NCBI RefSeq assembly: GCF_025787225.1
Contig: NZ_CP090958.1
Coordinates: 310,001-374,000, forward strand
Reading direction: 5' to 3'
Origin: Saxibacter everestensis
GTDB taxonomy: Bacteria > Actinomycetota > Actinomycetes > Actinomycetales > Brevibacteriaceae
Length of the DNA stretch: 64,000 nt
A model generated the notes under the pieces. It was not told the DNA's origin. It was given only the letters and a program-made list of their open reading frames with translations, and made no database searches. Position 1 is the stretch's first letter, and each line of letters opens with the position of its first letter. Of this stretch, positions 1 through 64,000 are shown one piece after another. Made by a program: the position numbers and the translations under genes.

Positions 1-280
1 GTGCTTGCTGCCTGGCGCCTTCGAGACCGAAGACGAAGCTGCCGGACGTGCAGGTCCAGACGATGGCGTCCGGTGACTCGGCGAGGATTTCCTTTGCGCC
101 GGCTGCCAGATTGGCAGCCGATCCAACGGCCAGCAACTCGTCGACTTCGTGCGCGACGTCTCCGCCCGCGGTATACGCCACGGGGAGCCGAAGCGTACCG
201 GCGAGCCGCTGTTCCAGCCGGGGGAAGTCGTCGTCGGCGCCGACGCCGGGGTAGAGCAGACCGATGGTTGGCGTAGTCAC
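1..280 (-). CDS. Asp/Glu racemase (EutA/maleate isomerase-like) protein, 5' part only
   Basis: The gene runs off the left edge, so only the N-terminal 93 codons are seen. The start is GTG at 280, with an AGAGGTG-like ribosome site upstream. The N-terminal strand TIGLLYPG and the motif WTCTSGSF (Cys about residue 77) match the first catalytic-cysteine region of the Asp/Glu racemase superfamily: maleate cis-trans isomerase, arylmalonate decarboxylase and the ectoine-utilisation protein EutA. The same CTSGSF motif occurs in the gene at 3576-4400, so the transporter operon is flanked by two paralogues. The gene is divergent from the substrate-binding protein gene and shares its control region. 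The exact substrate is unknown. Confidence 0.8.
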   Translation of the reverse strand, partial: MTTPTIGLLYPGVGADDDFPRLEQRLAGTLRLPVAYTAGGDVAHEVDELLAVGSAANLAAGAKEILAESPDAIVWTCTSGSFVFGLEGARQQA

Positions 281-341
281 TTTGACACCTCTCACGTGCT
301 TGGTCACTGGATGGTAACGAATAACTGCATGATGTCAGTAA

Positions 342-353
342 ATTGTTGACAAT
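342..353. promoter_or_regulatory. GntR-type operator overlapping the -35 of the ehuB-like promoter
   Basis: ATTGTTGACAAT is a near-perfect palindrome between the two divergent genes. A -35 element TTGACA (346-351) lies inside it, and a possible -10 TTAAGT follows at 368-373 after 16 bp. Its core recurs as a perfect palindrome at 4412-4427, at the far end of the module. Pattern TTGTnGACAA suits FCD-type GntR repressors (family knowledge); no such regulator gene is adjacent within the window. Confidence 0.6.
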
Positions 354-474
354 CCAATAGGCCGTGATTAAGTTCGGCGAAAAGGACCGGAAACGTAGCT
401 GAGGATTCCGGGTCTCGCAGGGAGTCAAACATCCGCTGAATCGCACCTTCTTAAACGATCGAACGGAGCTAGTT

Positions 475-1359
475 ATGACCGGTGACCTTACACGTCGCAA
501 TGTTCTTCGCAGCGTCGGAACCGCAGCAGTTGGAATACCGATGGCCGCAATGCTGGCCAGCTGTTCCAAGGTTGAGCCAGGGGGAGGAGCTGCTCCGGAC
601 ACCCTGGCAAAGGCAAAGGAGCAGGGGTACCTCCGGGTGGCGATCGCCAATGAGCCGCCGTACACCAAGGTCGAGGCGGATGGAACCGTCACCGGCGTCG
701 AGCCTGACATCCTGGCTGCCGTGGCCAAGAAGCTCGGCATCAAGGAGATCCAGGGCACCACGGTTACCTACGACTCGATGATTCCCGGACTGAACGCGAA
801 TCGCTGGGACGTGATCGCTGCCGGCCTGTTCATGAAGCAGTCACGCTGTGAGGCCGTCGCGTACGCCGAGCCGGTTATCGTCTCCACCGAGTCTTTCGGG
901 GTGCCGAAGGGCAATCCGAAGAAGATCACCACGGTTGCCGATGTTCTGGCGAACAAGGATCTGAAAATAGCCGTGCTGACCGGCGGCTTCGAGGAAGGCA
1001 TCCTGAAGACCGCCAAAGTGCCGACCGACCAGCAGGTGGTGGTCAAGGATGCACGGAGCGGCATCGAGGCAGTGAAAGCCAAGCGTGCGGACGCGTTCCT
1101 GCTGCCGACGCTTTCGCTGGAGGATCTGCTCAAGGACGACAAGGACATGGAGATTACCGAGCCGGTCGAAGATGCACCCAAGACCGGATCCAGCGCGGCG
1201 TTCCGGAAGGACGACACCAAGCTGCAGGAGGCATACAACGCGGAGCTGAAGAAGTTCAAGGAAACCGGTGAGTTCGACGAGATCCTGAAGAAGTGGGGCT
1301 TCGACCCGACCGTGGTCAAGGGGGTGACGGCGGAGGAGCTCTGCAAGAACCCAGGCTAG
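475..1359 (+). CDS. ehuB: amino-acid/ectoine-type ABC transporter substrate-binding lipoprotein (EhuB-like)
   Basis: Family 3 extracellular solute-binding protein, 294 residues, that captures a polar solute outside the membrane and delivers it to the permease pair encoded next. The N terminus has a Tat-like RR (residues 7-8), a hydrophobic stretch and a lipobox ending LASC (Cys30), so it is predicted to be a lipoprotein. Segments such as AIANEPPYT, PGLNANRWDVIAAG and RCEAVAYAEP resemble EhuB of the ectoine/hydroxyectoine system rather than a generic glutamine binder. The ATG is preceded by GGAG at a good distance. No ectoine hydrolase (eutD/doeA) is in the window, so the substrate could be another zwitterionic amino acid. 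Confidence 0.85.
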   Translation: MTGDLTRRNVLRSVGTAAVGIPMAAMLASCSKVEPGGGAAPDTLAKAKEQGYLRVAIANEPPYTKVEADGTVTGVEPDILAAVAKKLGIKEIQGTTVTYDSMIPGLNANRWDVIAAGLFMKQSRCEAVAYAEPVIVSTESFGVPKGNPKKITTVADVLANKDLKIAVLTGGFEEGILKTAKVPTDQQVVVKDARSGIEAVKAKRADAFLLPTLSLEDLLKDDKDMEITEPVEDAPKTGSSAAFRKDDTKLQEAYNAELKKFKETGEFDEILKKWGFDPTVVKGVTAEELCKNPG

Positions 1360-1382
1360 GACTACCAGATTAGGCCCTTCGC

Positions 1383-2084
1383 ATGTCGACCATAATTGAG
1401 TACGCCCCTTTCCTGTTGCAGGGCGTCGGTATAACCATCCTGGTTTCGTTCCTCGGCTGCGTGCTGGCAGTCATCACCGCGTTTGTTGCCGGCCTTATGC
1501 GGCTGTCGTCGCACCGGATCCTGCGCTGGCCGGCCGCCGTCTTCGTTGAGTTCTTCCGCGGTTCGTCGATGCTGGTGCAGATGTTCTGGCTGTTCTATGC
1601 GCTGCCGTTCTTCGGGATCCAGCTTCAACCGATCACCGCCGCCGTAATCGCCCTCGGTTTCAATGAGGGCGCCTACGCGGCAGAAATCGTGCGCGGAACC
1701 ATCCTGTCCCGCGCCAAGGGACAGACCGAGGCCGCCATCGCCCTTGGCATGCGGCCCGGCTTAAGGATGCGGCGGATTCTGATACCGCAGTCGATCCCGG
1801 CGATGCTGCCAAACTTCGGCAACATCTTCGTCGACCTGCTGAAGAACAGCTCGTTGGTCTCGCTGGTCACGGTCTCGGAACTCACCTTCCGGGCACAGCA
1901 GGCCCGCACGACGACCGGAGACACGGTGGAAATCTTCCTCACCATCCTGGTTGTCTACTTCATCCTGTCCTGGCTGTTGTCGCTACTGATGGCCTGGCTG
2001 GAACGGCGGTTCGCATTGGACCGCCGGAAGATCCCGAAGATCCGTCCGCTGAAGTCGATCCTGGGCGGAGGTGCGGTCCGATGA
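1383..2084 (+). CDS. ehuC: ABC transporter permease, HisM/EhuC type
   Basis: A 233-residue inner-membrane permease of the polar amino-acid family with about five membrane segments. The cytoplasmic coupling loop carries the EAA-type motif EAAIALGMRPG (about residue 118) that docks onto the ATPase. It lies 23 bp after the binding-protein gene and overlaps the next permease gene by 4 bp, so the genes are cotranscribed. The pair with the following gene makes a heterodimeric channel, as in EhuC/EhuD. The ribosome site before ATG 1383 is weak (AGGCCC), which suggests translation coupled to the upstream gene. Confidence 0.85.
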   Translation: MSTIIEYAPFLLQGVGITILVSFLGCVLAVITAFVAGLMRLSSHRILRWPAAVFVEFFRGSSMLVQMFWLFYALPFFGIQLQPITAAVIALGFNEGAYAAEIVRGTILSRAKGQTEAAIALGMRPGLRMRRILIPQSIPAMLPNFGNIFVDLLKNSSLVSLVTVSELTFRAQQARTTTGDTVEIFLTILVVYFILSWLLSLLMAWLERRFALDRRKIPKIRPLKSILGGGAVR

Positions 2085-2737
2085 CGTGGGATTTCGAGTA
2101 CACGCTCGAGTTTTTGCCGCTGGTGCTCAGAGGCCTGGTGGTCACGGTCCAGGTCACCCTGCTCGGGATGGCGATCGCCCTGGTCGTCGGCCTGTTCGTT
2201 GCGGTGGTCCGGCGGCTGAAGATTCCGGTGATTTCGCAGATCTTCAGTTTCTATGTGTTGTTCGTCCGCGGAACGCCGCTGCTGGTGCAGCTGTATGTGG
2301 CCTACTACATCCTGCCCGACTTCGGCATCCAGGCAAATGCGTTTGTCACCGGTGTGATCGTGATTGGGCTGAACTACAGCTCGTACACTGCCGAGGTCTA
2401 TCGCTCCGGTATTGAGGGTGTTGCCGTCGGGCAGTGGGAGGCAGCCAAGGCGCTGAGCCTGCCGCCATCCCGGCTCTGGGGGCAGATAATCCTGCCGCAG
2501 GGTATTCGGGCGATCATACCGATCCTTGGCAACTACCTGATCCAGATGTTCAAGGACTCCGCTGTCCTCTCGGCGATTACCGTCGTCGAGATGATGCAGG
2601 TCGCGCTGAGCTTCGGCAACAGCAACTATCAGTACCTGGAGCCCCTGACGGTTGCCGGATTGCTCTATGTTGCGATCAGCTACCCGGCTTCGGCCCTTAT
2701 TCGAGTATTGGAGCGACGTTTTGCAACCACACAGTGA
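2081..2737 (+). CDS. ehuD: ABC transporter permease, HisQ/EhuD type
   Basis: The second membrane subunit of the same importer, 218 residues. It has N-terminal membrane segments and an EAA loop [15 protein letters not shown] (about residue 125). The start ATG overlaps the stop of the preceding permease (ATGA), indicating coupled translation. The C terminus overlaps the start of the ATPase gene. Length and topology are normal for the family. Confidence 0.85.
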
Positions 2738-3539
2738 GCGCGAGGAGCCGGCGCAGGGTTCGCGGCGGTCGGCATCCGATGTCGAGATTTCGTTTTCCGG
2801 CGTGTCGAAGGCATGGGGGGAGAACCACGTGCTCCGCGGCCTCGACTTCGAGGTGCGCGCCGGTGAGAAGGTGTCGATCATTGGTCCGTCTGGGTCGGGA
2901 AAGACAACGATTCTGCGCATTCTGATGACGCTGGAGTATCCGGACGAGGGCATTGTCACCGTCGGTGGGGATCCGCTATGGGACGTCAAGCGGGGCAGTA
3001 AGCCCAGGGAAACCAAACAGATGCGCGAGACCCGCAAAAAAGTGGGCATGGTGTTCCAGCAGTTCAACCTGTTCCCGCATATGACGGTGCTTGAGAATGT
3101 GATCGAGGCGCCGGTGCACGTGCTGGGAATGCCAAAGGCGGAGGCGAAGGAACGGGCAGTCGAGCTGCTGGAAATGGTCGGGCTGCAGGCCCACATCGGT
3201 CATCGGCCGCCGCAGCTGTCCGGCGGCCAGCAACAGCGTGTTGCCATCGCCCGAGCCCTGGCGATGCGCCCGCGCGTGATGCTGTTCGACGAGCCAACCT
3301 CGGCACTCGACCCCGAGCTGATCGGAGAGGTGCTGGGCGTCATCCGTGAGTTGGCCACCACCACCGATATGACGATGTTGATGGTCACCCATGAGATGAG
3401 GTTCGCTCAGGAGATCTCGGACCGCGTCGTGATGTTCGACAAGGGTGTCGTGGTCGAGAAGGGGCCGCCCGAGGAGATCTTCACGAACCCCAGTCACGAG
3501 CGGACAAGGAGCTTCCTTCGCGCGGTGCTGGAACGTTAG
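2721..3539 (+). CDS. ehuA: polar amino-acid ABC transporter ATP-binding protein (EhuA/GlnQ-like)
   Basis: The ATPase that powers the importer. It has Walker [10 protein letters not shown] (about residue 55), signature LSGGQQQR and Walker [14 protein letters not shown] chose the TTG at 2721 because GGAG stands 7 bp upstream (2710-2713); an upstream ATG at 2652 would give a long overlap with the permease. The result is 272 residues, slightly longer than GlnQ because of about 20 polar N-terminal residues. The last codons and the stop lie in a 20-bp tandem repeat (3524-3574), so the original C terminus may have been altered. Confidence 0.88.
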
Positions 3540-3574
3540 GACTGGTGCTGGAACGTTAGGACTGGTGCTGGAAC
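3524..3574. repeat. 20-bp tandem repeat, 2.5 copies, across the ehuA stop
   Basis: The unit GGTGCTGGAACGTTAGGACT starts at 3524 and 3544, with a partial third copy at 3564. The TAG inside the unit is the stop codon of the ATPase gene, so copies two and three lie downstream of it. The repeat ends at the 3' end of the convergent racemase-family gene. It looks like a recent slippage event. Confidence 0.9.
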
Positions 3575-3575
3575 A

Positions 3576-4400
3576 CTACGGCTGTTCCGGGCCGGAGTGC
3601 AGGACCTGGTCGTGGCCGTACTGCTGGGTCAGCGGCGGCGTCGGCTCGGTGCCGAGCAGCCGCTGACCCGGTCCGACCGCATCGAGGCCGCAGTTGCGAA
3701 GGGCGGCCCACATGCCGGCCTGATTTGCGGTGATGATCGGCTTGCCCAGCTGGTCTTCGAGCGGCGCGATCAGGTCATAGGTCGGCAGGTTTGTGCATGA
3801 CACCACGATGGCCTCTGCCTCGGCCCGATCCGCACTCCGGATCAGTTCCGCCGTGCGGTGGTAAGGCACGAACGGTATGTCTTCACGGATGTTCAGATAT
3901 GCCTCACCAGCAACGGTGACGCCGGCTTCGCCGAGGAACTCGACCAGGCGCCGCGTGATCGGCTCGTCGTACGGCGTGGCAATGGAGACTAGTCGCGCGT
4001 TGAGATACGCCAGGGCGGTGAGGACGGCGCCCGACGCCGTGGCGGCCGGAGCGCCCGTTGCCCTGAGTGCTTCGACGAGGTGCTGCTCGGCGGCCAGGCC
4101 GCGGACGAAGCTGCCCGATGTGCAGGCGTAGAAGTATGAGACGGGTGCCAGTGAGCGGAGACTGCGCGCCGCCGTCAGCACCACTTGCGGGTCTCCGACC
4201 TTCTCGGTCATCTCAAGGGTTACCGGAAGCATCTCGTCGGGAGTTCGAGTGAAGAAGAGCGACGCCTCTGGCGGCGTCCAACGCCACAGCTCGCGGTCCA
4301 GCGCCATATCGTACGGGACGACAACGCCGATTCTGTGCTGTCCGGCCGGGCCGTTTGGGATGCCCGAGCTGTCTGTCTGAGCCATCAGCGTCACTCTCAT
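3576..4400 (-). CDS. Asp/Glu racemase superfamily protein (EutA / maleate cis-trans isomerase-like)
   Basis: A cytoplasmic enzyme of 274 residues. It has the two-cysteine signature of this superfamily: YACTSGSF (Cys93) and VVSCTNLPT (Cys202), which act as paired acid/base residues in racemases and maleate isomerases. EutA of ectoine-degradation clusters and arylmalonate decarboxylase belong here too. Together with the ehuABCD-like transporter and DUF3830, this points to uptake and isomerisation or ring-opening of a small carboxylated compound. ATG at 4400 follows AAGGGTG; ATG at 4385 is an alternative with GAGAG upstream. It is convergent with ehuA and divergent from the DUF3830 gene across a perfect palindrome. 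Confidence 0.8.
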   Translation of the reverse strand: MRVTLMAQTDSSGIPNGPAGQHRIGVVVPYDMALDRELWRWTPPEASLFFTRTPDEMLPVTLEMTEKVGDPQVVLTAARSLRSLAPVSYFYACTSGSFVRGLAAEQHLVEALRATGAPAATASGAVLTALAYLNARLVSIATPYDEPITRRLVEFLGEAGVTVAGEAYLNIREDIPFVPYHRTAELIRSADRAEAEAIVVSCTNLPTYDLIAPLEDQLGKPIITANQAGMWAALRNCGLDAVGPGQRLLGTEPTPPLTQQYGHDQVLHSGPEQP

Positions 4401-4411
4401 TTGTCACCCTT

Positions 4412-4427
4412 GGATTGTCGACAATCC
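4412..4427. promoter_or_regulatory. perfect 16-bp palindrome, GntR-type operator
   Basis: GGATTGTCGACAATCC is fully self-complementary. It sits between the divergent racemase-family gene (start 4400) and the DUF3830 gene (start 4487). It shares ATTGTnGACAAT(CC) with 342-353, which suggests that one repressor controls both ends of the module. Confidence 0.7.
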
Positions 4428-4486
4428 TACGCTAGGGTTTCATCACCCCGTCAATGGAAATCGCAGGAAAACTGAAGGAGATCTCT

Positions 4487-5005
4487 ATGCCCCGGTTCAT
4501 CAAGGTCACGCTGGAATCACGCGGCGTCAGCTGTATCGCCCGCCTGCTGGACGATGAGGCTCCGCGCACCGCCAGCGCCGTGTGGAATGCATTGCCGTTG
4601 TCGAGCCAGGTGTTCCACGGCAAGTACGCCCGCAACGAGATCTATAACTTCATCCCGGCATTCGCCGAGGTGGAACCGGGCAAGGAGAACACCACGATCA
4701 CGCCGATTCCCGGCGACCTGTGCTATTTCGCCTTCGATGCCGACGATCTGGGCAATCCGGGCTACGGCTACGGCGAAGGCGAGGAGGGGTTTGGTCCGAG
4801 CGACAAGATCATCGACCTCGCGCTGTTCTACGGCCGGAATAACCTGCTGATCAACGGAGATCAGGGCTGGGTCCCCGGAAACGTTTTCGGTGCCGTTGTC
4901 GAGGGTATGGAAGAGATGGCGGCCGCCTGTCAGGACATCTGGATGGGCGGAGCGCGGGGCGAAACGCTGAGCTTCTCCCGGGTCGAAGACACGCCGCAGG
5001 CCTAG
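4487..5005 (+). CDS. DUF3830 family protein (cyclophilin-like fold)
   Basis: A 172-residue soluble protein. DUF3830 members are small and related in fold to cyclophilin-like proteins, and are typically found next to amino-acid ABC transporters and Asp/Glu-racemase genes, as here; their reaction is not established. Visible family features are IARLLDDEAPRTASAVW near the N terminus, then FHGKYARNEIY and PGDLCYFAFD. The ATG at 4487 has AAGGAG six bases upstream, which is far better than the in-frame ATG at 4454. It is divergent from the racemase-like gene. Confidence 0.8.
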   Translation: MPRFIKVTLESRGVSCIARLLDDEAPRTASAVWNALPLSSQVFHGKYARNEIYNFIPAFAEVEPGKENTTITPIPGDLCYFAFDADDLGNPGYGYGEGEEGFGPSDKIIDLALFYGRNNLLINGDQGWVPGNVFGAVVEGMEEMAAACQDIWMGGARGETLSFSRVEDTPQA

Positions 5006-5112
5006 CGGCGGTTTCGCGTTTCGCCGACTGCTTGCCGCGCATGCGTCACGCCAGGTTAGGATCCTGATATCGGCGCCATGAGGTCGCCCCAAGACGTGAA
5101 AGGTCGATCTCG

Positions 5113-5520
5113 ATGAGGCGCCACCTGTTAGCTTTCCTGTCGGCATGTGTCCTGGCCATGGTTCCGGTCGCCGTCTCCGCGGCGCCGAGCGAGGCAACCA
5201 CCACGGCATCCGTGGCAGCGGCCAGTGCGAAGAAGGTCGGGAAGTGCAAGGCCAGCATGTCGGTGAGCAAGCCCAGGCAGTACTCCTACACGACTGTCCG
5301 GGTAAGCAACGTCGAATCGAAAGCCAACGTCACGACGACGGCACACTACAAGACGACGAAGACCAGGAAGTCGACGAAGGCCAGCAGTAAGGGCAACGCG
5401 AACCTTGAGTACTACATCAGCGGGGCAACGCCCGGAAAGTCGGTCACGGTGACCGTGACCGCGACCAAGGGAAAGAAGTCGTGGGCCTGTTCGACGTCGT
5501 TCACGCCGAAAAAGAAGTAG
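5113..5520 (+). CDS. secreted lysine/threonine-rich small protein
   Basis: A 135-residue predicted exported protein. It has a clear signal peptide (Arg-rich start, hydrophobic core, AXA-type site near VSAAPSEA, residues 21-27). The mature part is basic, rich in Lys/Thr/Ser, with a single pair of cysteines (KCKAS and WACST) and a beta-rich pattern ending in KKK. I do not recognise the family. A decayed copy of its last codons (reading FTVAPKEK-stop) occurs at 7375-7401, showing that this gene once abutted the permease gene now at 7424. Confidence 0.7.
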   Translation: MRRHLLAFLSACVLAMVPVAVSAAPSEATTTASVAAASAKKVGKCKASMSVSKPRQYSYTTVRVSNVESKANVTTTAHYKTTKTRKSTKASSKGNANLEYYISGATPGKSVTVTVTATKGKKSWACSTSFTPKKK

Positions 5521-5531
5521 CAGGCCCGCGA

Positions 5532-5574
5532 CTGCTCGCCGCTACTCGGGCACGGCGGTCATCTGCGGGGGCGT
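5532..5574. repeat. 43-bp direct repeat, left copy (relic of a permease 3' end)
   Basis: These 43 bases are identical to 7414-7456, where they form the 3' end of the APC permease gene. Weaker similarity extends leftwards into the last codons of the secreted-protein gene (5501-5520 against 7375-7402). The stretch up to 5736 holds no gene. The arrangement marks a duplicated gene junction that brackets 5575-7374. Confidence 0.9.
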
Positions 5575-5736
5575 TTGGGTCAAGGCGCCAGACGGTCACA
5601 ATCTGAGCGGTTCAGCCTTCATCCGCCAGCCAGGGCATTGCGATGCCGTCGTTTATCGGCAGACTGGTGCCGTAGTAGGCATTCTTCACTGGCATACTTC
5701 TTGGGTGACTCATACGCTTTCTTCCTGGACGATTTC

Positions 5737-6165
5737 ATGAGAACCGTTATGTATGTCGCGTGGGCGATCTTTGTGGTGGTTGCCGCCTTGTCGATCATCC
5801 ACATGGTGCGCAAAACGCGGCGGCAGGAGCGGCAAACCGCCGATTGGCCGTGTGTGACTGCCGCGGTCACTGGGCATGTCGCCGGGTGGAGCAGCGGTTT
5901 CGGCGGGGGCGATAGGCACCGCCGCTATTTTCCCGCGTATCAGTTTCTGGACCCGCACGGGACGCTCTTTGCGGGCCAGTCGGAGATCCCCGGCGCCGAG
6001 ATCCCTGTGCCCGGAAGCACCATCAAAGTGGTCTATAACCCGGCCAATCCAAACCAGTCGTTCCACCAGTCGCCCAAGACCCGCCACACATTGGGTTGTG
6101 CGATTCCGTTCATGGTGACAATTGCGGTGGCGTTCTACTTCTTCATCGGGCTCTTCCCGGAATAA
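5737..6165 (+). CDS. DUF3592 membrane protein (copy 1)
   Basis: A protein of about 142 residues. One N-terminal membrane helix (YVAWAIFVVVAALSII) is followed by a soluble DUF3592-like domain with the family's FPAYQFLD and VVYNPANP motifs, then a C-terminal helix. DUF3592 proteins are small membrane proteins of unknown role. I chose ATG 5737 because the upstream in-frame extension has no membrane or domain character and crosses the duplicated repeat. The next gene, 2 bp away, is a paralogue. It lies within the segment bracketed by the 43-bp repeats. Confidence 0.7.
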   Translation: MRTVMYVAWAIFVVVAALSIIHMVRKTRRQERQTADWPCVTAAVTGHVAGWSSGFGGGDRHRRYFPAYQFLDPHGTLFAGQSEIPGAEIPVPGSTIKVVYNPANPNQSFHQSPKTRHTLGCAIPFMVTIAVAFYFFIGLFPE

Positions 6166-6167
6166 CC

Positions 6168-6593
6168 ATGGAAATCACTGCGGCGCTGCTGGCTATTCCC
6201 GCTGTCGTCCTTACGGTGGGAGTGCTGTTGGTGGGATGGTCGTTGTTCGAGTCATTCTGCCGGTGCCGGGCATGGAAGGGCTGGGCGGCAGCGACCGGAA
6301 CGGTCACCGGCATCCTGCCCGGGCCGGACGGGCCCTCAAGCGGCCGGCATCGATTCGCACCGTCGTACGAGTTCATGGACTGGAGCGGAGCCCGGCATCC
6401 GGGCCAGGGCGACGTTTTCGGGCCGGATCAGCACATCATCGGTGAGCCGATCAGGGTGCTCTACAACCCGGCGAACCCTGTCGAGTCAGCGTTACCAGGC
6501 CTCCCCGCCGCCCGTGGGCGACTCTCCACCGGCGTCATCCTGGCGGCCTTCGGGGTGGCGGGGCTGGCCATGTTCCGGTCTTTCCTGCCGTAG
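6168..6593 (+). CDS. DUF3592 membrane protein (copy 2)
   Basis: A 141-residue paralogue of the preceding gene with the same plan: N-terminal helix (AIPAVVLTVGVLLVGW), soluble domain with FAPSYEFMDWSG and VLYNPANPVES, and a C-terminal helix. The start ATG 6168 is 2 bp after the upstream stop, so the two are cotranscribed and probably arose by tandem duplication. Paired DUF3592 proteins may form a heteromer; this is inference only. Confidence 0.72.
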   Translation: MEITAALLAIPAVVLTVGVLLVGWSLFESFCRCRAWKGWAAATGTVTGILPGPDGPSSGRHRFAPSYEFMDWSGARHPGQGDVFGPDQHIIGEPIRVLYNPANPVESALPGLPAARGRLSTGVILAAFGVAGLAMFRSFLP

Positions 6594-6688
6594 CTGCAGC
6601 CGTCGCCGCCACCCCCCGCCTGCACCGCCGAAGACGTCGTACTGCGACTATGATGCATCGCCGTATCGTGACAACCGACAGGAAGCGC

Positions 6689-7372
6689 ATGAGCATTGAG
6701 CCACCAGTGAAGTCCAGGCCGGACGCATCACCTAGCGGCGTCCGGCTGGGGCGACGGATGGCCACACTCCTGCTGGCCACACTCCTGCTGGCCACCAGCC
6801 TGCTGGTGAGCGGTTGCGCCTTATCCCGAGGACCGGCTGACACGGCGTCTCCGACGTTGCCTGCGGGGGCCTACTCAACTCTTGATGACGCGGGAGTGGA
6901 ACGAATCCTCGCGAGCAGGACCGCGCGGCTAGACATGAGGTCGGGCAACCTCGAGAAGTCCGACGTAGGCCTACCTCAGGACGACCTGGGACCGGAGATC
7001 AACACTCGGGACCCACACGATAAGGTTCAGCTCACAATTGTGGGCCCTTCGGGGGAGATCAGCGGGGAAACTGACCGCATCCGTTTCAACACCGTGGATA
7101 CCCGGACGGACTTCAGCGTCGTGACGTACTTCCTCACCACCGAGTCCGCCGAGGAGTACTTCGAACTCATCCGTGATGGGGTGGACCGGTATGGGATCGA
7201 TGGCGAATCCGCTGAGCGCTGGATTACCTCCGCCGAGGCGGACCCGGAGCACAGCAGCGAGTTCTCCCTCGTTTCCGGCACATCCACCGGCCTGGAAGTG
7301 AACTACGACCTGCGCTATGACGCCACCAAGAACACCCAGGTGATCATCGTCAACGTCAGCCCGATCGTGTAG
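6689..7372 (+). CDS. predicted lipoprotein of unknown function
   Basis: About 227 residues. The signal peptide ends in the lipobox LVSGC, so it is a probable membrane-anchored lipoprotein on the outer face. ATG 6689 is preceded by AGGAAG and is preferred over ATG 6650. The signal-peptide core is encoded by a perfect 18-bp tandem repeat (about 6763-6798), giving LLAT-LLLAT repeats. The mature part is acidic, with no family I recognise. It follows the two DUF3592 genes and lies inside the same bracketed segment, so the three may travel together. Confidence 0.65.
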   Translation: MSIEPPVKSRPDASPSGVRLGRRMATLLLATLLLATSLLVSGCALSRGPADTASPTLPAGAYSTLDDAGVERILASRTARLDMRSGNLEKSDVGLPQDDLGPEINTRDPHDKVQLTIVGPSGEISGETDRIRFNTVDTRTDFSVVTYFLTTESAEEYFELIRDGVDRYGIDGESAERWITSAEADPEHSSEFSLVSGTSTGLEVNYDLRYDATKNTQVIIVNVSPIV

Positions 7373-7374
7373 CG

Positions 7375-7456
7375 GTTCACGGTCGCGCCGAAGGAGAAAT
7401 AGTAGCCGCGCGCCTGCTCGCCGCTACTCGGGCACGGCGGTCATCTGCGGGGGCGT
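7375..7456. repeat. right copy of the duplicated junction (secreted-protein 3' relic plus permease 3' end)
   Basis: Bases 7375-7401 read FTVAPKEK-stop on the + strand, resembling the end of the secreted protein at 5113-5520 (FTPKKK-stop). Bases 7414-7456 are identical to 5532-5574. This copy contains the intact 3' end of the permease gene on the minus strand. Confidence 0.8.
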
Positions 7457-8788
7457 CCGACGGAATCCCCGGGTCAGTACGGCCAGATAGATAACGCCGA
7501 TGACCGTCCAGCTCAGGCCGACGATCTTGGCGCTGGGTTCGAGGCTTATCCACAGCAGAACGTTAACGATGACGCCGAGCGCCGGCGCGACGAGGTAGCC
7601 GATGACCTTTCCTGGCGACTTGTCACCCAGGAAGCGGAAGTAGTAGGAAATCACCGACAGGTTCACGAAGGCGAACGCCACGAACGCACCGAAGTTGATC
7701 AACGACGCAGCCTTCGACAGATCCAGGAACACAGCGGATGTCGCCAGTAGGCCGATCAACAGGATGTTCAGCACCGGTATACCCGACTTGGCGCTGATGT
7801 AGCCGAAGAATTTCTTGGGCAGCACGCCGTCACGACCCATGGCGAAAAGCAGCCGGCTCGCGCTCATCTGCTGGGTGAGTCCGCAGGCCAGCACCGCAAC
7901 CATGTATCCACCAATGAAGACGGCCTGGAATGCGGCGCCACCGATGTACTTAGCCATTTCCGGGGAGGCGCCGGCGATGTTCTGGATCGCGGAGACATCC
8001 GGAAAGAGCACCTGCATGAAGTAGGTGACGCCGATGAAGAACGCGGCGGCAACGGCGACGATGATGAAAATCGCCTTCGGAATGTCCCGGCGGGGGTGCT
8101 TCGCCTCTTCGGAAAGAGTTGTGACGGCGTCGAACCCGAGGAATGACAGGGCCAGAATCGAAGCGCCGGCCGCAACAGTCGGCATCGACATATCGGCGGT
8201 CACGAATGGGGCGAGCGACAGTTCCGCTCCATTCGCTCCAGCCAGGATGTTCTTGATGGTGAACGCCACAAATGACAGCGCGACGACGATCTCGATGATG
8301 ACCAGAAGGTAATTGACCTTTGCGGCGAGTTTGACGCCGAACAAATTGAGCGAGGTGCAGATCACGATCGTCATTATGATCCAGACCCACGCCGGCACGT
8401 CCGGGAAAGCGATTGTCATGTAAATGCTTGAGAGCAGCGCGTTGATCATCGGCAGGAACAGGTAGTCCAGCATCGCCGCCCAGCCGACCAGGAAGCCGAG
8501 ATGGGAATTAATCGTGCGCCGGGTATAGGTGTAGGCCGACCCGGATGAAGGGTATGCGCGCACCATCTTCCCGTAGCTGAACGCGGTGAAGAGCACGGCG
8601 ATGACAATCAGGACGTACGCCATGGGTACGTGGCCCGATGTCGCCTCCGAAACGATGCCGAAGGTGTCGAACACAGCAAGGGGGGACAGGTATGCCAGAC
8701 CGATGAATACGATGTGCCGAAGTTTGAGCGATCGTTTGAGTTGGCCTTGCTCGTGTACTGCGCTGATATCTGTTGATGCGGTAGTCAT
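7424..8788 (-). CDS. APC-family amino acid/polyamine permease
   Basis: A 454-residue transporter with about 12 membrane helices of the amino acid-polyamine-organocation superfamily. The first helix carries GLAYLSPLAVFDTFGIVSEAT, the family's unwound substrate-binding region. SFLGFDAVTTLSEEAKHPRRDIPKA is the typical loop after helix 6, as in putrescine or amine importers of the PuuP type. It lies 50 bp after the amidohydrolase gene, in the same direction, so it probably imports the substrate of that enzyme. A GGGGC ribosome site precedes ATG 8788. The substrate is not determined. Confidence 0.85.
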   Translation of the reverse strand: MTTASTDISAVHEQGQLKRSLKLRHIVFIGLAYLSPLAVFDTFGIVSEATSGHVPMAYVLIVIAVLFTAFSYGKMVRAYPSSGSAYTYTRRTINSHLGFLVGWAAMLDYLFLPMINALLSSIYMTIAFPDVPAWVWIIMTIVICTSLNLFGVKLAAKVNYLLVIIEIVVALSFVAFTIKNILAGANGAELSLAPFVTADMSMPTVAAGASILALSFLGFDAVTTLSEEAKHPRRDIPKAIFIIVAVAAAFFIGVTYFMQVLFPDVSAIQNIAGASPEMAKYIGGAAFQAVFIGGYMVAVLACGLTQQMSASRLLFAMGRDGVLPKKFFGYISAKSGIPVLNILLIGLLATSAVFLDLSKAASLINFGAFVAFAFVNLSVISYYFRFLGDKSPGKVIGYLVAPALGVIVNVLLWISLEPSAKIVGLSWTVIGVIYLAVLTRGFRRTPPQMTAVPE

Positions 8789-8838
8789 GATTCAAGCCCC
8801 ATCGCTTTGAAATGAAAGATTACGCTCGCGGGCACGAG

Positions 8839-10470
8839 CTATCCGGAAACTAGTTCGTTTTGCGCGTCGTGAATTACTTCGCCGCCGACCATGGTGAGGT
8901 CGGCACGCTGTTCGAGAATTTCGGCTGGGCTGAGGTTGTACAGATTTTCCGACCAGACGACCAGGTCGGCGGCGGCGCCAATCCTTAGCTGTCCGAGTTC
9001 GTTCTCCGAGTGCCACGCCCAGGCCCCGCCGCGGGTGTAGGCCTCGAGGGTTGCGTCGAGACCGACCCGCTCGTCCACGGTCCAGGAGTCGCGCCCGTCA
9101 AGTCCTGCCCGGGTCATGGCGCTGTACACGCCGACCAGTGGATCCATCTCGCCGACCTGCCAGTCACTGGAGAAGGCAACGTGGGCGCCGGATTTGATCA
9201 GCGAGTTGAATCGCCAGGCGCGACTCCAGCGCTCCTCGCCGACGTTATCCATCCAGGTTCCGGCGACGAGATCCGGTGAGCAGTGGCGTGGCTGCATTGC
9301 CGCGACAACGCCAAGTTCACGGAACCGAGGCAGGTCCTCCGGAGCGAGGCACTCGACGTGGACAATCCCGTGCCTTCGGTCGCGGGTCTGGTTGATGCGG
9401 CCGGCTTCCTCGATGGCGTCCAGTGCCACGCGCACGCCCCAGTCGCCGGTCGCGTGAGTATGTGTCTTGAACCCCATCCGATCGAGCTCGGTCAGCAGTT
9501 TTGCGAACTCGGTGGGCGGCAATGTAGGTCGCCCGCGGTGACCTGGCCGGTTGGCGTAATCGCTCAACATGGCCGCTGTGTGCGGTTCGATGACGTCGTC
9601 TGCGTAGAGCTTGAGCGGGCCGAGTCGAAGCCGGCTGCTCTGCGGTGCCCCATCGACGGCCTCACGCAGGTCCGAACGGAACGCGGCATCGGCGCCGACC
9701 GGGTGGTAAAGGGCGGTGATCACCCGGGAGCGCATCCGGCCGTCACGCTCCGCGCGGTACATCAGATCGAGTTCGGCGAGCGGGACCTGCGGTTCGACGA
9801 CGGTGGTGATGCCGGACTGCGCGGCCAGATCGAGGCTGGACGCGAGCTTGCGGTAGCGACGATCCGGCGAGTACAGCGGGATGTCTCGCTGCAGTGCGGT
9901 CAGGCCGGCGCGGGTCATGGCGCTGGTGTAGAAATCGGTCACCCAGCCCGTGGCGCGACCGGTCACAGAGTCCCGCTCCGGGTTGCCCCAGGCGATGCTT
10001 GACCCGGTATCCAGCCCGAGGCTGGTGATCGCGGCACGATTCAGCCAGACCGAGTGCTGGTCGTAGGTGGTGATGAAGATCGGCTTGTCCGTCAAACCGT
10101 CCAGGTCGCCGGCATCCGGGCGACGGCCCTGCACAACGGAGTAGACGGCGTTCTCCGCGCAGATCCAACGCAGGTCAGGGTGCTCCTGGGCATGATTCCG
10201 GATCCTTTGCCGAATCTCATCCAGGGTCTGGGCGCCTTCCAGGCTTACCGCCTCGTCGTCGAAGCCAAGGAGAAGGTGATTGTGCGAGTCGATAATTCCC
10301 GGCGTCACGAGCCGGCCGGCTAGATCGTGGGTCACGCGGGCGCTGGGTGCGTCGGCGCTGGTGCCGAGATAGCTGATCCTGCCGTTCGTCACACCGATCG
10401 CCTCGACCCAGGCGGCTTCGTGATCGAAGGTGCGGACGGCGCCGCCGGTGAACAGAATATCGACACTCAT
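8839..10470 (-). CDS. metal-dependent amidohydrolase, YtcJ-type
   Basis: A 543-residue cytoplasmic hydrolase of the Amidohydrolase_3 group (YtcJ/AepA-like). Metal-binding features are the HNH pair in IDSHNHLLLG (about residue 63), HTHATGDWG (about residue 340) and the late SSDWQVGEMDPL segment. These enzymes cleave C-N bonds in amides or imides, with unknown natural substrates. It is first in an operon with the APC permease and divergent from a TetR-family regulator, across a region with a perfect TTTGAC/GTCAAA inverted repeat. The system looks like regulated uptake and hydrolysis of a nitrogenous compound. Confidence 0.85.
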   Translation of the reverse strand: MSVDILFTGGAVRTFDHEAAWVEAIGVTNGRISYLGTSADAPSARVTHDLAGRLVTPGIIDSHNHLLLGFDDEAVSLEGAQTLDEIRQRIRNHAQEHPDLRWICAENAVYSVVQGRRPDAGDLDGLTDKPIFITTYDQHSVWLNRAAITSLGLDTGSSIAWGNPERDSVTGRATGWVTDFYTSAMTRAGLTALQRDIPLYSPDRRYRKLASSLDLAAQSGITTVVEPQVPLAELDLMYRAERDGRMRSRVITALYHPVGADAAFRSDLREAVDGAPQSSRLRLGPLKLYADDVIEPHTAAMLSDYANRPGHRGRPTLPPTEFAKLLTELDRMGFKTHTHATGDWGVRVALDAIEEAGRINQTRDRRHGIVHVECLAPEDLPRFRELGVVAAMQPRHCSPDLVAGTWMDNVGEERWSRAWRFNSLIKSGAHVAFSSDWQVGEMDPLVGVYSAMTRAGLDGRDSWTVDERVGLDATLEAYTRGGAWAWHSENELGQLRIGAAADLVVWSENLYNLSPAEILEQRADLTMVGGEVIHDAQNELVSG

Positions 10471-10508
10471 GGTTGGGAATTACTCGCTCTCGCGTAGACA
10501 AAGAGTTT

Positions 10509-10526
10509 TTTGACATCAACGTCAAA
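10509..10526. promoter_or_regulatory. inverted repeat, probable TetR operator
   Basis: TTTGAC-ATCAAC-GTCAAA has perfect 6-bp arms with a 6-bp spacer. It stands 39 bp upstream of the amidohydrolase start and 45 bp upstream of the TetR start, ideal for co-repression of both divergent genes. Confidence 0.6.
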
Positions 10527-10570
10527 TAACACTTTGGAGTGTGACACCGGTCATAGGTTACTGTCAAGGA

Positions 10571-11176
10571 ATGGCACGTCCGAGCACCCAGGCCAAGCGC
10601 CGTAACGACCTGATTCAGGCGACACTCGCCGCCGCAGCCGAGCGAGGCTTGCGCGAGCTATCCATGACAGACGTCGCCAGGGAAGCGGGCCTGACCAGGG
10701 GTGCGCTGCTGTACTACTACGAGGATCTGGACGCCCTTCTGGTCGAGGCGCACGATGCCGGCAACCAGCGGATCGGTGATCAGCGCGACGCGTTGGTGAT
10801 GAAGGAGCGTAGCCCGGGCCGCCAGCTGCGGGTGGCGATTGACGCGGGTTTGCCGAACGGGCCGGACGATGCGTTGATGCGGTTGCTCTACGAGTTCGAC
10901 ATCCTCGCCGGTAACTCAAAGCTGCACGACTATCTGGTCGAGCGGATGTACCAACGGCAGCTTGCCGTTTACGCCGAGATCCTCAGCAGCGGCACCGCTT
11001 CCGGTGACTTCTCGCCGACGGGCGACCTGCACGACATTGCGATGAACTTCGTTGCTCTTGAGGACGCCTATGGCTTGCATATAGTCGGGGGTAACAAGCT
11101 CATGACAGTGCAGGCGGCGCGGCGCGCGATCTATCTTTTTGCCGAACAGGCCGGTTGCCCGGTGGGCCCGGAGTAG
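10571..11176 (+). CDS. TetR-family transcriptional regulator
   Basis: About 201 residues. The N-terminal helix-turn-helix is typical: AAAERGLRELSMTDVAREAGLTRG then ALLYYYEDLDALL. The all-helical C-terminal part is the ligand-binding region. It is divergent from the amidohydrolase-permease operon and probably its repressor, using the palindrome at 10509-10526. ATG 10571 is chosen because the HTH starts normally there; AAGGA lies directly before it, so initiation may be nearly leaderless. Confidence 0.85.
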   Translation: MARPSTQAKRRNDLIQATLAAAAERGLRELSMTDVAREAGLTRGALLYYYEDLDALLVEAHDAGNQRIGDQRDALVMKERSPGRQLRVAIDAGLPNGPDDALMRLLYEFDILAGNSKLHDYLVERMYQRQLAVYAEILSSGTASGDFSPTGDLHDIAMNFVALEDAYGLHIVGGNKLMTVQAARRAIYLFAEQAGCPVGPE

Positions 11177-11253
11177 GAGGCCGGGTTTCGGTTTTGTTGC
11201 CGAGTGGCCAAGGGGATGCTGTCCCGGTGAACGATCACCGGCAGAATGGTCCC

Positions 11254-11547
11254 ATGTGGATTGGCTGGGTCGAATTCGACCTGTTACTCGGCGACGTGCA
11301 CTCACTGAAGGCCAAACGCGCGGTGGTGCGCCCTATCCTGGCCGACCTCAAGCGGCGGTACGAGGTTTCCGCGGCAGAGGTCGACCATCAGGATCTGCAC
11401 CGGCGGGCCGTCATCGGCGTCGGCCTGGTGGCTGCCGACAGCAAACACCTGGTCGATGTGCTGGACGAGGCCGACCGTTTCGTCGCCGGCCGGCCAGAGA
11501 TCGAACTGCTCTCTGCTCGCCGGCAGCTCCGGCACAGCGACGACTGA
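11254..11547 (+). CDS. DUF503 family protein
   Basis: 97 residues, starting MWIGWVEFDLLLGDVHSLKAKR, the diagnostic N terminus of DUF503 (YlxP-like) proteins. They are small, ferredoxin-like in fold and of unknown role; in Firmicutes they sit in the nusA-infB-rbfA region. Here the gene stands alone, downstream of the TetR gene. Length is normal. The start ATG 11254 has no strong ribosome site. A 20-bp tandem repeat begins 13 bp after its stop. Confidence 0.85.
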   Translation: MWIGWVEFDLLLGDVHSLKAKRAVVRPILADLKRRYEVSAAEVDHQDLHRRAVIGVGLVAADSKHLVDVLDEADRFVAGRPEIELLSARRQLRHSDD

Positions 11548-11560
11548 ACGCGGCGTCATC

Positions 11561-11609
11561 GGCGCTGGACACCGGCCATCGGCGCTGGACACCGGCCATC
11601 GGCGCTGAA
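11561..11609. repeat. 20-bp tandem repeat, 2.5 copies
   Basis: GGCGCTGGACACCGGCCATC occurs at 11561-11580 and 11581-11600, with a partial third copy to 11609. It lies between the DUF503 stop and the promoter of the AraC-type gene. Unit length equals that of the repeat at 3524-3574, but the sequences are unrelated. Confidence 0.9.
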
Positions 11610-11661
11610 CAACTGTCACCGACCCTGGACAACGTTGGTCCGACGTGGCACGATCGCGCAT

Positions 11662-12111
11662 GTGACCAGCCCTCCTGCCACCTCGCAGCGCCTGCGCGAC
11701 CTCGCCCTGCTGCGCCGGGTGCGGGACCGGATGGACCGGGAGTTCGCTCAGCCACTTGATGTCGAGGCACTCGCTCGTGGCGTCAATATGTCAGCCGGGC
11801 ACCTCAGCCGGCAGTTCCGGCTTGCCTACGGGGAGTCGCCGTACGCCTACCTGATGACCCGGCGAATCGAGCGCGCAATGGCGCTGCTTCGCCGTGGGGA
11901 CCTCAGCGTCACCGAGGTCTGTTTCGCGGTCGGCTGCTCGTCGCTGGGAACCTTCAGCAGTCGCTTCACCGAGCTGGTCGGTGTGCCGCCGAGCGTCTAT
12001 CGGCGTGAGGCGTTGCAGGCTACGGCGGAGCTGCCGGCGTGCGTTGCGAAACAGGTGACCAGACCGATCAGGAATCGAGAAGCGCCGGCGCCCGAGCCGC
12101 AATTATTGTGA
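11662..12111 (+). CDS. AraC-family regulator (DNA-binding domain only)
   Basis: About 149 residues, essentially only the double helix-turn-helix of AraC/XylS regulators: ALARGVNMSAGHLSRQFRLAYGESPYAYLMTRRIERA and then SVTEVCFAVGCSSLGTFSSRFTELVGVPPSVYRR. No ligand domain is present, as in a group of short actinobacterial AraC proteins encoded beside glyoxalase/VOC genes. Start GTG 11662 is chosen because ATG 11660 is out of frame. It is 5 bp from the following VOC gene, so the two are cotranscribed and functionally linked. Confidence 0.85.
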   Translation: MTSPPATSQRLRDLALLRRVRDRMDREFAQPLDVEALARGVNMSAGHLSRQFRLAYGESPYAYLMTRRIERAMALLRRGDLSVTEVCFAVGCSSLGTFSSRFTELVGVPPSVYRREALQATAELPACVAKQVTRPIRNREAPAPEPQLL

Positions 12112-12116
12112 ATGTC

Positions 12117-12527
12117 ATGGACATCACAATCAACACAACCTACCTTCCGCATACCGATCCGGACGCCTCCCTGGCCTTCTATCGCGACACCCTCGGCTTC
12201 GAGGTCCGCAATGATGTCGGAAACGGCACGATGCGCTGGATCACGGTTGGACCCGCCAACCAGCCCGGAACATCCATTCTCCTGGCGCCTCCCGCTGCCG
12301 ACCCTGGAGTCACCGACGACGAGCGACGCACCATTGTCGAGATGATGGCCAAGGGCACCTACGGCTGGATCCTGCTGGCCACCCCGGACCTTGACGGCAC
12401 TTTCGCCGAGGTGGAAGCCAGCGATGCCGAGGTGGTTCAGGAGCCAACCGAACAGCCATACGGGGTGCGTGACTGCGCCTTCCGCGATCCCGCGGGCAAT
12501 ATGATCCGCATCCAGGAGCTGTCATGA
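12117..12527 (+). CDS. VOC (glyoxalase/dioxygenase) superfamily protein
   Basis: 136 residues, one vicinal-oxygen-chelate domain. It contains the usual LAFYRDTLGFEVRNDVG opening, a central TPDLDGTFAEVEASDAEV strand-helix and the ending GVRDCAFRDPAGNMIRIQEL, which carries the metal-site Arg/Glu region. The substrate is unknown; small AraC-VOC-VOC operons may deal with reactive electrophiles or antibiotics. It overlaps the next VOC gene by 4 bp. Confidence 0.8.
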   Translation: MDITINTTYLPHTDPDASLAFYRDTLGFEVRNDVGNGTMRWITVGPANQPGTSILLAPPAADPGVTDDERRTIVEMMAKGTYGWILLATPDLDGTFAEVEASDAEVVQEPTEQPYGVRDCAFRDPAGNMIRIQELS

Positions 12528-13138
12528 CGGGCATCGCGTCGCTCACCCTCGAAGTGTCCGATGTCGCAGCGGCCGAGGCGTTCTATGCCAAGGCATTCGA
12601 CCTGGGCGACACCGTCAACTTTCGCGCAGCGGACACGCCGACGACCGGTTTTCGCGGTTTCACGATGTCGCTCGTTGTATCCCAGCCGAGCACGGTCGAC
12701 AGTCTTATCGGCTCCGCGCTCGATGGCGGCGCCACGGCGCTGAAGCCGGTCGAGAAGAGCTTCTGGGGCTACGGCGGCGTCGTTCAGGCGCCGGACGGGG
12801 CGATCTGGAAGGTAGCGACATCGTCGAAGAAGGACAAGGGCCCCGCCACCCGGCAGGTCGACGAGGTCGTGCTGCTGCTCGGAGTCGCGGACGTGAAGGC
12901 GAGCAAACAGTTCTACGTCGAACTCGGGTTGGCCGTGAAGCGGAGCTTCGGCGGCAAGTACGTCGAGTTCGAGAGCCCGGCTTCGCAGATCAAACTGGCA
13001 CTCTATGGCCGCCGTGCCCTCGCCAAGGACGCCGGTGTCTCACCGGACGGCAGCGGATCGCACCGGATCGTGCTGCACAGCGATGCCGGCCAGTTCACCG
13101 ACCCGGATGGGTTCGGGTGGGAGACCGCGGCGGTCTGA
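12524..13138 (+). CDS. two-domain VOC superfamily protein
   Basis: 204 residues containing two VOC half-modules. The first has ASLTLEVSDVAAAEAFYAKAF and the second VLLLGVADVKASKQFYVELGL. It is translationally coupled to the preceding VOC gene (ATGA overlap). The C terminus ends FTDPDGFGWETAAV. An imperfect copy of the last 12 or so bases plus downstream sequence (GGCGGTCTGA followed by a CGTCCAA-AACCAG motif) recurs about 45 bp further on, another sign of local 3'-end duplication. Confidence 0.78.
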   Translation: MTGIASLTLEVSDVAAAEAFYAKAFDLGDTVNFRAADTPTTGFRGFTMSLVVSQPSTVDSLIGSALDGGATALKPVEKSFWGYGGVVQAPDGAIWKVATSSKKDKGPATRQVDEVVLLLGVADVKASKQFYVELGLAVKRSFGGKYVEFESPASQIKLALYGRRALAKDAGVSPDGSGSHRIVLHSDAGQFTDPDGFGWETAAV

Positions 13139-13200
13139 CCCCCGTCCAACAACCAGGCTGATCAGCTGGGCCGTGGCGGTCTGAGCCTCGTCCAAGAACC
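13122..13200. repeat. imperfect ~45-bp tandem duplication over a stop codon
   Basis: GCGGTCTGA with a following CGTCCAAnAACCAG block occurs at about 13130-13160 and again at about 13175-13203. The first copy includes the TGA stop of the two-domain VOC gene. Confidence 0.65.
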
Positions 13201-13289
13201 AGACCTATCGCTCGAAGCTGGCTACAATCGAGCCAGGCGAGCCGACGGAGACCGCCAAGGCGTCCTGCGCCCGAACAGATGGAGACATG

Positions 13290-15680
<2,391 letters not shown>

Positions 15681-16007
15681 GCGGGAACCATGTGACGCTT
15701 CGACGCTGCCAGTCTGCGGGTGCGTCGAACTCGAGGTGTGTTGCGGGTTGTGCCGCTCGGCTCGTGCATCCGCAGCCGGCACCATTGCCACCTGGTCGGA
15801 GAAGTCGGGTAGGAGTGACTGGTGACATGACAGCAGCCGAGGCGCCAGATCATTGGTCTAGTTGAGCATCGGGCAGTGGCCGCCCGGGGTGTATCGGGTC
15901 CGAGGCCGAGTCAACGCACCCGCCTCATTCGAGATTGGCCGCGGGAGCCTCGCTGAATGGCCCTAATTTGCGGCACGCTGGCCGGTTACGTGCTGTGTAA
16001 TGGACCC
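15681..16007. other. 327-bp intergenic region
   Basis: I see no gene, strong hairpin or repeat here. It separates the UvrA-like gene from a VOC gene and presumably carries the VOC promoter. Confidence 0.6.
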
Positions 16008-16352
16008 ATGCGAGTTGACCGAGTTGTCCCAAATCTGACCGTCACCGATATCGAAAGCGCGATCGCAGCCCACCGCGATGTTCTCGGGTGGTCCGTGCTC
16101 ATGGATCACGGCTGGATCGTGACGCTAGGAGATGGCGAAGGCCACCAGCTGAGCGTCATGACGACAGACGCTTCCGCCCCGGTAAACCCCGATGTCTCGA
16201 TCTTCGTCGATGACGTAGCGGAGGCATTGCGTCGAGCGACAGAAGCTGGGCTGGAGATCGTCCATCCCCTTACCGACGAGCCCTGGGGCGTCACTCGCTT
16301 CTTCTATAGAGATGCCCACGGCAGTGTGATCAACGTCGGCACCCACACCTGA
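16008..16352 (+). CDS. VOC superfamily / bleomycin-resistance-type protein
   Basis: 114 residues with one VOC domain: VVPNLTVTDIESAIAAHRDVLGW opening and GVTRFFYRDAHGSVINVGTH ending, which carries the terminal metal-site region. Length is normal for single-domain glyoxalase/bleomycin-binding proteins. ATG 16008 starts the canonical fold; the upstream extension from 15957 does not fit. Its location between a UvrA2-like gene and an ArsR operon fits a detoxification role, but the substrate is unknown. Confidence 0.75.
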   Translation: MRVDRVVPNLTVTDIESAIAAHRDVLGWSVLMDHGWIVTLGDGEGHQLSVMTTDASAPVNPDVSIFVDDVAEALRRATEAGLEIVHPLTDEPWGVTRFFYRDAHGSVINVGTHT

Positions 16353-16482
16353 ACCAGATCTGGGGGGTATCTGGGGACGCTCTCGAGATCGAAAAAATTG
16401 CCGTCGCTGGCCGTCCTCGGAGTTCTCTTGGTGTGCCGGTGTTCGCCGCGACAAGACGATTGATTTTTATCCGGGCCACCTC

Positions 16483-16513
16483 TTGACAACTTACAACCGT
16501 TCAGTTGTATGAT
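16483..16513 (+). promoter_or_regulatory. ArsR-SRPBCC promoter with overlapping operator
   Basis: The -35 TTGACA is at 16483-16488 and the -10 TATGAT at 16508-16513. Between and over them lies a perfect inverted repeat TACAAC-CGTTCA-GTTGTA (16492-16509), whose right arm enters the -10. The start GTG at 16520 is only 6 bp beyond the -10, so the mRNA is probably leaderless. Confidence 0.75.
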
Positions 16514-16519
16514 TTAGTC

Positions 16520-16876
16520 GTGACCGAAAGCGACGAGGACAAGGCTGACGCACTGTTCCACGCCCTGGCCGATCGGACGCGGCGCGACATCATGCGTCGG
16601 GTTCTGACCGGGGAGCAGTCGGTCTCCGCGCTCGCGGCGAAGTACGACATGAGCTTCGCTGCGGTGCAGAAGCACGTTGCTGTACTGGAGAGGGCGGGCC
16701 TGATCACCAAGCGGCGCATCGGGCGTGAGGCTCTGGCCAGCGGCGACGTGGAGGCCGTGCGGTCGGTGGGTGCGATGCTCACCGAAATCGAAGAGGTTTG
16801 GCGCGGCCGTATCGCCCGGATGGACGAGCTGTTTCACACCGAAGAGATCACCGACACCAGCACTGAGGAGAACTGA
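16520..16876 (+). CDS. ArsR-family transcriptional repressor
   Basis: 118 residues. The winged helix is canonical for the ArsR group paired with SRPBCC proteins: HALADRTRRDIMRRVL, then SVSALAAKYDMSFAAVQKHVAVLERAGLI with a KRRIGRE wing. No metal-binding cysteines are visible, so it senses something other than a soft metal. The GTG at 16520 is chosen for its position after the -10; the upstream TTG at 16505 would start inside the operator. It is cotranscribed with the SRPBCC gene 1 bp downstream and presumably self-regulated. Confidence 0.85.
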   Translation: MTESDEDKADALFHALADRTRRDIMRRVLTGEQSVSALAAKYDMSFAAVQKHVAVLERAGLITKRRIGREALASGDVEAVRSVGAMLTEIEEVWRGRIARMDELFHTEEITDTSTEEN

Positions 16877-16877
16877 C

Positions 16878-17363
16878 ATGCCTGTCACCGACATCCAGAA
16901 GGACCTGGAAAACCGCACCCTGACCATTACCGCGGAGTTCGCCGCCCCCGTCGAACGGGTGTGGCAGGTCTATGCCGACCCTCGTCAGCTCGAGCAGGTG
17001 TGGGGCCCGCCGACCTACCCGGCCACGTTCGTCGACCATTCCCTCACGCCTGGCAGCCGGGTCACGTACTACATGACCAGTCCCGAGGGCGAGAAGTTCG
17101 GTGGCTGGTGGGAGATCGACAACGTCGACGAGCCACACAGCTTCAGCTTCCGTGATGGCTTCGCCGACGCCGAGCTCAAGCCTGCACCCGACATGCCGGT
17201 CTCGCATAACGAGTACCGCTTCGAGAGCACCGGCAATGGCACGCGAGTCGTCTACAGCAGCACCTACGAAACTGTCGAGGGCCTACAGAAGGTGATCGAC
17301 ATGGGCGTCGAGGAGGGGGCGACCGGGGCGATCAACCAGATCGACGCCTTCCTGGCCGCCTGA
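16878..17363 (+). CDS. SRPBCC/AHSA1-like ligand-binding protein
   Basis: 161 residues of the START-like AHSA1 (COG3832) family: a helix-grip fold with EFAAPVERVWQVYADPRQLEQVWGPP near the N terminus, GGWWEIDNVDEPHSFSFRDGF centrally and a C-terminal long helix. These proteins bind hydrophobic ligands and often pair with an ArsR repressor, as here. A GAGGAG site precedes ATG 16878. Its last 46 codons, stop and terminator are duplicated at 22679-22860. Confidence 0.85.
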   Translation: MPVTDIQKDLENRTLTITAEFAAPVERVWQVYADPRQLEQVWGPPTYPATFVDHSLTPGSRVTYYMTSPEGEKFGGWWEIDNVDEPHSFSFRDGFADAELKPAPDMPVSHNEYRFESTGNGTRVVYSSTYETVEGLQKVIDMGVEEGATGAINQIDAFLAA

Positions 17364-17411
17364 GGATCGCAAACGCAATCGAACCCTCCCGGCACCTGTG
17401 CTGGGAGGGTT
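17224..17411. repeat. direct repeat, left copy (SRPBCC 3' end plus terminator)
   Basis: About 185 bases match 22679-22860 with roughly ten substitutions, most of them synonymous or in the linker before the terminator. It covers the last part of the SRPBCC gene, the stop, and the terminator stem. The two copies bracket 5.3 kb of unrelated genes. Confidence 0.9.
17382..17411 (+). terminator. rho-independent-like terminator of the ArsR-SRPBCC operon
   Basis: AACCCTCCC (17382-17390) pairs perfectly with GGGAGGGTT (17403-17411), and GCAC/GTGC inside extends the stem. A short T-run follows. It lies 18 bp after the SRPBCC stop. Confidence 0.8.
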
Positions 17412-17534
17412 TCGATACTTGCCCTGGTCGAGGACTCAACACATCGCTATGCTCGTGGAACGATCGTCGCCTCGGAGGCGTCGAGCTGGTTGAGCGCACA
17501 ACCGCTGGGCGCCGGCATCCTGGAGGGATCCACT

Positions 17535-19013
17535 ATGACAACTCCGTCCCCCGACGAGCAGAGTCAGGCTATTGGCGGCGATCCGGTCTTCGAGCATCAC
17601 GGTGTCGATCCGCTTGCCGATGTCGCACCGCGGGACGAGGTCCGCCGCCGCGCCTGCGAGGCACACCTCACCGCATTCCTCGGGGATGACTTCACCGTGC
17701 TCACCGAGAAGCTCAGCACCGGCATCCACCTCGACATTTATGTGTTCCGGCCGACCGAGAAGATCCCGTACGTCACTCTGGTGACCGCAGGAATGTCTGA
17801 CCGTCCGATGTCCCTGCCGCCGGGTTCCGAGGGCGGAGCCCACCTGGAACTGCTGCTCGGTGTGCCCGTCGGCTGGCCGGGCATTGATCCGTTGGACGGC
17901 GACCTGCTGGACGATCCGTCGAACTTCTGGCCGATCAAGTTGCTCAAAGATCTCGCTCGCATCCCGAGCGCGTACGATAGCTTCCTCGGCTGGGGCCACA
18001 CCGTCGTCGACGACGAGGGCACCCTGTTCGCACCCGGGGTGCGGTTCGCCGGGGCTATCGTCGGCCCACCGGTCGGCTACCCGCCCAGCATCATGCGTGC
18101 GATCACCCCACACGGCGAGGTCGACTACCTCGCGGTGCTGCCGACCACGCCCGAGGAGATGGATTTCAAGGTCGCCACGCCTGACGGCGGTGACGCACTC
18201 ATCGACCGTCTTCTCCAGGCAAGGGTGACGGCCGCACTCGATCCAGGCCGGGCCAGCGTGGTGAGTGGTCCTCCGCCGTGGTCCGTGCATGTTCTGATGA
18301 AGAGTCGGCACGCCCACCTAGGCGACGTGCTGGCGCCGCTGATGCCGAATCGCGCCGCACTCCTTGCGGAGAAGCAGAGCACGGATGCCGTCATCCCGGC
18401 TGGTGAGAAGGAGAACGTGCGCTGGCGGGTCGCCGGGCCGATCAAGCCAGCACAATTGTCGAAGGACGCAGGCAACAGCCCGCTGCGTGATCAGGTCCGC
18501 GCGGCGGTGCTCGAGCACCGCGGTGTAGTCACCCTCGCTCCGGAGCACCCGGGCGATGGCGGCCAGGTGACGGCCGTGATGGCCATGGTTGCGATGCTGG
18601 CCGAACAGAGCGAAGTGGCAGCGATCTGGCTGCCACACCAGCAGCACGTGACGACTGCAGAACAGTTCACCGCGGACATCAAGAACGAAGTGCGGCTGAC
18701 CTATCGCGTACACCCGGCCACGGCGCCCGAGGGGACGACCGCGGTCATCACACGCGGGCTGGCCGCCATCGGCGGTCGCGAGGTGCTGTTGACTGACTCA
18801 GGAATGACCCACGATGAGCTGGCCAAGCGAGTGCGGACGGGGCTCAACCGGATGCCCGGCGAACCTGATGTGGTACCCGCTGCCGGGCAGCCGGCCAAGT
18901 ATGGATTGACCAAATACGAGTTGCGCGAGAGCGTCGATCCGGTTACCCAGGAACCTGTGCTGGAGATGGCGGAGGCCAAGCAGAAGCGGGGACTGTTCCG
19001 CCGCAAAGGCTGA
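17535..19013 (+). CDS. SUFU-domain protein with C-terminal DUF4261-like region
   Basis: 492 residues. The N-terminal half (about 20-240) is a bacterial suppressor-of-fused (SUFU) domain. Visible motifs are GIHLDIYVFRPTEKIPYVTLVTAGMSD, HLELLLGVPVGW, WPIKLLKDLARIPSAYDSFLGWGHT and EEMDFKVATPDGGDALIDRLL. The C-terminal part (about 330-440, VVTLAPEHPGDGGQVTAVMAMVAML onward) resembles DUF4261. Bacterial SUFU proteins are often immunity-like partners in toxin or polymorphic-toxin settings, but no toxin is adjacent here. GGAGGG seven bases before ATG 17535 fixes the start. It is the first gene of the segment bracketed by the SRPBCC repeats. Confidence 0.75.
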   Translation: MTTPSPDEQSQAIGGDPVFEHHGVDPLADVAPRDEVRRRACEAHLTAFLGDDFTVLTEKLSTGIHLDIYVFRPTEKIPYVTLVTAGMSDRPMSLPPGSEGGAHLELLLGVPVGWPGIDPLDGDLLDDPSNFWPIKLLKDLARIPSAYDSFLGWGHTVVDDEGTLFAPGVRFAGAIVGPPVGYPPSIMRAITPHGEVDYLAVLPTTPEEMDFKVATPDGGDALIDRLLQARVTAALDPGRASVVSGPPPWSVHVLMKSRHAHLGDVLAPLMPNRAALLAEKQSTDAVIPAGEKENVRWRVAGPIKPAQLSKDAGNSPLRDQVRAAVLEHRGVVTLAPEHPGDGGQVTAVMAMVAMLAEQSEVAAIWLPHQQHVTTAEQFTADIKNEVRLTYRVHPATAPEGTTAVITRGLAAIGGREVLLTDSGMTHDELAKRVRTGLNRMPGEPDVVPAAGQPAKYGLTKYELRESVDPVTQEPVLEMAEAKQKRGLFRRKG

Positions 19014-19191
19014 CGGTGGGGTCGCGAGGTCTGTGCGCAGGGTGGACCTTGCTGGTGCTGATAAGGCCCCGGAAGTCGGTCATGAGGTTGATTCGCCGCG
19101 GTCTCAAGGGATCGCGGAGGTTCGCCGGCATTGCGGTGCCTCGCTGGCTGAACGTAGTAGCGCTTCAGCGTGCCGACCCGCCTGTTTTGGG

Positions 19192-19204
19192 CTGAACTAT
19201 CCAG
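19192..19204. promoter_or_regulatory. putative TetR-binding element before the TetR gene
   Basis: CTGAACTATCCAG here and CTGAACTATGCAG at 19993-20005 differ by one base. Both lie in the promoter regions of the TetR gene and of the MFS gene, suggesting one regulator controls both. Confidence 0.5.
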
Positions 19205-19224
19205 AACCTTGATAGGGTGACGTC

Positions 19225-19821
19225 ATGGGACGGCCGCGCCAATTCGATGAGGAACGAGCGGTGGAATCTGCCTGCCTGGTGTTCTGGGCGAAGGGCTTCG
19301 ACGGCACCTCGACGGAGGAGCTCTGCGCGGCAACGGGACTCAACCGAAGCAGCCTTTATAACACCTTCCAGTCCAAGGAGCAGTTGTTCCGACGGGCCTT
19401 GATGCGCTACACCACGACAACGACTGCCAGGCAGGACGCGCTCCTCGAAACGCCGGGGGCTAACGGCCTCACGCGCATCCGTTCGCTCCTCGCCGCCATC
19501 GTCGCTGACGAGGCCGCTAGTCGGGCCGCGGGCAACGGCTCCGGCTGCTTCACCGTCAACACCATCACCTCCATCGCCGCACGGAACTCCGAAGTTGCCC
19601 AGCTCATCGACACCGATCTGCGGAAGCGAAACTCCGCGTTGAGTACCGCTGTCCTGAGTGGGCAGCAAGATGGCTCGATCGCCATTGACCGGAACCCACA
19701 CGAAGCCGCATGGTACGTGACGACCCTCATCTCCGGGATGCGGGTCTCGGCACAGTCTGGTGCCGACCGGAAAATCCTCGACGCGATCGCCGAGACCGCG
19801 CTCCTCGCCCTCACCGCCTGA
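19225..19821 (+). CDS. TetR-family transcriptional regulator
   Basis: 198 residues. The HTH reads FWAKGFDGTSTEELCAATGLNRSSLYNTFQSKEQLF, the AcrR/NemR-like type with a C-terminal ligand domain containing one Cys (GSGCFTVN). It lies upstream of an MFS exporter gene that shares a CTGAACTAT-type motif, so it probably represses that exporter and itself. AGGG precedes ATG 19225. The last 27 bases or so, including the stop, are repeated exactly 88 bp downstream (19887-19913). Confidence 0.85.
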   Translation: MGRPRQFDEERAVESACLVFWAKGFDGTSTEELCAATGLNRSSLYNTFQSKEQLFRRALMRYTTTTTARQDALLETPGANGLTRIRSLLAAIVADEAASRAAGNGSGCFTVNTITSIAARNSEVAQLIDTDLRKRNSALSTAVLSGQQDGSIAIDRNPHEAAWYVTTLISGMRVSAQSGADRKILDAIAETALLALTA

Positions 19822-19913
19822 CCCGAGGTACTTCTCGACGTGCCATCCACTTTCTGGCACATCGTCCCGCATCCCGACTCGGTTCTCGCTCCTCGCCCTC
19901 ACCGCCTGACCCG
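19799..19913. repeat. 27-bp direct repeat of the TetR gene 3' end
   Basis: Bases 19799-19825 (the last codons, TGA and a few bases beyond) recur identically at 19887-19913, 88 bp apart. The 61 bp in between contain no gene. Confidence 0.9.
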
Positions 19914-19970
19914 GTAGTCAGGTGCGACCCCCGCCCCGATCGTCAGAGAGGCGTTCGCCCAAGTTGTGAA

Positions 19971-20009
19971 CTGAACAGTTCAGAAGTACGATCTGAACTA
20001 TGCAGTTCA
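19971..20009. promoter_or_regulatory. palindromic operators before the MFS exporter gene
   Basis: CTGAACAGTTCAG (19971-19983) is a perfect palindrome around one central base. TGAAC-TATGCA-GTTCA (19994-20009) is a second inverted repeat with a 6-bp spacer. Both probably bind the upstream TetR protein. The second overlaps an in-frame ATG at 20000, which argues against translation starting there. Confidence 0.65.
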
Positions 20010-20047
20010 AAACACGCCCCCGCGCTGGCCGCCAAAAGGGTCAGCCC

Positions 20048-21256
20048 ATGCCCAAGCCCGTATACCTGATGACGCTCGGCATCTTTGTGATGGTCTGCAG
20101 CGAACTCCTCGTCAGCGGTCTCATGCCGCAGATGTCGAGAGATCTCGGTGCCAGCATCCCCCAGATCGGCTATCTCGTCACCGCCTTCGCCCTCGCGATG
20201 GCGATCGGCGGCCCGCCCCTCACCCTCGCTGTGCTGCGCTTACGGACGAACAACGCCCTGCTCGTGCTCTTCATCGTCTTCTTCATCGGCAATGCCCTCG
20301 CGGCGATGTCGACCTCCTACGGCACGATGGTCGTCGGACGACTCGTCACCGGAGCAGCCTCTGGGGCGTTCTTCGGCGTTGCACTGTCCACCGTCGCCCA
20401 GATCACTGCGCCCGAGCTGCGCGGCCGGGCGACGAGCCTGGCACTGCAGGGCCTCATGCTCGGCACAGCGCTCGGTCTGCCGCTGTCAACGCTCATCGGT
20501 GGCCGGTTCGGCTGGCGGGTGGCCTTTGTCGCGATCGCCGTCCTGACCGTGGTCATCGCCGTCGCGACCCTGCTGGCGCTGCCCCGCCTCACTCCGGATA
20601 ACTCGAGCGGTCTCCGAGCGGAGCTGAGGGTATTCCGAAATCCGCGACTGTGGTTCATCATGGCGACCTCGACGCTCATCATCGGAGCGACCTTCGCCGC
20701 TTTCTCCTACTTCGTGCCGATCCTCACCGACGTCACGGGCTTCTCCGAGCCAGTCGTCCCGTTGCTGCTGCTCGGGTACGGGGCGGCGACAGTCGTCGGC
20801 AACATCGTCGTCGGTCGGCTCGCGCAGTCGCACACGATCTCGGTAATCGTCGCCGGCCTGCTCCTCAATGTGGCGTTCCTCGTCGGCTTCGCGATCTTCG
20901 CCGAAGTCCCCGCCGCGGCGATCGTCGGGATGATTGGGATCGGCCTCGTGGGGATCACTCTTAACCCGGCCATGATCACGCGTGTCCAGCGGGCGGGCAA
21001 CGCCGGCTCCCTCGTCAACACGACGCACTCCTCCTTCATCACTTTCGGTGTCGTGATCGGCTCCTGGATCGGCGGCCTTGGGATCGGCGCCTTCGGAGTC
21101 ATGGCCCCGCTCTGGGTGGGGGCCGGGCTGGCGGTGCTCGCCCTCCTTGCGATGATCCCGGCGATCGTGGCGACCGCCCGTGCTCCGCGGAAGATCGCCG
21201 AGGTCATCGCACGGCCTGTTCCACAACAGATCTGTGAGGAGGCAGCCACTCAGTGA
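20048..21256 (+). CDS. MFS exporter, DHA1 (drug:H+ antiporter) type
   Basis: About 402 residues with 12 predicted membrane helices. It has the DHA1-like loop GRLVTGAASGAFFGVALSTVAQITAPELRGRA, covering motif B/C positions, and resembles AraJ/Cml-type sugar or chloramphenicol exporters. ATG 20048 has AAGGG seven bases upstream and lies beyond the operator, so it is preferred over ATG 20000. TetR plus MFS is a standard inducible efflux pair; the drug or metabolite exported is unknown. It lies in the bracketed cargo block. Confidence 0.82.
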   Translation: MPKPVYLMTLGIFVMVCSELLVSGLMPQMSRDLGASIPQIGYLVTAFALAMAIGGPPLTLAVLRLRTNNALLVLFIVFFIGNALAAMSTSYGTMVVGRLVTGAASGAFFGVALSTVAQITAPELRGRATSLALQGLMLGTALGLPLSTLIGGRFGWRVAFVAIAVLTVVIAVATLLALPRLTPDNSSGLRAELRVFRNPRLWFIMATSTLIIGATFAAFSYFVPILTDVTGFSEPVVPLLLLGYGAATVVGNIVVGRLAQSHTISVIVAGLLLNVAFLVGFAIFAEVPAAAIVGMIGIGLVGITLNPAMITRVQRAGNAGSLVNTTHSSFITFGVVIGSWIGGLGIGAFGVMAPLWVGAGLAVLALLAMIPAIVATARAPRKIAEVIARPVPQQICEEAATQ

Positions 21257-21384
21257 TCACAATTCACCAGAGTTCGACCGGAGCGAACAAGATCATAGCC
21301 AAGCACAGCTACTCTTGCTCCGCTCCGGGGTGCTTCCATCCCGATCGCGGCCTGTAAGGGAGCAAGGCGCCTTCCGCAGGTGCT

Positions 21385-21420
21385 TCTGAGCGCAGATGCC
21401 TTCTCCGATGATCGCTCAGA
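21385..21420. terminator. stem-loop between convergent genes
   Basis: TCTGAGCG (21385-21392) pairs with CGCTCAGA (21413-21420). It stands between the MFS gene (+) and the MerR gene (-), 7 bp from the latter's stop. No clear T-run is visible, so this is a weak bidirectional terminator call. Confidence 0.45.
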
Positions 21421-21427
21421 GAGTGGC

Positions 21428-21835
21428 TCACTGGGATGCGAAGTCGCGGGACAACTTGGAGCCAGGTGTCGAGGAAACGATTAGGCCCTGGAGCGTTTCC
21501 CGCGTGCTGACCAGCTCCGCGATCTGAGAGTCATAGGCGCGCAGGTGATCCACGAGCAGAGGCACGGCACAGGGTTCCAGACGGCCGGGGTCGTGAATGC
21601 AACCAAGTAGTTCACTGATCGCCCGAGTGGGCAGGCCGGCTGCCAGCAGCATCCTGATGTGGTGAACTTGGTCGGCTGCGGCGGGATCGAAGAGTCGCTG
21701 TCCCGAGGATGAACGTTCCGCCTCGATGAGTCCCTTGTTCTCGTAGTACCGCAGCATGCGCGGGCTAGTCCCGGTGCGCGCCGCGAGGTCGCCGACGCGG
21801 AGCAGTTGAGCGTCTTCCAGACTTGCGCTTGCCAC
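21428..21835 (-). CDS. MerR-family transcriptional regulator
   Basis: About 135 residues. The N-terminal winged helix is clear: LLRVGDLAARTGTSPRMLRYYENKGLIEAERSSSGQR, followed by a dimerisation helix and a short effector part with two Cys (LLGC and EPCAVP). GTG 21835 has GGAG nine bases upstream; TTG 21844 directly abuts that site and is less likely. It is divergent from an aminotransferase-class-IV gene only about 25 bp away, so it probably controls that gene from the shared promoter. Confidence 0.8.
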   Translation of the reverse strand: MASASLEDAQLLRVGDLAARTGTSPRMLRYYENKGLIEAERSSSGQRLFDPAAADQVHHIRMLLAAGLPTRAISELLGCIHDPGRLEPCAVPLLVDHLRAYDSQIAELVSTRETLQGLIVSSTPGSKLSRDFASQ

Positions 21836-21860
21836 TAGCGTCAACTCCTACGGTCGTCCT

Positions 21861-22667
21861 ATGGCTCTCTCGATCACTCACCTCAATGGTAGTCCTGCAA
21901 CCGTCTCGAACCTGGCTCCGTTGGCGTTCGCCGGCTATGCCCACTTCACCGCGATGCAGATGCGTAATCACTCGGTGCGGGGCATGGACCTCCACGTCGA
22001 ACGCCTGCGCAACGCCAGCGATGAACTCTTCGGACGGCACCTCTCGGATGACCAGATCACTGAGTTCCTGCGTATCGCCGTCGACGATGCCGGGGCGGCT
22101 GACGCATCGCTGACCTGCTTCATCACGTCTCACCCGGGCGAGTTCGCACCCGCCGACGACGCCCCGGAGCTCGACGTGTTGGTCAAGGTCACCGACCCCG
22201 CGCAGCCCCCGGTCGGCCCTCTCTCGCTCGATGTCGTCCGCCACGAACGTCATCTGCCGCAGGTCAAGCATGTTGGCGAGGTCGGCAAGACCCTCTTCCT
22301 GCGGCGAGCGAACGCCCGTGGATTCGACGATGCGGCATTCGAAGACCGAGTTGGGAGGTTGAGCGAGGCCACCATCTGGAACCTCGCGTTTTGGGATGGC
22401 GAGTCTGTGATCTGGCCGGAAGCCGACTATCTGCCTGGGGTGACCATGCAGATCCTGGCCCGCCGCTTGCAAAGCATGGCCGTTCGTCAGCAGATCCGGG
22501 AGATTCGCCCAACCGACATGAACGACCAGTTCTCCGCCGTGGTGATGAACTCCTGGACGCCGGGGATTCCTGTGTCGCGCATAGGCGACAAGTCGATGGC
22601 CCAGGATGCGACATTGTCACGTCTCCTCGACGAGGCTTACACCGGCGAGGCACAAACCAGACTGTAG
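21861..22667 (+). CDS. aminotransferase class IV-fold PLP enzyme
   Basis: 268 residues of the branched-chain aminotransferase / 4-amino-4-deoxychorismate lyase / D-amino-acid transaminase fold. HSVRGMDLHVERLRNASDELFG is the N-domain helix. LPQVKHVGEVGKTLFLRRANARGFDDAAF carries the likely PLP-binding Lys. LSEATIWNLAFWDGESVIWP and LPGVTMQIL give the cofactor phosphate-binding region. The substrate cannot be deduced. It is divergent from the MerR gene and ends just before the duplicated SRPBCC fragment. Confidence 0.8.
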   Translation: MALSITHLNGSPATVSNLAPLAFAGYAHFTAMQMRNHSVRGMDLHVERLRNASDELFGRHLSDDQITEFLRIAVDDAGAADASLTCFITSHPGEFAPADDAPELDVLVKVTDPAQPPVGPLSLDVVRHERHLPQVKHVGEVGKTLFLRRANARGFDDAAFEDRVGRLSEATIWNLAFWDGESVIWPEADYLPGVTMQILARRLQSMAVRQQIREIRPTDMNDQFSAVVMNSWTPGIPVSRIGDKSMAQDATLSRLLDEAYTGEAQTRL

Positions 22668-22678
22668 TGATAGTCCAC

Positions 22679-22860
22679 AGAGCACCGGCAATGGCACGCG
22701 TGTCGTTCACAGCAGCACCTACGAAACTGTCGAGGGGCTGCAGAAGGTGATCGACATGGGCGTCGAGGAGGGGGCGACCGGGGCGATCAACCAGATCGAC
22801 GCCTTCCTGGCCGCCTGAGGATCGCAGGCGCGACCGGACCCTCCCGGCACCTGTGCTGGG
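22679..22860 (+). pseudogene. duplicated 3' fragment of the SRPBCC gene with its terminator
   Basis: The open frame reads 45 residues (from STGNGTRVVH to INQIDAFLAA-stop), matching the C terminus of the protein at 16878-17363 with one amino-acid change (Y to H). It is followed by the same terminator core, here with longer arms (GACCGGACCCTCCC / GGGAGGGTCCGGTC). No start region is present. Differences from the left copy are largely synonymous, so it may derive from a diverged paralogue. It forms the right border of the 17.4-22.7 kb block. Confidence 0.85.
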
Positions 22861-22899
22861 AGGGTCCGGTCGCGCTAAAGGTAGACAAAGAGGCTTCGG

Positions 22900-23056
22900 C
22901 GCGGCCTCTGCTCACTGTCACGGACTCTGCCGTCGCTGCTGGACAGGCCACGCTATCCCGCCGAACTCGCTCACGAGCTGGGGGCTGAACGCACGAACGT
23001 GTCCAACCGCCTGGCCTCTTTGCCGCCTGCGGACCCTCATGGGGCTGGAGGCGTGA
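22900..23056 (+). pseudogene. ArsR-family (CmtR/KmtR-like) regulator relic
   Basis: In one frame the DNA reads LLDRPRYPAELAHELGAERTNVSNRLASL, closely matching the recognition-helix region of CmtR/KmtR-type metal-sensing ArsR proteins (usually PAELA-ELG-SRTNVSNHLACL). The frame then shifts (continuing RLRTLMGLEA) and the N-terminal part is scrambled. Metal ligands and start are absent. It sits directly after the SRPBCC duplicate. Confidence 0.55.
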
Positions 23057-23083
23057 AACAAGTCACAGGAGTACCACTCGACA

Positions 23084-23500
23084 GTGCGAGAATTTGAGGG
23101 TGGACCCCTCGACGACCTTTTTCAAGCCATGGATCGAGCACCGGCCAACCTATCCAGATTGGCCGCTATTCGGGAGCGGGCGCAACCGATGATCTCCTCT
23201 GGGCCGAGTCGTAGATCGAGTAGAGCGTACGACGACCTCCGGCGGGTATGGAATGAGCAGTTGCCAGGGCTACCGCCTATCGGTGGCTGGACTGTCACAG
23301 GCGTCCTGCCTGACGTGGGCGATGCCGGGCAGTCTGTCATCGACTGCGCGGATATCGGTGAGCCTTCGTTCACGCTGACGTACGAATTGGAAGAACCGGC
23401 ATCCATCGACGAAGCCCTTCCAGAGATAGCGGAATCAGTAGGACGGGACTCATTGGAGCGGACGCAGTGTTCGGGGGTGGGTTCAATTGCTGGGTCGTAA
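23084..23500 (+). CDS. hypothetical protein
   Basis: 138 residues from GTG 23084, with AGGAG 12 bp upstream. It is acidic, with no membrane segment and no family I recognise. Residues 60-120 (GGWTVTGVLPDVGDAG, then FTLTYELEEPASIDEALPEIAESV) look like an ordered domain, but the C terminus overlaps the start of the histidine kinase gene by 14 bp. It may be coupled to that gene, or be a chance frame over the kinase promoter. Confidence 0.4.
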   Translation: MREFEGGPLDDLFQAMDRAPANLSRLAAIRERAQPMISSGPSRRSSRAYDDLRRVWNEQLPGLPPIGGWTVTGVLPDVGDAGQSVIDCADIGEPSFTLTYELEEPASIDEALPEIAESVGRDSLERTQCSGVGSIAGS

Positions 23501-24914
23501 AGGAGAGCGACCGGTCGTTCGCCTCGGCGTCTTCTGGCTGGTAGCGCTGGGCGCTGCCTGCGTCGCCGCGCTGCTGGCGCCACATGGACCGTACGGTGTG
23601 ATTCTGTTGCCGGCTGCGGCGCTGATCGCTCTTGCGGCAGGGCGGTGGTTGCGCTCTCTGGTGCCGGGCGTCACCACGATAGCCGTGGTCGACCTGGTCG
23701 GACTTATTGTCTTGATCATCGCCCGCCCCGATCTTCTGCTATCCCGGGGGATCTCCGGGCAACTGGCCGTGCTGCTCGCGGTGGCTCTGCCGTGGTGGCT
23801 CGGACGACTCCGGCAGTCGGCCGTCGATAGAGTGCACCGGGAGCACGTACTGATCGACCAGCGCGCCCGGGCCAGTGAACGTGCGCTGATCGCGGCCGAC
23901 ATGCATGACGCTCTGGGCCATGACCTGGCCCTGATCGCACTCCAGGCCGGCGCCCTCGAGTTGGCGCAGGACCAATCGGGAGACCAGGCAGACGCCCGGA
24001 GGGAGGCGGCCGCCGCGATCCGCCGTCAGGCGACCGCGGCGACGGATCGACTTCAGGTGAGCGTCGGCCTGCTCCGCGAGGGCGCTGGGGACTCGGTCGG
24101 TGCTACGGGCCTCGAGGGTCTGGTCGATCATGCCCGATCGGCGGGCCTGTTGATCGATCATGCCGACCTCGGACAACGGCGTGACACCTGGTCGCCGCCG
24201 ACGGCGCGCGCGGTGTACCGGGTACTGCAGGAATCGTTGACCAATGCCGCCAAACACGCACCTGGCAGTGACATCACCATCGCGATCGACGACACCATCG
24301 ACCCGCTCCGCATCGAGGTGACCAACACGGGTGGTTTGCAACCGGCGTCCGACCTGGCCCCGGGACGGGTGTCAGGCTCGGGACTGATCGCCTTGGACGA
24401 ACGACTTCGGCAGCTCGGTGGAACGTTGACCGCCGAACGGCGGCGCGGCGGCTTTGACGTCCGGGCAACGCTTCCGGGCAATGCCGAAGGCGGCGCCGTG
24501 GAGGACGGCCCGCGGGTGATCGCGAGGACGCTCCGCCGCCAGCAGCGCCGGAGCGTTCGACGAGCAGCGATCCTGCCGGTCGTTCTAGCGCTGATCATTG
24601 CGTCGGCGTTATCGGCCGCCTACGTCGCCACCTTCGTCCAGACCGGATTGACACCCGCTCACTACGGTCAAATCGCAGTCGGAGATCGCAGGGCGGACAT
24701 CCGCGGACTGCTGCCTCCCCATAGTCAATCCGGTCCGACTCCCACTCTGGTCGTCCCGCCGGCTCCCGCCGCCGCACGCTGTGAGTACTATCTGGATCGC
24801 AGTATGGTGCTGAAGCCGGGCGTGGACATGTTCCGACTGTGCTTCGATGATCATGGTCCGGATGGTGCTGAGATTGTGGTTTCGAAAGACAGATTGACCG
24901 AACGGAGGTCGTGA
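23487..24914 (+). CDS. NarL-type sensor histidine kinase with extra C-terminal membrane domain
   Basis: 475 residues. N-terminal membrane helices (about 10-110) lead to a HisKA_3 phosphoacceptor box DMHDALGHDLALIAL (His about 138). The HATPase domain has VLQESLTNAAKHAPG and GSGLIALDERLRQLGG. Unusually, a basic stretch is followed by another membrane helix (ILPVVLALIIASALSAAYV, about 362) and about 95 further residues outside, with Cys in ARCEYYLD and FRLCFDDHG. Most kinases of this type end after the ATPase domain. The start is a TTG; its stop overlaps the regulator gene, so the pair is coupled. Confidence 0.82.
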   Translation: MLGRKGERPVVRLGVFWLVALGAACVAALLAPHGPYGVILLPAAALIALAAGRWLRSLVPGVTTIAVVDLVGLIVLIIARPDLLLSRGISGQLAVLLAVALPWWLGRLRQSAVDRVHREHVLIDQRARASERALIAADMHDALGHDLALIALQAGALELAQDQSGDQADARREAAAAIRRQATAATDRLQVSVGLLREGAGDSVGATGLEGLVDHARSAGLLIDHADLGQRRDTWSPPTARAVYRVLQESLTNAAKHAPGSDITIAIDDTIDPLRIEVTNTGGLQPASDLAPGRVSGSGLIALDERLRQLGGTLTAERRRGGFDVRATLPGNAEGGAVEDGPRVIARTLRRQQRRSVRRAAILPVVLALIIASALSAAYVATFVQTGLTPAHYGQIAVGDRRADIRGLLPPHSQSGPTPTLVVPPAPAAARCEYYLDRSMVLKPGVDMFRLCFDDHGPDGAEIVVSKDRLTERRS

Positions 24915-25588
24915 TGGGTGAACTTGACGGGCCAATTCGCGTTCTGCTGGCAGACGACGAGCCATTGATCCGTGCCGGCGTTCGTTCGGTACTGGCGACC
25001 GATTCGGGCATCGAGGTCGTCGCGGAGTCCGTCGATGGCAGGGACGCCGTCGAGGCGGCACGGCGGCACCTTCCGGATGTCGCGCTGCTTGATCTGCAGA
25101 TGCCGGTCCTGGACGGCCATGAGGCTACCGCCGAGTTGATCCGTGTGCTGCCGACGATCAAGATCATCGTGCTGACCACCTTCGGTGCGGAGGAGAACGT
25201 CCGCAAAGCCCTGACCGCCGGCGCGTCGGGCTTTCTCCTGAAGGCATCCGACCCGCGGGAGATGATCAACGCTGTGCACGCGGTGGCCGACGGCGGCGCG
25301 TATCTCTCGCCCCGGATCGCCGGCACCGTGATCGCGGGTTATCGCGCTGCGTCTGGATCGGCGAAGTCCGAAGCCGCCGACCGGGTCACCCCGCTGACCG
25401 CACGGGAGCGCGAGGTGTTGGCGCTGGTGACGGCTGGGCTGTCCAACGCCCAGATCGGTCGACAGATGTTCATGGTGGAGGGCACCGTCAAGGGGCACGT
25501 CAGTTCCATCCTCACCAAGCTCGGCGTATACAACCGGGTCCAGGCCGCGATCATCGGCCACCAGGCCGGGTTGCAGGCCGACGCCTAG
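24914..25588 (+). CDS. NarL/LuxR-family response regulator
   Basis: 224 residues. The receiver domain has the acidic pair DDE (about 13-15), phospho-Asp in DVALLDLQMPVLDG (about 57) and Lys in LLKAS. The C-terminal LuxR HTH reads LTAREREVLALVTAGLSNAQIGRQMFMVEGTVKGHVSSILTKLG. GGAGG 5 bp before ATG 24914 supports this start over GTG 24911. It is the partner of the kinase and convergent with the ABC-lipase operon, which it may activate. Confidence 0.88.
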   Translation: MGELDGPIRVLLADDEPLIRAGVRSVLATDSGIEVVAESVDGRDAVEAARRHLPDVALLDLQMPVLDGHEATAELIRVLPTIKIIVLTTFGAEENVRKALTAGASGFLLKASDPREMINAVHAVADGGAYLSPRIAGTVIAGYRAASGSAKSEAADRVTPLTAREREVLALVTAGLSNAQIGRQMFMVEGTVKGHVSSILTKLGVYNRVQAAIIGHQAGLQADA

Positions 25589-25608
25589 AAAAGCTGCAGA
25601 ATTTGGAT

Positions 25609-25646
25609 CGGGTCCTGTCGTGACTTTGGCGGCAGGATCGGACCCG
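25609..25646. terminator. bidirectional stem-loop between convergent operons
   Basis: CGGGTCC (25609-25615) pairs with GGACCCG (25640-25646), with inner pairing of CCTG/CAGG. It sits in the 84-bp gap between the response-regulator stop and the permease stop. Confidence 0.5.
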
Positions 25647-25672
25647 GTCCTCACCGGCGTCCGCGCTGCTGA

Positions 25673-26440
25673 TCACGGGTCCCGAAGCCACAGGGTGAGG
25701 TAGCCGCCGAGCTGAGCGAGCAGTGCCCAGCAGGACAGGATCAATACCGCCACCCCGGCGCCGTAGTCGCTTCCGTCGGGGCTCATCAGCACCGTGCCGG
25801 CTGTGCTCGGCAGGTAAGTCTGCGCGGTCTGCAGCCAGCTCGCGCTGGACACCTGGGCCAGCACCGGGCTGGCCAGCAACAGGAGCAGGGCGGCCAGGAT
25901 CGTCACGATCGTGCTGCGCAGGATAGTTCCGAGACCGGTCATCAGCACCGCCGCCAGCGCGAGGTAGGCACCGGTGCCGATCACCGTGTGGATCCGATCG
26001 GCGGTCGTCGCGGTGTCGACATCGCCGATCATCAGTGCTGCGGTGATCGTGCCGGTGATCGCCAGCAGGGCGCCGAGCACGAACGCCATGAGCGCCACGA
26101 TTGCACTGCGCGCCAACAGCATTTGGCCCCGCAACGGTGTCGACCGCAGGGTCAGCCGGATCGCACCGCTACCGTACTCCTGACAGGTCAGCAGGATGGC
26201 GATCATCAACACCGGCAGCTGTCCGAGCGTAATCGCATTGGCCGCAATTTCAGCCGTGGATGCGGTGATGTCATAGCCGTTGGCCGCGCTGGCGGCGATC
26301 GAGGACGCGACGATGACGGAGAAGGCGATGGTCAGCAACATCGCGCCGAACGCCGCCCAGCCGTTGAATCGGACGGTACGCAGCTTGATCCATTCGGCGT
26401 GTCCAGCCGGCAGCACGGCTGCCGGTGCATTCATGTTCAT
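25673..26440 (-). CDS. ABC-2 type transporter permease
   Basis: 255 residues with about six membrane helices, of the type found in bacitracin/lantibiotic-export ABC systems (EWIKLRTVRFNGWAAFGAML opening). It overlaps the ATPase gene by 4 bp. With the ATPase and a secreted lipase-like protein it forms an operon converging on a kinase/regulator pair, an arrangement common in cell-envelope-stress export systems. Confidence 0.8.
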   Translation of the reverse strand: MNMNAPAAVLPAGHAEWIKLRTVRFNGWAAFGAMLLTIAFSVIVASSIAASAANGYDITASTAEIAANAITLGQLPVLMIAILLTCQEYGSGAIRLTLRSTPLRGQMLLARSAIVALMAFVLGALLAITGTITAALMIGDVDTATTADRIHTVIGTGAYLALAAVLMTGLGTILRSTIVTILAALLLLLASPVLAQVSSASWLQTAQTYLPSTAGTVLMSPDGSDYGAGVAVLILSCWALLAQLGGYLTLWLRDP

Positions 26441-27393
26441 ATCCTGTCTGCCTTCCGTCGCTGGCCCGCTGCTTGATCGGATTGACTTGCGTGATCGGCG
26501 CTGTACTCGACTGCGGCGCCGGTGAGTCGGAGGTAGGCCTCCTCGAGTGTTGGCGCCTGCATTGTCAGTTCGTGCAGGGGGATCTGCTGCCGGTGTGCGA
26601 GGTCACCGATCTCCGGCAACCTCGCGCCGGTGATCAGTAGGTCGCCGTCGGGTGACTGCTCGACATCACACCCGGCCGCGCGGAGGGCAGAGGCCAAGCT
26701 GGCGGTCTCAGGGGTCCGGGCGCGGGCCACGTTGAGTGATGCCGAGTCGAGCACCTCCTGCAGTGGCGCGTCGGCGATCAGCCGGCCGCGGCCGATAACA
26801 ATCAGGTGATCGGCAGTGTGCTGCATCTCGCTCATCAAATGACTGGAGACCAGCACGGTCCGTCCCTCCGCCGCCAGCGACCGCATCAGGTCCCGGATCC
26901 AGCGCACGCCATCTGGATCCAAACCGTTCACCGGCTCGTCCAACAGCAGGATCGGTGGGTCCCCGAGCAACGCCGTCGCGATGCCGAGGCGTTGCGACAT
27001 GCCGAGGGAAAATCCGCCCACCCGACGACTCGCAACCTCGGACAGTCCGACCTGCTCCAGCACTCTGCCGACGCGGTCCTTCTCGATGCCGTTGCTGGCT
27101 GCCACCATCCGGAGATGATCCTTCGCGCGCCGCGCCGGATGGGCGGTGGCTGAGTCGAGCAGGGCGCCGACATGACGGAGCGGGCGGCGCAGGGCGGCAT
27201 AGGGTCGCCCATCGAGCAGAGCAGTGCCTGCGGTCGGCCGATCAAGCCCGACGATCATTCTCATCGTCGTCGACTTACCCGCGCCGTTCGGTCCGAGAAA
27301 TCCGGTCACCATACCCGGCCGGATGGTGACGGTCAGGTCGTCGACGGCCAACCGATCCCCGTACTGCTTGGTCAGTCCGGTCATCGTGATCAT
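26437..27393 (-). CDS. ABC transporter ATP-binding protein (exporter type)
   Basis: 318 residues. It has Walker A FLGPNGAGKSTTMRMI (about residue 36), signature FSLGMSQRLGIA, Walker B ILLLDEPVNGLDPDG and H-loop VSSHLMSEM. The modified signature LGMSQR and the long C-terminal part match BcrA/CcmA-like exporters. It is coupled by 4-bp overlaps to both neighbours. Confidence 0.88.
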   Translation of the reverse strand: MITMTGLTKQYGDRLAVDDLTVTIRPGMVTGFLGPNGAGKSTTMRMIVGLDRPTAGTALLDGRPYAALRRPLRHVGALLDSATAHPARRAKDHLRMVAASNGIEKDRVGRVLEQVGLSEVASRRVGGFSLGMSQRLGIATALLGDPPILLLDEPVNGLDPDGVRWIRDLMRSLAAEGRTVLVSSHLMSEMQHTADHLIVIGRGRLIADAPLQEVLDSASLNVARARTPETASLASALRAAGCDVEQSPDGDLLITGARLPEIGDLAHRQQIPLHELTMQAPTLEEAYLRLTGAAVEYSADHASQSDQAAGQRRKADRI

Positions 27394-28643
27394 GAGATCA
27401 ACTCCGCTGTCGTGGCCAGCTCGGCCGGTACGTGCTCGAATATTGTCGTCGGCTGACCGGACAACTGCAGGTGAAAGAACGCCTTCAGATACCTGCGCTG
27501 CGCCATCAGAGCCAGATCCGGATCGACAGTGCCGATCGCATCCCGGACGGCCTGCTGGTCAAGATCGACATCAGCCGACACCCCCGACAAGATCGACGGC
27601 AGGTCCGTGAAGCTCATATGTTCGCCCTCGGGCAGATAGAGGTCGCGCTTCCAGCCGGTCATCAGGCTCCAGTAGCTGGCCCAGTCCGGGGCCTCCCGGT
27701 GAGTGTGCTGCTGATTGGTCTCGCCGTCTCTTCCGGCGCCGATCAGCAAGAACGGACCTGACAGCGGCATCCCGGTGCTCGCCCGATAGGTCTCGCCCAT
27801 GCTGCCGTCCAGGTTGGCCCCTGCTCGTACCCGATGATCAGCTCGCATCGTTTCCGCGCTGGCGAAGCCGCCCATGGAGTGCCCGAACATGCCGATCCTG
27901 TCCAGGTCCAACTGGTAACGGAGTCCGGCGGGAAGTGACCGGAGTTGAACGTCGGGATTGTCGCCGGCTCGGAGCCGGCTGAGTTGATCGATCACGAACC
28001 TGATGTCGCGGACCCGTTCGGCTAACGCCAGTTTCATGTCCACACCCCGGGCCGGCATTCGAAGTCCGTCAGGGAACTCGGCCGGTGCTTGATAGGTGCT
28101 GTCTACGGTGACGACGACATATCCGTGGCTGACCAGGTCTTCGACCAACGTTGTGCCCAGTGCCCTCGACATCCCTCCACCGGGCGAGTAGATCAATGTC
28201 GGCCGGGGACCGGCCTCAGCGATCGGTGCCCGGGTCTGGGCGTGGGACACCGCGCCGACGAAATCTACTGCGTCTTTGGCGATTCCCAGCTCGCCGGTGG
28301 TCTGGTTGAGGTAGGACGCGACCCGTGCAGAGAGATAGGGGGTCGGCGGGGCGCTGCTGACGTGTCGAGCCGGATACCAGATGTTGATCATCAGCTCACG
28401 CGGTCCACCGTCCTCGGCCCACGGATCGATGCGACCACGATCAACCAACTGCATCTCCAGGGTCCCGATCTGCTCCGGGCCAGTCGGCGCGGGCAGTGTG
28501 AACGACACCGGGCCGGCGGAGCCGGAGGGGGAGCTGTGGGCAACGGCACGAGGGAGACCGAGCGCTGCGGCGATGATCAGGGCTGCGGCAAGGAACGCGG
28601 CGACAGCGGCACGCCGGCGCGGACGCGGGTAGTGAGGATCCAT
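27390..28643 (-). CDS. secreted alpha/beta-hydrolase (platelet-activating-factor acetylhydrolase-like)
   Basis: 417 residues. A basic N terminus and hydrophobic stretch (about 14-32) give a signal peptide. The catalytic core has the oxyanion region LIYSPGGGMSR, nucleophile elbow GMFGHSMGGFAS (Ser about 277) and a late His in PEGEHMSFTDLP. This layout matches PAF-acetylhydrolase II-like lipases and chlorophyllase-like proteins. It probably acts outside the cell on lipids or ester drugs. It is first in the operon with the ABC exporter, implying linked roles in envelope defence or lipid turnover. Confidence 0.8.
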   Translation of the reverse strand: MDPHYPRPRRRAAVAAFLAAALIIAAALGLPRAVAHSSPSGSAGPVSFTLPAPTGPEQIGTLEMQLVDRGRIDPWAEDGGPRELMINIWYPARHVSSAPPTPYLSARVASYLNQTTGELGIAKDAVDFVGAVSHAQTRAPIAEAGPRPTLIYSPGGGMSRALGTTLVEDLVSHGYVVVTVDSTYQAPAEFPDGLRMPARGVDMKLALAERVRDIRFVIDQLSRLRAGDNPDVQLRSLPAGLRYQLDLDRIGMFGHSMGGFASAETMRADHRVRAGANLDGSMGETYRASTGMPLSGPFLLIGAGRDGETNQQHTHREAPDWASYWSLMTGWKRDLYLPEGEHMSFTDLPSILSGVSADVDLDQQAVRDAIGTVDPDLALMAQRRYLKAFFHLQLSGQPTTIFEHVPAELATTAELIS

Positions 28644-29094
28644 GACTCAAGCGTGCCGATCGGGGCGGTCGGCAGGCACCGGTCGATCGGCAACGACCAC
28701 CCCTGACGAAAGTCAGGCCCTCGTTCCCGAGACCACTTGTGGCCGTCGCCTTGGCGGTGCGCCGTGGGGTCGTAGAAGTACCTCGTCAACGGGATCTACA
28801 TTGGCCCAGGATCTCCCGTGTACCCGGCTTCAGCAGGGGATGGCCGCAGCGCAATCACAGTAAGTGCCTCTGACGGCGGATAGGCCGTTCCAGCTGCGAC
28901 AGTTCAGAGTCGCAATCTTTGCGGCCAGCAATTTTGCGATTACCAGTCCAGACCACACAAGAACTCGCCCCGGTCCGAAGACCAAGGCAGCCCAATCGAC
29001 CGAGGCGGCGACGTCGCCACTGGAGGAGCAGGAGATCGGCAACGAGCTTGCCGCAGGGCGAGCCATCGGAGGTGCCGGCTCGGCCCTGCGCTGA
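28644..29094. other. non-coding region before the IS256 relic
   Basis: About 450 bp without a convincing gene. It contains a small hairpin CTGAC-GAAA-GTCAG near 28706 and an inverted repeat TGCGAC/GTCGCA at 28895-28914. The right part probably belongs to the decayed insertion sequence, but I cannot define its terminal inverted repeat. Confidence 0.5.
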
Positions 29095-29737
29095 GGAGCT
29101 TGAGGTGGCCCGGGAGTTGGTGCGCTCGGCCCGGGAGCGTGGACCGCGTTTACTGGCCCGGGTGGGTTGTTGAAGGCGCTGACCAAGACGGTGATCGAGA
29201 CCGCGCTGGATGAACCAGCGGGCCAGAACACCGGCAACTCCCGTAACGGGACCCGCACCAAGACGGTGCTGACCGACAACTGTGGACCGGTCGAGATCGA
29301 GGTGCCCCGGGATCGGACGGGCAGCTTCGACCCGGCGATCGTGGGCAAGTGGCAGCGCCGCAGCGGCGATGTCGACGCGATCGTGCTCTCGCTGTACGCC
29401 AAGGGTCTGACCACTGGGGAGATCAGCGCCCACAACGCCCGTGATCTACGGCGCTTCGGTGTCCAAGGACACCATAAGCCGGATCACCGACAAGGTCGTG
29501 GCCGAGATGGCCGAGTGGTCCGCACGGTCGCTGGAGAAGGTCTACGCCGCGGTCTTCGTCGACGCCATCCACGTGAAGGTCCGTGACGGCCAAGTCGGCA
29601 ACCGCCCGGTCTATGCCGATCGGGGTGGACCTGGCCGGCCACAAGGACGTCCTCGGTCTGGGCCGGCACCGGTGGCGGGGAGACCGCGAAATTCGGGATG
29701 AACGTGCTCGCCGAGCTGAAGAACCGGGGCGTGGCAG
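29095..29737 (+). pseudogene. IS256 (Mutator)-family transposase relic
   Basis: Frames must be joined to read the protein. ELEVARELVRSARERG lies before 29160; after a shift come GLLKALTKTVIETALDE, NSRNGTRTKTVLTDNCGPVE, IEVPRDRTGSFDPAIV and AIVLSLYAKGLTTGEISAH (29167-29430). After another shift come IYGASVSKDTISRITDKVVAEMAEWSARSLEKVYAAVFVDAIHVKVRDGQVGNRPVYA (29441-29620) and finally NVLAELKNRG (about 29700-29730). These are hallmark IS256 segments including the DAIHVK catalytic Asp region. At least two frameshifts and loss of the C-terminal third make it inactive. Confidence 0.85.
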
Positions 29738-30022
29738 GGCGACCCGAGCCTTCGCGTAGTCGTCCACTGCCTTGGCGATCATCGAGCTGTTGGCGAGTGC
29801 GCCCGCGGTGATGCTCTTCTCCTGCTCGGCCAGGAACTCATTGACCGTGCGTAGATGCGTCTTACGATCCACCAGGTCTTCGATCGGAGTAACCGTGGAG
29901 TCCGGGCTGTGCAACTCGTGGATGTTGACTTCGAGATCGCGCCTTTGACCTAGCGCCAGTTCGATCGTGAGCTTGGACTGGGTCCACGTCGGGTGAAGAC
30001 GTGAACTCAGTGTCTCGTTCAT
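29735..30022 (-). pseudogene. hypothetical gene truncated by the IS256 relic
   Basis: A minus-strand frame starts MNETLSSRLHPTWTQSKLTIELA at 30022 and stays protein-like (ALGQRRDLEVNIHELHSPDS, then VDRKTHLRTVNEFLAEQEKS and SSMIAKAVDDYAKARVA). At about 29735 it runs into antisense IS256 sequence, so its 3' end is missing. I do not recognise the family. Confidence 0.5.
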
Positions 30023-30076
30023 GTGGCGCCCCAGCGTTCGCATCGTCGCAAGATCCAGGCGCGAACGAGCGCTGCG

Positions 30077-30886
30077 TTACAGCCAGATCCAGCCCTGGGT
30101 CAGCAGCAGGTTGAACACGACGAAGGCCCCCAGCGTGATCAGCCCGGCGACCGGGGGCCACGGCATGGACGGCGGGGAGGGTGCGTCGCACTGCTTCGTC
30201 CGGAACATCATCGACATCGGCGCGTAGACGCCGATCGACAGTGCGCCGGCCAGGACGGCGACGATGGTCGCGGGCTCGTTCACGGGGCTCAGCAGCACAT
30301 AGAGCGTCATGAGCACGAGCAGGCCACCGGTGCCGATGAGCCAGGGCCATGTCGCCAGGTCCTGCTTGTCGTCGACCGACGACGCGAGTGCGCGGATCGG
30401 CACCGAGAACGCCCAGGCCGTGAGCGGGAGTCCCGCCCATCCGATCACCGTCCCGATCACGTACGCGGTCGGCGGCGCCTCCAGTAGGGCGAATGCCTGC
30501 CCGGTGTCGCCGGCCTGCAGGATCGCAGTGATCTGCAGGTAGCCGAGGCCTTCTTGCACGCTGGCGAACAGCGTCCACAGCCACACCATGCGCCAGAACG
30601 GGCGGTCGCGGAACAGCGTTACGAAGCGGTCGACCACGATTCCGGCCACACCGCTCAGCAGGCTGAAGGCCGGCCCAGCGAGCAGTGCGATGACGTGTGG
30701 AATCGTCGGGGGCGGCGGTGTGTAGTCCACCGCGAATGCGAGCTGGGTGGGGTAATAGCCCTGGAGTGCGCCGGTGACGGCATGGGCGGTCTCGTGCAAG
30801 AGGATCATGATCGTGGCGCCGATCACGAACGCGAGGCTGCTGCCGAGGATGGTGTGCGAACGCTTCCGGGCCTGGACCTGATCCAT
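30077..30886 (-). CDS. integral-membrane M50-like zinc metalloprotease homologue
   Basis: About 269 residues with six or seven membrane helices. The second half of the first helix carries HETAHAV (an HExxH zinc motif) and the third has LLAGPAFSLL, as in M50B intramembrane proteases and related peptidase-like membrane proteins. The usual NPDG second motif is not obvious, so it may be a non-proteolytic relative. ATG 30886 is chosen; GTG 30922 would add a polar, Cys-containing extension. It lies in the decayed island, between the IS relic and a PaaX gene. Confidence 0.65.
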   Translation of the reverse strand: MDQVQARKRSHTILGSSLAFVIGATIMILLHETAHAVTGALQGYYPTQLAFAVDYTPPPPTIPHVIALLAGPAFSLLSGVAGIVVDRFVTLFRDRPFWRMVWLWTLFASVQEGLGYLQITAILQAGDTGQAFALLEAPPTAYVIGTVIGWAGLPLTAWAFSVPIRALASSVDDKQDLATWPWLIGTGGLLVLMTLYVLLSPVNEPATIVAVLAGALSIGVYAPMSMMFRTKQCDAPSPPSMPWPPVAGLITLGAFVVFNLLLTQGWIWL

Positions 30887-30948
30887 GTCGCAATCATCGC
30901 AGATCGGTGACGAGAACGACACAGATGTTTGGGCGATCGAGCGTCGGA

Positions 30949-31788
30949 TCAGTGCGCTGCGGCGAGGAACGCGCGTAGGTGCTGCTGCACGGGCGGGCCG
31001 TGCACCTCATGGATCGCGCCGAGGAGCTCGACGAGTTCGGGCTGGCACCATCTGTCGGGGAGCAGCTCGGGTGGCAGCGGCGGCACGACGACGAGTGCGC
31101 GGTACACGGGCAGCGTCAGCTCCGCCAGCCGGCGCAGTGCCACCGGTCCCGTCAGGCGGCGATCGCGGTCGCGGTCGAGGGCGCTGCGCAGCCACGTGAC
31201 CAGGCGGCAGAGATGGCGGTCAAGGGACTCCAGTTCCCAGGCCTCGGCAGCGGCCGATCGCGCCTGCGCCGGGTGGAGCCGAAGCGTCACAGGGTAGACC
31301 CTGATCGCCGCGGGCATCGTCGAGACCAGTGGCTCGAGCGCATCCCACTGGTCCGCGACCCCGATCAGCAGGCCTGGCCTGAGCGTCGTGTATCCCGCCA
31401 GCAGCGCCTCGACGCGAAGCCGGTCGCGGTGACTCCGGAGGCGCTCGGGCACGCTGTAGAGGATCCCGGCGAACTCGCCCTGCCAGACACGTTCTGCCGG
31501 TTCCTGCCCGGGGTGGCCGAGGATCCGCGCATGGCGGAAGCCGCTGGCGGTCAGCCCCGCGAGGCTGTAATCGGTGACGCGTCCGCGCCGGATGCCGGTC
31601 AGCTTGCCCGACGCCCGCATCCGCGCGATCGCGCTCCGCGCAGCAGCGCTGCTGATGCCGAGGTCAGCCAGCAGTGCGACGAGGACTGGGCCTGGGAGCG
31701 ACTCGCGCTCGGCGATGCCGAACAGGAAACTGACCAGCGAGGGAATCGACGGCGCACGCTGCGGGGGCAGGCCTCGCTGGTCTGGCAT
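30949..31788 (-). CDS. PaaX-family transcriptional repressor
   Basis: 279 residues. The N-terminal winged helix matches PaaX (SIPSLVSFLFGIAERESLPGPVLVALLADLGIS, then ARSAIARMRASGKL), followed by a central PaaX domain (ERVWQGEFAGILYSVPER) and a C-terminal part with ALVVVPPLPPELLPDRW. PaaX represses phenylacetate degradation by sensing phenylacetyl-CoA, but no paa genes are in the window, so this homologue has another target. The gene is intact within an otherwise decayed island. Confidence 0.8.
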   Translation of the reverse strand: MPDQRGLPPQRAPSIPSLVSFLFGIAERESLPGPVLVALLADLGISSAAARSAIARMRASGKLTGIRRGRVTDYSLAGLTASGFRHARILGHPGQEPAERVWQGEFAGILYSVPERLRSHRDRLRVEALLAGYTTLRPGLLIGVADQWDALEPLVSTMPAAIRVYPVTLRLHPAQARSAAAEAWELESLDRHLCRLVTWLRSALDRDRDRRLTGPVALRRLAELTLPVYRALVVVPPLPPELLPDRWCQPELVELLGAIHEVHGPPVQQHLRAFLAAAH

Positions 31789-31866
31789 CCACCCACTCTA
31801 TTCAGGGGCCGCTCGCACGTCGCCGCCTGCCCTGAGTTCGCCGGCTTCACCGCGCGGATGATCGCG

Positions 31867-32160
31867 CATGACGCAGCAGGCTACCGATGGCAGCACCCTC
31901 GGCAAAGCGCCCATCGGTTACCTCAACGTCCACGAACGCGACAAGTTGGGCCGCGAGGTCCGCACCGTGCCACTCGACCCCGAACGCGCCCCGCTGATCG
32001 AATGGGCGTTCGGCATACGCCTCGGGTAACTGGACCGTCAGCCATCTCCACGACGAACTCCGACCCTTCGAGATCCTGCTCGACCCCGAAGTCAACGCCA
32101 ACGCTCTGAACTGGGCGACGAGAACAGCGACAAGGCCCGAACGGAGGCCAATGATTCTCA
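31867..32160 (+). pseudogene. large serine recombinase relic
   Basis: From 31868 the frame reads KAPIGYLNVHERDKLGREVRTVPLDPERAPLIEWAF, the Recombinase-domain segment of phage/ICE serine integrases (usually APxGYLN...D-ERAPLI-WAFE). A one-base shift continues YASGNWTVSHLHDELR, and then a large internal deletion joins FEILLDPEVNANALNW. The catalytic N terminus and zinc ribbon are absent. It is 75 bp from tRNA-Lys and is the best evidence for a former mobile element here. Confidence 0.75.
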
Positions 32161-32192
32161 TGGCAAGGGTTCGAGCCGCTCTACCGCGTGAC

Positions 32193-32235
32193 GTCAGGAG
32201 GGACCGGACGAAAAGCGTGTCCGGTCCCTCCTGAC
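32193..32235 (-). terminator. long perfect hairpin after tRNA-Lys
   Basis: 17-bp perfect arms (32193-32209 and 32219-32235) enclose the 9-base loop GAAAAGCGT. It begins 5 bp beyond the tRNA 3' end on the minus strand, so it probably ends tRNA transcription; no T-run follows. Confidence 0.65.
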
Positions 32236-32239
32236 ATTG

Positions 32240-32312
<73 letters not shown>

Positions 32313-32388
32313 GCCACGCGGTGATTTTGCGCTAGCTCAGCTTATGAGAAAACCGATCAGAACCGCAAAACACGCGAGGCCTACGCTA

Positions 32389-33333
32389 TCACGCGGGCCT
32401 GCCGGGATCGGGCGGCAGCTGATCGTCTGCGGAGCGATTCAGCATGCGGCGATCGGGCAGCAGGACCGTCGGCTGATCGCCGCCACCGCCCTGTCGCTTC
32501 GAGCGACGCCGGAACGCGTTCGACAGCCGAGACCGACCGGCCCCCTGCCCGGACGACGCCCCTTGCCCGGACGACGCGTCAATGCTCATTTCAGGCGAGA
32601 AGTATGCCGGGGCCGGCCCGAAAGCGGTCCGCGAGGCCTCGACAACTTTCTTGCCGAGCATATGGTTGCCGATACCGCCGATCGCCGCGCCGATGCCAAA
32701 CGGAACCGCGCGTCCCAGAACCGACGCGCCCTGTCGGGCGGCGAAACGCTTGATGAAGGTGCGTCGCACCCGTGAGGTAATCTCCGACATCACCGATTTC
32801 GGCAGAGTCTGGGCAATCAGCGGACCCCAGTGCCGGCCCACGGCGGGACCTTTTCCGGTTTCTCCGGCGAAGGTGCGCACCATGTCCACGCCCGTAGTGC
32901 CGAGCATCATTGTCATCACCAGTGCTCGTGCGCGTTCCGGATCGGATACTGCGATGCCGTGCACCTCGGTGACCGCCTGGGCGAACATAGCGCTGGCCTC
33001 CAGGAATCCAGCAGTCTCCACGCCGGACAATGCCAGGGACGCTCCGGTGCCAATGCCTGGGATGACGGCACTCGCGCCGACGGCGGCACCGCCAGTGGTT
33101 ACCGCGGCAAGGTACTCGCGCTCCAACGTCTTTACGAGTTGTTCAGGCGTATCCTCCGGATGCCGGCGTCGAAGCTGGCGGATGTGCGCGAGCACGAGGG
33201 GCCGCTGGACGGACAGCAGCCGCTTGAAGCCTTTCTCCGCTGTCGGATGCAACGTGCCGTCCGCGCGAACGGCGGTCTTCGCAGCCATGGAAAGCCCGTT
33301 CTGGAACTTGTCGATCTTGGCCAAGCGAATCAT
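32389..33333 (-). CDS. EcsC-like / membrane-associated helical protein
   Basis: About 314 residues, alpha-helical. Hydrophobic glycine-rich segments (TTGGAAVGASAVIPGIGTGASLALSG about 80-105 and LGRAVPFGIGAAIGGIGNHMLG about 205-226) resemble EcsC-family proteins. The C-terminal 80 residues are polar and low-complexity, including a tandem ASSGQG repeat encoded by an 18-bp duplication. GGAGG directly abuts ATG 33333; TTG 33324, nine bases beyond, may be the true start. Role unknown. It is divergent from the gene at 33480. Confidence 0.6.
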   Translation of the reverse strand: MIRLAKIDKFQNGLSMAAKTAVRADGTLHPTAEKGFKRLLSVQRPLVLAHIRQLRRRHPEDTPEQLVKTLEREYLAAVTTGGAAVGASAVIPGIGTGASLALSGVETAGFLEASAMFAQAVTEVHGIAVSDPERARALVMTMMLGTTGVDMVRTFAGETGKGPAVGRHWGPLIAQTLPKSVMSEITSRVRRTFIKRFAARQGASVLGRAVPFGIGAAIGGIGNHMLGKKVVEASRTAFGPAPAYFSPEMSIDASSGQGASSGQGAGRSRLSNAFRRRSKRQGGGGDQPTVLLPDRRMLNRSADDQLPPDPGRPA

Positions 33334-33479
33334 CCTCCGGTTAGGGGTTTCACACTGCGATCAGGTCGATCACTGCCAACGTCCCCCACATCATAACGAC
33401 GGAGGACCCGCTGGCGTGCCTGACTGCCGCCGCAAGAATCCTATTGGGACGTAGCGACGCGGCGGCGTAGCGTGGACGT

Positions 33480-34163
33480 ATGCCTTCGCCTCGACCGTTC
33501 CGTCGTCCGGTGTCGCTAGCTTCGATGGACAATATGCGTTCCGAGCTGGACCCGGCTGCCCAGGCCGAGCTTGCCCATATGACCGCGCAGATTCTTGTCA
33601 CCAGGGGCCGGGAGAACGATGACCCCGAAGTGACTCACCGGCTCGTGAACCTCGCCGATGAGATGGGGCTCGAGGTCATTGCCGAGATGTGGGCCAATAG
33701 CCCTGCGGTCTCCCTGCCTGGCGCGCTGTGGCGTCTTTACGTTCTGCGCCGCTGGGTGCAGAACGCTCCGCACGATGTTGCGGATCAGTTCCATTCCGGC
33801 ATGACCGGCGATGAGGTGTCCGTCGTACTGGCCGGGGTTGCAACGCCTCCGGGCCCGGATGAGGTGAAGGCGCTCGCCGATCAGGTGCTAGGTGGGGTTT
33901 ACACCGGCGATTTTTCAATTGCCTTGCAACGGGCCGCCGCTTTCTGCCGGGTGGTTGCCCTCGGACGCACGCACCTGGCAGATGAGGGTGAGCGCGCATC
34001 CGGGGAGCGATCGCAGAATGAGTCAACCGGAGCCGAACCGACTGTGACCGCGCCGGATGACGCGCCAGAGGCCGAGCTGACCCGAAGCGCCGGGATACTG
34101 GTGTCGACCGCCGAGGCCTTGGAGCGTTCCGCCGCCGCGTGGCGCCAGTCGACGCTTGACTAG
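33480..34163 (+). CDS. conserved hypothetical protein
   Basis: 227 residues (a start at Met16 or Met19 is also possible). The middle (LVNLADEMGLEVIAEMWANSPAVSLPGALWRLYVLRRWVQ) is helical and well ordered. The last 60 residues are acidic and low-complexity up to the end AAAWRQSTLD. I do not recognise a named family. The stop TAG lies in a perfect 19-bp tandem repeat (34144-34181). It precedes the DUF47-PiT pair but is separated from it by 388 bp. Confidence 0.65.
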   Translation: MPSPRPFRRPVSLASMDNMRSELDPAAQAELAHMTAQILVTRGRENDDPEVTHRLVNLADEMGLEVIAEMWANSPAVSLPGALWRLYVLRRWVQNAPHDVADQFHSGMTGDEVSVVLAGVATPPGPDEVKALADQVLGGVYTGDFSIALQRAAAFCRVVALGRTHLADEGERASGERSQNESTGAEPTVTAPDDAPEAELTRSAGILVSTAEALERSAAAWRQSTLD

Positions 34164-34181
34164 CCAGTCGACGCTTGACTA
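34144..34181. repeat. 19-bp tandem repeat over a stop codon
   Basis: GCCAGTCGACGCTTGACTA occurs twice in perfect tandem (34144-34162, 34163-34181). The first copy ends in the stop codon of the gene at 33480. Confidence 0.9.
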
Positions 34182-34551
34182 GATCGACCCGATTCTTCCA
34201 TCCGACTTGCCTGATTGCCGGTGTTGGGAACAGACTGGTTGTGGTTCTCGTTTGAACCAGTGGACGTCGAGCCGCGGTAGCCCCGGGCTCCATAATACGC
34301 CGCTTCGAGCGGCCCCTCGCCGAGAGGCGCTCCCGGCTCGACGTCCACCTCGAAGCACCACATCGCGGATCACGCGCGTCGCAGCCCTTCGGCTTCCACA
34401 TCGATGCGGTCACTCGTCGTGGAATGCATATTCAGGCCGTACGCGATACCGGATATATTGTTCAGTGGCGGCCAGGAAGGCTCCCCGCTTAGGTCTGTGT
34501 CCTTCCGGCTTCGCTCCGCCATCTGGCTCTCGACTCCCCAAGGGGTACTGA
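34164..34551. other. structured 388-bp non-coding region before DUF47-PiT
   Basis: No gene is seen. The region holds a 15-bp perfect inverted repeat: GTGGACGTCGAGCCG (34260-34274) and its complement at 34334-34348, 59 bp apart. Between them is a smaller hairpin, CCGCT-TCG-AGCGG. Just left, ACTGGTT/AACCAGT can pair. The 3' part carries a possible -10 TATATT near 34452 and the ribosome site AAGGGG before 34552. Confidence 0.7.
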
Positions 34552-35169
34552 ATGCGCGTACGGTTCCTGCCCCAGGACGCCACCTTCTACCAGCTGCTCA
34601 CCGATCAGGCCCAGAAGCTTCCCGACGCCAACCTGGTGCTCGCCGAGATGTCCGGCATCGAACCAGAAGAACGTCGTGCCGCCCGCGGCCAGATGGACAA
34701 AGTCTGTAACGAGGTCGATGAGGCCACTCACGCCGTGCTTCGTGCGCTCCGGGAAAGTTATGTCACCCCGGTGGACCGTCAGGACGTGTTTGAGCTGGCA
34801 GACGCCGTCCAGGCCGCCTGCCACAGCCTCGAGGCAGTTGCCTATGCCATGGGCAACGACGCGCTTCGCGATCTGCCGGCCGGGGCCGTCGAAATGCTGG
34901 CGGTCCTGGACAGACAGGCAGAGCTCACGGTCGGAATGACGCGACGGCTCAGGTCGATGCGCGAGCTGTGGGAATTCCACGATGAGATCACCCGCCAGGC
35001 CAAGCAAGCCAGAATCCTGCATCAGCGGATAGGCCGGATCCTGACCACGAAGAAGCGGCTATCCGAGTACGCGGCAGGTGATCAGCTCGCCGGGTCGATG
35101 CTGGAAGCCACGAAGGCGTTCCGGCAGATTGGCGTGGCCGTCGGTCGTATTGTGGTCAAGGAGTCGTAG
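34552..35169 (+). CDS. DUF47/PhoU-like phosphate transport accessory protein
   Basis: 205 residues, all-helical, of the DUF47 family related to PhoU: FYQLLTDQAQKLPDANLVLAEM, then a VDEATHAVLRALRESYVTPVDRQDVFELADAVQ segment with the acidic metal-binding pattern typical of PhoU folds. DUF47 proteins accompany Pit phosphate permeases and modulate them. AAGGGG precedes ATG 34552. The permease gene starts 1 bp after its stop. Confidence 0.88.
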   Translation: MRVRFLPQDATFYQLLTDQAQKLPDANLVLAEMSGIEPEERRAARGQMDKVCNEVDEATHAVLRALRESYVTPVDRQDVFELADAVQAACHSLEAVAYAMGNDALRDLPAGAVEMLAVLDRQAELTVGMTRRLRSMRELWEFHDEITRQAKQARILHQRIGRILTTKKRLSEYAAGDQLAGSMLEATKAFRQIGVAVGRIVVKES

Positions 35170-35170
35170 T

Positions 35171-36178
35171 GTGGATCCGCTCCTTCTTATCGTCATCGGC
35201 CTCGCCCTGCTTTTCGCTTTCAGCAATGGATTCCACGACACATCCTCGGTTGTGGCCAACTCAGTTGCCTCCAGAGCGCTCACACCGTTCTACGCGCTTA
35301 TCCTGGCAACGGCTTTCAATTTCATCGGCGCACTTATCGGCGAAGGCATCGCCCATCGTCTGGGCGAAGGACTGATCGAATACCCCCGTGGACAAAGCCA
35401 GGTGCTGCCGCTGCTCGCTGCAGCCGTCCTCGCGGCATTGCTCTGGAACCTGTTCACCTGGTGGCTGGCGCTGCCGAGCTCCTCGACCCATGCTCTTATC
35501 GGCGGGCTACTCGGTGCAGGCCTGGTGACCGGGGCTGTCACCCACTGGGAAACCCTGCTGACCGTCATATTGTTGCCGCTGGTCGTTTCGCCGTTGGTCG
35601 GCTTCCTCGTCAGCATGCTGGTCGCCTACTTGGTGATTCGCCTCGTGGCGCGGGCGGCTCCGGCGGCGCTGTTCTCCAACTTTCGATCCATCCAGTCTTT
35701 TTCCACGGCTGCGCTTGCCCTGGCTCATGGCATTCAGGACGCGCAGAAGACCGCCGCCGTGATCATGATGGCGCTCGCCGCCGACGACGCGTGGCGGCTC
35801 AATGACGGTGACACGCTCGAAGTCAGCTGGACGGTTCGAATCATGGTCGCCATTGCGCTGGCCGTCGGCACGTACACGGGTGGCTGGCGGATCGTCCGAA
35901 CCATGGGGGAGCGGCTGGCGAAGATCGACCCGGTGCGCGGTTTCGTCTCCGACGTGGTGAGCTCCAGCGTGCTCTACATTGCCGCCTTCGTACTGCGGGC
36001 GCCGATCTCGATGACGTACACGGTGACGTCATCCATCGTGGGTGCTGCGGTGCCCGGCCGACGCAGGCCAGTGGATCTGCGAGTGCTTGCGCCGATCGTA
36101 GGCAGCTGGATCGTCAGTCTTCCGGCGACGGCCATCCTGGCTGGTGGCTTCGGCTGGTTGTTCACCCTCTCCGGGTAG
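35171..36178 (+). CDS. pit: low-affinity inorganic phosphate transporter, PiT family
   Basis: 335 residues from GTG 35171, with about ten membrane helices. Both inverted PiT repeats show their signature: FAFSNGFHDTSSVVANSVASRAL near the N terminus and ALAHGIQDAQKTAAVIMMAL in the second half. It imports metal-phosphate with protons or sodium. It is coupled to the DUF47 gene. The high-affinity Pst operon lies 2.7 kb away, so both phosphate-uptake routes are encoded close together. Confidence 0.9.
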   Translation: MDPLLLIVIGLALLFAFSNGFHDTSSVVANSVASRALTPFYALILATAFNFIGALIGEGIAHRLGEGLIEYPRGQSQVLPLLAAAVLAALLWNLFTWWLALPSSSTHALIGGLLGAGLVTGAVTHWETLLTVILLPLVVSPLVGFLVSMLVAYLVIRLVARAAPAALFSNFRSIQSFSTAALALAHGIQDAQKTAAVIMMALAADDAWRLNDGDTLEVSWTVRIMVAIALAVGTYTGGWRIVRTMGERLAKIDPVRGFVSDVVSSSVLYIAAFVLRAPISMTYTVTSSIVGAAVPGRRRPVDLRVLAPIVGSWIVSLPATAILAGGFGWLFTLSG

Positions 36179-36193
36179 GCGCCCGGCAGGTGC

Positions 36194-37282
36194 TTAAGCC
36201 GATCGCCGAGCAGCGGGTAGCTGCACCGTGACGCGAAGGCCGCCAGCGGCCCGGGGGCTGAGGGTGAGGGTGCCGTCGTGTGCTTGTGTGATGCTCTTGA
36301 CGATTGCCAGACCGAGCCCGACACCTGCATTGTCACTGCGTACGCGCTCGGTGCCTCGCCGGAACGGTTCGGTGAGTGTCGAGGCAAGGCGTGGAGTGAG
36401 CTTGTCGCCGGTGTTTTCGACAGTGAGCGTGACGGCCTCGGGGCCGATGGCGGTGCTGACCTGCACGGTGCCGTGTTCGGGGACGTTGTGGACGATGGCG
36501 TTGTGCAGGAGGTTCGTGGTCAGTTGCAGCAGGAGAGCGTGTGAGCCGATGGTGGGGGTGATGTCCCCGGAGATCGCGATGGTGACGCCGTGCTTTTCTG
36601 CGAGCGGGAGGAGCGTTTCGGTGGCTTCTTCCGCGATGAGGGACAAATCGACGTGTTCCCGGGTGAACGACCGTTGGTCCGTGCGGCTGAGCAGCAGCAA
36701 TGCTTCGGTGAGGTTGATCGCTCGGGTGTTGACGGCTCTGAGGCGTTCGTCGAGTTCGCCGCTGTCGCGGTTCGGAGTGTTGCGGGCGACGTCGAGCAGT
36801 GTCTGCGTGATCGCCAGTGGCGTGCGCAGTTCGTGAGAAGCGTTGGCTGCAAACCTCTGCTGTTCGGCGGAGTGTGCTTCGAGTTGGGCCAGCATTGCGT
36901 CGAAGGCGTCGGCGAGTTCGCGGAACTCGTCGTTGCGGCCCGGTAACCGGATTCGGTAGGAGAGCGATCCGTTCGCGGCGATGCGTGTGGCGTCTGTGAT
37001 GCGAGTCAGCGGTGCGAGCATTCGGCCGGCGAGGAGCCACCCGCCCAGGAGGCCGAATACCAGCAGGAAGAGCATCACAGCTCCCGCGGCCGGCGCGAAG
37101 TCACGCGCGAGGCGATACCAGCCAACGTCCTGCCTGTCAGGGCCGACCACCCACACCTCGGGCAGGCCGCGCAGGAGGAATGCCCACACGGCCCCTAGCA
37201 GCAAGGCGCCTGCGAGCATGAGAAAGCCGGCGTAACTGAGAGTGAGTTTGAGCCGAACGCTCAAACCAGGCTGCCTATCCAC
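36194..37282 (-). CDS. two-component sensor histidine kinase (VanS/OmpR-partner type)
   Basis: 362 residues. Two membrane helices (about 12-34 and 60-82) flank a very short outer loop; then come a HAMP linker and HisKA with FAANASHELRTPLAITQTLL (His about 165). The HATPase has N-box LTTNLLHNAIVH and G-box GVGLGLAIVKSI. GTG 37282 overlaps the regulator's stop (GTGGATAG), indicating coupled expression. The gene set with the upstream regulator and a divergent VanY-type carboxypeptidase resembles VanRS-VanY. Confidence 0.85.
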   Translation of the reverse strand: MDRQPGLSVRLKLTLSYAGFLMLAGALLLGAVWAFLLRGLPEVWVVGPDRQDVGWYRLARDFAPAAGAVMLFLLVFGLLGGWLLAGRMLAPLTRITDATRIAANGSLSYRIRLPGRNDEFRELADAFDAMLAQLEAHSAEQQRFAANASHELRTPLAITQTLLDVARNTPNRDSGELDERLRAVNTRAINLTEALLLLSRTDQRSFTREHVDLSLIAEEATETLLPLAEKHGVTIAISGDITPTIGSHALLLQLTTNLLHNAIVHNVPEHGTVQVSTAIGPEAVTLTVENTGDKLTPRLASTLTEPFRRGTERVRSDNAGVGLGLAIVKSITQAHDGTLTLSPRAAGGLRVTVQLPAARRSA

Positions 37283-37970
37283 TGTCTGCTCCCTCAGCTG
37301 CGGTGCCGGGTGCCGGGTCGATGCGATAGCCGACGCCGGGCACAGTGGCGATGATCCAGGGTTCACGGAGCCGTTTGCGCAATGCGGAGACTGTGATGCG
37401 TACGGCGTTGGTGAACGGGTCGGCGTTCTCGTCCCACGCTCGTTCCAGTAGTTCTTCGGCGCTGACCACACCGCCTTCGGCGGCGACGAGGACTTCGAGC
37501 ACGGCGAACTGCTTTCGGGTGAGAGCGACGTAGCGTCCGTCGCGGTAGACCTCGCGACGGAACGGGTCCAGCCGGAGGCCCGCGATCTCCCGCACGGGCG
37601 GCCTGCTGTGGGCGCGCCTGCGATCGAGTGCTCTGAGCCGAAGCACGAGCTCTTGGAGGTCGAACGGCTTGGTGAGGTAGTCATCGGCGCCAAGCTCGAA
37701 CCCGGAGGCTTTGTCGTCGAGCCGGTCGGCAGCAGTGAGCATCAGGATCGGCATGCCGCTGCCGGAGGCGACGATGCTTTCGGCTACCTCGTCGCCGGAG
37801 GGACCGGGGATGTCGCGGTCGAGGACGGCGATATCGTATGCGTTGATGCTCAGCAGCTCCAGAGCTGTGTCGCCGTCACCGGCGATGTCGGCCGCGATCG
37901 CTTCCAGGCGCAGCCCGGCACTGATGGCCTCCGCCATGTAGGGCTCATCCTCGACGACCAACACACGCAT
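37275..37970 (-). CDS. OmpR-family response regulator (VanR-like)
   Basis: 231 residues from ATG 37970, where the receiver begins MRVLVVEDEP. Phospho-Asp lies in IAVLDRDIPGPSGDE (about 51), with TKPFDLQEL at the switch Lys. The winged-helix output domain has LTRKQFAVLEVLVAAEGGVVSAEELLERAWDE and VRITVSALRKRL. It is first in an operon with the kinase, 87 bp from the divergent VanY-like gene that it probably activates. Confidence 0.87.
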   Translation of the reverse strand: MRVLVVEDEPYMAEAISAGLRLEAIAADIAGDGDTALELLSINAYDIAVLDRDIPGPSGDEVAESIVASGSGMPILMLTAADRLDDKASGFELGADDYLTKPFDLQELVLRLRALDRRRAHSRPPVREIAGLRLDPFRREVYRDGRYVALTRKQFAVLEVLVAAEGGVVSAEELLERAWDENADPFTNAVRITVSALRKRLREPWIIATVPGVGYRIDPAPGTAAEGADSG

Positions 37971-38057
37971 GCTCTCAATGCTACGAGCCGACACATATCG
38001 CCGGCGTATCAAAAACCGCATACTGGCCGGCAACACCGCTTTGCCTTGACTGGGAGC

Positions 38058-38702
38058 ATGAGTCAAATCACCACGAGACGGCCATCGTCCCGCAAGGCTT
38101 TCAGGTCCACCGCCCTCGGCCTGGTCCTCCTCGCCGCTGCGGTCATCGGAACCTTCCTCTATCAGTCAGCATCGTCATCTGCTCCCTCGTCAAGCGATGT
38201 ACTTCGCGGTGACCACGGCGGCACGACCGCCGAGGCTGACGGTGCCGTCACCGAGGATGATGGCACCCTCCCCGGCGGCGTGACGGTGTTTTCGGACGAG
38301 TACGCCGGCGTAGCCAACCTCGACGCCGATCTGCTCCAGGCAATGCGCGAAGCGGCGGCGGCTGCCGCTGACGACGGCATCGACTTCTACGTCAACAGCG
38401 GATGGCGCTCCGCCGAGTACCAGAATCAGCTTCTCAGCGAGGCGATCTCCCGGTACGGCTCGGAGGAGGAAGCAGCCCGTTGGGTCGCCACCGCTGGGAC
38501 GTCTCTTCACGTTTCCGGAGATGCCGTCGACATCGGGCGCTCCGATGCCACGGCGTGGCTGTCGGAACACGGTGCCGAATACGGGCTGTGCCGGATCTAC
38601 CGCAACGAACCATGGCACTTCGAACTACGCCCCGAAGCCATCGATCACCGTTGCCCGCGCATGTATGCCGACCCCACACACGACCCGAGGATGCAGCAGT
38701 GA
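38058..38702 (+). CDS. VanY-type D-Ala-D-Ala carboxypeptidase (M15B)
   Basis: 214 residues. An N-terminal membrane anchor (ALGLVLLAAAVIGTFLYQ) and a Ser/Thr-rich spacer lead to an M15 peptidase domain. The zinc-binding motif SLHVSGDAVDIG (HxxxxxxD) and the catalytic NEPWHFEL (ExxWH) are both intact. It trims terminal D-alanine from peptidoglycan stems, which lowers glycopeptide targets in Van systems. No vanH/A/X genes are near, so this is a stand-alone cell-wall-tailoring or VanY-only set. GGGAG precedes ATG 38058. Confidence 0.87.
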   Translation: MSQITTRRPSSRKAFRSTALGLVLLAAAVIGTFLYQSASSSAPSSSDVLRGDHGGTTAEADGAVTEDDGTLPGGVTVFSDEYAGVANLDADLLQAMREAAAAAADDGIDFYVNSGWRSAEYQNQLLSEAISRYGSEEEAARWVATAGTSLHVSGDAVDIGRSDATAWLSEHGAEYGLCRIYRNEPWHFELRPEAIDHRCPRMYADPTHDPRMQQ

Positions 38703-38863
38703 CCGGCGCTATCGAACACCTGGCCCAGGAACGCGAGCCGTATGCTAGCCCGCGCGCGCATGCGGACCCGTTCCTGCACGTGGAGCGCGTTCTGCTGGGA
38801 GACTGCCCAGCCCGAACGCCCGGCCCGAACGCCCAGCCCGAACGCCCAGCCCGAAACCCTTAG
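38699..38863 (+). CDS. small ORF coupled to the VanY-type gene
   Basis: 54 residues from GTG 38699, overlapping the vanY stop (GTGA). The first 35 residues ([21 protein letters not shown] and onward to ERVLLGD) look protein-like. The rest is encoded by a 13-bp tandem repeat and ends NPstop, overlapping the pstB stop. It could be the stub of a truncated gene. No function is assignable. Confidence 0.35.
38808..38856. repeat. 13-bp tandem repeat, 3.8 copies
   Basis: CAGCCCGAACGCC starts at 38808, 38834 and 38847 (partial), with one variant (CGG...) at 38821. It lies between the VanY-type gene and pstB, directly at the pstB 3' end. Confidence 0.9.
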
Positions 38864-39639
38864 CCGAAGCGGCCGGAGACGTAATCCTCGGTGGCCTGGA
38901 CCTCGGGCCGGGAGAACATCTTGTCGGTGTCGTTGTACTCGATCAGCCGTCCCGGCTTGCCCGTGCCGGCGATGTTGAAAAACGCTGTTCTGTCGGAAAC
39001 CCGCGCCGCCTGCTGCATATTGTGGGTGACGATGACGACGGTGTAGTCGTTCTTCAGATCGTTGATCAGGTCCTCGATGGCAAGGGTGGAAATCGGATCC
39101 AGAGCCGAGCAGGGCTCGTCCATCAGAATCACCTCTGGCTGTACCGCGATGGCTCGCGCGATGCAGAGGCGCTGCTGCTGGCCGCCGGAAAGACCCGAGC
39201 CGGGCTTATCCAGCCGATCTTTGACCTCTTCCCACAGATTCGCGCCACGGAGCGCGCGCTCGGCTAGCTCATTCGCGGCGGATGCCGAGATGCGCCGGTC
39301 GTTGAGCTTCACCCCGGCCAGCACGTTCTCCTTGATTGACATGGTCGGGAACGGGTTCGCGCGCTGGAACACCATACCGACCTGGCGTCGAACGTTGACC
39401 GGGTCGACTCCCGGCCCATAGAGGTCGTCGCCATCCATCAGCACCGAACCCTCGACGCGTGCGCCCGGGATGACTTCGTGCATCCGGTTCAAGGTGCGCA
39501 GGAAGGTGGACTTGCCGCAGCCGGAAGGGCCGATGAACGCGGTGACGCTGCGAGGTTCGATCCGCAGCGATACATCCTGCACGGCCAGAAAATCGCCGTA
39601 GTAGACATTGAGATCTTTGATGTCGATGCGCTTGGACAT
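38860..39639 (-). CDS. pstB: phosphate ABC transporter ATP-binding protein
   Basis: 259 residues. It has Walker [22 protein letters not shown] (about 38), signature [14 protein letters not shown] and Walker [16 protein letters not shown], with the Cys and CSALDP wording specific to PstB. It powers high-affinity phosphate uptake through PstCA. ATG 39639 has AAAAGGA upstream; the longer frame from 39696 is not needed. It is last in pstS-C-A-B. Confidence 0.95.
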
Positions 39640-39673
39640 TAGTTCCTTTTCGAAATGGTCAATGGGATCTGGT

Positions 39674-40975
39674 TCAACGGCCGGCCTTCGGCGCAAAAAT
39701 TCGGGCGACCAGCCGGGCGATCAGGCTAAGCAGCATCACGATGATGACGAGGACGAGGGCCGCTGCCCAGGCCCGGTCGTAGCTGGGGTCGATCGCCTTC
39801 GGCGACAACGGACGCATCACCTGGTTATAAATGAACACCGGCAGCGATGTCATCCAGCCCTGGAAGACATTGTTGTTGATTCCAGCGGCGAAGCCCGCCG
39901 TGACGACGAGCGGCGCCGTTTCGCCGATCACCCGCGCGATGGCTATCGTCACGCCGGAGACTATCCCGGAGATCGAGGTCGGAATGACGATCTTCAGGAT
40001 GGTCTTCCACTTCGGTACGCCAAGCGCGTAGGCGGCTTCCCGCAATTCCATCGGCACCAGCCGCAGCATCTCCTCGGCGGACCGGACGATCAACGGAATC
40101 ATCAACACCGAGAGCGCGATGGCGGCGACCCCGCCCGTTTTCGTCCCCGGCCCGATGATGAGCGAGAACAAGGCGTAGGCGAAGAGGCCGGCCACGATCG
40201 AAGGGATACCGGTCATAACATCGACGAAGAACGTGATCGCCCGGGAGAGCCTGTTGTTCCGGCCATACTCGACCAGGTAGATAGACGTCAGCAGCCCGAT
40301 CGGAACCGAGATCAGCGTCGCGAGGCCGGTGATCAGCAGGGTGCCGAGGATCGCATGGTAGATGCCGCCGATCAACGGACCGCCCTGCGTGGTCTCGAGG
40401 TCGATCGACCCCTTCATCCCATTCATCGAGGTGAGGAAGAACCGGCCGGAAAGGTGCGGGAGCCCGTTGACCAGCACGGTCCAGATCAGGGAGATCAGCG
40501 GTATCAGGGCCACAATGAAGGCGCCGGTGATCAGGGTTGTGGCCAGCCGGTCGATCGCCTTCCGGCGACCTTCGACGATGGCCGACGTCACCGGCATCGC
40601 GATGGTGTAGAGCGCTGCGGAGAGCACGGCCCAGCCGATCAGGTGGAAACCGACCGCCGCTACAACCGCGCCAGCTACGCCGACGGATGCCGCGCCGATC
40701 GCCCAAGGCGCGTACTTGGGCAATTGGTTGGAGGTCAGGCCATTTCCGCGGGAACGCTTCGATCGGCCGCCTGTGGGCCCGGAAGGCGTCCCGGCTGACA
40801 GGCCCGAAGCCGGCCCCGCCGCGGATGTCGGCCCTGAAGCCGCCCGGGCCGCAGTGCCGGCTGCCGAGGAGCCGCTAGCCGTGCGGGCATCAGTTTCGGT
40901 CGAGATATCTGAAGCAACGGACGTGGAATCAGCTGCGTTGTCGGTCAGCGAGCCGAGTTTCGGTGGCTGGGCCAT
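39674..40975 (-). CDS. pstA: phosphate ABC transporter permease PstA
   Basis: 433 residues, longer than the usual 280-300. The first 80 or so residues are a Ser/Ala/Gly-rich cytoplasmic extension, a feature of some actinobacterial PstA proteins. Then come six membrane helices and the permease loop [21 protein letters not shown]. It pairs with PstC and overlaps its stop by 1 bp. If the extension is not translated, a downstream start near [13 protein letters not shown] would be used. Confidence 0.92.
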
Positions 40976-41910
40976 TACCTTCCTCCCTTGATGGCGCTGC
41001 GCGCCACTATGCTTCGGGCGACCATGTTGACCAGCAGGGTGATGATGAACAGCACGAGACCGGCAGCCACCAACGTGGAGAGGCGTAGCCCCGCCGCTTC
41101 TGGGAAGTCAAGGGCGATCTCCGCCGCGATGGTCTGGTTGCCGGACTGGACGAGTGATGCGATCAGTGCGCCGGGGGAGAGGATCATCGCCACGGCCATC
41201 GTCTCGCCGAGTGCGCGCCCCAGGCCAAGCATGATCGCGCTGGTGACGCCGGAGCGGCCGAACGGAAGCACCGCCATCCGGACCATTTCCCAGCGGGTCG
41301 CGCCGAGCGCGAGCGCCGCCTCCTCGTGCAGCTTCGGCGTCTGCAGGAAGACCTCGCGGGACAGTGACGTGATGATCGGCAGAATCATCACTGCCAGCAC
41401 GATGCCGGCCGTCAGCATGGTGCGACCGGTGCTCGACGCCGGACCGGCAAAAATCGGAATGAAGCCGAGGTAGGTGCTGAGCCAGTCGAAGATCGGCCGG
41501 ATCACCGTCGCGAGCCAGATGCCCCACAGGCCGTAGACCACGCTGGGGATGGCGGCCAGCAGGTCGATGACGTAGCCGAGTGGCTGAGCCAGCTTGCGGG
41601 AGGCAAAATGCGAGATGTAGAGCGCGATGCCGATCGACAGCGGCGTAGCAATGACCAGGGCTATCGCCGAAGCAATAAGCGTGCCAACCACGAGCGGCCA
41701 GACATAGCTCCAGAAACCTGCGCCGCCACTGATCTCGGCCGGATCGGCGGTGAACGTCGGAAGCGCTTCCTTGAACAGGAAGGCCGCGACTCCGGCGAGG
41801 ACAACGAGAATCAGGATGCCGGCGGCGAGAGTGCCCCCGGTGAAGATGCGGTCACCCGGGCGCTTCACCGCCTTGGCCGGCGGGTGATGAGCTGTTGCGC
41901 TCTGCGTCAC
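40975..41910 (-). CDS. pstC: phosphate ABC transporter permease PstC
   Basis: 311 residues with six membrane helices. The Pst-specific LLAAIPSVVYGLWGIW segment is present, as is the coupling loop EEAALALGATRWEMVRMAVLP. It forms the channel with PstA. It lies 148 bp downstream of pstS, which fits a processed or attenuated operon where pstS mRNA is more abundant. Confidence 0.93.
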   Translation of the reverse strand: MTQSATAHHPPAKAVKRPGDRIFTGGTLAAGILILVVLAGVAAFLFKEALPTFTADPAEISGGAGFWSYVWPLVVGTLIASAIALVIATPLSIGIALYISHFASRKLAQPLGYVIDLLAAIPSVVYGLWGIWLATVIRPIFDWLSTYLGFIPIFAGPASSTGRTMLTAGIVLAVMILPIITSLSREVFLQTPKLHEEAALALGATRWEMVRMAVLPFGRSGVTSAIMLGLGRALGETMAVAMILSPGALIASLVQSGNQTIAAEIALDFPEAAGLRLSTLVAAGLVLFIITLLVNMVARSIVARSAIKGGR

Positions 41911-42058
41911 GTTTGTCTCCGTACTTGGTTCGTAGATCGTAGGTGGCTCTTAGCTGCTGGCCGAGCCCGGCGCCGATCGCGGCGTGGCCCGCACGCGGCT
42001 AAGCGGCACGGTGAGTGTCCGAGTGGACACCGACCGCGCCGCCTTCGCTGGATATGCG

Positions 42059-43174
42059 TTACTTGGCAACCGTGATGGCTTCGAGTGCTTTTTCGATGTC
42101 GGCGCGAAGGTCATCGGAGATCGGGGCCGACCCGGCCGACGCCTGAGCCTCCTTCTGACCGTCCTCGCTGACTACATACTTCTCCCATTCCTTGACCAGG
42201 TCGACTGTTTCCTGATCCTTATAGCTGGAGCAGACGATGTGGTACGAGACCAGCACGATCGGGTAGGCGCCGGACTCGGTGGTGTCACGTGCCACCTCGA
42301 TCGCCAGGTCGTGCTCGCCCCGGCCCTCGACCCGTGGCGACGCGTCGACTACTGCGGATGCGGCCTCGGCGGACAGCTCGACGTACTCGTCGCCGACCTT
42401 GACCTTGGCCGTGCCCAGCTTGTCGCTGACCGCGGAGTCGTCGGCGTAACCGATGGCTCCTTCGGCGCCTTCGACTGTCTGGATGACGCCGGTGGTTCCC
42501 TGTGCGGCCTCACCGCCGAAGTCCTTCGGGAATTCCTGGGCGGGTTCCTGACCCCAGGCGTCCTTCGCGGCGACTGCCAGGTAGTCGGTGAAGTTTTCCG
42601 TGGTGCCCGACTCGTCGCTGCGGTGAACCGGGGTGATCTTGGTGTCCGGCAGCTTGGCGTCGGGGTTGTCCTTGGCGATCTTTTCGTCGTTCCAGCTGGT
42701 GATCTTGCCGGAGAAGATTCCGGCGATGGTTTCGGGTGCCAGCTGCAGGTCGTCGACGCCGGGCAGGTTGTAGGCCACGGCGATCGGGCTGACATAGACC
42801 GGGAACTCGTAGGCGCCTTCGGGACCGCAGACTTCCTTTGCGGCCGTCAGCTCGTCGTCGTCCAATGCTGCGTCCGAGCCGGCGAAGTTCGCCGCTCCTG
42901 CCAGGAACTGTTCGCGACCGGCACCCGATCCATCGGGGGAGTACTGCACGGTTGCGCCGGATGCGATTCCCTGGAAGCCGGCAATCCAGGCGTCCATAGC
43001 GGACTTCTGCGCACTGGAGCCGATGCCCTGCAGTGTGCCGGATAGCTCCGCGCCGCCCTCGGAGCCTGCGCCCGCATTGCCTGAGCCGGTCGGATCGTCG
43101 CTACCGCATGCAGAGAGCAAAAGTGCACCAGCCGTTGCGATTGCTATGGCTGGGCCGAAGCGATGAAGTTTCAC
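42059..43174 (-). CDS. pstS: phosphate-binding lipoprotein PstS
   Basis: 371 residues. The lipobox LLLSACGS puts Cys near residue 23. Phosphate-site motifs are GIGSSAQKSAMDAWIAGF, SPDGSGAGREQFLAGAANFAGSDA and VHRSDESGTTENFTDYL. It binds phosphate outside and passes it to PstCA. GTG 43174 has AAAGGTC upstream; longer frames would place residues before the signal peptide. A three-unit PHO box lies 90-125 bp upstream, so expression should rise under phosphate starvation via PhoP. Confidence 0.95.
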   Translation of the reverse strand: MKLHRFGPAIAIATAGALLLSACGSDDPTGSGNAGAGSEGGAELSGTLQGIGSSAQKSAMDAWIAGFQGIASGATVQYSPDGSGAGREQFLAGAANFAGSDAALDDDELTAAKEVCGPEGAYEFPVYVSPIAVAYNLPGVDDLQLAPETIAGIFSGKITSWNDEKIAKDNPDAKLPDTKITPVHRSDESGTTENFTDYLAVAAKDAWGQEPAQEFPKDFGGEAAQGTTGVIQTVEGAEGAIGYADDSAVSDKLGTAKVKVGDEYVELSAEAASAVVDASPRVEGRGEHDLAIEVARDTTESGAYPIVLVSYHIVCSSYKDQETVDLVKEWEKYVVSEDGQKEAQASAGSAPISDDLRADIEKALEAITVAK

Positions 43175-43265
43175 AAGTGACCTTTCGGTTCTATCGGACT
43201 CGAGGAGATCCCACTGACCTCCGTCGTATCTCAACCTAAGGAAGTGACATGACTTGAGAGCGCAG

Positions 43266-43298
43266 AGTCGGTGAACGGAAGGTAAACACGAGCTGAAT
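43266..43298 (-). promoter_or_regulatory. PHO box upstream of pstS
   Basis: On the minus strand three consecutive 11-bp units are visible: ATTCAGCTCGT, GTTTACCTTCC and GTTCACCGACT. They match the direct-repeat PhoP box of actinobacteria (GTTCACC-like, 11-bp spacing). They lie 92-124 bp upstream of the pstS GTG. Between them and the start I see no other element. Confidence 0.75.
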
Positions 43299-43346
43299 GT
43301 CACGCGAAGTACGACCGATGAGTGGCGAGACGGTCCACAATGTCGA

Positions 43347-43376
43347 CAACGTCGTCACTTATTAGTGACGACGTTG
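43347..43376 (-). terminator. perfect 13-bp stem-loop between mutT1 and pstS
   Basis: CAACGTCGTCACT (43347-43359) pairs perfectly with AGTGACGACGTTG (43364-43376) around the loop TATT. It follows the mutT1-ppk operon on the minus strand and precedes the pstS PHO box. No T-run is present. Between it and 43495 lie degenerate TTCGAGGCCCT-type repeats but no gene. Confidence 0.55.
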
Positions 43377-43495
43377 CGGAGAAACTGGACCGTGTCGCCC
43401 GTCTGGCCGGAGCAACTGGACAGTTTGGACCGTTCGAGGCCCTGGAGGCCGAGCCTCTAGCGTTCGAGGCCCTAAAGCTCGAGGCCCGGGCGGAC

Positions 43496-44470
43496 TCAGG
43501 AGTCGATCGGCCGGAACCGTTCGAAGGCAATGATCCGCGACATCTCGCCCGGCTGGATATATGCCACCAGGATTTCGCCGGGTGAAAGATACGGGTCCTT
43601 CGATGGCAGTTCGTTGGCGAGTGATTTCGGCGCGGCATCCGCGAGCGCCTGAAACAGCACCGGCAAGACCGGCCGGTGAGTGCATACGGCGACCGACCGC
43701 CCCCGGCTGATCAGCTTGGCGATCAATCCGTGCGCCTTCACCGGGCTGAGCTTGCTCGCCTTTTCGCTGATCTCCTTCTTTTGCCGAATTGGCTTGGAAG
43801 TCGCCGCGGAATACGGAGTGAGAGTTGCGATGCAGCGCTTCCACGGGCTCGAGATCAGCCGGGAAGGTGCCCAGGCGGCGAGCAGCCCGGTCAACGCCAT
43901 CGATTGCCGGGAGCCGAGCGCGAGCAGTGGACGCTTGTGTTCGGTCTCATGCCACCTGGCCCGCGGGTAGGCCTTGCCATGGCGCACGATGATGAGTGGC
44001 CAGACCCGGAGCCTGCCGTTGTCCCACGCTCGCTCGACAACCTCGAGCTGCTCCCGGTCGTCGTATCTTGTCAGCATCCGGTATGCCTCGGCCGGAGACA
44101 CCCAGCGGCCCTTGTCGATTTCCCGCAGATTGTGCGGCGCCGGTTTCTTCGTTGAAGTCACCTCGGCTGCCCAATAGGCCACATGTTTCTGCAGCCGTCT
44201 GCCGATCCGGTACCTTGCCTCGGGAAGTGGCCGGCCCAGCGTCACGGTGTACCCGGTCTCTTCCTCGACCTCGCGCACGGCGCACTCCGGCAGCGTCTCG
44301 CCCTTCTCGACCTTCCCCTTCGGCCAGGACCAGTCCTTGTAGCGCGGACGGTGGATCAGTAACACCTCAAGTTCGCCGTCCCGCTCACGCCAGCACACCG
44401 CGCCTGCGGCAAGCACATCCGCCTGAATGCCCGCGGATTCCGCGGCGTCATGTACTGCGGTCGGGCTCAC
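43496..44470 (-). CDS. mutT1: MutT1-like Nudix hydrolase fused to histidine phosphatase
   Basis: 324 residues with two domains. The N-terminal Nudix domain has a complete box, G(x5)E(x7)REVEEETGY, around residues 50-72. The C-terminal domain (from about 160) starts LIIVRHGKA, the RHG motif of SixA-like histidine phosphatases. This fusion is the mycobacterial MutT1 architecture, which hydrolyses 8-oxo-dGTP and diadenosine polyphosphates. GTG 44470 overlaps the ppk stop, so the two are coupled, as in mycobacteria. Confidence 0.9.
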
Positions 44471-46698
44471 CGTCGGGCCCGCGCCCGGCGCTTCGCGTGC
44501 TGGCGAATCAGCTCTTCCTGGAACTTGGTGTGCGACTGGCCGTCGGCATCACGGTGGAATCTGGTCCATTTCCCGTCGGCCTCGAGCTCCCAGGCGCCGG
44601 TGTCCGGAGAGAACGCGAGGTCGAAGAGCGATTCGATCTCCTGGATGTGCTCAGGTGAGGTCAGTCGCACGAGGGCTTCGACCCGTCGATCCAGGTTGCG
44701 GTGCATCATGTCGGCCGAGCCGATGTAGACGGTCGGATCGCCCCCGCCCTTGAAGGTGAAGGCTCGCGAATGCTCAAGATAGCGCCCGACCACGGAACGT
44801 ACCTTGATGTTCTCGCTGAGCCCGGGGACGCCCGGCCGCAGCGAGCAGATGCCACGGACCATCAACTCGATCGGCACCCCGGCCATCGAAGCGCGGTACA
44901 GCGCGTCGATGATCTTCTCGTCGACTATCGAATTCACCTTGATCCGGATCTTCGCGTCCCGCCCGGCCTGGTGATGCTCGATCTCACGCTTGATGCACTT
45001 GATCAGACCGGTGCGCACGTCTCTTGGGGCGACCAGTAGCCGGCGGTAGGAGGTGCTCGGCGCGTAGCCGGAGAGCTGGTTGAACAGCCGGGAAAGGTCG
45101 TCGCCGACCTGGTCGTTGCAGGTCAGGAGGCCGAAGTCCTCATAGAGCCGCGCGGTTTTCGGATGGTAGTTACCGGTCCCGACGTGACAGTAGCGCCGTA
45201 GCCCATCCGACTCCTGACGTACCACCAGGCACAGCTTGGCATGCGTTTTCAGTCCGACGATGCCGTAGACGACGTGTACGCCGGCCTGCTCGAGCTTGCG
45301 CGCCCAGGAGATGTTGGCCTGCTCGTCGAACCGCGCCTTGATCTCGACGATCGCCAGCACCTGCTTACCGCTTTCGGCGGCGTCGATCAGCGCATCGACG
45401 ATCGGCGAATCACCCGAGGTGCGGTAAAGCGTCTGCTTGATGGCGAGCACCTTGGGATCGTTTGCCGCCTGCTCCAGGAATGCCTGCACGCTCGTCGAGA
45501 AGGAATCGTAGGGGTGATGCAGCAGGATGTCCCGCGCACGGATGGCGGTGAACACGTCGACCTGTTTCGACGACTCGGCGTCGCTGAGGTAGCGGTTCAT
45601 CCGCGGCACGGCCTTCGGGTAGTGCAGGTCGCCACGCGAGATCCTGGCGAGGCTACTCAAACCGCGCAGGTCTAGCGGCGCGGGTAGCTCGTATACCTCG
45701 CGCTGGTGCACGCCGAGTTCCCGGACCAGCAGGCTGAGCACCGCCGGGTTGATGCCCGGCGGAACCTCGAGCCGTACGGCTGGGCCGAAGCGCCGCCGCA
45801 GCAGCTCTTTTTCCAGTGCCTTCAGCAGGTTCTCGGCGTCGTCTTCCTCGACCTCGAGGTCTTCGTTCCTTGTCACCCGGAAGGTGTGCTGCTGCACGAC
45901 CTCCATGCCGGGAAACAGCTGGTTGACGTGCTCGGAGATGATGTCCTCGAGCGGTACGAACCGAGCCGGGTTCTCAGGCGTCGCGGTGAGCGTCTCATTG
46001 AGATTCGCGGCGTTCACGAAGCGCGGCAGCAGCTGCGGAACCTTGACCCGGGCGAACAGTTCCTTCTGCGTCTTCGGATTGCGCAGCACGATCGCGAGAT
46101 TGAGTGAGAGGCCGGAAATGTACGGGAATGGGTGCGCCGGATCGACGGCCAGCGGGGTCAGGACCGGGAACACCTGGTGTTTGAAGAAGACGTGCAGCCG
46201 TTCCTGCTCTTCGGGCGTGAGGTCCTTCCAACCGACGATGAAGATGCCCTCGGTTTCCATCTCCGGGCGGACGTCTTCGGCGAATACCCTGGCATGCCGT
46301 TCGGTGAGTTCGTGTGCGCGCTCGCTGATCCGGCGCAGCACGTCGAGCGGCTGATCGCCGGCGATGGTCGGTACTGCGAGTCCGGCCGCGATCCGGCGCT
46401 TCAGCCCGGCGACCCGGACCATGAAGAACTCGTCAAGGTTCGAGGTGAAGATGGACAGGAAATTTGCCCGCTCCAGCAGCGGGAGATCCGGGTCTTCGGC
46501 CAGTTCGAGTACCCGCTGGTTGAACGCGAGCCAACTGAGCTCGCGGTCCAGGAAGCGGTCCTGCGGCAGGTCGTCACCGGTATCGGCCTGGGACAGGTCC
46601 TGGTCCGGCTCGGGCACCGTGTCCGCCCGGTCGATTTCGTTCTCTTGGCCAGCGGGAATGTCGTCTACCGAGGTAGCGCGGCTGCTTGTAGTCGACAT
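44467..46698 (-). CDS. ppk1: polyphosphate kinase 1
   Basis: 743 residues, full length. The N-terminal domain begins [33 protein letters not shown], the PPK1 hallmark. The phospholipase-D-like catalytic domains include [23 protein letters not shown], the autophosphorylated His region [21 protein letters not shown] and [16 protein letters not shown]. It makes polyphosphate from ATP at the membrane. It stands next to mutT1 and near pst, so phosphate uptake and storage are linked. GAGAGG precedes ATG 46698. Confidence 0.96.
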
Positions 46699-46757
46699 TG
46701 TTGCCTCTCTCTATTCCAGCCCAGACACCAAAGGAAGACGTGCCGGGTCTATCCAGC

Positions 46758-47738
46758 TTACGTTTGATGACCCGGCGTGTCCGACATCCGGTGGTAGCTG
46801 ACGTCGATGGCATACCGCTGGAAGCCAAGTGATCCGTACAGACCTACGGCGGCCGCGTTGTCTCCCTCCACGTAGAGCTGGATGGTTGCCACCCCACGGG
46901 AGACGAGGTAGTTGAGACCGGCAACGGTCAGTGCCTTGCCGAGACCGCGGGAGTGCACGTGCGGGTCGACGCCGAGAACATAGACTTCACCGAGTCCGCC
47001 ATCCGCTTGCCCATGGATCTTGGTCTGATGAAATCCGAGGATCCTTGCCGGGTCGGCCTGCTCGACCGCGAGGAAGAAACCGCGCACGTCGAAGTCCGGC
47101 TCACGGCTCGCCGCCGAGATGTCGGCCTCGGTTTGGTGGCCCTGCTCAGGGTGCCAGGAGAAGGCTGCGTTGTTCACACGAACCCATTCGGTGTCGTCCT
47201 GGCCTGGCACGAAGGTGCGGAGCACAACATTGTCGGGTAGTTGGGCGCTGCCGAACCCCTCGCCGGATCCTTCGGCGGGAGCCGGCACGCGCAATTGCAG
47301 CAGCTCCCGCGAGCGGGCGAGGCCGAACTCCTCGGCGAGCTGTGCCGCACCGGGGTGGTCGCCGTGCGCCCAGAACCACGGCTCGTCGTCGCTCAACTCG
47401 GCCAGGACGGTGGCGACAAGTTGCCGCCCGACGCCGTGGCGCCGCGCATCCGGGTGCACTGCCAGCTCGACGGCCAGCCGTTCGCCCTGAAGTGCCGCAA
47501 CCGCGACAGCGACAGTGCTGGTTCCGTCATCAGCGTTCCAGACGCTTGCGGTTCCGGCGTCGACGGCCTGGCGCAGGCCATCCGACAGTGCGGAGACGTG
47601 GTCGAATGTCGCTGCGGCGTCGAACACTTCGCGTTGTCCGGGGTCGAGTCCAGGGCGGGTTACGGTCTCCGGCTGGCCGAGGCCGAGCCTGCTGGAAACC
47701 TGAGTAATGCGCAAGGGAGACTTCGGGTCACGAACCAT
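46758..47738 (-). CDS. mshD: mycothiol synthase
   Basis: 326 residues made of two GNAT acetyltransferase domains. The first has the acetyl-CoA loop VHPDARRHGVGRQLVATVL (about 95). The second has GLGEVYVLGVDPHVHSRGLGKALTVAGL and ends LYVEGDNAAAVGLYGSLGFQRYAIDVSYHR, characteristic of MshD. It acetylates Cys-GlcN-inositol to finish mycothiol, the actinobacterial thiol buffer. It lies 5 bp after glnR, the same neighbourhood as in mycobacteria. Confidence 0.95.
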   Translation of the reverse strand: MVRDPKSPLRITQVSSRLGLGQPETVTRPGLDPGQREVFDAAATFDHVSALSDGLRQAVDAGTASVWNADDGTSTVAVAVAALQGERLAVELAVHPDARRHGVGRQLVATVLAELSDDEPWFWAHGDHPGAAQLAEEFGLARSRELLQLRVPAPAEGSGEGFGSAQLPDNVVLRTFVPGQDDTEWVRVNNAAFSWHPEQGHQTEADISAASREPDFDVRGFFLAVEQADPARILGFHQTKIHGQADGGLGEVYVLGVDPHVHSRGLGKALTVAGLNYLVSRGVATIQLYVEGDNAAAVGLYGSLGFQRYAIDVSYHRMSDTPGHQT

Positions 47739-47743
47739 GACTC

Positions 47744-48538
47744 TTACCCTCGCACACTGTCCGTGTCCCCGAGGTCGGCCGGATCATCGGCGTCGACGGT
47801 GCCGCTGGCGTCGTCGATACTCACCGAGTCCTTGGCGATATGACCGAGCTCGTCACGATCGCGCAGCGGAGTGAAACGGTAGCCGACATTCCGAACCGTA
47901 CCGATGCTCTGTTCCAGCTCGGCGCCAAGCTTTGCCCGCAAACGGCGAACGTGCACATCGACCGTGCGGGTGCCTCCGTAGTAGTCGTAGCCCCAGACCT
48001 CCTGCAGCAGCTGGGCCCGGGTGAAGACGTGGCCCGGGTTCAGCGCCAGGTACTTGAGCAGCTCGAATTCCTTGTAGGTGAGATCGAGCGTGCGGGAACC
48101 GACCTTCGCGGTGTAGCTGGCCTCGCTGATCAAGAGCTGGCCGCTGCGGATCTCATCCCGCGTGGTCTCCGGTCCATCCGGCCGCGCGCCGGCGGCGAGC
48201 CGGAACCGGGCCTCGATTTCGGCCGGGCCGGCGGTGGTCAGGATGACGTCGCTCGCTCCCCAGTCCGATCGCACGGCGGTGAGACCACCTTCGGTGAGTA
48301 CCAGGATGAGCGGTGCGGACGTCCCAACGGTTCGGAGCAGCCCGCTGACGGAACGTGCCGCCAGCAGATCCACGGTGGCGTCGAGCAGGATCAGGTCGAC
48401 GTCCGGAGCGCGCAACAGGGCAGCCGGGTCAACCGGGAGGTACGTGATGTCGTGGGTGAGTAGTTCCAGGGCAGGAAGGGACGGCTGGCGCAGTTCAGCC
48501 GATTCAACAGAATGGCTTAGGTGCAAAACTCTTAGCAT
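47744..48538 (-). CDS. glnR: GlnR, OmpR-type nitrogen regulator
   Basis: 264 residues. The atypical receiver carries [36 protein letters not shown], diagnostic for actinobacterial GlnR. The winged helix reads [55 protein letters not shown]. The receiver lacks the full acidic pocket, so it acts as an orphan regulator not controlled by a dedicated kinase. About 40 acidic C-terminal residues are extra. It controls ammonium assimilation genes; mshD follows in the same operon. Confidence 0.92.
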
Positions 48539-48725
48539 CTATCTGTCCCCTTATGCCTGCCCGCTTCTCGACGGCGAGAGGCTTGGACGCTAACAATCGT
48601 CAAGATTACCCGCTCGGCGGAACAACCACTGAAATCGTCCGCCACCCAGGGCGGGGAAAGGTGGGGCGAGGTGGCGGTGCCGGCGACGTCGGTGAGCAAT
48701 GCCGACGCAAATGCGGCAGGATGGA

Positions 48726-49625
48726 GTGGTGAATTCATGGTTGCGGGTGATAATCGCCGCCCTGCTTGGAGTGGCACTGGCCAGTACCACCTTCGCGGGG
48801 CCGTGGTTCTTTGTCGGCGCAGTCATCGTTCTCGTCCTTTGCTTCGCCTACGGATGGCCGCGGCTGGTGGACTCCCCGCAACCGATGGCGACCACAGTGC
48901 TGTTGTCGATCACCGGTGTGGCAGGCGTTCTGACGGTGGGGCTCTCACCCGATAGTCCGTACCTGGATTGGCTGCCGCTCGTCGGTGGACTCGGTATCCT
49001 TGCCTCGTTCATCCAGCATCTTTCCCGCGGAGTCGGGGCAAGCGACGCGGTCCTGCACGTCGCATCCCAGGTCGCCGGTGTCGCCATCGTGCTCACTAGT
49101 GCGGCCTGGCTGGCGGTGCTACGCGTTCCGGGTCACGGCGAGGCGTTGATCGTCGGATTGACTGCGCTCGTGCTGGCACTCGCCACCACCGTGATTCCGT
49201 GGCCTGCCCGCTATACCTCGCCGCTCGCCATCGTGTTGGCGGCGGCCGGGGCGGCAGCTGCCGCAGGAGTGATTGCCGATACCGAGGTCGCGATAGTGCT
49301 GGCAGCCGGGCTTGGCGCCGCCCTCGGAGTGCTGGTTGCCGCCGTGCACCGGCTGCTTGGAATGGCGGTTTTCGTGAACTTCGCCTCGAACAAGAAGAAG
49401 CGGCTGAGCGTTCCGCCGCTGAATCGCGCCGTGGCTCCAGCCGGCCCCGAAGAGATACCGGTGCCGGCCGCGGAAAAGAAAGTTCTCGCCGAGTTGACGG
49501 CCGAATCCTCGGCCACCTTGTCCTCGCGCGCCGCCTCGGCGGGGGTTCAACTTGCCCTCGGCACGACGCCGATCGCGCTGAGCGGCGTCGTTGTCTACGC
49601 CGTTGAACGACTGTTCATCGGCTGA
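48726..49625 (+). CDS. conserved integral membrane protein
   Basis: About 299 residues from GTG 48726 (or 48729), with AGGA just upstream. Seven or eight hydrophobic helices lie in the first 220 residues; then a basic FASNKKKRLSVPPLNR stretch leads into a polar tail and a last helix (ALGTTPIALSGVVVYAVERLF). No named family is recognised. The position beside glnR-mshD and the nitrobindin-like gene is part of a block conserved among actinobacteria. Confidence 0.7.
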   Translation: MVNSWLRVIIAALLGVALASTTFAGPWFFVGAVIVLVLCFAYGWPRLVDSPQPMATTVLLSITGVAGVLTVGLSPDSPYLDWLPLVGGLGILASFIQHLSRGVGASDAVLHVASQVAGVAIVLTSAAWLAVLRVPGHGEALIVGLTALVLALATTVIPWPARYTSPLAIVLAAAGAAAAAGVIADTEVAIVLAAGLGAALGVLVAAVHRLLGMAVFVNFASNKKKRLSVPPLNRAVAPAGPEEIPVPAAEKKVLAELTAESSATLSSRAASAGVQLALGTTPIALSGVVVYAVERLFIG

Positions 49626-49663
49626 CTGATCGGAGCGCGACGGCAAACGGTAGACTTGCCGCC

Positions 49664-49780
49664 ATGCATGATTACTTTGCCCTGGAGATGACCTTCATCG
49701 GTCTTTTGGTTCTGGCCACGGCCGCAATTGCCTGGACCGCCGGACTCGTTGTGTACCGCCTGTTCAAGTCGAACCGATAA
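49664..49780 (+). CDS. 38-residue single-pass membrane protein
   Basis: A short frame from ATG 49664 reads MHDYFALEMTFIGLLVL, then a membrane helix, and ends VYRLFKSNR. One central helix (about 10-30) with a positively charged end makes it a plausible type I small membrane protein. It fits neatly between the flanking genes (38 bp and 5 bp gaps), in the same direction. No ribosome site is obvious. Confidence 0.6.
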   Translation: MHDYFALEMTFIGLLVLATAAIAWTAGLVVYRLFKSNR

Positions 49781-49785
49781 ATCAG

Positions 49786-50487
49786 ATGCCGATCGAAATC
49801 GACGCCTCACTGGCACCCGAGCTCGTTCCGCTGTCCTGGCTCGTCGGTAGCTGGGAAGGCGTCGGAGTCGTGGGATATCCCGGCACGGCCGAGCGCCAGT
49901 TCGGCCAGCGGATCGATTTTGGCGCTCCTGAGGGCGCGAGCTACCTGCACTACACATCGCAGACCTGGTTGCTCGACCTGGAGGGCAACCCCGAGGCCAT
50001 GCTCACCATGGAGACCGGTTTCTGGCAGCTTGTTCGCCCGCGCACGGATGAGGATCCGGGACCGGGAATGATCGCCGCCCGCGAACCCTCCAGCTTCACA
50101 ACGGCCGAGAGCGTCGAATCGCTGCGCAACGCCGACGGCGTCTTCGACCTGGAGGTCGCCATCGTGCACCCCGGCGGTGTGATGGAGATGTACGCGGGCA
50201 CTAGTGAAGGCGCCCAGATCAATCTCGCCACAGACGTCGTTGCCCGGACGACGACAGCGAAGGAATACAGCGCGTCCAAGCGGCTCTACGGTTATGTCAA
50301 GGGTGAACTGATGTGGGCCTGGGATATGGCTGCCGCAGGTGAGGGATTGACCTCCCATGCCTCCGCCCGGTTGAAAAAGGTCGGGTCAGTGACCAGCTCC
50401 GCGGAGTCCAGTGCCTCAGACCCCAGCGCCTCAGACCCCAGGGCGACGGAACTTAGGCCGACGGAACTTAGCGCCGAGGAAAACTGA
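49786..50487 (+). CDS. FABP-like / nitrobindin-type beta-barrel protein (DUF1794)
   Basis: 233 residues. The first 190 form a THAP4/nitrobindin-like barrel, with LSWLVGSWEGVGV (GxWxGxG) at about 18-30, ASYLHYTSQTW and PSSFTTAESVESL. Actinobacterial members of this family bind heme or fatty-acid-like ligands. A late His that would ligate heme is not evident in the equivalent SKRLYGYVKGELMWAWDM strand region. The last 40 residues are low-complexity Ser/Asp/Glu, encoded by 13- and 15-bp tandem repeats (50404-50480). Confidence 0.82.
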   Translation: MPIEIDASLAPELVPLSWLVGSWEGVGVVGYPGTAERQFGQRIDFGAPEGASYLHYTSQTWLLDLEGNPEAMLTMETGFWQLVRPRTDEDPGPGMIAAREPSSFTTAESVESLRNADGVFDLEVAIVHPGGVMEMYAGTSEGAQINLATDVVARTTTAKEYSASKRLYGYVKGELMWAWDMAAAGEGLTSHASARLKKVGSVTSSAESSASDPSASDPRATELRPTELSAEEN

Positions 50488-50671
50488 GGCCGAGCCCATG
50501 TCGGCGGCACTTCGAAGGCGGCCAGAACGCAGGCGCCAGGCGCTCGGCGCCCAGGTTAGGTGCCCAGGTAACCAGGCGCTCGGCGCCCAGGTAACGAGGC
50601 GCCCAGGTTAGGTGCCGGGTGCACGCTGGCAGGCAACACCGGCCGAGTCGGCTAACACCGGCCGAGTCGGC
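50404..50671. repeat. cluster of short tandem and direct repeats
   Basis: Inside the nitrobindin 3' end, CCTCAGACCCCAG and GACGGAACTTAG units repeat. After its stop, CAGGCGCTCGGCGCCCAGGT occurs at 50537 and 50573, and AACACCGGCCGAGTCGGC at 50635 and 50654. The 212-bp gap before 50700 holds no gene. Confidence 0.85.
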
Positions 50672-50699
50672 GAACGGATAGCGAAAGCAGGGGAGTCGA

Positions 50700-51371
50700 G
50701 TGCAACGGCAGCGGATCGTGATGACCCTCGTCCTGCTGGTTATTCTGGCCGTCGCGGTCCTGGCCGGCGTTTTCGGCATCAGGGCGTACCAGGTCACAAA
50801 CGAGCTGAAGGCCGCGCTCGCCTCGGCAGACACGCTGAAATCACAGCTGACGAGTGATCCCGACGCAGCAGTTACCACCCTGAACCAGCTGCAGGGGGAA
50901 CTGGAAACCGCGCAGGCATCGGCCGACAGTCAGGCGTTTGCCGGTGGCGAGCGGCTGCCCTGGCTGGGCCCCAACGTTTCCGCGGTGCGCACCATGACAT
51001 CCGCGTTCCGAACCATTGCGGACGACGCACTGCCGCCGGTAGTTGCTCTCGCCCGGCTGGTCAGCTTCGAAACCGGGCAGCCTCGCGGCGGCATATCCTC
51101 GCTGCCGGAGGTGTTGAGGTTAACTGACGAGGTGCCACCGGCCCTGAAAGCACTGGACAGCGCGCAGGCCGAAATAGCCGGCATCGACACCTCGACGCTT
51201 GTTCCGCAACTCGCATCGGTTGTGAGCGAGGCCCAGGGCGCACTGGACGAGTGGCAGGAGAAGCTGGCGTTGCTGCAGAAAATTGTCGACCGGCTCGAAC
51301 AGGCTGGCGACGCCGTTCGGCAGGGCAGCAACGATCTGGAGTCGCTGCTCAAGAAATACCTCGGAGGTTAG
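50700..51371 (+). CDS. membrane-anchored coiled-coil-like protein
   Basis: 223 residues from GTG 50700, with GGGGAG upstream. One N-terminal helix (VMTLVLLVILAVAVLAGVF) anchors a mostly helical extracytoplasmic domain with heptad-like stretches (TLNQLQGELETAQASADSQ; LALLQKIVDRLEQAGDAV). No family is recognised. Its stop is 1 bp before the YgfZ-like gene, so the two are cotranscribed. Confidence 0.7.
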   Translation: MQRQRIVMTLVLLVILAVAVLAGVFGIRAYQVTNELKAALASADTLKSQLTSDPDAAVTTLNQLQGELETAQASADSQAFAGGERLPWLGPNVSAVRTMTSAFRTIADDALPPVVALARLVSFETGQPRGGISSLPEVLRLTDEVPPALKALDSAQAEIAGIDTSTLVPQLASVVSEAQGALDEWQEKLALLQKIVDRLEQAGDAVRQGSNDLESLLKKYLGG

Positions 51372-51372
51372 T

Positions 51373-52488
51373 ATGGACCAGCCAATAGCTGGAAATGGCG
51401 CGGCAATTCCTTCCAAGGGCGCGGTGATCGGCGGCGGCCGGGACGCAGGCGTTCCGGCGCATTACGGCCAACCTCTGGTTGAGCAGCGCGCGCTCGCCCG
51501 CGGGGAGGCACGCGTCGATCTCTCCCATTACGCCGTGATCACCCTGACCGGCCCGGACCGCCTGAGCTGGCTGAATTCGATTACGACCCAGCTTCTGCTC
51601 GGCCTCGACCCCGGAGTGAGCACCGAAACGCTTGTGCTCTCACCGACCGGGCACATCGAACACGCAGCGAAACTTGTCGATGACGGTGAAACCGCCTGGC
51701 TGATCACCGAGGCCACGCACGCGGAACCGCTCGTCGAATGGCTGAACAAGATGAAGTTCATGATGCGGGTGGATATTGCGGACGTCTCTGGAGCATGGGC
51801 CGTCGTGGGTGAGGCAAGCCGTTCCGCTGCCGTCGAAGCGCCGGCGCATCGGGTCTGGGTCGACCCCTGGCCGAACATCGCCGAAGGGTCGGCATCCTAC
51901 GCTGCTGACGACGATTCCCACCCCGGTCAGGACTATGCCTGGCGTGAGCTGATCGTGCCGCGGGCCGAGCTGGATGCCGTGCTTGGTGCCGAACGGGCCG
52001 GAACTATGGCGGCAGAGGCATTGCGAATCGCAGCCTGGCGGCCGCGGCTGGACGCGGAAACCGATCATCGTACCCTCGTCGCTGAGCTGGATTGGCTGCG
52101 CACGTCCGTGCACCTGCACAAGGGCTGCTACCGCGGCCAGGAGGCTGTCGCACGCGTGCATAACATGGGGCAGCCGCCGCGCCGGATCGTATTTCTGCAC
52201 CTCGACGGTTCGGGACACACACTGCCAGAAGTCGGAGCGGACATCACGGCCGAGGTTCGTGGCGCGGACCGGGCGATCGGCCGGATCACTTCGACAGCGC
52301 TGCACTACGAACTCGGTCCGATTGCGCTCGCCGTGATCAAGCGGTCGGTTGCTGCCGACGTGACGCTTCAGGTAACGGATGGCGGGGAGAGCGCAATCGC
52401 TGCAGCTCAGGAACAGATTGTGGCGGCTGACCGGGAACGGCGTGTCGGACTGCCGGGTCGCAACCGGGAAGTCGAGCAGCGCCGCTAG
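51373..52488 (+). CDS. ygfZ: YgfZ/GcvT-like folate-binding Fe-S cluster protein
   Basis: 371 residues. It has the GcvT-like fold with DLSHYAVITLTGPDRLSWLNSITTQLL (about 50-77) and the signature LHKGCYRGQEAVAR (KGCYxGQE, about 252), whose Cys is needed for tetrahydrofolate-dependent Fe-S protein maintenance. GGAGG precedes ATG 51373. Actinobacteria keep this gene near the nitrobindin-like gene, as here. Confidence 0.9.
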   Translation: MDQPIAGNGAAIPSKGAVIGGGRDAGVPAHYGQPLVEQRALARGEARVDLSHYAVITLTGPDRLSWLNSITTQLLLGLDPGVSTETLVLSPTGHIEHAAKLVDDGETAWLITEATHAEPLVEWLNKMKFMMRVDIADVSGAWAVVGEASRSAAVEAPAHRVWVDPWPNIAEGSASYAADDDSHPGQDYAWRELIVPRAELDAVLGAERAGTMAAEALRIAAWRPRLDAETDHRTLVAELDWLRTSVHLHKGCYRGQEAVARVHNMGQPPRRIVFLHLDGSGHTLPEVGADITAEVRGADRAIGRITSTALHYELGPIALAVIKRSVAADVTLQVTDGGESAIAAAQEQIVAADRERRVGLPGRNREVEQRR

Positions 52489-52565
52489 GGTTAGCCTGTT
52501 GACCTTTCCCAGTTTCCGGCCAAGCCCTCGATGCCGCGCGCCGGCGAGCACTTTAGGAGTACCGA

Positions 52566-54254
52566 TTGACCGTCTCATCTGAAACGTCGCCCCCGAAACC
52601 TGGCGAAAAACCGGTAACGATGCTGGTGCCGGACTTCCCGTTCGGGTACGACGAATTCCTGGCGGATCCGGCTGGCACCGGAACTGTTCCGGAGTCGGCG
52701 TACGGCCAGGAGGTTGCCGTGATCGGCGCCGGACTGGCCGGTGTCGTGACGGCATACGAACTCATGAAGAAGGGCCTGAAGCCGGTCATCTATGAGTCGG
52801 CTGAAATCGGCGGCCGAATGCGCACCGGAAAGTTCCAGGGTGCCGAGGGCGTCGTCGCCGATCTGGGCGCGATGCGCTTCCCAATTTCCGGGCGCTCGTT
52901 CTACCACTACGTCGACAAGGTCGGCCTCGAAACAGCGCCGTTTCCGAATCCGCTGGCCCCGAACACGCCGAGCACCGTGATCGACCTGAAAGGCGCCACT
53001 CATTACGCCGAGACGATCGATGATCTTCCCGAGTTCTACCGCGAGGTTGCCGACAGCTGGAACGAGGCGCTGAAAGAGGGCGCCAATTTCACCAAGCTGC
53101 AGGATGCGATCCGTGAGCGGGACACTGCCACGATAAAGAACATCTGGAACGAGTTGGTGCCCCATCTGGACGAGGTGAGCTTCTACGGCTTCCTGGCGCA
53201 GTCTGAGGCATTCCGGTCCAAGCCATACAGCTACCGCGAGGCCTTCGGACAGGTCGGCTTCGGCACCGGTGGCTGGGATACCGACTTCCCGAACTCGATC
53301 CTGGAAATCCTGCGTGTGGTGAGCACCGAATGCGATGACCACCAGCGCCGGATCATCGGCGGGGCGCAGCAGCTACCTGTCCGGCTGTGGAAGCGCGCGG
53401 CCGAGAACATCGTGCACTGGCCCGAGGGCACTAGCCTGGAAAGCCTGCACAACGGTTCGCCGATGCCCGGGGTCGCCCGGCTCGACCGGCTCGGCCCGGA
53501 ACAGATCGCGGTGACCGACAAATGGGGGACGAAGCGGATTTATCCCGCCGTCGTCGTGACCTGTCAGCCCTGGTTGCTCTCGGCCCGAATGCAGACCGAC
53601 GAGAAGCTGTTCAGCCAGGAAACCTGGATGGCGATGGACCGCAGCCATTTCATGCTGTCATCGAAGACATTCGTGATGGTGGATCGGCCCTTCTGGCGCG
53701 ATATCGATCCCAAGACCGGCCGCAACACGATGTCGATGACGCTCACCGACCGGATGACCCGCGGCACCTACCTGATGGACGAAGGCCCGGACAAGCCTGG
53801 CGTCATCTGCCTTTCCTACACCTGGATGGATGACGCACTGAAGTGGCTTTCTGTGCCGATCGACGACCGGGTGCGGATGATGCTCGACTCGTTGAAGAAC
53901 ATCTACCCGGACGTCGATATCGCTTCGCACATCATCGGTGAGCCGATCACTGTCTCTTGGGAATCCGACCCCAACTTCATGGGTGCTTTCAACGGGAATC
54001 TGCCCGGGCACTATCGCTACCAGGAGCGGCTGTTCAGCCACTTCATCCAGGACGAGTTGCCGGACGATGAAAAGGGCATCTTCCTGGCCGGCGACGGCAT
54101 CTCCTGGACCGCGGCCTGGGCCGAGGGCGCCGTGACGACCGGGCTGAACGCGGTATGGGGCGTTACCCGGCAGTTTGGTGGGTCCACCACGCCGGAGAAC
54201 CCGGGGCCGGGCGACCGCTTTGAGGAGTTGCGGCCGCTCCGGATGCCGATCTGA
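52566..54254 (+). CDS. flavin amine oxidase (amino-acid 2-monooxygenase / oxidase type)
   Basis: 562 residues from TTG 52566, with AGGAG six bases upstream. The FAD-binding VAVIGAGLAGVVTAYELMKKG (about 54-74) and GGRMRTGKF follow a 50-residue lead. The C-terminal flavin motif GIFLAGDGISWTAAWAEGAVTTG is intact. It resembles tryptophan/phenylalanine 2-monooxygenase and L-amino-acid oxidases more than monoamine oxidases. The reaction would release an oxo-acid or amide plus ammonia, and in oxidases H2O2. The next gene is a MerR-peroxiredoxin fusion. Confidence 0.85.
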   Translation: MTVSSETSPPKPGEKPVTMLVPDFPFGYDEFLADPAGTGTVPESAYGQEVAVIGAGLAGVVTAYELMKKGLKPVIYESAEIGGRMRTGKFQGAEGVVADLGAMRFPISGRSFYHYVDKVGLETAPFPNPLAPNTPSTVIDLKGATHYAETIDDLPEFYREVADSWNEALKEGANFTKLQDAIRERDTATIKNIWNELVPHLDEVSFYGFLAQSEAFRSKPYSYREAFGQVGFGTGGWDTDFPNSILEILRVVSTECDDHQRRIIGGAQQLPVRLWKRAAENIVHWPEGTSLESLHNGSPMPGVARLDRLGPEQIAVTDKWGTKRIYPAVVVTCQPWLLSARMQTDEKLFSQETWMAMDRSHFMLSSKTFVMVDRPFWRDIDPKTGRNTMSMTLTDRMTRGTYLMDEGPDKPGVICLSYTWMDDALKWLSVPIDDRVRMMLDSLKNIYPDVDIASHIIGEPITVSWESDPNFMGAFNGNLPGHYRYQERLFSHFIQDELPDDEKGIFLAGDGISWTAAWAEGAVTTGLNAVWGVTRQFGGSTTPENPGPGDRFEELRPLRMPI

Positions 54255-54291
54255 CGGCGGCGGCCGGAATCGCCGAAACGGAATCGCCGAA

Positions 54292-54340
54292 GTCCGGGTC
54301 TCGTAACGTCTTAGGCCGATTTGGCTTACGAGACCCGGAC
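54292..54340. repeat. REP-like palindromic element, copy 1
   Basis: GTCCGGGTCTCGTAA (54292-54306) and TTACGAGACCCGGAC (54326-54340) are perfect 15-bp inverted arms around a 19-base loop, followed by ATCGAG. The same arms occur at 55401-55506. It could also act as a terminator for the amine oxidase. Confidence 0.85.
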
Positions 54341-54368
54341 ATCGAGCAACGACCTCGCGCGGCATAGC

Positions 54369-54400
54369 TTGACCTTGCCCCTGGGGGCAAGGATTAGGCT
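54369..54400 (+). promoter_or_regulatory. MerR-type promoter and operator of the fusion gene
   Basis: The -35 TTGACC (54369-54374) and -10 TAGGCT (54395-54400) are 20 bp apart, too long for normal activity. The spacer holds the palindrome TTGCCCC-TG-GGGGCAA (54375-54390). A long spacer with a central dyad is the hallmark of promoters twisted open by MerR proteins, so self-activation is likely. Confidence 0.85.
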
Positions 54401-54419
54401 CGATTCCGGGAGGTTGGCC

Positions 54420-55367
54420 ATGCGGATCGGTGAGTTGGCTCGGCGCGGCGGCGTGACTGTCAAGGCGGTGCGGTACTACGAGACATTGGGTCTGATGGTT
54501 CCGGATCGGCTGTCGAACGGTTACCGCGACTACGACGAGCGCGACGTTCGGGCAGTAGCCGAGATTCGCGAGTTGTCGCAGCTCGGGATTCGGCCGCGTC
54601 ACGCAGGCCCCTTCGTCGATTGCCTGGACGCAGGTCACGAGCACGGCGACGAGTGCCCGGCGTCCCTCGCGGCATTACGCGACAGCATCGCCGAGTTGGA
54701 TCGCACTATTGATTCGCTCGCCGCCCGACGTGCCGTGCTCGCGGCGCGTTTGTCCGAGGGAGCTTCACGCTCCTTTTCGAACCGAGAGGATTCTCAAGTG
54801 TCCGACTACACAACCCTTCCCGCCGGACTGCCGCAGCCGGCTGACGACGGCGCGGCGGATCACCTGCCTGGCTCGGCTGTTCCGCCGATAACATTGGCCA
54901 GCACGGCCGGCGGGGACGTCGATCTTGCCGCCCTCGGCCCCGGTCGATCGGTGGTTTACCTGTATCCGCTCACCGGCCGCCCGGGGGTCGATCTGCCCGC
55001 CGGCTGGGACGACATCCCGGGCGCACGCGGCTGCTCCACCGAGGCGTGTGACTTCCGCGACCACCATCAGGAGCTCGCCGACGCCGGCGTGCGCAACGTC
55101 TGGGGTTTGTCGAGCCAGGACGGCGACTATCAGCGGGAGGTGGCCGCGCGACTGGCGCTACCGTTCGAGATGCTCTCCGACGAGGGGTTCGAGCTTGCTG
55201 ACGCGTTGGGCCTGCCGACATTCGCCGCACCGGGACACGAACGCCTGTACGCCAGGCTGACGCTGGTGATCACGGATGGCGTCATCGAGCACGCCTTCTA
55301 TCCGATATTTCCGCCGAACACGCACGCACAGCAGGTTCTCGACTGGGTCCGGTCCCACCCGGAATAG
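54420..55367 (+). CDS. MerR regulator fused to PrxQ/BCP-type peroxiredoxin
   Basis: 315 residues in one uninterrupted frame. Residues 1-110 are a MerR protein: RIGELARRGGVTVKAVRYYETLGL, then PFVDCLDAGHEHGDEC with Cys68 and Cys79. Residues 127-315 are a peroxiredoxin: RSVVYLYPLTGRPG, then RGCSTEACDFRDHHQEL with Cys205 and Cys210 spaced as in PrxQ (Cx4C). A GTG at codon 127 with GAGAGG upstream could also give free peroxiredoxin. GGGAGG precedes ATG 54420. It may sense and destroy peroxide in one chain, or result from loss of a stop between two genes. Confidence 0.88.
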   Translation: MRIGELARRGGVTVKAVRYYETLGLMVPDRLSNGYRDYDERDVRAVAEIRELSQLGIRPRHAGPFVDCLDAGHEHGDECPASLAALRDSIAELDRTIDSLAARRAVLAARLSEGASRSFSNREDSQVSDYTTLPAGLPQPADDGAADHLPGSAVPPITLASTAGGDVDLAALGPGRSVVYLYPLTGRPGVDLPAGWDDIPGARGCSTEACDFRDHHQELADAGVRNVWGLSSQDGDYQREVAARLALPFEMLSDEGFELADALGLPTFAAPGHERLYARLTLVITDGVIEHAFYPIFPPNTHAQQVLDWVRSHPE

Positions 55368-55400
55368 CGAGTCGGAGTGATCGCCAGCCGGGACAGTGAT

Positions 55401-55506
55401 GTCCGGGTCTCGTAAGGTTCTGCCCCGCAGCCCACGCCGACTGCGCCCGAGGTCCGCGTCTCGTAAGGTTTCAGTGCGATTTACCTTACGGAACCCGGAC
55501 ATCGAG
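55401..55506. repeat. REP-like palindromic element, copy 2 (compound)
   Basis: GTCCGGGTCTCGTAAGG (55401-55417), GTCCGCGTCTCGTAAGG (55452-55468) and the inverted CCTTACGGAACCCGGAC (55484-55500), followed by ATCGAG, repeat the arms of copy 1 with few changes. It fills the gap between the fusion gene and the next, convergent gene. Confidence 0.8.
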
Positions 55507-55529
55507 ACAGGCTGAACAGCCGCCCGGTG

Positions 55530-56060
55530 TCACACCACTCGGCCGGCGAAGGCGGCGGTCCGCTGGTACGGGTCGGCGCCCTCGGGAGCCGGTTGTTCGG
55601 GATCGAACGCCGCGCCGCGCTTGTCAGCAGTGAGATTCGCGCTCACGAAAGCGAAGCCGCGGTCGGCCACCTCGGGGTCGAGGTCACCGGTGGCATGGCG
55701 AAGCGCCGTGGCGAGATCCCAGGTGTGTACGGCGAACTCCGCGCACATCCAGCTGACATCGAGCCCGCTCGCGGAGCCGTCGCCGTCCTGCCAGGCCCGA
55801 ACCAGGTCGTCGGCGTTCGAGCGGAATGCGGCGGCGGGATCGCTGCCCGCCGGGGGAGTCGGGGCTGACCAGTCGATCGACTCGCCGCGCGCCATCCCGG
55901 CGAACTTCGCCGGCGCCGCGACGACGTGATCGACCAAGTCCTGCACCGTCCACTCCGCGCACGGGGTGGGATCTCCCACAGCGTCGGGGGGAACGTCATC
56001 GAGGAGCTCTGCCAGCTGGTCAACTGCGCGGCGCAGCACCGCGCCATCATTGTTGGTCAT
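55530..56060 (-). CDS. mycothiol-dependent DinB-like / TIGR03086-type metal-binding protein
   Basis: 176 residues of the maleylpyruvate-isomerase-like DinB family: DPTPCAEWTVQDLVDHVVAAPAKF with the first His, and CAEFAVHTWDLATALRHATG with the second. The four-helix bundle binds zinc and uses mycothiol in known relatives; others are of unknown substrate. This matches the organism's mshD. It converges on the MerR-peroxiredoxin gene across the REP-like element. Confidence 0.8.
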   Translation of the reverse strand: MTNNDGAVLRRAVDQLAELLDDVPPDAVGDPTPCAEWTVQDLVDHVVAAPAKFAGMARGESIDWSAPTPPAGSDPAAAFRSNADDLVRAWQDGDGSASGLDVSWMCAEFAVHTWDLATALRHATGDLDPEVADRGFAFVSANLTADKRGAAFDPEQPAPEGADPYQRTAAFAGRVV

Positions 56061-56274
56061 CGTCCGATGCTATCCGCGTCGCCGTCAGGCGGCTAGCGAT
56101 TTGGGGCAGCGCGGTTCGGACGGCGACGACGCGCCTCTGACTGCTCGCAGGTGCGCCGACTGCCAGGTTTAGGGCGCTCCCGACACCGGAAGACGACCCC
56201 AACCTGACAGTGGCGGCTGGGAGTGCCGGCGTGCAGGTCGGCCGCGCCCCTAGCAGTTGCGCGCCGGGTTCATC

Positions 56275-56308
56275 TATTGATTTTCGGTAGATTCCGATTA
56301 AAAATCAA
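56275..56308. promoter_or_regulatory. inverted repeat upstream of the DUF2975-XRE operon
   Basis: ATTGATTTT and AAAATCAAT form perfect 9-bp arms about 16 bp apart, in an AT-rich stretch just before ATG 56312. It may bind the XRE protein encoded second in the operon. The rest of 56061-56274 shows no gene. Confidence 0.5.
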
Positions 56309-56311
56309 TGC

Positions 56312-56794
56312 ATGAGCCACTTCGCCATTCTTGCCCTGCGAGCACTCGTCATCCTGATCGGGCTTGGCGCCCTGATCCTTCAGCTCGTCCTCATCTTTCC
56401 TGTCTATGCCAACACTGTCGCCAACGAGTCAGACGTTACGATCCTTCCGGTGCCGTACGCGGTTCTTGGCGTCGCATTGGCTGTTTGCGTCGAAGTTGCG
56501 CTCGTCGCAGTGTGGGTACTGCTCTCGATGGTCCGGCGCGGCGCGATCTTCACCCAGCGCGCGTTCCGCTGGGTCGACGCCATCATCGTTGCCGGGCTCG
56601 CTGCCACCGTCCTCGTCCTCGCCTTCGGGATTCATCTAATCGGTGTGGCGATGCGGGACGATGCGCCGGGAGTGATCGTGTTCGTTGGCGGCGCGGTCAT
56701 GGCCGGGATGGCGTTCGTGCTGCTCATGGTCGTGATGCGCGGCTTGCTGCGCAGTGCGACGGCCCTCCAGAGCGAACTCGCCGAGGTCGTGTGA
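56312..56794 (+). CDS. DUF2975 membrane protein
   Basis: 160 residues with four membrane helices (about 8-32, 46-70, 87-110, 122-145) and the DUF2975 loop RRGAIFTQRAFRWVDAII. DUF2975 genes are regularly followed by a small YozG-like XRE regulator, as here. Function is unknown. Its stop overlaps the regulator's start. Confidence 0.85.
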   Translation: MSHFAILALRALVILIGLGALILQLVLIFPVYANTVANESDVTILPVPYAVLGVALAVCVEVALVAVWVLLSMVRRGAIFTQRAFRWVDAIIVAGLAATVLVLAFGIHLIGVAMRDDAPGVIVFVGGAVMAGMAFVLLMVVMRGLLRSATALQSELAEVV

Positions 56795-57030
56795 TGGCGA
56801 TCGTAGTCCGGATCGATGTCGAGCTGGCCAAGCGCAAGATGAGTGTGGGGGAGTTCGCCGAACGGGTCGGACTCACCCCGGCGAATGTGGCGGTGCTGAA
56901 GAACGGGCGGGCGAAGGCCGTGCGCTTCAGCACCCTGGAGGCCATCTGCCGAACGCTGAACTGCCAGCCCGGCGACCTGCTCGAGTGGGTCGACGAGCCA
57001 GACGGTGATCATGTCGGCACGACCGACTGA
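56794..57030 (+). CDS. small XRE-family (YozG-like) HTH regulator
   Basis: 78 residues consisting almost entirely of a Cro/C1-type HTH: VELAKRKMSVGEFAERVGLTPANVAVLKNGRAKAVRFSTLEAICRTLNCQPGDLLEWV. The LNCQPGDLLEW end is typical of YozG-like partners of DUF2975 proteins. ATG 56794 overlaps the upstream stop. The next gene starts inside its last codons. Confidence 0.9.
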   Translation: MAIVVRIDVELAKRKMSVGEFAERVGLTPANVAVLKNGRAKAVRFSTLEAICRTLNCQPGDLLEWVDEPDGDHVGTTD

Positions 57031-58228
57031 CCCGCGCGCGATGACCGGGTCGCCCGCCGACGAAGCCACCTTGCGCGAGACAGGGGATGACACCGGGACT
57101 CCCGTGGGCTGTACACAGAGCGTTGACGTCCTGGTCGTCGGCGCCGGGTTGGCCGGGCTGACAACCGCCAAGCTGCTCGCCCAGCAGGGCCATGGCGTGC
57201 TGCTGGTCGACCGGCGCACCACACTGACGGGCGCCATTCGTACCACGGGCATCTTCGTGCGGCGAACCCTCGACGATTTCCAGCTGCCGGCCGACTGCTT
57301 AGGGCCGCCGATCCGACGGGTCGCGCTTTACCCGCCGAGCCTACGCCGGCCGGTGATGCTGGAAAGTGCACGAGACGAGTACCGGGTGGGCGATATGGGT
57401 CCGCTCTATGTAGCAACTGCCCGCGCCGCGGTCGAGGCCGGCGTGCGTCTCGTTCTCGGTACTCGCTATGTCGGCCGGCACGGCGATACGTTCTTCATGG
57501 CTGGTCCGGCTGGACCGGTTCGAGTCAGAGCCAGGTTCGTCGTCGGTGCCGATGGCGCTCGTTCACGGGTCGCCCGCGACCTGGGCCTGGACCGCAATCA
57601 GCACCTGTTGGTCGGGGCCGAGGAGGTTTTCGAGGTCCCCCGGACTGAGGAGCCGCCGACATTCCATTGCGTGCTCGACCCCTCACTTGCTCCGGGTTAC
57701 CTGGCATGGGTGGTCAACGACGGACAGCATGCACACGTGGGTGTGGCCGGCTACGCTCATCGATTCCACGGCGGTCTTCATCGCACCATGCAGCGGTTCG
57801 GGGAGACGGCGCCTGGGCTGAACGGCATCGACCGGCCCGATGAGGTCGAACGGCGAGGGGGGCCGATCCCCGTCGGGGGTGTCCTGCGCCGGATTGCTTG
57901 CTTCGAGGGACTCCTGGTGGGGGATGCAGCGGGCGCTGTCTCACCGCTCACCGCCGGCGGCCTGGATCCGTGCCTGCGATTGTCGGAGCACGCAGCCGCC
58001 GTGATCGACGACGCCCTTCGGGATGGACGGACGGATGCGTTGTCCCACTACGACGGAGCAACCCTGCGCGCTCGCTTTCGAGGGCGGCTGATGTTGCGCC
58101 GGGCGCTTGCCCAGGTGCGCACGCCCGCAATGGCGGCGTCCGCATTCACCTTGATGCGCACGCCGCCAGGGCTTGCTGCGGCCCGCCGCATCCTGTTCGG
58201 CGATCGCTCTTTCCCAGACCCCAGCTAG
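57011..58228 (+). CDS. FAD-dependent oxidoreductase, geranylgeranyl-reductase/halogenase-like
   Basis: About 405 residues. The FAD site is VDVLVVGAGLAGLTTAKLLAQQGHGVLLVDRR (about 40-70), with a second RFVVGADGARSRVARDLG (about 180) and GLLVGDAAGAVSPLTAGGLDPCLR (about 300), the DG and GD motifs of PHBH-fold enzymes. Similar proteins reduce geranylgeranyl groups or hydroxylate aromatics. The start is uncertain: ATG 57011 lies in the XRE gene end, and ATG 57041 is an alternative. It converges on the POT transporter gene. Confidence 0.8.
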   Translation: MSARPTDPRAMTGSPADEATLRETGDDTGTPVGCTQSVDVLVVGAGLAGLTTAKLLAQQGHGVLLVDRRTTLTGAIRTTGIFVRRTLDDFQLPADCLGPPIRRVALYPPSLRRPVMLESARDEYRVGDMGPLYVATARAAVEAGVRLVLGTRYVGRHGDTFFMAGPAGPVRVRARFVVGADGARSRVARDLGLDRNQHLLVGAEEVFEVPRTEEPPTFHCVLDPSLAPGYLAWVVNDGQHAHVGVAGYAHRFHGGLHRTMQRFGETAPGLNGIDRPDEVERRGGPIPVGGVLRRIACFEGLLVGDAAGAVSPLTAGGLDPCLRLSEHAAAVIDDALRDGRTDALSHYDGATLRARFRGRLMLRRALAQVRTPAMAASAFTLMRTPPGLAAARRILFGDRSFPDPS

Positions 58229-58242
58229 GCTTCGGCGGCCCG

Positions 58243-59715
58243 CTAACGTTCCCCGGATAGTCGCTTGGCTAGCGGCGCCAGGCCGAGCAGCGCCGCCGAG
58301 ATCGCCACGGCACCCACTGTCGTTATCGTGAAGAAGGCTGCCTCATTGGCTGGGTCGTAAAACTGGGCGACAGTTCCGGCCAGAGTGGAACCTGCCGCCA
58401 TGGTCAAGAAGTAGAGCGCCATCATCTGCGATGGGAACGCCGCGGGCGCGAGCCGGGTGGTGCTCGACATCGCAACCGGGGCCACCGTAACCTCACCCAG
58501 TCCGAACAACAGCATGCCGAACATGGCGATCCAGATGCTGACCTTCGGCACTTCGGCCCACGCGGCGAGGGCGAATACGGCGTACGCCGCAGCCAGCACC
58601 AGGAGGCCCCCGGCGATCTTCACCAAGGAGCTGGGCTGGCGCACGCCCAGTTTGAACCACAGCGCAGCTATCACCGGCGCCAGGATCGTGGCGAACAGAC
58701 CCTCGGCCGTAATCACGTAGGCCGCCGGGACATCGAACGATCCAATGCTGAGATCCACCCTGGTGTCGGCGTAGACGGCGAACGTCGTGAACAGCTGGAG
58801 CAGCAATAGCCAGAAGACCACGGTGCCGATGAACACCGGGATGTAGGCCACCACCTTGTTCCGCTCCGTCTTGCTCAGGGACCGGGAGGACAGGATGACG
58901 CCGAAGTACGCCAGCGTGGCCATAACGATGACGCCGGTTGTCACGGTGCTGATGTTGCTCAGATTGATCACTCCGGTGCTCGCCATCAGGACGATGGCGG
59001 TGACCGAGACGACGGCGACGAGCAGGCCGCGACGCCGCCCCTGCGCGGTCAACGGCTTGGCCGGCCGGCGGGTCGACTCGGGCAGGCGGCGCCATCCGGA
59101 CACGTACTGTACGAGTCCCAGCGCCATCCCGACCGCGGCGGCGGAGAAGGCCACATGGAAGCCGACCTCCGATTGCAGGAAGCCGGTGAGGACCGGCCCA
59201 AGGAAAGCGCCGAGCGAAATACCCATGTAGTAGATGGAATAGCCGGAGTCCCGCCGGGTGTCCTCCCGGCTGTACAGCGCCCCGACCATAGCGGTGACAT
59301 TGACTTTGAGTCCGCCGGTTCCCAGTACGATCAGGACGAGCCCGGTGATCAGGCCGGGGACAGCCGGAATCGCTGCCAGGGCGATGTGGCCGAGCATGAT
59401 CATTGTCGCCCCGACCAGGACCACGTATCGGGCGCCGACCAACCGGTCGGCAAGCCACGAACCAAGCATCTGGGCGATGTAGATCGCGCCGCCGTAGGAT
59501 CCAGTCACACCGAGAGCCACTGTCATTGGCAGGCCGAGGCCGCCGTCGGTGATCGAAAAGTAGAGGTAATACGCCAGGATCACTTGGAGCCCGTAGAAGC
59601 TGAACCGTTCCCAGAGCTCGGTCCCGGCAAGCGTGATCAGCCCGCGAGGATGGCCCAACAGATCTGCTGCTGGCTTTTCGTTCCCCGGCACGACGTGCGA
59701 CTGGCTGGTCGTCAT
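58243..59715 (-). CDS. POT-family di/tripeptide:H+ symporter
   Basis: 490 residues with about 14 membrane helices. The first helix has ELWERFSFYGLQVILAYYL, the ExxERFxYY motif of proton-coupled oligopeptide transporters. GSWLADRLVGARYVVLVGA and GTGGLKVNVTAMVGALY are further POT signatures. It imports di- and tripeptides. A TGGTCnGACCA palindrome lies about 95 bp upstream, matched by a second one before the divergent GntR gene, so the two operons probably share one repressor. Confidence 0.9.
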   Translation of the reverse strand: MTTSQSHVVPGNEKPAADLLGHPRGLITLAGTELWERFSFYGLQVILAYYLYFSITDGGLGLPMTVALGVTGSYGGAIYIAQMLGSWLADRLVGARYVVLVGATMIMLGHIALAAIPAVPGLITGLVLIVLGTGGLKVNVTAMVGALYSREDTRRDSGYSIYYMGISLGAFLGPVLTGFLQSEVGFHVAFSAAAVGMALGLVQYVSGWRRLPESTRRPAKPLTAQGRRRGLLVAVVSVTAIVLMASTGVINLSNISTVTTGVIVMATLAYFGVILSSRSLSKTERNKVVAYIPVFIGTVVFWLLLLQLFTTFAVYADTRVDLSIGSFDVPAAYVITAEGLFATILAPVIAALWFKLGVRQPSSLVKIAGGLLVLAAAYAVFALAAWAEVPKVSIWIAMFGMLLFGLGEVTVAPVAMSSTTRLAPAAFPSQMMALYFLTMAAGSTLAGTVAQFYDPANEAAFFTITTVGAVAISAALLGLAPLAKRLSGER

Positions 59716-59807
59716 GGTGGTTGCCTTTCCTTGGCGTCCGGCATTGGACGCGATTCGTGAACTACGTGCTCATGGCCGAAACATGAACTGGGTCACATGC
59801 TATATCA

Positions 59808-59820
59808 CTGGTCCGACCAG
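59808..59820. promoter_or_regulatory. FadR/GntR-type operator 1
   Basis: CTGGTC-C-GACCAG is a perfect 13-bp palindrome of the TGGTCnGACCA class bound by FadR-type GntR proteins. It is 93 bp upstream of the POT transporter start. Confidence 0.75.
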
Positions 59821-59906
59821 ATGGAAGAGCATAATTAGTGCGATTATTTTTTGCTGATTCCTAGAATTTAAGACTTGTTCAGGTACGCTGAGATTGCCGC
59901 CGAAAT

Positions 59907-59917
59907 TGGTCGGACCA
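59907..59917. promoter_or_regulatory. FadR/GntR-type operator 2
   Basis: TGGTC-G-GACCA repeats the core of operator 1, 98 bp away (centre to centre), followed by a half-site GGTCCGG. It is 51 bp upstream of the GntR gene start, suggesting autoregulation and perhaps looping. Confidence 0.75.
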
Positions 59918-59967
59918 GAAGGTCCGGACGCATCGGCGCCGACTCGAGGATGGTTTGGGGGAAGAAC

Positions 59968-60714
59968 ATGTCTGTGTGGTCCGGCTTACGCGTGAACGAC
60001 CAGTCCGTTCCGGATCAGCTCAGTCACAAGCTGATCGAGCGGATCGAATCCGGAGTGCTCGAAGAGGGAGTGAAACTTCCCAGTGAGCGCGGCTTCATCG
60101 AGCTCACTGGCGCCTCACGCACATCCATCCGTGAGGCGCTGCACGACCTCGAACGACGCGGCTACGTAAAACGGATCCCACGAGTTGGCACCGTGGTCAG
60201 TCGCCAAGACCGGCCCGCCATGGATCAGAACCTGTTCGGCGACCTGAGCCATAGCCAGCGCGTGATTCGCGAGGTGATGGACCTGCGCTCGGTAATCGAG
60301 CCGCCAATCGCGGGGAGGGCAGCCACCCGGCGTAGCGACGGCGAGCTCGTGCTGCTCCGGGAGCCGCTCGAAGCCGCCGAGGCCGAACTAGCCAAGGCCC
60401 GGCCGTCGGTGACCGAGATGCAGCGTCTCGACGTCGCGTTCCACTCCGGCATCGCCAGGCTCAGTCACAACGCCATGCTCACTCGCCTGATGGATGTGAC
60501 GAGCGAATGGATGGCACCTTCCCGCGGCGCCACCCTGCAGACCGAACGGCGGATGCGGCTTTCGGTCGGCGCGCACCGCAGCATTTACGAGGCCGTGCGG
60601 ATCGGCGATCCGGCCAAGGCTGCGGCGGCGATGTCCGATCATATTGCCGACGTGTCCGAGTCGATCAACGCATTACACCCAATCGATGAGAAAGACCACG
60701 AGGAATCGAAGTGA
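59968..60714 (+). CDS. GntR-family regulator, FCD (FadR) subgroup
   Basis: 248 residues. The HTH reads GVLEEGVKLPSERGFIELTGASRTSIREALHDLERRGYVKR. The FCD ligand domain has EVMDLRSVIEPPIAGRAA, FHSGIARLSHN and AHRSIYEAVRIGDPAKAAAAMSDHI, carrying the metal-ligating His residues. ATG 59968 has GGGGGAAG upstream. It overlaps the gamma-glutamyltransferase gene by 4 bp, so it should respond to a product of that pathway and control the divergent peptide transporter. Confidence 0.88.
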   Translation: MSVWSGLRVNDQSVPDQLSHKLIERIESGVLEEGVKLPSERGFIELTGASRTSIREALHDLERRGYVKRIPRVGTVVSRQDRPAMDQNLFGDLSHSQRVIREVMDLRSVIEPPIAGRAATRRSDGELVLLREPLEAAEAELAKARPSVTEMQRLDVAFHSGIARLSHNAMLTRLMDVTSEWMAPSRGATLQTERRMRLSVGAHRSIYEAVRIGDPAKAAAAMSDHIADVSESINALHPIDEKDHEESK

Positions 60715-62339
60715 ACCATGATCGTCCCGGCGTCATCCGCGGCGCCGTCGCCACCCCGCACTCGGATGCGACCGCCGCAGCCCTCGACACGCTGCGCGGC
60801 GGCGGCAACGCCATCGATGCCGCGCTCGCGGCTGCCGCCATCCTGACCGTGGTCTACCCGAACCAGTGCTCGATCGGCGGCGACGCGATTGCGCTGATCG
60901 GCGACGTCGACGGTTCGGTCACAGTGATCAACGGCAGCGGGCGCGCTGCTAGTCACCTCGATGTGGACGTCTTCCGGTCCGCGCGCGACGCGATGCCGGT
61001 CACCGGCGCGCACACCGTGACAGTTCCCGGCGTGCTGAGCGCCTGGCAGTCGCTGGCCAGCAGGTGGGGCAGCCGCCCGCTGTCGGCCGCCCTGTCCCGC
61101 GCGGCGGAACTGGCCGATGAGGGATTCCCAGTCGCGCCCGGCGTGGCCAGGGGCCTGGCGCATGAGGCAAACGCCCTGGCAGGGGACGCCGGCGCCCGGG
61201 ATGTCTTCTTCCGCGCCGGCGGCGTGCTCACGGCCGGGCAGGAGCTTCGGCTTCCCCGGCTGGCGGAGACCCTGTCCCGGCTGGCGAGCGACGGAATCGG
61301 GCAGTTCTACGGCGGCGAGATCGGCCAGCGGTTGGTCTCCACCCTGCGGAACATGGGTAGCAGTCTCGACGTCGATGACCTGATCCGTCACGAGGTGACG
61401 ATCGAACGGCCTCATGCGATGACCTTCCGCGGGGACGAGTACCTCAGTGCCGGCGGAAACAGCCAGGGCACCTACTTTCTGCAGGCGCTCGGGGCGCTGG
61501 ACCGCGTGGCCGAGCGGCTGGGCAGGGTTCCCGATCCGCTCGGAGCGGATGCTCCCGTAGTGGCTAGGATCCTTGGTGCTGCGGCGGCCTCGCGGGACGC
61601 TATGCTCGGCGACTCGACCGTCGCAGCTCTGGACATCGACGAGGTGCTGGGTTCCGCCCGGCTCGACGCGATCGCCGCCCAGGCGCTGGAGGGCGGCGCG
61701 GTGCCGGTCAACCTCGACCAGGCCCCCATCGAGCGCCGCAAGGGCGACACGGTGGCCATCGTGGCGGCCGATTCCGATGGCCGCTGGGTCTCGCTGATCC
61801 AGAGCGCATTCCATGCCTTCGGCTCCTGCGTCGTCGATCCCGCCACCGGCATCCTGCTGCACAATCGGGGCGCGTCGTTCGTGCTGACTCCCGGAGCGGC
61901 CGGCGAGCTGGGCCCCGGCCGGCGTCCGCCGCACACCCTGATGCCGGTACTCGTCCGGCGGGCCGGAGAGCTCATCGGCGCGCACGGCACGATGGGCGGC
62001 CGGGCCCAGCCGCAGATCCATGCCCACCTCGCCCTCCAGCTGGCACTGGGCGGGGATGCCGCGTCGGCCGTCTCGGCATCGCGCTGGATTCTCGGTCAAC
62101 TCGAGGCGGGACCCGCCGCCGAGAACGACAGCATCTCGATCGCCTGCGAGGGTGATGCTCCCTCGGAGGTGGCGAGCCGACTCGCCGCAGCCGGATTCGT
62201 CGTCGGCACGATCCCGCAGCACGACGACGTCGCTGGGCACACCCAGCTGGTGCGGAAGGCAGGGCCCGGAGCGTTCGCCGCTGCCACCGATCCGCGGGCG
62301 GACGGCGCCGCCGGCACTGCCGAGCAGGATGCCGGCTGA
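60711..62339 (+). CDS. gamma-glutamyltransferase family protein
   Basis: 542 residues from GTG 60711. It is an Ntn-hydrolase of the GGT/YwrD type: LRGGGNAIDAALAAAAILTVVYPNQCSIGGD near the N terminus, AGGNSQGTYFLQALG in the middle and the likely autoprocessing Thr in RRKGDTVAIVAADSDGRWVSLIQS (about 345). GTMGGRAQPQIHAHLALQL follows. No signal peptide is present, so it acts in the cytoplasm, unlike classical periplasmic GGT. It probably hydrolyses gamma-glutamyl or similar peptides imported by the POT carrier. Confidence 0.87.
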   Translation: MNHDRPGVIRGAVATPHSDATAAALDTLRGGGNAIDAALAAAAILTVVYPNQCSIGGDAIALIGDVDGSVTVINGSGRAASHLDVDVFRSARDAMPVTGAHTVTVPGVLSAWQSLASRWGSRPLSAALSRAAELADEGFPVAPGVARGLAHEANALAGDAGARDVFFRAGGVLTAGQELRLPRLAETLSRLASDGIGQFYGGEIGQRLVSTLRNMGSSLDVDDLIRHEVTIERPHAMTFRGDEYLSAGGNSQGTYFLQALGALDRVAERLGRVPDPLGADAPVVARILGAAAASRDAMLGDSTVAALDIDEVLGSARLDAIAAQALEGGAVPVNLDQAPIERRKGDTVAIVAADSDGRWVSLIQSAFHAFGSCVVDPATGILLHNRGASFVLTPGAAGELGPGRRPPHTLMPVLVRRAGELIGAHGTMGGRAQPQIHAHLALQLALGGDAASAVSASRWILGQLEAGPAAENDSISIACEGDAPSEVASRLAAAGFVVGTIPQHDDVAGHTQLVRKAGPGAFAAATDPRADGAAGTAEQDAG

Positions 62340-62356
62340 GCCGAATGGAGCGGAAC

Positions 62357-63079
62357 GTGAAGCGGTCCGCCCGGACCTCCACCGAGCGGGTGCATCTGAG
62401 CTTGATGCTGGTGCTGACGTTCTCCACCGGCGTGGTCGATGCCGTCGGCTACCTCGGCCTGGATCGAGTGTTCACCGGGAACATGACCGGGAACGTCGTT
62501 TTACTGGGGATGGCGATCGCCGGCGCCGACGACTTGCCCGTCGTCCGTCCTGCGCTGGCCCTGGTGTTCTTCATGCTGGGCGCGGCGCTGGCCGGCCGTC
62601 TGCTCCGGGGCCGGCCGTCGGCCTGGGGTGGGCGCACCTCGCTGACCCTGTTCGCCGTGACAGCGATCCTCGCGGGGCTTGCCGTCTTCGTCGGCGTCGT
62701 GGACGTGCAGGGGGACGACGTACTTGCCGGAATCACCACCTCGCTGCTGGCGGTGGCGATGGGGATCCAGGCCGCCACCGCTCGCGCGCTGAAGGTCGCC
62801 GACGTCACCACAGTCGTGGTGACGTCGACCATCACGGCGCTCGCCGCCGACTCGCGGTTCGCGGGGGGCAAGAGCGCGCACTGGCCCCGTCGGCTGCTCG
62901 CCATCGGGCTGATCCTGTTGGGCGCGGGCGCCGGGGCACTGGCGCTGCGGTTCGATCTCTGGCTGGGCATCGCCGTGTCCGCGGCGCTCACCCTCCTGGT
63001 CGCGATGTGGGGCCACTTGCGCTATCGACGTGACCGGCGCGCACAGCCCGTCGATGCGCCGGACGCCCAATGGCTGTGA
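62357..63079 (+). CDS. DUF1275 (YoaK-like) membrane protein
   Basis: About 240 residues with six membrane helices. The diagnostic start is LTFSTGVVDAVGYLGLDRVFTGNMTGNVVLLGMA, with MGIQAATARALKVADVTTVVVTSTIT centrally, both typical of DUF1275. Function is unknown; a transporter role has been suggested by topology only. GTG 62357 is preferred, since GGAG lies six bases upstream and overlaps the alternative ATG 62345. It is third in the GntR-GGT operon. Confidence 0.85.
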   Translation: MKRSARTSTERVHLSLMLVLTFSTGVVDAVGYLGLDRVFTGNMTGNVVLLGMAIAGADDLPVVRPALALVFFMLGAALAGRLLRGRPSAWGGRTSLTLFAVTAILAGLAVFVGVVDVQGDDVLAGITTSLLAVAMGIQAATARALKVADVTTVVVTSTITALAADSRFAGGKSAHWPRRLLAIGLILLGAGAGALALRFDLWLGIAVSAALTLLVAMWGHLRYRRDRRAQPVDAPDAQWL

Positions 63080-63272
63080 ATCGCGGCGATCGTTGGCGGG
63101 ATTCCAGCGGAGTTAAATGACGCCCTTGGGATTGGATCCGAGGCATTCCGTTTGACCCATCACGCGTGCGCCAATCGACAGCTCTGAATCGAGCGACTCG
63201 GTGGAGTGATTGACGGGCCGAAGCCGAGGTTTCCGCACCACCAGCGGTCCCACAATAGTTGGGCGGCGGACG
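63080..63272. other. intergenic region between convergent genes
   Basis: No gene, repeat or strong stem is seen in these 193 bp. Confidence 0.5.
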
Positions 63273-63983
63273 TCAAGCGCTAGGAGGGTCTTCCTCCAAC
63301 AGCGCTCGGATCCCTTCGATAATGACCCCAACACCGAACTGCAGCCCGCCATCATCGAACGTTTTATCCGCGAGGACGCCTGTTGCGATAGTGGAGCGCA
63401 GCGCTGGGTAGTCCTCGACGTCGAGTAAGTCGGACAACGACCGCGTTTCATCGTCCGGGCCAGAATCGCGACGCAACCGCGCTGCCGCTGTAACCTGCCC
63501 GTCCAACAGAAGTGTCGAACGGAGCGCCGTGCGGGGGCTGAGTCCAGCCGCAGTCAACGCGGCGAGTCCGAATTCAACCCAATCGAGCACACGGGGTGTC
63601 TGAGGAAAGCCCGTGATCGGCACGTCTAGCAACCAGGGATGAGCGAAATATCGTTCCGACATAGTGTCTGCATAGAAGCGCATCGCCTCATCCCACGGTC
63701 CCATGCGAGGTGCATCAGGCGGCACCGGGCCGATGGCGTAGTCGCGCATGAGCGCGGTCAGTTCAGCCTTGTCGTCAATGTGTCGATAGAGCGACATCGT
63801 CCCGACACCGAGCGAGGAGGCGAGCTTCGGCATCGAACACGCCTCGAGTCCTCCGGCGTCTGCCAGAGCAATCCCCGCATCGATGATCTGAGATGTCGTG
63901 ATCGACGCCCGAGGCCCGCTGCGGCGGGGCTGATCAAGCCCCCAGGCGCGACGAGTGGCTGCTGGATGTTCTGACGGGGCCAC
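63273..63983 (-). CDS. TetR-family regulator with TetR_C-type ligand domain
   Basis: 236 residues from GTG 63983, with AGGAG upstream. The HTH lies at about 30-75 (TTSQIIDAGIALADAGGLEACSMPKLASSLGVGTMSLYRHIDDKAEL), and the C-terminal part (YFAHPWLLDVPI and LQFGVGVIIEGIRALLEED) matches the tetracycline-repressor C-terminal domain found in many actinobacterial drug sensors. Its target is likely to lie beyond the right edge. It converges on the DUF1275 gene. Confidence 0.88.
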   Translation of the reverse strand: MAPSEHPAATRRAWGLDQPRRSGPRASITTSQIIDAGIALADAGGLEACSMPKLASSLGVGTMSLYRHIDDKAELTALMRDYAIGPVPPDAPRMGPWDEAMRFYADTMSERYFAHPWLLDVPITGFPQTPRVLDWVEFGLAALTAAGLSPRTALRSTLLLDGQVTAAARLRRDSGPDDETRSLSDLLDVEDYPALRSTIATGVLADKTFDDGGLQFGVGVIIEGIRALLEEDPPSA

Positions 63984-64000
63984 AGGTTCTCCTAGACAAC

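Follow-up and report, generated by a model that had tools for sequence, protein, structure and literature searches.

A single open reading frame of Saxibacter everestensis was found to encode a MerR-type regulator fused to a peroxiredoxin. The gene lies in the 64,000-nucleotide stretch of DNA that was analysed (contig NZ_CP090958.1, positions 310,001 to 374,000; referred to as the window, to which all unprefixed coordinates refer). The fusion is a real and conserved combination of known parts, a description of which was not found in the open-licence PubMed Central literature; among the titles listed there none named a MerR-peroxiredoxin fusion, which is weak evidence because subscription journals fall outside the scope of that literature. 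The promoter, the cysteine residues and a second in-frame start codon suggest that this is, with fair probability, an autoregulated and redox-responsive gene with two products. The coordinates of the features concerned are listed in Table 1.

Table 1. Features of the MerR-peroxiredoxin fusion gene and its surroundings (window coordinates).
Feature	Coordinates	Strand	Basis or remark
49-bp inverted repeat	54292..54340	.	between upstream amine oxidase gene and promoter
-35 hexamer TTGACC	54369..54374	+	TTGAC in 60/60 distinct fusions
Predicted operator in 20-bp spacer	54373..54392	+	perfect 9-bp arms CCTTGCCCC / GGGGCAAGG, 2-bp centre
-10 hexamer TAGGCT	54395..54400	+	20 bp from -35; equal spacing in 60/60 distinct fusions
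Ribosome-binding site GGGAGG, full-length product	54408..54413	+	sequence
MerR-peroxiredoxin fusion gene	54420..55367	+	315 aa; Pfam and comparison with relatives
MerR DNA-binding domain and dimerisation helix (residues 1-117)	54420..54770	+	Pfam; model block pLDDT 88-98 through residue 110
Cys68 codon (MerR part)	54621..54623	+	invariant, 52/52 aligned fusions
Cys79 codon (MerR part, start of dimerisation helix)	54654..54656	+	invariant, 52/52; helix 80-117 in model
Internal ribosome-binding-like site GAGAGG	54784..54789	+	4-nt match to anti-SD, weak
Internal GTG start, free peroxiredoxin (predicted residues 127-315, 189 aa)	54798..54800	+	junction start in 46/60 fusions
Peroxiredoxin domain (residues 147-315)	54858..55364	+	Pfam, model, fold comparison
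Cys205 codon, presumed peroxidatic (GARGC)	55032..55034	+	89/89 loci
Cys210 codon, presumed resolving (Cys-x4-Cys)	55047..55049	+	88/89 loci, 60/60 fused

The frame (54420-55367) extends from an ATG start to a TAG stop with no internal stop codons, and the 315-residue chain consists, in order, of a MerR part (residues 1-117), a linker and a peroxiredoxin fold (residues 147-315). Both halves were recognised by Pfam; residues 1-60 matched MerR_1 (E = 1.9e-14, 53.9 bits against a cut-off of 21.6) and residues 150-302 matched Redoxin (E = 6e-14, 52.5 bits against a cut-off of 26.6). The AhpC-TSA profile, at 46.9 bits against a cut-off of 26, also placed the gene product in the peroxiredoxin superfamily. 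The only cysteines in the fusion are residues 68, 79, 205 and 210.

An AlphaFold2 model of the fusion, built with an alignment of 52 fusions, had a mean pLDDT of 89.5 and a pTM of 0.60. There was a long helix (residues 80-117) in the MerR part, a low-confidence linker with its minimum at residues 120-125, and a peroxiredoxin fold that reached the C-terminus and contained a less certain block around Cys205 (residues 201-210, pLDDT 62). The model is no guide to how the two domains are arranged relative to each other. Fold comparison with solved structures aligned the peroxiredoxin half with Xylella PrxQ (3ixr) over 153 residues (Z = 19.0, rmsd 2.5); the list obtained for the model was filled by peroxiredoxins and contained no MerR rows. 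In a profile search (44 sequences) no solved structure matched both halves, each match covering one half.

The first-pass annotation of this DNA had proposed a fusion in one frame, to be refuted by a missed stop codon or frameshift in the junction or by relatives that all had two separate genes. Neither was observed, because the MerR and peroxiredoxin parts were joined in one open frame at 61 of the 90 loci compared, a set biased towards fusions in that its 80 loci from named genomes were the best 80 of at least 576 encoding a relative, ranked by likeness to the Saxibacter gene. The other 29 loci had no nearby MerR match. The 61 fused loci represented 60 distinct fusions (L084, a duplicate of L013, was dropped from counts of distinct fusions) in 25 genus-level groups, with hosts that were actinobacterial except for one Chloroflexi bin; hosts among the loci compared included Streptomyces, Mycolicibacterium, Leucobacter, Arthrobacter, Nocardia and Actinomadura. 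An assembly or frameshift artefact that joined two genes was considered and can be dismissed almost completely, since no points in its favour were found and the in-frame fusion recurred at these 61 loci, in genomes of an evenly drawn class sample and in six plasmid records.

The fusion is rare in its class, being present in 8 of the 394 genomes of the class sample (own genome included). Among 99 genomes of relatives (own genome counted), the full-length fusion was present in six (Saxibacter, G009, G028, G053, G058 and G003; that in G058 is interrupted by the contig end) and the same peroxiredoxin without MerR in four (G029, G002, G063 and G097). Six of 72,556 plasmid records, all six from Streptomyces, contained a match that covered 80% or more of the query. 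The names on these plasmid proteins describe one half only: three were called redoxin family protein and three MerR family transcriptional regulator.

Upstream of the gene there was a promoter of the MerR family type, with a spacer within the 19-20 bp range and a dyad between the -35 and -10 hexamers. The 20-bp spacer claimed for it previously was verified by direct reading (an automated choice gave 17-bp spacing for the Saxibacter promoter) and by the identical spacing in all 60 distinct fusions. All 60 distinct fusions compared had the pattern TTGAC-N21-TA, which corresponds to a 20-bp spacer, no more than 120 bp ahead of the start of MerR; the pattern was found upstream of none of the 29 peroxiredoxin-only genes when 203 to 700 bp were searched, the fusions serving as matched control. 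Counted on both strands, the 1.4 million bases that these loci comprise contained the pattern 65 times, so about 0.006 would be expected per 120 bp. The promoter thus accompanies the MerR half, and an association of this kind is as expected if the gene were autoregulated.

The dyad reported in the first-pass annotation was present; its extent was not 54375-54390 but slightly wider, with perfect arms CCTTGCCCC at 54373-54381 and GGGGCAAGG at 54384-54392. Dyads at the other fused loci varied in quality. When the Saxibacter genome was searched with the operator, there was a site with no mismatches at the fusion gene alone and no second place with up to two mismatches, as would be seen for local autoregulation. 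A wider regulon in this genome was rejected; at up to three mismatches there were eight places compared to three in the reversed control. The seven operator-like places other than that of the fusion gene all had three mismatches, and one of them has the same palindrome ahead of another MerR gene. This palindrome of the operator kind (CCTTGCCC..GGGCAAGG, G000:C1:3990322-3990349) was located upstream of the MerR gene of locus L125 (2066-2803), and cross-regulation with that gene is possible.

Six residues were invariant in the 52 aligned fusions: Cys68, Asp77, Cys79, Cys205, Cys210 and Arg279 (L084, L087, L099, L104 and some further loci were left out of fusion alignment A3). The Cys68/Cys79 pair claimed for the MerR half was therefore both present and invariant. 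The same annotation had stated that MerR proteins with this cysteine pattern are often encoded beside thioredoxin-fold genes, and the loci inspected agreed with this. Profile search of the class sample identified MerR-only relatives in many genomes, and 29 further loci from that search were inspected; 27 were merR-thioredoxin loci and the other two, L150 and L175, held a decayed copy that is described below. The MerR-only loci with Cys-x10-Cys had a same-strand downstream thioredoxin-like gene in 27 of 27 cases inspected, and all ten of these downstream genes that were tested matched Pfam Thioredoxin (E = 4e-23 or better). Two thioredoxin sequence patterns recognised 25 and 26 of the 27; neither of them picked up L148, which shows WAPWCPSCH.

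These gene pairs (L148, L149, L151-L174 and L176) were spread over many actinobacterial genomes. The downstream start codon overlapped the merR stop by four bases in 16 of the 27, and 11 of the 27 had the fusion-type promoter by a strict pattern. Among the titles listed from the open-licence PubMed Central literature there was no paper on MerR-thioredoxin gene pairs, which is again weak evidence. Another MerR-only set, composed of more distant MerR proteins, was without Cys-x10-Cys by pattern (the pair in L024 is wider-spaced), and a search for the thioredoxin pattern near this set gave a single doubtful place (L020). In Nocardia alba a thioredoxin-like frame (L075:4880-5300) overlaps the end of the fusion gene by four bases, an arrangement of a merR-prx fusion and trx in one operon; among the 61 fused loci, L075 alone had a thioredoxin-like motif in its flanks.

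Because the thioredoxin-linked relatives have the same pair, the redox switch of the fusion would most likely be the cysteine pair of its MerR half. The loop between the two cysteines contained His73 in 36, His75 in 47 and Asp77 in all 54 of the fusions counted (54 of 60, as the pattern missed six), compared to His75 in none and Asp77 in 17 of the 27 MerR proteins of the thioredoxin type. His75 and Asp77 are thus characteristic of the fused proteins, and this suggests that the sensor is tuned to the partner it is fused with. This difference counts against an otherwise plausible reading, rated somewhat below probable, in which the MerR pair by itself detects disulfide or electrophile stress, as it presumably does in the merR-thioredoxin pairs, and the peroxiredoxin is an output enzyme only, so that the fusion has no signalling role. 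Such an arrangement would be in keeping with the presence of the pair at the 27 inspected MerR-thioredoxin loci, where the partner is not a peroxiredoxin, and with a linker that was of low confidence in the model and variable in length and sequence.

The stretch C-L-x-x-G-H-x-H-x-D-x-C also holds many possible ligands, and Cys68, His73/His75, Asp77 and Cys79 could form a metal site in a metal-responsive MerR protein with a peroxiredoxin output. In the MerR/CadR metal site the N-terminal cysteine also stands where the dimerisation helix begins, and the solved structures nearest in sequence to the MerR half include CueR (E = 2.8e-17) and CadR (E = 1.2e-13). However, a C-terminal metal-binding loop was not seen in the model, where the dimerisation helix passes into the linker, neither histidine was invariant, and the MerR-only kin adjoin thioredoxin genes. 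A metal site was judged quite improbable.

In the peroxiredoxin half, the intact Cys-x4-Cys site described earlier was conserved (88 of 89 loci); the PrxQ type assigned to it was not upheld. The canonical P-x3-[TS]-x2-C motif was absent, with Ala three residues before the peroxidatic cysteine (Cp-3) in 89 of 89 loci, and there was an insert before the active site, around TGxPxxxLPxGWDxIPGARGC. The canonical PrxQ genes of the same genome, L001 and L002, are without this insert and encode Thr at Cp-3. Curated models scored below cut-off (NF006960, 50.5 bits against 140; NF053650, 41 against 260). Canonical PrxQ identity was ruled out by the active-site motif and these cut-offs; on its sequence, this half is a divergent peroxiredoxin subfamily. 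It shares the peroxiredoxin fold, Cys-x4-Cys and the conserved Arg with PrxQ/BCP peroxiredoxins and differs from them in the insert and in Ala for Thr/Ser at Cp-3. The fold, the pair of cysteines and the conserved Arg make peroxiredoxin activity likely; since the Thr/Ser three residues before the peroxidatic cysteine is missing, peroxidase activity is not to be assumed.

An in-frame start codon was present at the junction in 46 of the 60 distinct fusions compared (ATG 35, GTG 8, TTG 3) and in 19 of the 25 genus-level groups; the sequences are related, so these counts are not independent events and are inflated by kinship. Exactly at position -6 there were 29 ATG, 7 GTG and 3 TTG codons, with other codons in the remaining 16 of 55 anchored genes. 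The other 14 of the 60 had no recognisable internal start (nine without a start codon at -8 to -4 and five without the anchor motif), and this start is therefore dispensable in some lineages. A ribosome-site match of at least 4, 5 and 6 nt preceded the junction start in 44, 29 and 22 of the 46 fusions, respectively; as a control, 675 start-like codons elsewhere in the same reading frames gave 204, 46 and 8. When the upstream codons were recoded with synonyms in 2000 trials, the averages were 36.8, 21.6 and 9.4 ± 1.9, and the observed values were reached in 0, 11 and 0 trials, respectively. Ribosome sites in excess of synonymous recoding indicate that they are held at the nucleotide level, beyond a by-product of the Lys/Glu-rich linker. 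In L012, a close peroxiredoxin-only relative, the first start codon falls exactly at the junction position.

The internal GTG at 54798 with GAGAGG upstream, pointed out in the first-pass annotation, thus belongs to a start codon and ribosome site conserved beyond the amino-acid constraint, with which L012 agrees. The Saxibacter site itself is among the weak ones, as a GTG with a 4-nt match, and its GAGAGG lies inside a small predicted hairpin that was not beyond chance (z = -0.85). This weakness, and the 14 fusions in which the internal start is missing, would be compatible with an internal start that is left over from a once separate prx gene, yields no product and leaves the fusion as sole product. 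Such a relic is rather unlikely given the excess of ribosome sites of at least 6 nt over recoding, which extends over many genera while the linker diverges, and given that ATG, GTG and TTG interchange at one codon. With a second start signal kept at the junction, one self-controlled gene can probably make both the sensor-regulator and the free enzyme.

In the mechanism proposed here, a MerR dimer would bind its own promoter at the dyad inside the 20-bp spacer and, with the Cys68/Cys79 pair oxidised, would activate that promoter. The full-length chain would be the regulator, the C-terminal peroxiredoxin would be an active thiol peroxidase, and free peroxiredoxin would be made from the in-frame start at 54798 on the same mRNA. 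A rise in peroxide would lead to more sensor and more scavenger, and a fall would turn the gene off. If this is true, a regulator, a peroxiredoxin on the same chain and a free enzyme from one mRNA would make up a compact sensor-plus-response unit.

A more tentative extension, which is on the unlikely side, is that the tethered peroxiredoxin meets peroxide first and hands the oxidation on, as a disulfide, to the Cys68/Cys79 pair in the MerR part of the same chain, as a single-chain relay. The switched-on gene would then yield both the relay and a free scavenger from the internal start. Bacterial peroxide sensing is credited mainly to directly reacting proteins such as OxyR and PerR. In the eukaryotic redox relays Orp1-Yap1 and Prx2-STAT3, a transcription factor receives its oxidation from a thiol peroxidase, which is a possible mechanism here; unlike these separate proteins, the Saxibacter components are in one bacterial chain, in which a relay is a possibility. 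The MerR-peroxiredoxin fusion would be a natural test bed for a peroxiredoxin-to-transcription-factor relay in bacteria and, if the relay is true, a transcription factor with a built-in peroxidase sensor.

The closest parallel in layout is TipA (TipAL/TipAS) of Streptomyces lividans, for which PMC7762955 describes a MerR part and a C-terminal effector domain in one autoregulated gene, with two start codons that give two products, the shorter of which consists of the effector domain only. The fusion gene is alike in its MerR part, C-terminal effector and second in-frame start, which as a sequence feature is able to give the C-terminal domain alone, the short product being predicted. The effectors differ, being a peroxiredoxin here and the antibiotic-binding TipAS domain in TipA; Pfam found Redoxin and no TipAS domain in the Saxibacter fusion, which is thus outside the TipA family. 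The two-product layout of tipA, with the short product predicted, also exists with a different effector.

SoxR and NmlR, likewise of the MerR type, regulate responses to oxidative or electrophile stress, and the C-terminal loop of SoxR carries a [2Fe-2S] cluster (PMC9909328). The fusion scored far below the curated cut-offs for both, and SoxR identity was rejected (TIGR01950, 34.8 bits against 116.9), the MerR half having Cys68 and Cys79 only, too few for an Fe-S cluster. Neither SoxR nor NmlR is known to carry an enzyme domain. The merR-thioredoxin pairs resemble the fusion in MerR subfamily, cysteine pair, thioredoxin-fold redox partner and promoter type; unlike the fusion, they comprise two genes, have thioredoxin as the partner, are without His75 and do not have a fixed Asp77. 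The fusion connects a family of such pairs to itself.

On the peroxiredoxin tree, from which L084, L011 and L087 were left out, fused and separate states were interleaved and families mixed, with weak supports. Parsimony gave 16 changes of the fusion state, at least two of them forced by starred branches. A single origin of the fusion was not supported by this interleaving and the 16 changes on a weakly supported tree; the patchy occurrence and mixed tree are in keeping with horizontal transfer and with gain or loss on more than one occasion. At L150 and L175, which are the same place, a decayed merR-prx copy was found in which two frames meet as ATGA; with several frame breaks there, the copy may or may not go back to an unfused pair. 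The reading in which the peroxiredoxin is an output enzyme only would have the single chain arise when an overlapping merR-prx pair lost the stop codon that separated its genes, an origin that is likewise plausible while short of probable. Both the interleaved states and the two frames of the decayed copy lend it support, but it predicts unfused merR-prx pairs, and there was a MerR match at E = 1e-4 near the gene at none of the 29 peroxiredoxin-only loci. One of these, L076, still had a 33-residue MerR remnant in frame before the junction ATG. The simplest history that we infer is that a merR-thioredoxin operon gained a peroxiredoxin, or swapped its thioredoxin for one, before fusion took place, and that the coupling start codon was kept afterwards.

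At the peroxiredoxin-only locus L102 of Nonomuraea jabiensis, the upstream sequence was like the fused linker (SRVSPATAGEDLMTDHTNLP), which suggests that the MerR half was lost and the internal start kept; no MerR remnant was detected there within the E-value limit. In Catellatospora coxensis (L099:4001-6190) and C. vulcania (L104:4001-6196), MerR and Redoxin were joined to a complete enolase in a frame of 730 and 732 aa, respectively. The enolase part matched Enolase_N and Enolase_C (E below 1e-55). This triple fusion had a MerR-type promoter as in the other fusions and no recognised internal start at the peroxiredoxin junction.

The 49-bp inverted repeat upstream of the promoter is probably a flanking element outside the mechanism. 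Palindromic sequences were present on both sides of the fusion gene (54292-54340, 55401-55416 and 55452-55500), with GTCCGGGTCTCGTAAG-like arms 33 bases apart, and have the appearance of a small element of the REP or hairpin kind. With two mismatches allowed, the Saxibacter genome had 14 arm-like sites, compared to one in the reversed control, and ten of these sites form five such pairs.
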